DNA of 21,785 bases from a virus, in IMG/VR virus record IMGVR_UViG_3300032299_000339, positions 1 to 21,785 of that record; one strand, written 5' to 3'. The position numbers and the translations under genes are program-made. This document shows, one piece after another, positions 1-21,785 of this stretch; position 1 is the stretch's first letter, and the number at the start of each line of letters is the position of its first letter. A model generated the notes under the pieces. It saw nothing but the letters and a program-made list of their open reading frames with translations, was not told where the DNA came from and searched no databases.

Positions 1-771
1 GTTTCCTATGATGAATACATACAACTTATGTTAAGAACATCAGACCTTACAGTATTGGACTTAAACCCCTCCCTATGGAAGTCGTGGATATATGACTTGG
101 AAGGACAAGAGGATGTAAATTACAATATCACAACCTATAAAGACAATCCATTTTTATCAGAGGTTCAGGTCAAAGAGATTGAGAAACTACAACACAGAGA
201 TCCGAACCTGTGGAGGGTATTTGGCTTGGGTGAGAGAGGACTTCCCACCAAAATGGTATTCTCACATCAACAGAAGTATTCAACCTTACCAGAGGGGTCT
301 AAATTGCTTGGTTATGGAATTGACTTTGGATTCCAAGACCCTTGTACTCTAATCAAAGTTCATAAGTTTAATGATGCGATATATTGTGAGGAGTTATTAT
401 ATCTACGGAATATAACCATACCTGACTTCATCTATAAGATAAAGGACTTGGGGATAAACATTAAAGATGATTTCATCTGTGATAGTGCTAATCCCCAATC
501 TATTGAAGAATTAAGAAGACAGGGTATAAACGCAAAGCCAGTAAAGAAGAACTCCATATTACACGGAATTGACCTAATAAAACGAAGTGAGTTTTTTATT
601 CATAACACCTCCACAAACTTGGAGAATGAATTGATGAATTACATTTGGAAGACAGACAAAAATGGTAATAATTTAGACGAACCACTAGACGATTATAACC
701 ACTTGATTGACCCACTACGATATGTCCTTGAGATGAAGATGTTTAGGAATACAGGAACATTCGTATATTAA
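1..771 (+). CDS. terL: Terminase large subunit, C-terminal part (5' end outside window)
   Basis: The frame is open from base 1, so the gene begins upstream; the ATG at 28 is internal and not the true start. The visible 257 codons cover the end of the ATPase domain and the whole nuclease domain of a large terminase, the motor that cuts and packages phage DNA into proheads. The segment with NITTYKDNPFL followed by the LGERG motif is the usual link between the two domains. The RNase H-like nuclease shows its three acidic residues in order: Asp in YGIDFGF (base 322), Asp in ICDSANP (base 481) and Asp in NHLIDPLRY (base 709). Family knowledge places this in the Terminase_3/PBSX-like group. No small terminase gene is visible; it may lie upstream. 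A 33-base gap with an AT-rich motif separates it from the tail genes. Confidence 0.93.
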   Translation, partial: VSYDEYIQLMLRTSDLTVLDLNPSLWKSWIYDLEGQEDVNYNITTYKDNPFLSEVQVKEIEKLQHRDPNLWRVFGLGERGLPTKMVFSHQQKYSTLPEGSKLLGYGIDFGFQDPCTLIKVHKFNDAIYCEELLYLRNITIPDFIYKIKDLGINIKDDFICDSANPQSIEELRRQGINAKPVKKNSILHGIDLIKRSEFFIHNTSTNLENELMNYIWKTDKNGNNLDEPLDDYNHLIDPLRYVLEMKMFRNTGTFVY

Positions 772-789
772 AGAAGGAAATAAAAAAAT

Positions 790-804
790 TATATTTATAA
801 GTAT
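790..804 (+). promoter_or_regulatory. AT-rich motif before the tail chaperone start (possible phage promoter)
   Basis: TATATTTATAAGTA (790-803) lies one base before the ATG at 805, after a run of seven A's. The identical 14-mer precedes the start at 9461, and a 12/14 match precedes 18905. The TATATTTA part resembles the Bacteroidota -7 box TAnnTTTG with its last base changed. Promoter function is an inference; it could instead be a translation-initiation context. Confidence 0.45.
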
Positions 805-1539
805 ATGGCTAATAAAACATACATAGACCACAATAACAAACAATATCATATTAAGGAACTGACAACGGAGATGTGGTCGGATATTATGAAGTATAAAAAT
901 ATACTTGATGAGGTTGATATGTATGTAAAGACAATCTCTGTGATGACTGGTTTGAGTTCAGATGAAATAAAGGAATCTGATGCTGACGAGATAAACAAAG
1001 TAGGAGAACAATTATACAAATATCTCAATCAGGAATCCAAAGAAGTATATTATAATATCACTCATAACGAGGTTGAATATACACTTGTAGATTTGGATAA
1101 TATCTCCTTCGGTCAGTTTGTAGATATTGATACATTTTTACATAAAGAGGAATCATATAGGGTTGCTAATCTTAATGAAGTGGCAGCATATTTATACACA
1201 GAAAAAGATACAAAATACGGACAAACTGATTTCAAGAAAAAGATAGAAAGTTTCAAGACATTACCATTTAAGTATGTGGAGGGAGCAATTTTTTTTTTGT
1301 GGAGTACAGAAAGGCTATTACAAGGACTTTCGCAACTTTATTCAACGAACAAACTGAAGTGGGAGATGATGAGGTTGAAGGTGGCTTTAGTCAATTTTGG
1401 GGATACTATATCTGGATTAGCCAACTCGCAGACAACGATATTGGGAAAATTAGTACTGTTACTTCTCAGCCCCTTGTTCTTTGTCTTAACCATTTGTCTT
1501 ACCTTATGGACTTACACCAAGAGCAAGATAAAGCGATGA
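805..1539 (+). CDS. Zero-frame product of the tail chaperone gene
   Basis: Without frameshifting, translation from 805 continues past the T-run for about 80 more codons to TGA at 1537-1539, giving 244 aa. This tail has no recognisable homology and ends in a strongly hydrophobic stretch (LVLLLLSPLFFVLTICLTLW) plus a basic tip, so it would look like a membrane-anchored product. In most phages the zero-frame chaperone stops soon after the slip site, so this long overlapping extension is odd. It may simply lack a stop codon by chance, because the overlapping -1 frame is the one under selection. Residues 1-165 are shared with the fusion. Whether the zero-frame tail is made or kept is unknown. Confidence 0.4.
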   Translation: MANKTYIDHNNKQYHIKELTTEMWSDIMKYKNILDEVDMYVKTISVMTGLSSDEIKESDADEINKVGEQLYKYLNQESKEVYYNITHNEVEYTLVDLDNISFGQFVDIDTFLHKEESYRVANLNEVAAYLYTEKDTKYGQTDFKKKIESFKTLPFKYVEGAIFFLWSTERLLQGLSQLYSTNKLKWEMMRLKVALVNFGDTISGLANSQTTILGKLVLLLLSPLFFVLTICLTLWTYTKSKIKR

Positions 1540-1562
1540 AAAAAATGATGAAAACAAAATGA
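805..1562 (+). CDS. Tail assembly chaperone, probable -1 frameshift fusion
   Basis: The first part (805-1299, 165 codons) is an acidic, helical protein typical of the upstream half of a tail assembly chaperone. It ends at GAIFF over a run of ten T's. The second part is read one frame back, from GTG 1299 to TGA 1562 (87 codons), and contains a pattern I recognise from the downstream half of such chaperones: GGFSQFWGYYIWISQLAD, then VTSQPLVLCLNHLSYLMD. A -1 slip on T TTT TTG would yield about 252 aa. Such pairs (lambda G and GT) bind the tape measure before tube polymerisation. The end of the -1 frame overlaps the next gene's start in an ATGA junction (1559-1562), which supports the -1 frame being translated. 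The alternative is a homopolymer-length error in the assembly (T11 or T8 would give one continuous frame). Confidence 0.72.
1289..1299 (+). other. Slippery homopolymer, candidate -1 ribosomal frameshift site
   Basis: Ten consecutive T's (1289-1298) followed by G give the heptamer T TTT TTG in the zero frame (1293-1299), which fits the X XXY YYZ rule for -1 slippage. Slippage moves reading from the 805 frame into the frame that ends at 1562. I did not find a convincing stem-loop immediately 3' by eye. Homopolymer length is also a common assembly error, so read support matters. Confidence 0.65.
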
Positions 1563-2938
1563 CACAAACAGTTCAAGGTCTTAATCTAAAAAATATTGTA
1601 GATGACTTTAGGTTATTAGCAGACAGACATAAGCAAATCAATTCATATGGATTTGGTGATTTGGATGAGTTCACCTATCAAGTGGATAGAAGGGACAAAC
1701 AGGACAACCTATCAGACCAAGCCCCATATTATCCATATTTCTATGTTATTCCTTCTAATGTAATTCAGGAGTTCAACTTTATGACTTATGAGTTTAACTT
1801 GATTGTATCAGATATAATGAAAAGGGATATGGATAATATGACCGATATTTTATCAGATACTTTACAAATGATGAACGACATTATATCTATGTTCCGTTTG
1901 TCTTATACAGAGGCAAATGGTAATTATAACGAGTTTTATTTTGTTGATGATGTTGTTACTATGATTCCTTTTATTGAACGATATGAGGACTTATTATGTG
2001 GTTATTCTGCGACTTTAAGAATTAAGACAAAAACTCCACTTGATAGATGTGTGGCAGCATTTAATCAGTTCCCCGCTGACCCTTGTGTATCACCAACACC
2101 AACTCCATCTATTACTCCAAGTCCAACTCCAACACCAAGTCCTACTCCACTTGCTAGTGGAACAACTGAAGCAAATGCATATTTGAGAGCAGTTGTTGAT
2201 GCGGGAGGTACTGGTATAACTCCAACTGTATCTGCGGCGACTGTTACATTATTTACATCTTTGGTAAGTAATGGATTGTATGATGGTATGAAGGCGTTTT
2301 ATCCAATGTTAGGGGGTAATAGTAATGGTTGTAAGTTCAATGCTAAAAATCCCGTTGATACAAATAATGCGTATAGATTATCCTTTAATGGTGGTTGGAC
2401 TTTTAACTCATCTGGTTCTACATCTAACGGAACAGATGCTTATGCTGATACATTCTTGGCACCATCTGCGATGACATTAGACAACGTACATTTGAGTGTA
2501 TATCTATCTAATAATGTCAGCCTTGCGTCAAATAAAACTTATATAGGAGCATCAGAAATATTTGGAGGTAATAGGATTCTTTCTATTGGGAACAATACGC
2601 AACAAAGATATGTGTATAACTTAAATAACGTCATTCCATCTGTACCAGCATTGACTGCGGATACACAAGGTTTCCTTTTAGCATCTACTACGGGTATAAC
2701 AAGTAATGCATTGTATAAAAATGGTACAATCTTGAATACAACAGAAGTAGGAAGTAGAACATCAATACAGTTCAACATTCTTATTGCGGCTCTAGGTAGT
2801 GGTGGTGGTGTAACAAACTATTACTCAAACGAGTTTACTTTCGCTACTATTGGTTCAGGATTGACAGCATCACAAGTATCAACATTATCAACAATTATTA
2901 ACACATTCCAAACAACATTAGGAAGAAATACATATTAA
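1559..2938 (+). CDS. Tail terminator-like protein with Pro/Thr linker and LamG-like C-terminal domain
   Basis: Residues 1-175 resemble the tail terminator (tail completion) family that caps the tail tube at its junction with the head. The visible pattern is an N-terminal helix, the YYPYFYVIPSNV strand, a FNLIVSDIMKRD segment and SDTLQMMNDIISM, followed by a beta-rich end with Cys. Residues 177-198 are a short Pro/Thr/Ser linker. Residues 199-459 form a beta-rich domain with the LamG-like pattern common in phage fibres: [27 protein letters not shown] and a closing FQTTLGRN. This domain is paralogous to the end of the gene at 16978. Terminators are usually about 130-200 aa, so the extension more than doubles the protein. 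It starts in an ATGA overlap with the chaperone fusion, consistent with coupled translation. The terminator role is moderately sure; the ligand of the extension is unknown. Confidence 0.68.
   Translation: MTQTVQGLNLKNIVDDFRLLADRHKQINSYGFGDLDEFTYQVDRRDKQDNLSDQAPYYPYFYVIPSNVIQEFNFMTYEFNLIVSDIMKRDMDNMTDILSDTLQMMNDIISMFRLSYTEANGNYNEFYFVDDVVTMIPFIERYEDLLCGYSATLRIKTKTPLDRCVAAFNQFPADPCVSPTPTPSITPSPTPTPSPTPLASGTTEANAYLRAVVDAGGTGITPTVSAATVTLFTSLVSNGLYDGMKAFYPMLGGNSNGCKFNAKNPVDTNNAYRLSFNGGWTFNSSGSTSNGTDAYADTFLAPSAMTLDNVHLSVYLSNNVSLASNKTYIGASEIFGGNRILSIGNNTQQRYVYNLNNVIPSVPALTADTQGFLLASTTGITSNALYKNGTILNTTEVGSRTSIQFNILIAALGSGGGVTNYYSNEFTFATIGSGLTASQVSTLSTIINTFQTTLGRNTY
2087..2152 (+). repeat. Pro/Thr/Ser linker-coding repeat
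   Basis: This short degenerate repeat of SPTPTP-type codons joins the terminator-like domain to the LamG-like domain (residues 177-198). It is the shortest of five such tracts in the window. Confidence 0.8.
2153..2935 (+). repeat. LamG-like display domain, copy 1
   Basis: This region encodes residues 199-459 of the terminator-like protein and is paralogous to 17842-18615. By hand alignment about 85% of the first 108 residues and of the last 32 residues match. The central part, roughly residues 310-425, is strongly diverged. Confidence 0.85.
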
Positions 2939-2950
2939 ATTAAATAACCT

Positions 2951-3499
2951 ATGTGGGAAGGAACAAAAGACGAACTACAACAATTAGGTGAGGTGTTTGT
3001 AGAACACTACCAACAAATACTCACCCAAAAGAAATACCCTTTTGGTAATCCAAATCAAAAAGGGATGGGGAACAAGTATGCGACTGGTAATTTATACAAT
3101 AGCCTCAGTGCTAGAGTGGTCGGTACTGGTGATAATATGCAATTAGAAATATCTTATGCTAATTATTACAAGAATGTCAATTTTGGTAGAAGACCTGGTG
3201 GTAAAAAAGTTCCTATTAAAGCACTTATAGAATGGATTAAAGTTAGGGGATTAAAAAAGAGAGATGCTAAAGGTAGATTTGCCAAGGGTGGTATAAGGAG
3301 TTTGGCATTCGCAATACAGACAAATATTCATAAGTTCGGTATTAGACCTGCTAATTTATTTGATAAAGCCTATGACTCGTTGGAGGAAGTATTAGAAAAT
3401 CCACCACCATTTTTACAGGAGCAATTTACACAACTATACGACGCAATAGGTAGAGATGTGGAAAACTTTATTGATAATACAATAACAAAAGAAATATAA
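2951..3499 (+). CDS. Tail completion / HK97 gp10-like neck protein
   Basis: This 182-aa protein has the layout of HK97 gp10-like tail completion proteins, which act at the head-tail interface during joining. The N-terminal helix is followed by a TGNLYNSLSARV segment, a beta pair ending in ISYANYYKNVNFGRRPGGKK, a short PIKALIEWIKVRGL helix and a basic stretch. A long C-terminal helical region follows, with a NIHKFGIRPANLFDKAYD motif. The ATYANY/FGRRPGG arrangement is the characteristic part. It follows the terminator-like gene after 12 bases without a Shine-Dalgarno, so the two neck genes are probably co-transcribed. No signal peptide, membrane segment or Pro/Thr linker is seen. The assignment rests on pattern recognition only. 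Confidence 0.6.
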   Translation: MWEGTKDELQQLGEVFVEHYQQILTQKKYPFGNPNQKGMGNKYATGNLYNSLSARVVGTGDNMQLEISYANYYKNVNFGRRPGGKKVPIKALIEWIKVRGLKKRDAKGRFAKGGIRSLAFAIQTNIHKFGIRPANLFDKAYDSLEEVLENPPPFLQEQFTQLYDAIGRDVENFIDNTITKEI

Positions 3500-3509
3500 A
3501 GTATATAAA

Positions 3510-5186
3510 ATGAGTTTCAACCTAACAATATTACAGAGCCCATTATCGGTTACGGAGACCCACTCCGACCACACTTGGAATGTTGCATTAAATAGTTATT
3601 CAGCATACACCGATATTAGATTGGTTGTAGACATCTATAAGAACCCGTATCAGAACGATTCAGGCCCAAACAATACCACAGGGACAACACAAGAATATGG
3701 TAAGATAGGACGACTACTAATACCCTCCAACGAGTTTGGTAATTGTATCTTTAATGTTGAAACAATTATTAGGAATATTGTTAAACCAAATCCTCGTAAT
3801 ATGTCTATGATTTACAACACCACTACTGGTGAAGCAGAATCAGACCCTTATATTGTATCCGTAACAAACTCATTATTAGTAAATGTAGACCAAGAAACCT
3901 CACAAGCAACAATCAATAACTTACCTATCAATTTCATAAGTTATTCTAATGGTTTCAACGGAGGTTATGAAGGGTTTGAGAATATCTATCAGGTTAATGA
4001 ATATCGTTTGATATTTGGGGTTCAATATACATCAGGTAGTACGACAACACTTATCATAGATACAACGAACTACGGGGTTTATTCAGGGTTTACAGGACAA
4101 ACTATAAGTCCAGCAAGTGCGGCAACCCAACCATACGGAGTAATGGTATGGCCTGGCGTTCAAGACAACAAAAGATATGCTGTATCAAACAATCAAGCAC
4201 TAACATATTACTATTCAGGTTTCAATAAGAACGGACAATATAACTTTTGGAATACAAAGGTCTATGATTTTGCTATGAATACCGGTATTGTTCCATTCAA
4301 TATTTCTGGTAGATTTATGGGGACATTTGGTGAGGAAACAAAACCTATGACTATATTGGGAGGGTCAGTAATACAGACAAGATATAGAAGTCATTATTAT
4401 ACTTGTCCTATTGTATTAGGATTTATGTATGGGGAGAATGAGTTATTCAATAATTCATCTGTCATCAATTCTGTAAGTATATTACAGAAGACAGGTACAA
4501 ACTCACAATTAAACTACGATGTAATCTATTCACAACCTATTTCATTTACCCCAAATCCAACTGGTTATAATTCATTTTTAGGACAGAGAATAGCCTATGT
4601 AAATTGGAAACAAAACCCCCTATTTAGAACGAATAGTGATGTAGCGATATACTTGTCTAGTGGAGGTTGTGATACAAATTGTACTAGTGGTGTATCAGAA
4701 ATAGTACAATATAAGATGATGGATGAGGAGTGTTTCAACGACCCTGTTAATTTCTTGTTTATCAATAGAAATGGGGTATGGGATACATTTACCTTCACAA
4801 AGAAAAGTCAGTTTGCCAAGACCCCAAGTAAGAAGATATACGGGTCTCAAAAGACATTAAACTCTACTATATGGAATATGCAGAGTTATGACTCAAGTGA
4901 GACAGTATATTATGGAGATGCGATTGAGTTTATGACTGTGGCATCTAACTTTGTTAAACAGAATGATGTAGATATAATTGAGGAATTGATTTTATCCCCA
5001 ACTGTATATGTAATAAAAGATGATTGGACGCCTGAAAACAACCAACCACTTATTTATCCATATTTAATACCAGTTCAAGTATTAAACAAAGAAGTAAAAA
5101 AGTATCAACAGAAATATGACAGAGTATTTCAGTATGAATTAGAATTGAAATTAACACCTTACAGACAATATAACCTACCTTACTAA
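3510..5186 (+). CDS. Tail-tip / baseplate structural protein, unnamed family
   Basis: This is a 558-aa, Asn/Thr/Tyr-rich, predicted all-beta protein with no membrane segment. Residues 1-100 start MSFNLTILQSPLSVTETHSD and contain an edge-strand pattern like a carbohydrate-binding or distal-tail fold. Around residues 410-440 it has DEECFNDPVNFLFINRNGVW, then DTFTFTKKS, a motif I associate with conserved tail-tip proteins of Bacteroidota siphophages. The C-terminal 70 residues (IIEELILSPTVYVIKDDW, then KYDRVFQYELELKL) look like a final conserved beta module. Its stop codon directly abuts the ATG of the next gene, so the pair are translated together and probably assemble together at the distal tail end. 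The exact role (distal tail protein or hub partner) cannot be settled from the sequence. Confidence 0.6.
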   Translation: MSFNLTILQSPLSVTETHSDHTWNVALNSYSAYTDIRLVVDIYKNPYQNDSGPNNTTGTTQEYGKIGRLLIPSNEFGNCIFNVETIIRNIVKPNPRNMSMIYNTTTGEAESDPYIVSVTNSLLVNVDQETSQATINNLPINFISYSNGFNGGYEGFENIYQVNEYRLIFGVQYTSGSTTTLIIDTTNYGVYSGFTGQTISPASAATQPYGVMVWPGVQDNKRYAVSNNQALTYYYSGFNKNGQYNFWNTKVYDFAMNTGIVPFNISGRFMGTFGEETKPMTILGGSVIQTRYRSHYYTCPIVLGFMYGENELFNNSSVINSVSILQKTGTNSQLNYDVIYSQPISFTPNPTGYNSFLGQRIAYVNWKQNPLFRTNSDVAIYLSSGGCDTNCTSGVSEIVQYKMMDEECFNDPVNFLFINRNGVWDTFTFTKKSQFAKTPSKKIYGSQKTLNSTIWNMQSYDSSETVYYGDAIEFMTVASNFVKQNDVDIIEELILSPTVYVIKDDWTPENNQPLIYPYLIPVQVLNKEVKKYQQKYDRVFQYELELKLTPYRQYNLPY

Positions 5187-8100
5187 ATGAGTTTACAAAT
5201 ACGGACACTAGTATCAGGGAAATATAAGTATCTTGACTTATTTGATGATGAGGACATCTTAATGTCTTTTTCAGTTGGGGAAATCCAAGACATAACATCA
5301 AAAAACTCAAGTTATTCTAAATCATTCACTTTACCAGGAACAAAGAATAATAACGAGATATTCAATTATTTTTATGATGTCAATTCTGTTCCTTTGGATT
5401 TTGACCCGAATGATAAGTTTGATGCGATTATATCTTGGGATGGTTATGAGATATTAGTTGGAAATATTCGTTTGGATGGGGTTACAATACAGGGTGAAGA
5501 TTTTACTTATCAGATTACATTTTATAATCAAGTTGGTAATTTAGCAGCAAACATAGGGGATAAGTTTTTAAGACAAACTGACCTATCACATTTATCACAC
5601 CCCTTTACAGAACAAGTTATATTACAATCAAATGTGGATTATAACCTGTTTCCAATAACAGGTGCCACAAACTATTCATATCAGAATGGTAAGACGATGT
5701 GGGGATTATACAACATAGGTTATTCTTATTCAGGTAATTCACCATTCATACAACCTGAAATAACCCCTTTGGTAGAGTTTTCTGATTTATCAGGATTAAC
5801 ATATACACCAAAGTTCGGTCATTTTGATTTTTCAGGAACCCCTGTTAATGATTATTATTTTAAGCCAACAATACAAATCAAAGAATTATATTCAAGTATA
5901 GTTCGTGATGCGGGGTATGAGATACAATCTGATTTCTTTGATACATCTTATTTTGAGAGATTTTATTTACCACTCAAGTTTTTAGATGAAACAGTATATT
6001 CAAGAAACGCTATAATACCCTGTTATACTTATGAAAATCTTGGGTTCTTTTTTTCAACAAGTCCACAAAGTGCTTCAACAAATCCAAGTTCAGGAGTAAT
6101 TTGTAATACACTTAATTTATCAGCAACTACAGAGTTTATCAATATCCCCACATTTTTTGCGGGGGCATATACATTCAAGTTTAGTTATACCGCTCAAAGA
6201 AATCTTTTTAGTGGTTGTAGTTTTACTATTATCAATACTGGCCCTGGTAATTTACAATATGAATATGTTAATTCATCGGGGGTTAGAATTATTGGATTCA
6301 TTCCAAGTGTAGACATAGGACTTCCATATACCCAACTTGGTGAGTTTCTTGGAATAATAAGTGGTAATGGAACAGTCACTAATGAAACTAGTTCTGATGT
6401 ATCATTATTTTTTAATGATTATACTAGTACTCAAGTGCTTCGGGAAGATGGACTTTGTAATAATGAAACATCAACTACACAAGTTGAGTTCACAAAGGAT
6501 TTTAATTTTACAGGTAATTCTACTATACAATTTTATTTTTTTGGAACAAACGCAACAATATCAAACTTCAAGTTTGAGATATTCACTGGCCCAAGATTTT
6601 TAGTGTCGGGTCAGACATTTGATTATGCTTTGGAGTTCCCCGATAATGATTATAAACAAATAGATTTTATAACATCTATTAACAGATATTTTAACTTGGT
6701 TGTTGTTCCAAGTCCTGATAAACCTAACACTCTTATTATTGAACCTATTGTAGATTACTTTGGAAAGGGTGAATTATTAGATTGGACGACAAAAGTAGAT
6801 TATAACCAACTACAATCATTATCCCCAACAACATCTTTAATAAATGGAACATTACAGTTCAATTTTCAATTAGACCAAGATTATGCCAATCAGGATTTTA
6901 AGACCGCATCTAACAAGGTATTTGGAACTGATAAAATCAATCTAAATATTCCATATAAAAACTCCGAAACTAACTTTACCTACATATTCTCGTCTCCTAT
7001 TGACATAACCATCAATAGCGTACAGAGTAATTATTTGACACTATCATCGTTCTCAAAAATCAAAAATACTGATGTTACTGGTACGACTTTACAACAGTTC
7101 CAACCATTCAAGATATTACCTCGTGTTGTATTTAGGGGATTGACTTTACCATCATTAAACTATGGATTTGTGGGGACTGGTTCAACACAATTACAAACTT
7201 GGTATGTTAGGTCATTTGGGACAACATATCCCCAAACAAGATTTACAAACATCAATAGATTCACAACTTATCCTTTTAATTATAGTGGTTTTTCTCATTA
7301 TATTAACTTTAGAGGAGAAGACCTTACTACCATTCAACCGAGAGAGTTTGAGTTCGTAGCGGAGGACTTATATGACATCTATTACAAAGATTATATTGAT
7401 GACCTAATCAGTCCTGAAAATAAGATATACAAACTAAAAATATACCTTACCCCAAATGAGGTAAAATCACTTTTATTTAATGAAACAATACTAATTAAAA
7501 ACTCATTATTTAGGATAAATAAAATAGATAATTTTAATTTATTGGAACCATCTATTTGTGATTTAGAACTAGTCAAACTTACAAAAACCTATGACGAACA
7601 TAGAGTTCTTTATTATGACTTAATCCCTTGTGTATCGGGGTCTACAAGATATAGTAATTCTGACTTAAATTATAATCTATACGCATACATAGGTGGTTTT
7701 GTGACCTTATATGATGATGATATAAATGCGTTGGGGTGTCATCAAGTAATTCAAGGGTATTACAACGAAAATAATAATTATCAGCATTATTATATTTCTT
7801 CAGGATTTACGCCCAATTTTGCGAATGTTTATAATGATTGTAATTGTACTGGTTTCACAGCATTTAATGTAGTTCAGGATGGTTCAGTTGTTCCACCAGT
7901 GCCAACTCCTACTCCAACAGCAACAGTGACACAGACACCAACATCTACACAAATACCATCACCAACACCTACAACTACTAGTACTCCTACTGAAACCCCA
8001 ACTCAAACACAAACTCCTACTAATACTGCTAGTCAGACATCAACACCTACTGAAACTCCAACTCAAACTCCTACAAATACTGCTACTCAAACCCCTACTA

Positions 8101-9413
8101 ATACTGCTAGTCAAACATCAACCCCTACTGAAACTCCAACTCAAACTCCAACTCAAACTCCTACTAATACTGCTACTCAAACTCCTACTAATACTGCTAG
8201 TCAAACATCAACCCCTACTGAAACTCCAACTCAAACTCCAACTAATACTGCTACTCAAACATCAACACCTACTGAAACTCCAACTCAAACACCTACTAAT
8301 ACTGCTAGTCAGACATCAACACCTACTCAAACACAAACTCAAACGCCTACTAATACTGCTAGTCAAACACCAACAACAACTTTACAAATTACCCAAACTC
8401 CAACGATTACTAGAACATCCACCCCGACCCCGACGATTACTCCAACTCAAACACAATTCCCAATTTGTCCCGAACAAATTATTGTATCAGCATCAACTGC
8501 CGTTTCTGCTTATACTGGAACTTATGACAGGATATACTCTTATACTGGTGGGTCATTTAATTTCGCATTCTATCGCTCATTTAACGCCACTTGGGCGTTT
8601 GACGTTCCTGATGGTTCAGGTGCGTTTGGTGTTATATATGGAAGACAAAGTGGGTCTAATTATTTCACGATATATAACAGAATATCCGCATCTGGAGGGT
8701 CTATGGGAGTATATGGTATTACCACAACCACAGGTAGTTATGCTGTGAATCAGAGCGGATTTGGATTAGGATTTAATTTTGGTAGTCCAACAGTAATAGG
8801 AAATATACTTTACCCTAGTCGTGGATTACAAGGAACTTCATTCTATAAATCGTATCCATCAGTTTGTCCAACCCCAACACCAACCCCAACACCAACCCAA
8901 ACTCAAACACCGACTAATACCCAAACCCCAACCCAAACTCAAACTCAAACACCTACCAATACTGCTAGTCAAACTCAAACACCTACCAATACTGCTAGTC
9001 AAACAAGTACCCCAACTCAAACTGGTACAGCAGTAGCACCATCACCATCACCAACCCAAACACCATCACCAACAAGTAATCCATATTGTTATACAATAAC
9101 ATCGCAGCAAAGCGCTCCTGGTGAATGTTTTGATTGTCCTGGATTTTTCGCAAGCACAACGGATACAATTATAGAGTTCTTTGATGGTTGTAGTGGAACT
9201 ACAATATCTGCTCCATTTGATATGAATGTAATAGCACATTATAGTGATAGTTCAACAGGAGCTACATACATATCTGGTGGAACAGTTGGTAGTGTAGTTA
9301 TTGCTACAAGTGATATACAATGTGCTCCACTACCTTCTTGTGGTGAGGTCGCAAGTCCAACATTTGACTTCCTTACTATATCAGGTGGAACTATTAGTGA
9401 ATGTTGTTCGTGA
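5187..9413 (+). CDS. Large tail-tip protein with two Pro/Thr linkers and two C-terminal surface domains
   Basis: At 1408 aa this is the largest protein in the window. Residues 1-900 form a beta-rich core. The N-terminus carries [20 protein letters not shown], then [17 protein letters not shown] and a segment ending [11 protein letters not shown], a signature I associate with baseplate-hub or tail-tip proteins of Bacteroidota phages. Residues about 903-1091 are a low-complexity linker of [20 protein letters not shown]-type repeats. Residues about 1092-1227 are a Gly/Tyr/Ser-rich beta domain bounded by Cys (FPICPEQ to PSVCPTP). Residues about 1228-1296 are a second linker, and 1297-1408 a Cys-rich domain with 8 Cys, duplicated in the next gene. 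The core probably sits at the tail end, with the terminal domains projecting towards the host surface. The receptor is unknown. A C-terminal Pro/Thr architecture this long is unusual for a tail-tip core protein. Confidence 0.68.
7893..8457 (+). repeat. Long Pro/Thr/Gln/Asn linker-coding minisatellite
   Basis: About 565 bases of imperfect tandem units encode [16 protein letters not shown] and TQTPT blocks. Codon third positions vary between units (aact, aacc and aaca for the same residues). That indicates selection on the protein together with older repeat expansion. Confidence 0.9.
8868..9074 (+). repeat. Second Pro/Thr/Gln linker of the large tail-tip protein
   Basis: About 207 bases encode [14 protein letters not shown]-type repeats, including two adjacent copies of an ACCAATACTGCTAGTCAAAC block. 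The tract separates the Tyr/Gly-rich domain from the final Cys-rich domain. Confidence 0.88.
9069..9413 (+). repeat. Cys-rich terminal domain duplication, copy 1
   Basis: These 345 bases align without gaps to 9839-10183, with 41 mismatches by hand count (about 88% identity). They encode a 112-aa domain with Cys at [27 protein letters not shown] and ECC. Confidence 0.92.
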
Positions 9414-9444
9414 TTAACTTAAACAAATCAACATAAAAAAAAAA

Positions 9445-9460
9445 TATATTTATAAGTAAT
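9445..9460 (+). promoter_or_regulatory. AT-rich motif before the 240-aa surface protein (possible promoter)
   Basis: TATATTTATAAGTA (9445-9458) is identical to the motif at 790-803 and lies two bases before the ATG at 9461. A run of ten A's (9435-9444) precedes it. The 47-base gap is one of the few in this dense region. The repeated sequence and position suggest a regulatory role, but the promoter function is inferred. Confidence 0.45.
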
Positions 9461-10183
9461 ATGAGTTGTATAACATACCTACATAATGACCCTTTTGATA
9501 GTGGTGGAACGAAGTTTATATCAGGAACTACTTGTAATGGTTCCGCAGAATCTTATAATCTCACCTTTGGTAGTTTTGCGTGTATGGAAGCGGAACTACC
9601 ATTAGTAATATGTGATGGTTTAACAATATCAGGATCTTGTATTCCTATTTTAACATCTCCAACACCAAGTCCAACCAATACGGCAACTCCGACACCAACA
9701 ACACAAACTCCAACCAATACACAAACTCCAACTCCAACTCCAACATCTGGTGAAACAACCCCAACACAAACACCAACAAATACACAAACACCAACAAATA
9801 CACAAACCCCAACTCAAACAACTACTAGAACTCCTACACCAACAAGTAATCCATATTGTTATACAATAACCAATTCGCAAAGTGCTCCTAATGAATGCTT
9901 TGATTGTCCTGGATATTTCTTCACTACAACAGATACGACTATAGAGTTCTTTAATGGTTGTAGTGGAACTACAATACCCGCTCCATTTAATATGAATGTA
10001 ATAGCACATTATAGCGATAGTTCAACAGGAAATACCTACATATCTGGTGGAACAATTGGTAGTGTAGTTATTGCTACAAGTGAGGTACAGTGTGTTGCAC
10101 CTCCTACTTGCGGTGAGGTGGCAAGTCCAACATTTGACTTCCTTACTATATCAGGTGGAACTATTAGTGAATGTTGTATATGA
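9461..10183 (+). CDS. Secondary tail surface protein: Cys-rich N-domain, Pro/Thr linker, Cys-rich C-domain
   Basis: This 240-aa protein has three visible parts. Residues 1-64 are a small Cys-containing beta module (ISGTTCNGS, GSFACMEA, VICDGL, GSCIPI). Residues 65-128 are a TPTPTNTQ-type linker. Residues 129-240 are an 8-Cys domain about 88% identical at DNA level to the end of the preceding gene. It looks like a stand-alone accessory version of the tail-tip protein's tip, arising by tandem duplication. It may attach to the tail tip through its N-domain and present a second copy of the display domain. There is no signal peptide, as expected for an intracellularly assembled virion protein. The high Cys content is unusual and may mean disulfides formed after release, or metal binding. 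The function is an inference from architecture and position. Confidence 0.6.
   Translation: MSCITYLHNDPFDSGGTKFISGTTCNGSAESYNLTFGSFACMEAELPLVICDGLTISGSCIPILTSPTPSPTNTATPTPTTQTPTNTQTPTPTPTSGETTPTQTPTNTQTPTNTQTPTQTTTRTPTPTSNPYCYTITNSQSAPNECFDCPGYFFTTTDTTIEFFNGCSGTTIPAPFNMNVIAHYSDSSTGNTYISGGTIGSVVIATSEVQCVAPPTCGEVASPTFDFLTISGGTISECCI
9652..9844 (+). repeat. Pro/Thr linker of the 240-aa surface protein
   Basis: About 190 bases of imperfect repeats encode [12 protein letters not shown]-like units. They join the N-terminal Cys module to the duplicated Cys-rich domain (residues 65-128). Confidence 0.88.
9839..10183 (+). repeat. Cys-rich terminal domain duplication, copy 2
   Basis: This is the partner of 9069-9413: the same length, no indels and about 88% identical. 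The last 60 or so bases before the final codon are almost unchanged, while differences cluster in the first third. Confidence 0.92.
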
Positions 10184-10205
10184 CCCCCTTTAATAATATA
10201 AAAAT

Positions 10206-10346
10206 ATGAAGTTTATAACTGACGAAGTGATAAGTAATAGTCCCAAACAAGTAGAAACATACCTCAACGAAATTGAGAGTATAAAAGGATTGGTAAGAAA
10301 CTATAATTTAATAAAAAAATTAAACTTGAGAAAGAAGAATGGCTAA
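10206..10346 (+). CDS. 46-aa small protein overlapping the tape measure start
   Basis: An ATG at 10206, preceded by an A/T-rich stretch like those of its neighbours, opens a 46-codon frame ending TAA at 10344-10346. The product is helical and charged (MKFITDEVISNSP, then QVETYLNEIESIKGL, ending LRKKNG). It overlaps the tape measure ATG (10339) by eight bases in another frame, an arrangement that favours translational coupling. No family is recognised. Position next to the tape measure hints at a small chaperone or tail-length accessory, but this is speculation. It fills the only gap here large enough for a gene, which supports its being real. Confidence 0.55.
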   Translation: MKFITDEVISNSPKQVETYLNEIESIKGLVRNYNLIKKLNLRKKNG

Positions 10347-12336
10347 TGCATCAGTAAAAGCACTACGCGACTTAAAAAAGGAGATGAAGGCTTTGTCTGC
10401 GGGAACAGATGAGTTCAACAGAAAAGCCGCAGAAATCAGGGATATGGAGGACTCGTTGGAGGCTGCCAAGATTGGTGCTGAAGATTTAGGTGGAGCATTA
10501 GAATCCGCACCTGGCCCACTTGGTAATTTGGCAAGAGGTTTCAAGACATTAGAATTAAATACCAAAAGTTTTGGTACAGCACTTCGGGCTACGGGTATTG
10601 GATTACTTGTAGGATTGATTGGAGGACTGGTTGCCGCTTTTATGGAAAACGAAAAGGCAATGAAAAAGTTGGAGCCTGTTATGGCAGCGTTCCAAAAAAT
10701 ACTTGGTGGTATATTTGCTGCGTTTGAACCAGTATTAGATGTATTCATAGAAATGGTTGAATATGCTTTACCATATTTCACACAGGCTATTGGGGTTGTT
10801 TATTCTACTTTATATGGTTTATTTACTCTCATAAAAGAAGCAGGTGTTGGAGCAGGTAAGTTGTTAGTGGGTATTTTTACACTAGATACTGAAATGATTG
10901 GTGCTGGTATAGATCAGTTGGGTAATTCTGTAAATGCTGCGGTGGATAGTGGTATGGAAGCATATAAAAGGTTTGAGCAAGGTTCACAGGAATTAACCGC
11001 AGCAGAAAAAGAAGAATTAGAAAAACGACAACAGGCAGAAGCGGACGCAGCACAGAAAAGAAAAGAAGCCGCAGAAAAGGCTGCTAAAGAAGAAGAAACC
11101 AGATTGAAGGCAGCACAAGATGTTTATAAAAAATATCTTGATGCTGAAAAAGACCTATTGGCAAAGACCGATGAGGAAAAATTGGCATTAGAAAAACAAA
11201 GGGCACAGGCTGAACTTGATGCGTTGAACCTTACAGCACAAGAACGACAAAAGATACAAGACCAATTCAACGCTGTTTATAAGTTGAAGGAAGAGGAACT
11301 TGCAAAACAGAACGAACAAAGAGAATTACAAAAAATACAAAAAGAAAAAAACTTACAGGTTGAATTACAAAAGTTAAGGGCTGCGGGGACAGAAACATTA
11401 CAAGATGATGCTAATATTGAATTAGGTATTATCAATAAAAAATATGAAGACCTTGTTGCTGCGGCTATATTGAATAATGAAGCGACCATAACATTAGAAA
11501 TGTTAAAGGAGGAGGAACTTGCCAAAGTAAGAAAAGATTATGAGACAAGAGAAAATCAAAGGGTCGCAGCACAATTAGAAAAACAAAGACAGGACTTATT
11601 CAAGGCTATTGATGACGAAAGGACTGCGGCACAAGAAAAGATTGGTATTCGTTCAGGAATAGTAAGTGCTATATCAGAAATAGCAGGTCAGGAAACAGCA
11701 ATAGGTAAGGCGGCATTTGTGGCACAACAACTATTACGATTGGCTGACTTGAAGGCGACCGCTACGGCAGCATTAAAGAAAATAGCAATAGACCAAGCAG
11801 GAACAGGTGCGGATGTCGCTAAAGGTTTTGCCGCAACATTAAAGGCAGGTTTCCCACAGAACGTTCCATTATTGGTTCTATACGCAGCACAAGCGGCGGC
11901 TGTTGTTGCGGCAGCAATAAGTGCGTTTACCAAGGCTAAAGGAGAAGTTAAAGGAGGAGAACAAGCAGGAGGGTCATTATCAACCGCAGCACCATCAACC
12001 CCCGCACCTATTAGTGTTGTTGCTCGTCGTAATCAGGGTGGATTTGTATTTGGTGATGGAGGGTCAATAACGGATTCCATACCAACGATGTTGTCAAATG
12101 GGGAGTTTGTTATGAACTCAAGATCTGCTGAAATGTTCTCACCATTATTGATGGCGATGAATGATACAGGAAATCTACCAAATACCTCTTTACCGAGATC
12201 GGTGGGTAATCAATCATTAGTAGATGTTATGCAGGGAAATACAAACAACAGACCTATTAGGACTTACGTGACGGCACAAGATATGTCTAACCAACAACAA
12301 TTTGATAGAACCATAAAATCAAGGTCGTTGATATAA
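10339..12336 (+). CDS. Tail tape measure protein
   Basis: This 665-aa protein has the tape measure plan. A helical N-terminus (residues 1-75) is followed by hydrophobic Gly-rich segments (ATGIGLLVGLIGGLVAAF near residue 85, and others to about 180). A long charged coiled coil (about 215-420, rich in EEL, KQ and AA) comes next, then an Ala-rich helical stretch. The C-terminal segment GGFVFGDGGSITDSIPTMLS, then NGEFVMN near residue 571, is the typical closing motif of tape measures in this phage group. Tape measures fix tail length and are later ejected to help DNA entry. At about 1.5 angstrom per residue, 665 aa suggests a tail near 100 nm, assuming no large processing. A purine-rich GAGAAAGAAG lies just before the start, the nearest thing to a Shine-Dalgarno in the window. 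The gene precedes the head genes instead of following the tail tube gene. Confidence 0.9.
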   Translation: MANASVKALRDLKKEMKALSAGTDEFNRKAAEIRDMEDSLEAAKIGAEDLGGALESAPGPLGNLARGFKTLELNTKSFGTALRATGIGLLVGLIGGLVAAFMENEKAMKKLEPVMAAFQKILGGIFAAFEPVLDVFIEMVEYALPYFTQAIGVVYSTLYGLFTLIKEAGVGAGKLLVGIFTLDTEMIGAGIDQLGNSVNAAVDSGMEAYKRFEQGSQELTAAEKEELEKRQQAEADAAQKRKEAAEKAAKEEETRLKAAQDVYKKYLDAEKDLLAKTDEEKLALEKQRAQAELDALNLTAQERQKIQDQFNAVYKLKEEELAKQNEQRELQKIQKEKNLQVELQKLRAAGTETLQDDANIELGIINKKYEDLVAAAILNNEATITLEMLKEEELAKVRKDYETRENQRVAAQLEKQRQDLFKAIDDERTAAQEKIGIRSGIVSAISEIAGQETAIGKAAFVAQQLLRLADLKATATAALKKIAIDQAGTGADVAKGFAATLKAGFPQNVPLLVLYAAQAAAVVAAAISAFTKAKGEVKGGEQAGGSLSTAAPSTPAPISVVARRNQGGFVFGDGGSITDSIPTMLSNGEFVMNSRSAEMFSPLLMAMNDTGNLPNTSLPRSVGNQSLVDVMQGNTNNRPIRTYVTAQDMSNQQQFDRTIKSRSLI

Positions 12337-12356
12337 TGGCATAACATATAATAAAA

Positions 12357-12371
12357 TATATTTAATATAGA
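12357..12371 (+). promoter_or_regulatory. AT-rich motif before the protease gene (weaker match)
   Basis: TATATTTAATATAG lies directly before the ATG at 12372, in a 35-base gap between tape measure and protease. It shares TATATTTA with the motif at 790, 9445 and 18892, then diverges. It would be placed correctly to drive the head genes. Function is inferred. Confidence 0.35.
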
Positions 12372-14411
12372 ATGAAAATCGTAGAATTACTCATAGACGA
12401 AGATTTTGAGGAATCAGGGATAGAAGCAATATCTTTGGTAGGTAGTCCCGCTCACGAGGAAAATTGGATTGCCTTTAATAATGAGGACGCACCCACCCTT
12501 GATGACAACTCTATAACATATAGAATTGTGGAGGATGACTTCTGTTCTTCTAATCCTCTTTTAGACACATTAGGGGAGTCCTACAACGACTTAATTAGTC
12601 AAGGGTGGGTGATTAGTCGTGTAGAACAGATGAACCCCGAGAGGATACTTAAAATGAGCCGTGAGAGGTTCTCCGATCCAAACGCTGAATCATACGAAGA
12701 TACAGTCCAATTTAGAATCAGATTCAAGTATGTTGGGCCGAGGGACAATAAGAATAGAAAGTTCTGTGCTGATATGTTGGCAAAGAACAGAGTGTATAGA
12801 ATAGAAGACATAGAACAACTATCAAACCCCGAGTTTGGTAGTTATGATATATTCACTTGGAGAGGTTCATTCAACTGCAGACATACTTGGGTTAAATTGG
12901 TATTCCAACCAGAAGGTAAGATTAGAAACTCTGGTGATTCAACGAGAGGTCTAATACAAACAGACCCATTATCAACAAGATTACAACCTGATACAAGACC
13001 AGGTGCTACAATACGATCCGCCGATGAGGGAAAAGGTCAAGGTCAGTGGGAGGAAGGAATGCCAAGAACAGGCCCTAACTTGTTTGCTGAAATTGGGCCA
13101 AGGGGAGGTATTAAAAAATCAGATAAAGCCCCAAAGTCAGATACACCAAATCCTAAACCTGCGGGTGAAGGAACGGCAAAAGGTAAAGCGACTGGTAAGA
13201 GGGGTGCTGTTGTAAGTGCCGAACAAGAAAAAACCTTACAAAAAAAGGTTGATGATTTTAATGAAAAAGATAGTAATACCAAGAATGGTCGTGCTACATT
13301 AGGAGCGTTGAAGTCAGTATTCCAAAGAGGTCTTGGAGCCTATAATGTATCACATTCACCAACAGTTCAATCATCAGAGCAGTGGGCTTATGCTAGAGTT
13401 AATGCATTTTTATATTTATTGAAAAATGGGAGACCAGAAAACAAAAAATATACATCTGATTTTGACCTATTACCGAAAGACCACCCAAAGGCAGAAAAGA
13501 TGTCTGTTGATGGTTATGTAATATGTGATGAGTGTGGTTGGGAATGGCAAATTAAAGATGGTGGTGATGAACCATTCATCTGTCATAAATGTGGATACGA
13601 CAATTCACCAAATAGTTTAACCGAAGATAATTTTGTTGAAGCCATAAGTGATTATCCTGAAGGTGTAAAGAATGCTGCGGCAAGAGCGGTCAAATACGCA
13701 GAGGAGAATGGTTGGGGTTCTTGTGGAACGCAGGTAGGAAAAACGCGAGCATCGCAATTAGCCAAGGGTGAACCCATTTCAGTTGACACGTTGAAGCGGA
13801 TGTATTCCTATTTATCAAGACATAAGGTTGATTTGGAGACATCAAAAGATTACAAAAGTTCCTGCGGAAAATTGATGTATGATAGTTGGGGGGGTGAAGC
13901 CGCATTAAGTTGGTCTGAAAGAAAACTCAAACAACTTGAAAACGAAAAAATGACTTTTGCTGTCGCTAGTGAAGACAAGATGATTATTGTTGGAGCAGCG
14001 ATGATTCCAAATAAGATGATACATAGATATGATATGTTTGGAAACAAATATTATGTCTATTTCTCAAAGGATTCTATTAGAAAAATGGCTAATAGATTCT
14101 TAAAACAAAAAAGGACTGACGAAACCTCCATAGAACATAACGGAATTAAGTTAGGTTCAGACAAGGTCTATGTTACTGAAAGTTGGATTAGTGAAGACCC
14201 CATCAAGGACAAGTCAGCCAATTATGGTTTTGAGTTGCCTGCTGGTACTTGGTTCGTCCAAATGAAAGTAGAAGACCCAAAAATATGGGAACTTGTTAAA
14301 CAAAATAACTTAAGTGGATTCTCTGTTGAGGGTCTATTCAAGGAAAAAGCAGTTTTTTCCAAACAGGAAGAACAAATAAACCAAATAAAACAACTATTAA
14401 AATCAATATAA
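12372..14411 (+). CDS. XkdF-like capsid maturation protease with large multidomain insertion
   Basis: This 679-aa protein appears to be a prohead protease split by about 480 inserted residues. Residues 1-40 (ESGIEAISLVGSPAHEENW) and 524-679 match the XkdF-like protease pattern: FAVASEDKMIIVGAAMIPNK, YYVYFSKDSI, TSIEHNG with candidate catalytic His589, and NLSGFSVEGLF with candidate Ser651. The insertion holds a domain with RKFCADML (Cys132), NRVYRIEDI and NCRH (Cys169, His171), which I have seen beside Mu-F-like head proteins. Next come a Gly/Lys-rich linker (about 190-280), a DUF5824-like region (about 280-377), a zinc ribbon (Cys385, Cys388, Cys404, Cys407) and a conserved module (423-520) with QVGKTRASQLAKGEPISVDT, LKRMYSYLSRH and WGGEAALSWSERKL. 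It lies before the scaffold and major capsid genes, as expected for a head-maturation protease. The protease assignment is fairly sure; the roles of the inserted domains are unknown. Confidence 0.78.
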   Translation: MKIVELLIDEDFEESGIEAISLVGSPAHEENWIAFNNEDAPTLDDNSITYRIVEDDFCSSNPLLDTLGESYNDLISQGWVISRVEQMNPERILKMSRERFSDPNAESYEDTVQFRIRFKYVGPRDNKNRKFCADMLAKNRVYRIEDIEQLSNPEFGSYDIFTWRGSFNCRHTWVKLVFQPEGKIRNSGDSTRGLIQTDPLSTRLQPDTRPGATIRSADEGKGQGQWEEGMPRTGPNLFAEIGPRGGIKKSDKAPKSDTPNPKPAGEGTAKGKATGKRGAVVSAEQEKTLQKKVDDFNEKDSNTKNGRATLGALKSVFQRGLGAYNVSHSPTVQSSEQWAYARVNAFLYLLKNGRPENKKYTSDFDLLPKDHPKAEKMSVDGYVICDECGWEWQIKDGGDEPFICHKCGYDNSPNSLTEDNFVEAISDYPEGVKNAAARAVKYAEENGWGSCGTQVGKTRASQLAKGEPISVDTLKRMYSYLSRHKVDLETSKDYKSSCGKLMYDSWGGEAALSWSERKLKQLENEKMTFAVASEDKMIIVGAAMIPNKMIHRYDMFGNKYYVYFSKDSIRKMANRFLKQKRTDETSIEHNGIKLGSDKVYVTESWISEDPIKDKSANYGFELPAGTWFVQMKVEDPKIWELVKQNNLSGFSVEGLFKEKAVFSKQEEQINQIKQLLKSI

Positions 14412-14412
14412 G

Positions 14413-15354
14413 ATGAATAGTAACAAAACCCTACAAAAGATTAAGCAGATTTTGGGTCTATCTCCACAGTTATTTTTTGAGTCAAAAACAGACCAAGGCG
14501 TAACTGTCAAAATGGAGGGTGAACTAGAATTGGGGGCTATGATATATGTTGCCACAGAAGAGGGACTTATCCCTGCACCTGCTGGAGAGCATATGTTAAT
14601 GGACGGAACTAAAATTGAAGTAGATGAGGATTCTAAAATCACCAAGATTGATATGGGTGAAATGGAAATGGAAGTAAAAGTTGACGATGAAAAAGAAGAA
14701 AAGTTCGCTGACGTGAAGTTGAAAGACGGAGTGATTATGCGAGTTGAAGGTGACGCCCCAACTGTGGGTCGTTTAATCAGGAAGGTTTCTTATGACGGCA
14801 CTTTACTACCATTCACCGATGGAACTTATGAGACCGCAGATGGAAAGATGATTTCTATTGTCGGTGGAGCAATTATGGGCATCAAGGAGAAAGGTAAGGA
14901 CGAGGCATTCGTAATTGCTGAAACCGCACAAGGTGCTAAAGTAGAATCTAAAACCTTTGATGTCGGTGAAGAAGTATTTGTCCTTGATGGTGATTCTAAA
15001 GTACCTGCTCCCGATGGTGAGCACCAAGTTGTCCTAAAAGACGAAAGTGGTAAAGAGGTAAAGATTAGAGTTATTACCAAAGATGGTATTATCACTGAAA
15101 GAGAGAATGTTGAAGAAGAAGATATGGCAGTTGAAAAGATTGCTGAACTTTTTTCTCAAGCATTAAAAAATCTTGAAAACAAACTTGATATTCTAGTGTC
15201 AAGACAAACACAACTAGAAAACAAAGTCCAAAAGTTCTCAAAAGAACCTGCGGGTGACCGAGTATTTACTCAAAAAACATTCACCGAATCTAAATCTGAA
15301 AATGACCGTATTGAATCATTCAAGAGATTGAGAGCAGCGATGAATAAAAACTAA
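14413..15354 (+). CDS. Scaffold-like capsid assembly protein
   Basis: This 313-aa acidic protein lies between the protease and the major capsid gene, the usual place of a scaffold. Residues 20-230 contain three related beta repeats with Gly and acidic turns: LIPAPAGEHMLMDGTKIEV, LLPFTDGTYETADGKMISI and VPAPDGEHQVVLKDESG. Residues 235-275 form a coiled coil (MAVEKIAELFSQALKNLENK, then LDILVSRQTQLENKVQKF). The last 40 residues are basic, ending FKRLRAAMNKN, and could contact capsid subunits. Scaffolds in this position organise coat assembly and are often degraded by the protease. The repeat-plus-coil layout is not the classic all-helical scaffold, so a decoration or core protein is possible. 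It begins one base after the protease stop codon. Confidence 0.62.
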   Translation: MNSNKTLQKIKQILGLSPQLFFESKTDQGVTVKMEGELELGAMIYVATEEGLIPAPAGEHMLMDGTKIEVDEDSKITKIDMGEMEMEVKVDDEKEEKFADVKLKDGVIMRVEGDAPTVGRLIRKVSYDGTLLPFTDGTYETADGKMISIVGGAIMGIKEKGKDEAFVIAETAQGAKVESKTFDVGEEVFVLDGDSKVPAPDGEHQVVLKDESGKEVKIRVITKDGIITERENVEEEDMAVEKIAELFSQALKNLENKLDILVSRQTQLENKVQKFSKEPAGDRVFTQKTFTESKSENDRIESFKRLRAAMNKN

Positions 15355-15377
15355 ACTAAAACTAATTTATTATCAAA

Positions 15378-16334
15378 ATGAAAAAATTACAAAAAATGAA
15401 CTTTAACTACGACCTTGGCGGATTGTCAGAGTATGTAGACCAACTTTCATCTGATATTATATCTGAAGCAGTATTGTCCCCCGTGACTATGTCTTATGTT
15501 AATGTTATTCCTGGTATTAAAGGAACTCAAAATGTAAACTTATTGGAGGAGACATTATCAGTTCAAACTGGTACAACTTGCGGATGGAACAATGCAGGAA
15601 CAGTTGAGTTCACAGCAGTACCTTTGGCTGTACAAGCACTTAAAGTAAACCAATCTTTATGTTTGGAGCAACTAAACACTTTATGGTTAGGTCAATACCT
15701 AAACGCTGGTTCTTACAACGAAACAGCACCATTTGAGCAGGCTATTGTTGACCTTCAGACAAAACAAATCAAGAGATATAATGAGGACTTGTTATGGAAT
15801 GCTTCATCAGGAACTTCAACTTTCTCTGGTTTCATCCAATTATTAAACAATACTGCTGGTGTTGTTAAATTGACTGGTGCTACAGCATTATGTTCTGTAA
15901 CTGGTTCTTCAACTATTGAGAAGGCTAATGCTGTATTAACTCAAGTGGATAATATCATCAACGCTTTAGATAGAAACATCTATGACAGAGACGATATTGT
16001 AATCTTTATGTCTCAACAACAATTCAAGTGTTATATGGTGGCGTTAAGAAACGTAAACAACTTCCACTTTACTGAACCAACTTTGGGTCAAGTATATGAG
16101 ACATTCCACCCACAAACTAAATACAAGGTTGTAGGTGTACCAGGTCTTAACGGATCTTCTTTAATCGCAGCAGCACCGATGCAATACTTCCTTGTTGGAG
16201 TTGACTTGATGTCTGATGAGGATTCATTCAGATCTTGGTGGAGTATGGACTTCCAAGAGGTACGTATTATGTCTGCTTGGAAATTAGGAACCGCAATTGC
16301 GTTCCCACAGTTCTTTGTGACTAATGGACTATAA
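15378..16334 (+). CDS. Major capsid protein
   Basis: This 318-aa protein fits a HK97-fold coat protein. A helical N-terminus (FNYDLGGLSEYVDQLSSDII) leads to an E-loop-like beta section (IPGIKGTQNVNLLEE, then TTCGWNNAGTVEFTAVPLAV). A spine-helix region (FEQAIVDLQTKQIKRYNEDL) is followed by the A-domain with DRDDIVIFMSQQQFKCYMVA, then YKVVGVPGLNGSSLIAAAP. The end is EVRIMSAWKLGTAIAFPQF. Length and position after the scaffold agree with this. I see no obvious N-terminal delta domain beyond a short helix, which is consistent with a separate scaffold gene. An inverted repeat follows the stop codon. Confidence 0.87.
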   Translation: MKKLQKMNFNYDLGGLSEYVDQLSSDIISEAVLSPVTMSYVNVIPGIKGTQNVNLLEETLSVQTGTTCGWNNAGTVEFTAVPLAVQALKVNQSLCLEQLNTLWLGQYLNAGSYNETAPFEQAIVDLQTKQIKRYNEDLLWNASSGTSTFSGFIQLLNNTAGVVKLTGATALCSVTGSSTIEKANAVLTQVDNIINALDRNIYDRDDIVIFMSQQQFKCYMVALRNVNNFHFTEPTLGQVYETFHPQTKYKVVGVPGLNGSSLIAAAPMQYFLVGVDLMSDEDSFRSWWSMDFQEVRIMSAWKLGTAIAFPQFFVTNGL

Positions 16335-16339
16335 TATAT

Positions 16340-16358
16340 GGGGGGTAAATAACCCCCC
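16340..16358 (+). terminator. Hairpin between capsid and tail tube genes
   Basis: GGGGGGT (16340-16346) pairs perfectly with ACCCCCC (16352-16358) around a five-base AAATA loop, directly after the capsid stop codon. It is followed by a mixed A/T stretch instead of a clean T-run. It could be a weak terminator or an mRNA 3'-end stabiliser for the abundant capsid transcript. Confidence 0.6.
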
Positions 16359-16398
16359 TATTTACACTAATAAACTAAAAAACTAAATATAATATACA

Positions 16399-16923
16399 AT
16401 GAGTTGTAATTTAGCACAAGGTATTACTTTTGGTTGTAGAGACAACGCAGGTGGTGTTAATAGAGTTTGGATTACTGATTTTGATAATGTGACATCAGTA
16501 ATTAAGAACACAGGAGACACGATTACGTCCATCACAGGAACAGGGGTATTTTATTCTTTTGATCTCATCAGGACTACTTCCGAGATGACAGAAACGATAA
16601 ATGCTTCACTTGAGAATGGTACAGTATTCTACACACAGGAACTTACAATGTTCTTCGCAAAGTTGGAACAATACAAAAGAAATATCATAAAGACACTAGC
16701 ACAAAACTTCAGATTAGCGGTAATATTTGAGGACAATAACGGTTCATATTTCTTACTTGGTGAGGAATACGGAATGTTCGTTTCCGCTGGTTCATCCGCA
16801 ACTGGACTTGCTTTAGGAGATCGTCAAGGATATAATTTGACTTTACAAGCACTAGAACAATTACCTATGAATGAGTTGAGTGGAACTATCTATCAAGTCG
16901 TTTCAGGTATAACAGTAGAATAA
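16399..16923 (+). CDS. Major tail tube protein
   Basis: This 174-aa protein follows the capsid gene and is bracketed by two hairpins, which suits a highly expressed structural gene. The MSCNLAQGITFGCRDNAGGV start followed by VWITDFDNV is a pattern I recognise from tail tube proteins of Bacteroidota siphophages. The rest is beta-rich with one central helix region (TQELTMFFAKLEQYKRNIIK) and ends LSGTIYQVVSGITVE, the expected tube-subunit layout. Tube subunits stack as hexamers around the tape measure. No sheath gene is visible, which supports a non-contractile tail. No SD is present; an A-rich leader of about 40 bases precedes the start. Confidence 0.75.
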   Translation: MSCNLAQGITFGCRDNAGGVNRVWITDFDNVTSVIKNTGDTITSITGTGVFYSFDLIRTTSEMTETINASLENGTVFYTQELTMFFAKLEQYKRNIIKTLAQNFRLAVIFEDNNGSYFLLGEEYGMFVSAGSSATGLALGDRQGYNLTLQALEQLPMNELSGTIYQVVSGITVE

Positions 16924-16929
16924 CTATTT

Positions 16930-16972
16930 ATCACAGGGGGGTTTATAATAACTCCTCTGTGATTATTTTATA
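16930..16972 (+). terminator. Rho-independent terminator after tail tube gene
   Basis: A 13-bp stem (16930-16942 with 16951-16963, including two G-T pairs) with an eight-base loop is followed by TATTTTAT. It begins six bases after the tube gene stop codon. This is the strongest terminator-like structure in the window. Confidence 0.75.
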
Positions 16973-16977
16973 CACAA

Positions 16978-18618
16978 ATGATATTATTAAAATCCAACCA
17001 ACTTAATAAGATTGTTGTAACGCTCACACAGAATACAACTGTATGTGACCCTGAATACTTATTTCAATTTATTCATATATTCTCAAAAAAAGAGGTAGAT
17101 TTTATCTTGCCTGATGTATCACCGCATCCAACGAGATATAATCAATTTGAGTTTGTTGAAGGTCAGGGTGCGGGTCAAATAGCATTTCCTTATGAAGGTC
17201 AGTATAATTATTATGCCTATGCCCAACCATTTGGTTCGGGTAATCTAAATCCATTATTAGCCACCGAGTTGGTAGAAAATGGTATTGCCGAGTTTATTGT
17301 TGTAAGTGCGGATACAACAAATGAAAATTATTTTGAGTTTATTTCTGATGATGAGTTTAACTCTAATACCATATTTGCTCCTGATGAGATAAACCCTCCA
17401 ACACCAACTCCTACTGAAACTGCTACAAATACTCCAACACCAACTACTACTCCAACAAATACTCCTACCACTACTAGTACTCCAACTAATACACAAACTC
17501 CAACAACAACTCCTACAAATACTCATACTCCTACCACTACTAGTACTCCAACTAATACACAAACTCCAACAACAACTCCTACAAATACTCCTACAAATAC
17601 TTCAACACCAACAAATACTCCTACTCCAACAAATACTCCTACAAATACTTCAACACCAACAAATACTCCTACTCCAACAAATACAGAAACTCCAACTCAA
17701 ACACCTACGAATACCGAGACACCAACAAATACCCCTACTCCAACAAATACAGAAACTCCAACTCAAACACAAACTCCAACAAATACAGCAAGTCAGACAC
17801 CAACTCAAACACAAACACAAACACCAAGTTCCACTCCACCAGCAAGTGGAACAACTGAAGCAAATACTTATTTGAGAGAGGTTGTTGATGCGGGTGGAAC
17901 AGGTATTACTTCAACTGTATCTGCGGCAACTGTCACATTATTTACCTCTTTGGTTAGTAATGGATTGTATGACAAGATTACAGCATTCTATCCTCTATTG
18001 GGAGGTAATAGTGATGGTTGTAAGTTTAATGGTAAAAATCCCGTTGATACAAATGCGGGATATAGATTGGTCTTTAATGGTGGTTGGACTTTCAACCCAT
18101 CTGGTGCGACATCAAACGGAACTAATGCTTATGCTGATACATTCTTGGCTCCATCAGCAATAACCTTGAATAGTCAGCATTTAGGTATTTATCTTGCCAA
18201 TAATAGTGCTCCTACTGGGACTGGTAGAAATTACATAGGTGCCGCCGTACCGACTCCAAGATATTGTTCTATAGGGCAAGATGGAGGTGCGAATTGGTTT
18301 TATGGTTTGAGTTCTGCTGGTGGTGGTACTTCATCATCTAGCAGACAAGGTATGATTATAGCCGCTTCAAGTGGAGGAACTACTGACTCAATATACAGAA
18401 ATGGAACTGTATTTCATACTACTACTGGTGTTGTTAGAAGTGTTATAAATGTTTCTATTTATATCGCGTGTTTTAATAATAATGGAAGTCCACAACAATA
18501 TTACGCAAACCAATATAGATTTGCCACTATTGGTTCAGGATTGACCGCAGCAGAAGTATCCACATTATCAACAATTATAAACACATTCCAAACATCAATA
18601 GGAAGAAACGCATATTAA
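16978..18618 (+). CDS. Tail-associated protein with long Pro/Thr linker and LamG-like domain
   Basis: This 546-aa protein has three parts. Residues 1-138 are a beta-rich N-domain ([20 protein letters not shown], then [11 protein letters not shown] and YNYYAYAQ) that I have seen as a stand-alone or N-terminal domain in Bacteroidota phages without a known function. Residues 139-288 are a Pro/Thr/Asn linker with tandem DNA repeats. Residues 289-546 are a LamG-like domain paralogous to the C-terminus of the gene at 1559 ([27 protein letters not shown], ending FQTSIGRN). The N-domain probably attaches to the virion, with the lectin-like domain exposed to bind a surface glycan or receptor; this is an inference from architecture. 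It follows the tail tube gene and terminator and runs into the 83-aa gene one base later. Confidence 0.6.
17392..17841 (+). repeat. Pro/Thr/Asn linker with exact tandem DNA repeats
   Basis: About 450 bases encode TPTNTPT-type repeats. A 63-base block is exactly repeated at 66-base spacing (from 17461 and from 17527). A block of about 44 bases is exactly repeated at 48-base spacing (from 17593 and from 17641). Exact copies next to degenerate ones point to recent expansion or contraction. Confidence 0.9.
17842..18615 (+). repeat. LamG-like display domain, copy 2
   Basis: This is the partner of 2153-2935. The ends of the domain are conserved at protein and DNA level, while the middle (roughly residues 400-510 of this protein) is hard to align. 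That is the pattern expected when only exposed binding loops diversify. Confidence 0.85.
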
Positions 18619-18619
18619 A

Positions 18620-18871
18620 ATGGAACAACTTGTAGCAATACTCACAATACATCAAACAGATAGTTTAGTAGGACAATTAGTTTGTCCTGATGTATATTTC
18701 AATCCAACACTAGATGTGAACCAGGATTGGTTTATTTCAAGTGAAGAAATAGATAATTCAATTTATCCCGAGCACGAATGGGTTAAAGATTTAACATTAT
18801 CAGTTTATCAAGGGCCTTATGTTCCACCACTACCAACACCATTACCTTCTGGTACAACTATAAATCAATAA
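18620..18871 (+). CDS. 83-aa conserved small phage protein, function unknown
   Basis: It starts one base after the preceding stop codon, so it is probably translated by re-initiation. The 83-aa product contains LDVNQDWFISSEEIDNSIYP and EHEWVKDLTLSVYQGPYVPP. This pattern I recognise from small proteins beside tail fibre genes in Bacteroidota phages, where the role is not known. The C-terminus is Pro-rich (PPLPTPLPSGTT) and resembles the start of the window's display linkers, as if a linker had been truncated. No membrane segment is seen. It might be a fibre-attachment or assembly factor, but the sequence does not show that. Confidence 0.6.
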   Translation: MEQLVAILTIHQTDSLVGQLVCPDVYFNPTLDVNQDWFISSEEIDNSIYPEHEWVKDLTLSVYQGPYVPPLPTPLPSGTTINQ

Positions 18872-18891
18872 TGATGGAATGAGGTAAATAA

Positions 18892-18904
18892 TATATTTAT
18901 AATT
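18892..18904 (+). promoter_or_regulatory. AT-rich motif before the portal gene (possible promoter)
   Basis: TATATTTATAATTA (18892-18905) matches the 790 motif at 12 of 14 positions and runs into the ATG at 18905. It lies in a 33-base gap, the same spacing as at 772-804. If TATATTTA were a -7 box, transcription would start at or within a few bases of the portal ATG, giving a leaderless mRNA. Function is inferred. Confidence 0.42.
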
Positions 18905-20095
18905 ATGAACGAAGAAATAAAAAAGAATAACGATTTTTTACAGGTATTTGACTTTGCTACTGCTAGAGTCCCTTTGATTGAGGAAAACCTTATAATCAAT
19001 ACAAGAACGCCTTGGGTTTTCTTTGGTGTTGCCAACTTGGCTCCCCAAGAGTTAATACGTCTTTACAACACTTCTCCGACTCATAGAGCCGCTATAACTT
19101 CCAAATGGTATGGTACAAGGGGAGAATCAATATCGTTGAAATTAGGGGACGATAATAGGTTATTGATGGCTAATAGCCTTGGAGACCATATCTATGATAT
19201 ATGGGATCGTTGTGTTCTTGACTTCATTTTATATGGAGGTTTTGCCATCAATATTGTATGGAGAAAAGACAGAGAAGCAGGATTTGATATGTATTATATG
19301 GACTTCTCAAAATTAAGAGCCGAAAAAACAGATATGCACGATAGAATACATAATTTCTATTATAGTTCAGATTGGGCTTATCCCAAGAAGTTTATACCTC
19401 GTAAATTACCAGCATTTGATATACAAAATGAAATCCCATCACAGGTATTTTATTATACCACTCACTCTGCGGGAAATAACTACTATCCAACTCCAACTTA
19501 TTGGGGGTCTGCAACAGCCATATCAACACAAATAGAGATATTCAACTGGCACTTTAATAATATTGTGAATGGTCTATCACCGAGTTTATTTGTCGCATTA
19601 AATAATGGTGTTCCTGACCCCGAGCAAAGGGAGGAAATCTATAATACGATGGTTGCTAAATATGCTGGTTCCAACGTAAGTGGTAAGTTATTTTTAACTT
19701 TTGCTGATGGTAAGGAACAAGCACCTGAAATTACACCAATACAGAATAATGGGTCTGATAAATTATGGGTTGAATTGAATGCGATGGTTCAAGAAGCAAT
19801 CTTGACCGCTCACCAAATATCATCACCTGAATTATTAGGTATTATGACACCAGGTAAATTGGGAACAGCAGACCATCTTGAAGCCCAAGACCACTTCCAA
19901 AACCTTGTAATTAAACCAATACAGACAGAGATTAAAGGTGTATTCCAAAAGTTATTAACAATCAGAGATGCTGGTATTCCAACTGAAATAGAAATTAAAC
20001 AATTTGAGATGGTGACTATGAAGGACGCAGCACCAACCATAGATGTAAATAAAAATGTAGATGTCGTAAAAGACGAAACTATTAACCCAATATAA
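18905..20095 (+). CDS. Portal protein
   Basis: This 396-aa protein matches the portal family that forms the 12-subunit DNA channel at one capsid vertex. Evidence includes a YNTSPTHRAAITSKWYGTRG stretch near residue 55, a helical stem-like region (DIWDRCVLDFILYGGFAINI), and the crown half with YWGSATAISTQIEIFNWHFN. A NGLSPSLFVALNNGVPD motif and QEAILTAHQISSPELLGI, then MTPGKLGTADH, follow; the last is a typical portal segment. It is short for a portal but complete. It lies directly before the head-tail adaptor gene (one base between). Portals are usually next to terminase and before the protease; here the gene is about 18 kb downstream, after the tail tube gene. Confidence 0.85.
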   Translation: MNEEIKKNNDFLQVFDFATARVPLIEENLIINTRTPWVFFGVANLAPQELIRLYNTSPTHRAAITSKWYGTRGESISLKLGDDNRLLMANSLGDHIYDIWDRCVLDFILYGGFAINIVWRKDREAGFDMYYMDFSKLRAEKTDMHDRIHNFYYSSDWAYPKKFIPRKLPAFDIQNEIPSQVFYYTTHSAGNNYYPTPTYWGSATAISTQIEIFNWHFNNIVNGLSPSLFVALNNGVPDPEQREEIYNTMVAKYAGSNVSGKLFLTFADGKEQAPEITPIQNNGSDKLWVELNAMVQEAILTAHQISSPELLGIMTPGKLGTADHLEAQDHFQNLVIKPIQTEIKGVFQKLLTIRDAGIPTEIEIKQFEMVTMKDAAPTIDVNKNVDVVKDETINPI

Positions 20096-20096
20096 T

Positions 20097-20711
20097 ATGT
20101 CTCAAGCATTAGTACCTCAAAATATATTACTTATATCAGAGAATAAATTAAAAAACTTCAGTGATATAGACCAAAACGTAACCTCTGCTGTGTTATTACC
20201 ATTTATTGGTGTAGTTCAACAGACAAAATTAGAATATATTATTGGTCGTCTTTATTACGTACAATTACTGAATGAGGTTGCTACAAGTTCTCTAACTACA
20301 ATCAATAATAACTTTCTTCAATACTTCGTTCAACCGATGCTTATTTGGGCAGCCTACGCAGAGGCACTCCCCTCCATTTTTATGAGAATTAAAAATAATG
20401 GTATTGTTGCTGGTTCTGAAAAAACTATTACCATAAAGGAAATGGAATATTTACAAACTAGAGCAGATGATAGAAGCCAATTCTTTGAGAGACGAATGAT
20501 TGAAGAATTGATTTTTAATCAATCAAATTATCCATTAGTTTATACCTTCACAAGTACAGATGGATTAAGACCGCATTTGGGTAAGAATTATTTTAGTGGT
20601 CTTCACTTAAATAACGGTCCTCGCTACCAAAATCTAAATGTTGGGCCTGGTGGAGGTGTATTAACAAGTCAAATATATGGAGATCCCACGTGGCAATGTT
20701 GCGGCTGGTAA
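20097..20711 (+). CDS. Head-tail adaptor (DUF6712-like)
   Basis: This 204-aa, mostly helical protein starts with LLISENKLKNFSDIDQNVTS, then AVLLPFIGVVQQTKLEYIIG and LYYVQLLNEV. This is the pattern of the DUF6712-like head completion proteins in Bacteroidota phages, which are thought to sit below the portal as the adaptor ring. The middle helix region (LQYFVQPMLIWAAYAEALPS) and EMEYLQTRADDRSQFFERRM agree with this. The last 50 residues are Gly/Asn-rich, ending in a CCGW motif. It overlaps no other gene but starts one base after the portal stop codon. Position after the portal supports a connector role. Confidence 0.68.
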   Translation: MSQALVPQNILLISENKLKNFSDIDQNVTSAVLLPFIGVVQQTKLEYIIGRLYYVQLLNEVATSSLTTINNNFLQYFVQPMLIWAAYAEALPSIFMRIKNNGIVAGSEKTITIKEMEYLQTRADDRSQFFERRMIEELIFNQSNYPLVYTFTSTDGLRPHLGKNYFSGLHLNNGPRYQNLNVGPGGGVLTSQIYGDPTWQCCGW

Positions 20712-20723
20712 AAATATAAAGAT

Positions 20724-20990
20724 ATGAATATAGAAACTATTTTAACAATATTAGGAAGTAATGTAATAACGAGTATTGCGTCATTCTTTGCTGGTAAGAG
20801 AAAGACAAAAGCCGAGACAGATAATTTGGTATTATCTAACTTGGAAAAATCTATATTGTTGTATAGCCAAATTATAACTGACTTGAGGTCAGAAATAGAA
20901 TTATTGAATGTTAAGGTTCAGGAGTTAGAATCCAAAATTGATGAATTACATTTAGAAAATAAAAAATTAAAATCACAAGTTAATCTTTAA
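20724..20990 (+). CDS. Small coiled-coil protein with hydrophobic N-terminus
   Basis: This 88-aa protein has a hydrophobic start (ILTILGSNVITSIASFFAGK) followed by basic residues (KRKTK). A long coiled coil runs to the end, with leucine-rich heptads (SEIELLNVKVQELESKIDEL). Such proteins occur in many Bacteroidota phages without a fixed function. The topology could suit a membrane-anchored lysis accessory (spanin- or holin-like), or a virion or head-assembly coiled coil. The hydrophobic segment is short and has polar residues (Asn, Ser), so membrane insertion is uncertain. There is no lysozyme or amidase gene nearby to support lysis. The function is left open. Confidence 0.6.
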   Translation: MNIETILTILGSNVITSIASFFAGKRKTKAETDNLVLSNLEKSILLYSQIITDLRSEIELLNVKVQELESKIDELHLENKKLKSQVNL

Positions 20991-20993
20991 GTA

Positions 20994-21785
20994 ATGCCAC
21001 TACCAATAAAAACTGATAAAGAAACGGACAACGATTTTATATCAAGATGTGCTGTGAAGGTTGCGGACGAGTTCCCAAATATGGAACAGAGATTAGCAGT
21101 TTGTTATAGTCAGTTGGAGAAAACTAAAATGTCTAAAGAAAAGAAGGAAGATAAGTTTGTCCTTCAACCTAGAAGAAAAGAGGCAAGAGGGGTCTATCTA
21201 AAAAGATGTTCTGCTAATTCCAAGATGAAAGAAATGTACCCTATGATGAAAAAAAGAATGGGATATTGTCTTAATGCTTATTCTGAATATTATAGATGGT
21301 GGGGTAAGTTTGACGATACAGACATTCCTGCTGATTCAGCGTTGGGTAGATGTATCGCAAGAAAACGAGCGACTGGCACCGACTATAAACAAGCCTACAG
21401 AGAATGTGCTTCTCGTGTTGTAGTTCCAAATACTCCTATTGTTATGAATGATGATTTATTGATTGAACCAGTTGAGTTTAGTGAGATGAGTGTATTGGGT
21501 TATGAGACAAAGTATTTTTATATCTGTCCTGGCGCACAGGCAACCTTTCAACATCTTATGGATATGAACCCTGACGAAGAAACTGCTGGTATGATTAGGA
21601 GTGCGGCTCAAATCGCAGATAATGTATTTGAGATTGAAGCAAAGGTACTTGAAGATAAGACGGCTACAACGGAACAACTCAACCAAGCAGAGATATTAGT
21701 TGATGATTTCTATGACCTTATGGATGAGATTGATGAAGAGTTAGGTATGATTCACGATGTATCTTATATGGACGGACATATTGAA
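20994..21785 (+). CDS. Head-associated-like protein with triplicated Cys motif (3' end outside window)
   Basis: An ATG at 20994, three bases after the previous stop codon, opens 264 codons still open at the window edge. Residues 1-145 contain three similar units, each with a pair of Cys 18-20 residues apart: FISRCAVKVADEFPN to LAVC, YLKRCSANSKMKEMYP to MGYC, and LGRCIARKRATGTDY to RECA. The first unit resembles the RC...EFP...QR.AVC motif I have seen near the N-termini of phage head proteins, where the Cys may bind metal or form a small helical fold. After residue 150 a beta stretch (YETKYFYICPGAQATFQHLM) leads to acidic helices (ETAGMIRSAAQIADNV, then AEILVDDFYDLMDEIDEEL). No enzyme motif is recognised. 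Position after the adaptor suggests a head or minor structural role. Confidence 0.6.
   Translation, partial: MPLPIKTDKETDNDFISRCAVKVADEFPNMEQRLAVCYSQLEKTKMSKEKKEDKFVLQPRRKEARGVYLKRCSANSKMKEMYPMMKKRMGYCLNAYSEYYRWWGKFDDTDIPADSALGRCIARKRATGTDYKQAYRECASRVVVPNTPIVMNDDLLIEPVEFSEMSVLGYETKYFYICPGAQATFQHLMDMNPDEETAGMIRSAAQIADNVFEIEAKVLEDKTATTEQLNQAEILVDDFYDLMDEIDEELGMIHDVSYMDGHIE

Follow-up and report, generated by a model that had tools for sequence, protein, structure and literature searches.

The tail terminator forms a ring that caps the tail tube, as is established for gpU of phage lambda and p142 of phage T5. The available text on the p142 ring describes this capping for T5 (PMC11784142). Larger terminators with extra domains are also known, in which, according to the portions of the sources consulted, the additional parts contact the sheath or represent duplicated folds (PMC11784142; gp53 of phiCD508, PMC13324602), and a phage-like particle is documented to contain a duplicated terminator fold (PMC11784142). 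The solved terminators gpU of lambda, p142 of T5, those of Mu and P74-26, and gp29 of E217 share the fold and the place in the gene order with the N-terminal domain described here, but they lack a Pro/Thr-linked lectin-like domain.

Carbohydrate-binding modules are found on several other virion proteins. In the lactococcal 936 phages they are carried by the neck passage structure, the major tail protein, and Dit, and like the modules described below they include the neck and vary among close relatives (PMC6669499). However, their anchors are not terminators and their modules belong to other families, and the available part of that source describes neither Pro/Thr linkers nor a linked partner gene. 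Phage Douge (PMC13033339) and the adaptor of roseophage R4C (PMC10276861) likewise exhibit accessory β-rich domains on capsid, tail tube, or connector. These domains assume an Ig fold, and the portions of both sources consulted describe no exchange cassettes.

We analyzed a window of 21,785 bases that comprises one IMG/VR record (IMGVR_UViG_3300032299_000339) of an uncultured virus of bacteria; L-numbers denote the viral loci or contigs that were compared with it. Matches of its large terminase (TerL) and portal suggest that these are phages of Bacteroidota. The initial annotation knew of no well-described case of a tail terminator with a lectin-like domain, and searches of open-licence papers in PMC likewise showed none.

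Domain structure of ORF 1559-2938

ORF 1559-2938 (plus strand, ATG start) encodes a protein of 459 amino acids. An N-domain of ∼173 residues with a predicted tail terminator fold (residues 1-173; 1559-2077, plus strand) is followed by a Pro/Thr linker that is evident from the sequence (residues 177-198, 22 residues; 2087-2152, plus strand, 66 bp). The C-domain of ∼261 residues (residues 199-459; 2153-2935, plus strand), delimited by profile boundaries, is predicted to be LamG/ConA-like. The initial annotation had proposed such an order of N-domain, Pro/Thr linker, and ∼260-residue C-domain, and all three parts are present at these positions. We use the name LamA for the C-domain family; copy 1 is the C-domain of this ORF, and a second copy, ∼60% identical, is located at 17842-18615 of the same window. 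The N-domain is recognizable in 44 loci, with 81-95% identity across 19 IMG/VR loci, and relatives of the C-domain occur in 37 loci, a recurrence that exceeds chance.

The AF2 model of the N-domain was built from 26 relatives and is of moderate confidence (pLDDT 73.6, pTM 0.71). A Foldseek search with this model returned lambda gpU as the top match (E 8.8e-4), followed by the terminators of A-1(L), Mu, P74-26, Milano, and T5, and by the R2 pyocin collar. Normalized by query length, the TM-scores to terminators amount to 0.4-0.5, and an E value of 0.001 is reached by only three matches. Superposition with gpU in VIA-align gave a Z score of 11.1 (rmsd 3.0 over 124 residues), whereas the first clearly unrelated proteins, prolyl-tRNA synthetases, score 7.3 and below. 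Identity in the terminator rows is 3-12%, so that the likeness is one of fold. No named family was found for the N-domain in Pfam, PHROGs, or NCBIfam, a result that is not decisive, since terminators share little sequence. A PDB sequence search gave no match.

Because the top structure matches are almost exclusively terminators, the initial assignment of the N-terminal ∼175 residues as a tail terminator is upheld by the predicted fold. A fibre or baseplate family, into which the N-domain might have been placed by the fold searches, was rejected; no such row stands near the top of either structure list, although absence is not proof, and the domain is placed with tail terminators instead. The neck passage structure of the 936 phages would be marked by a BppU-like collar domain at the N terminus; the N-domain matches terminators, and no BppU row was seen among its structure matches, an absence that is in itself no exclusion.

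The gene order provides further support. The C-terminal part of the large terminase (28-771, plus strand), identified by PHROG terminase matches and tblastn, starts the conserved order, and among portals, that of the cultured Nonlabens phages P12024S/L comes closest to the window's (27%). A search of P12024S with the N-domain alignment profile found gp41 (E 1.2e-5, 138 amino acids), and profile comparison of the two aligned 95 columns (probability 78%, E 1.7e-5). In P12024S, gp41 lies downstream of TerL (gp37) and immediately before gp42. The gene following the terminator in the window (2951-3499, plus strand) is a homologue of gp42 by BLASTP (E 3e-9) and gene order; we take it to be HK97-gp10-like, and a search by sequence found no solved structure matching it. 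The gp41 match and the TerL/gp42 order show that P12024S, a cultured relative, possesses this gene at the corresponding position, with no domain added to it. This order independently supports the assignment of the N-domain as a putative tail terminator, which agrees with the fold. Homology between ORF 805-1539 and gp38 of P12024S was also tried, but none was demonstrated.

Some further features of this region and of the remaining window were noted. Within ORF 805-1539, near the middle of the gene preceding the terminator, there is a run of ten T (1289-1299), where an overlapping ORF in a different frame (1299-1562) begins. Tail assembly chaperones have slippage or frameshift sites, and the ten-T run is a possible site of this kind. 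A 679-residue protein (12372-14411) matches head maturation proteases with its C terminus and the C-terminal part of the portal family phrog_33693 with residues 101-199; the separate portal ORF of the window matches the rest of phrog_33693.

The LamA model, built from 22 relatives, has a pLDDT of 85.0 and a pTM of 0.88 and assumes a LamG/concanavalin-like jelly roll. It aligns best with domain 4 of the arabinanase AbnA (Z 17.1). Trypanosomal sialidases follow with a Z score of 15.9, aligned outside the catalytic part as judged by residue range, and the tailspike of cyanopodophage Pan3 aligns with model residues 5-260, flanking helices included, at 15.6. Sialidases and the binding domains of clostridial neurotoxins, at 7-15% identity, make up much of the structure lists. 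Kinship with these was rejected and the likeness read as a common jelly-roll fold, since the arabinanase rows rank above them, a phage tailspike reaches an equal score, and there are close relatives among viruses. The nearest predicted viral proteins come from uncultured Caudovirales (42% identity, E 1.4e-30).

At the sequence level, no Pfam LamG or lectin model matched the C-domain at E values up to 1, a search that can miss a divergent member, and Pfam, PHROGs, and NCBIfam held no named family for it; PHROG 17104 (function unknown) matched weakly. A PDB sequence search gave chance matches only. Scans of one genome per prokaryote species contained no relatives of either domain, and neither the whole protein nor two distant N-domain relatives matched any of 50,697 phage records in tblastn. 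With variant LamA proteins as queries, only Flavobacterium phage FL-1 and Microcystis phage Mwe-JY13 matched, both of which carry LamA in the gene after the portal. The predicted structure bears out the LamG-like C-domain of the initial annotation and supports a LamG/ConA-like domain, which may bind sugars.

The variable 3′ end of the terminator gene

The DNA of L003, the nearest relative, is 95% identical to the window over positions 1-2141 and 92% identical over 2937-8286; in L003, the second stretch directly follows the first. The 795 bp between them (2142-2936, plus strand), a cassette delimited by blastn and the junction sequences, have no counterpart in L003. The 5′ break in homology at 2141 lies inside the Pro/Thr linker. 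The L003 terminator protein ends after its Pro/Thr tail, and the downstream gene is kept in place.

We compared the terminators of 45 loci (the 44 found plus the window). LamA is carried by four of them, namely those of the window, L065, L069, and L071. The LamA domains of L069 and L071 are identical over 157 residues, whereas that of L069 shares only 36% identity with the window and 33% with L065. These distances suggest that the three distinct domains of the window, L065, and L069 were probably gained separately. The other loci exhibit at least six other kinds of module, such as a DUF5122 β-propeller in L059 (E 1.7e-67), or none. L003 and L013-L016 possess a Pro/Thr tail only, L070 has a longer tail with a short end, and L077-L083 have neither module nor tail. 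The existence of module-free relatives (L003, L013-L016, and L077-L083) shows that the domain is dispensable. Six terminators run off contig ends (L009, L061, L064, L068, L071, and L075), and that of L021 is split into two ORFs.

In 24 of the 45 loci (among L059-L076 and L077-L082), the terminator domain is duplicated in tandem within one chain. This arrangement suggests a ring of three two-domain subunits instead of six, and six copies need not hold across the family. Given the extra-domain terminators and duplicated folds already on record, the tandem terminators are not unprecedented. In L070 and L072-L076, the terminator ORF additionally begins with a Cys-rich domain and a Pro/Thr linker ahead of the tandem domains, an arrangement that would allow display at both ends.

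LamA on other genes and its partner

To describe the modules beyond the terminator, 125 Pro/Thr-rich ORFs were split into anchors and modules by heuristic linker masking and clustering, with ATG starts only. LamA occurs on 11 anchor clusters, including a 1231-residue protein of L003 whose C terminus was inspected directly. A Pfam SOG2 match on the Pro/Thr proteins was rejected as low-complexity noise. LamA as a neck-specific whisker was also rejected, in view of the 11 anchor clusters. The initial annotation had placed the lectin-like domain at the neck, and its presence on the terminator stands; the domain is not specific to the neck, however, but exchangeable and also found on other genes of the virion region, including ORF 16978-18618. 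Its likeness to whiskers or neck fibres would be one of working in a similar way, not of membership.

The second LamA carrier of the window (16978-18618, plus strand) combines a different anchor (16978-17385) with a long Pro/Thr linker and LamA copy 2 (17842-18615). This anchor is 85-99% identical across the 17 loci in which 125 or more of its residues are present, and the modules that follow are LamA, a second type recognized by eye ("LQHWYLST..."), or others. The 1408-residue protein at 5187-9413 (plus strand) comprises an anchor of ∼900 residues, Pro/Thr linkers, and modules at ∼8466-8855 and 9087-9410; in L003, this anchor ends in LamA instead. The LamA of the L065 terminator is 74.5% identical over 216 residues to this L003 LamA on the unrelated 5187-type anchor, whereas its next best match reaches 37%. 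By sequence, one LamA sub-type is located on two different genes.

The neighboring 240-residue protein (9461-10183, plus strand) contains a Pro/Thr linker and another copy of the module that ends ORF 5187-9413 (cluster c29). The small Cys-containing end modules at 9087-9410 and in 9461-10183 are near-identical, possibly as the result of a recent gene-to-gene copy. Among L022-L058, many LamA carriers begin with 28-90 conserved, often basic residues ("MKWNGRNYRP...", "MPEVFYRK..."), which are possible virion anchor peptides.

LamA is usually accompanied by a small gene. In the window, this 83-residue partner (18620-18871, plus strand), recognized by co-occurrence and joint replacement with LamA, adjoins LamA copy 2, whereas the LamA of the terminator has no adjoining partner. 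With only ORFs of identical ends removed, the partner is located directly downstream of 24 of the 31 distinct LamA ORFs with a readable 3′ side (nine more are cut off), as compared with 0 of 34 Pro/Thr ORFs without LamA (19 more cut off). Counted by locus, it is present in 40/47 loci with LamA versus 0/54 without, where the 101 loci include overlapping pieces of the same contigs (e.g. L003 and L089) and near-identical contigs. The 37 loci fetched via the LamA domain are biased for LamA, not for the partner. Of the seven LamA loci without a partner, six are cut off near the gene end, and L051 has another small gene there.

The position of the partner can vary. It lies directly upstream of the LamA gene in L045 and L048, and immediately after the terminator gene in L065 and L069. 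All 15 loci with two LamA ORFs, several of them near-identical and all of them fragments, possess one partner gene, which would suit an action in trans. The Mantel correlation between LamA and partner (r 0.69, reached in 0/2000 permutations) is as expected for any two linked genes and is given no weight as proof. Searches of Pfam and NCBIfam found no family for the partner; an EF-hand-like stretch in it was seen by eye only.

Module and adjoining small gene are replaced jointly. The DNA of L090, L091, and L092 is 90-92% identical to the window up to 17.5-17.8 kb and 90.5-93% identical from 18.87-18.89 kb, and the stretch between these flanks is replaced, the 83-residue gene included. In L091, L095, L096, and L098, where the 16978-type carriers bear other modules, different small genes come next (two types by eye), and several module types may each have a partner of their own. 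Cassettes of a tail-fibre tip and a downstream chaperone or adhesin are known from T4 gp37/gp38 and Mu S/U. There, too, the binding module is exchanged jointly with the small gene that follows it, but the LamA partner has no Pfam or NCBIfam match, the LamA anchors are not known fibres, and the partner's role would correspond only by analogy.

Probable display at the neck and alternative readings

The computation shows both folds, the fusion, the presence or absence of the cassette in near relatives, modules on several anchors, and the joint replacement of the partner. We consider it probable that ORF 1559-2938 encodes a tail terminator that displays an exchangeable, probably adhesive LamA module at the neck, with cassettes being replaced and the partner aiding assembly. 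The N-domain would form a ring, presumably a hexamer, that caps the tail tube in the manner of lambda gpU and T5 p142. The short Pro/Thr linker would hold the jelly roll away from this ring in an exposed position, where LamA may act in multiple copies as a low-affinity binder of surface polysaccharides that aids the initial encounter with the host or its matrix, a role known from carbohydrate-binding modules of neck, tail-tube, and Dit proteins in other siphophages.

Linker and module would be replaced as a cassette, in several genes, by recombination within the linkers and at the gene ends. The available portion of one study reports that recombination exchanges variable genes in near-identical environmental phages; these domains are not described in it (PMC7468147). 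The LamA cassette would usually include the small downstream partner, which may help LamA to fold or assemble, possibly also in trans.

Described terminators bear on the orientation of the module. The C-terminal arms of the E217 terminator point outward (PMC10329688), and an arm of the Milano terminator reaches the outer sheath (PMC10491603), as the available parts of these sources state. Pointing the other way, the T5 study considers that p142 with a C-terminal tag might have this tag folded into the lumen (PMC11784142). The lumen of phage 812 is about 40 Angstrom wide according to the excerpt consulted (PMC12886913). Outward display is the better reading, because a lumen of this width could not accommodate DNA together with one jelly roll of 261 residues from each subunit. 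An adhesive role is suggested by analogy, since modules on neck and tail proteins of the 936 lactococcal phages bound host cells, with avidity proposed (PMC6669499), and Ig-like domains on capsid and tail tube of Douge bind mycobacterial glycans (PMC13033339), in both cases as given in the available text.

The displayed LamA might instead serve adherence to something other than the host, such as algal, mucus-like, or biofilm polysaccharides near hosts, or might stabilize the virion. The wide variation of modules among near-identical phages with constant anchors would fit this reading, as would the plant and animal glycan binders among the LamA fold matches, but the precedents with tested binding are host binders in the portions consulted (PMC6669499, PMC13033339), and we hold it to be unlikely, if the most credible of the alternatives. 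It is less likely again that the N-domain is a terminator-type fold with another virion role and that the true terminator is another gene. The N-domain is matched by fold and belongs to no sequence family, and several genes of the window are without assignment, whereas tail terminators occupy nearly all of the top rows in the structure lists and the gene order agrees with P12024S.

A similarly low likelihood, if anything slightly lower, is given to the C-domain being a polysaccharide-degrading enzyme rather than a binder. Some glycosidases have a jelly-roll fold, and the module of L067, on the same anchor, matches the catalytic domain of arabinofuranosidase B (E 4.9e-9), but the best matches of LamA are carbohydrate-binding and lectin-like domains, not catalytic ones.

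No other viral contig in the collection searched, which may omit near-identical records, contained the exact junction of the window (38-mer), so that this particular fusion rests on one contig. The initial annotation had allowed for an assembly error, yet we saw no such sign: a metagenomic chimera at the Pro/Thr linker, for which the repetitive nature of linkers, the singular junction, and the single record might speak, is very improbable, as the linker of the window measures only 66 bp, fusions of terminator and LamA recur on three other contigs (L065, L069, and L071), other terminator–module joins recur on separate contigs (L010-L012 and L072-L074), and the gene downstream of the fusion stays in place.

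The reading of a terminator with a displayed, exchangeable LamA may extend to the virion as a whole, which we put forward tentatively, at slightly below even chances. Many virion proteins would then draw on a common stock of modules on Pro/Thr linkers (lectin-like ones, propellers, and others), with cassettes moving between genes and phage lineages and one dedicated small LamA assembly factor acting also in trans. The terminator ring would serve as a platform for receptor display at the neck with six copies, or three where one chain contains a duplicated terminator domain.

Decoration of virions with domains of a carbohydrate-binding type is in itself known; new here are its putative anchor, the exchangeable Pro/Thr-linked cassettes, and the linked partner gene. 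The pair of the window and L003, with and without the domain between flanks of 95% and 92% identity, represents a natural experiment, and the partner gene offers a handle on the assembly of such domains. Exchange behind repetitive linkers makes similarity a poor guide for annotating the virion proteins of uncultured phages. If the cassettes are adhesins, the tail terminator is a testable display site, and these phages would change their adherence via C-terminal domains of constitutive virion proteins, and not by fibres alone.
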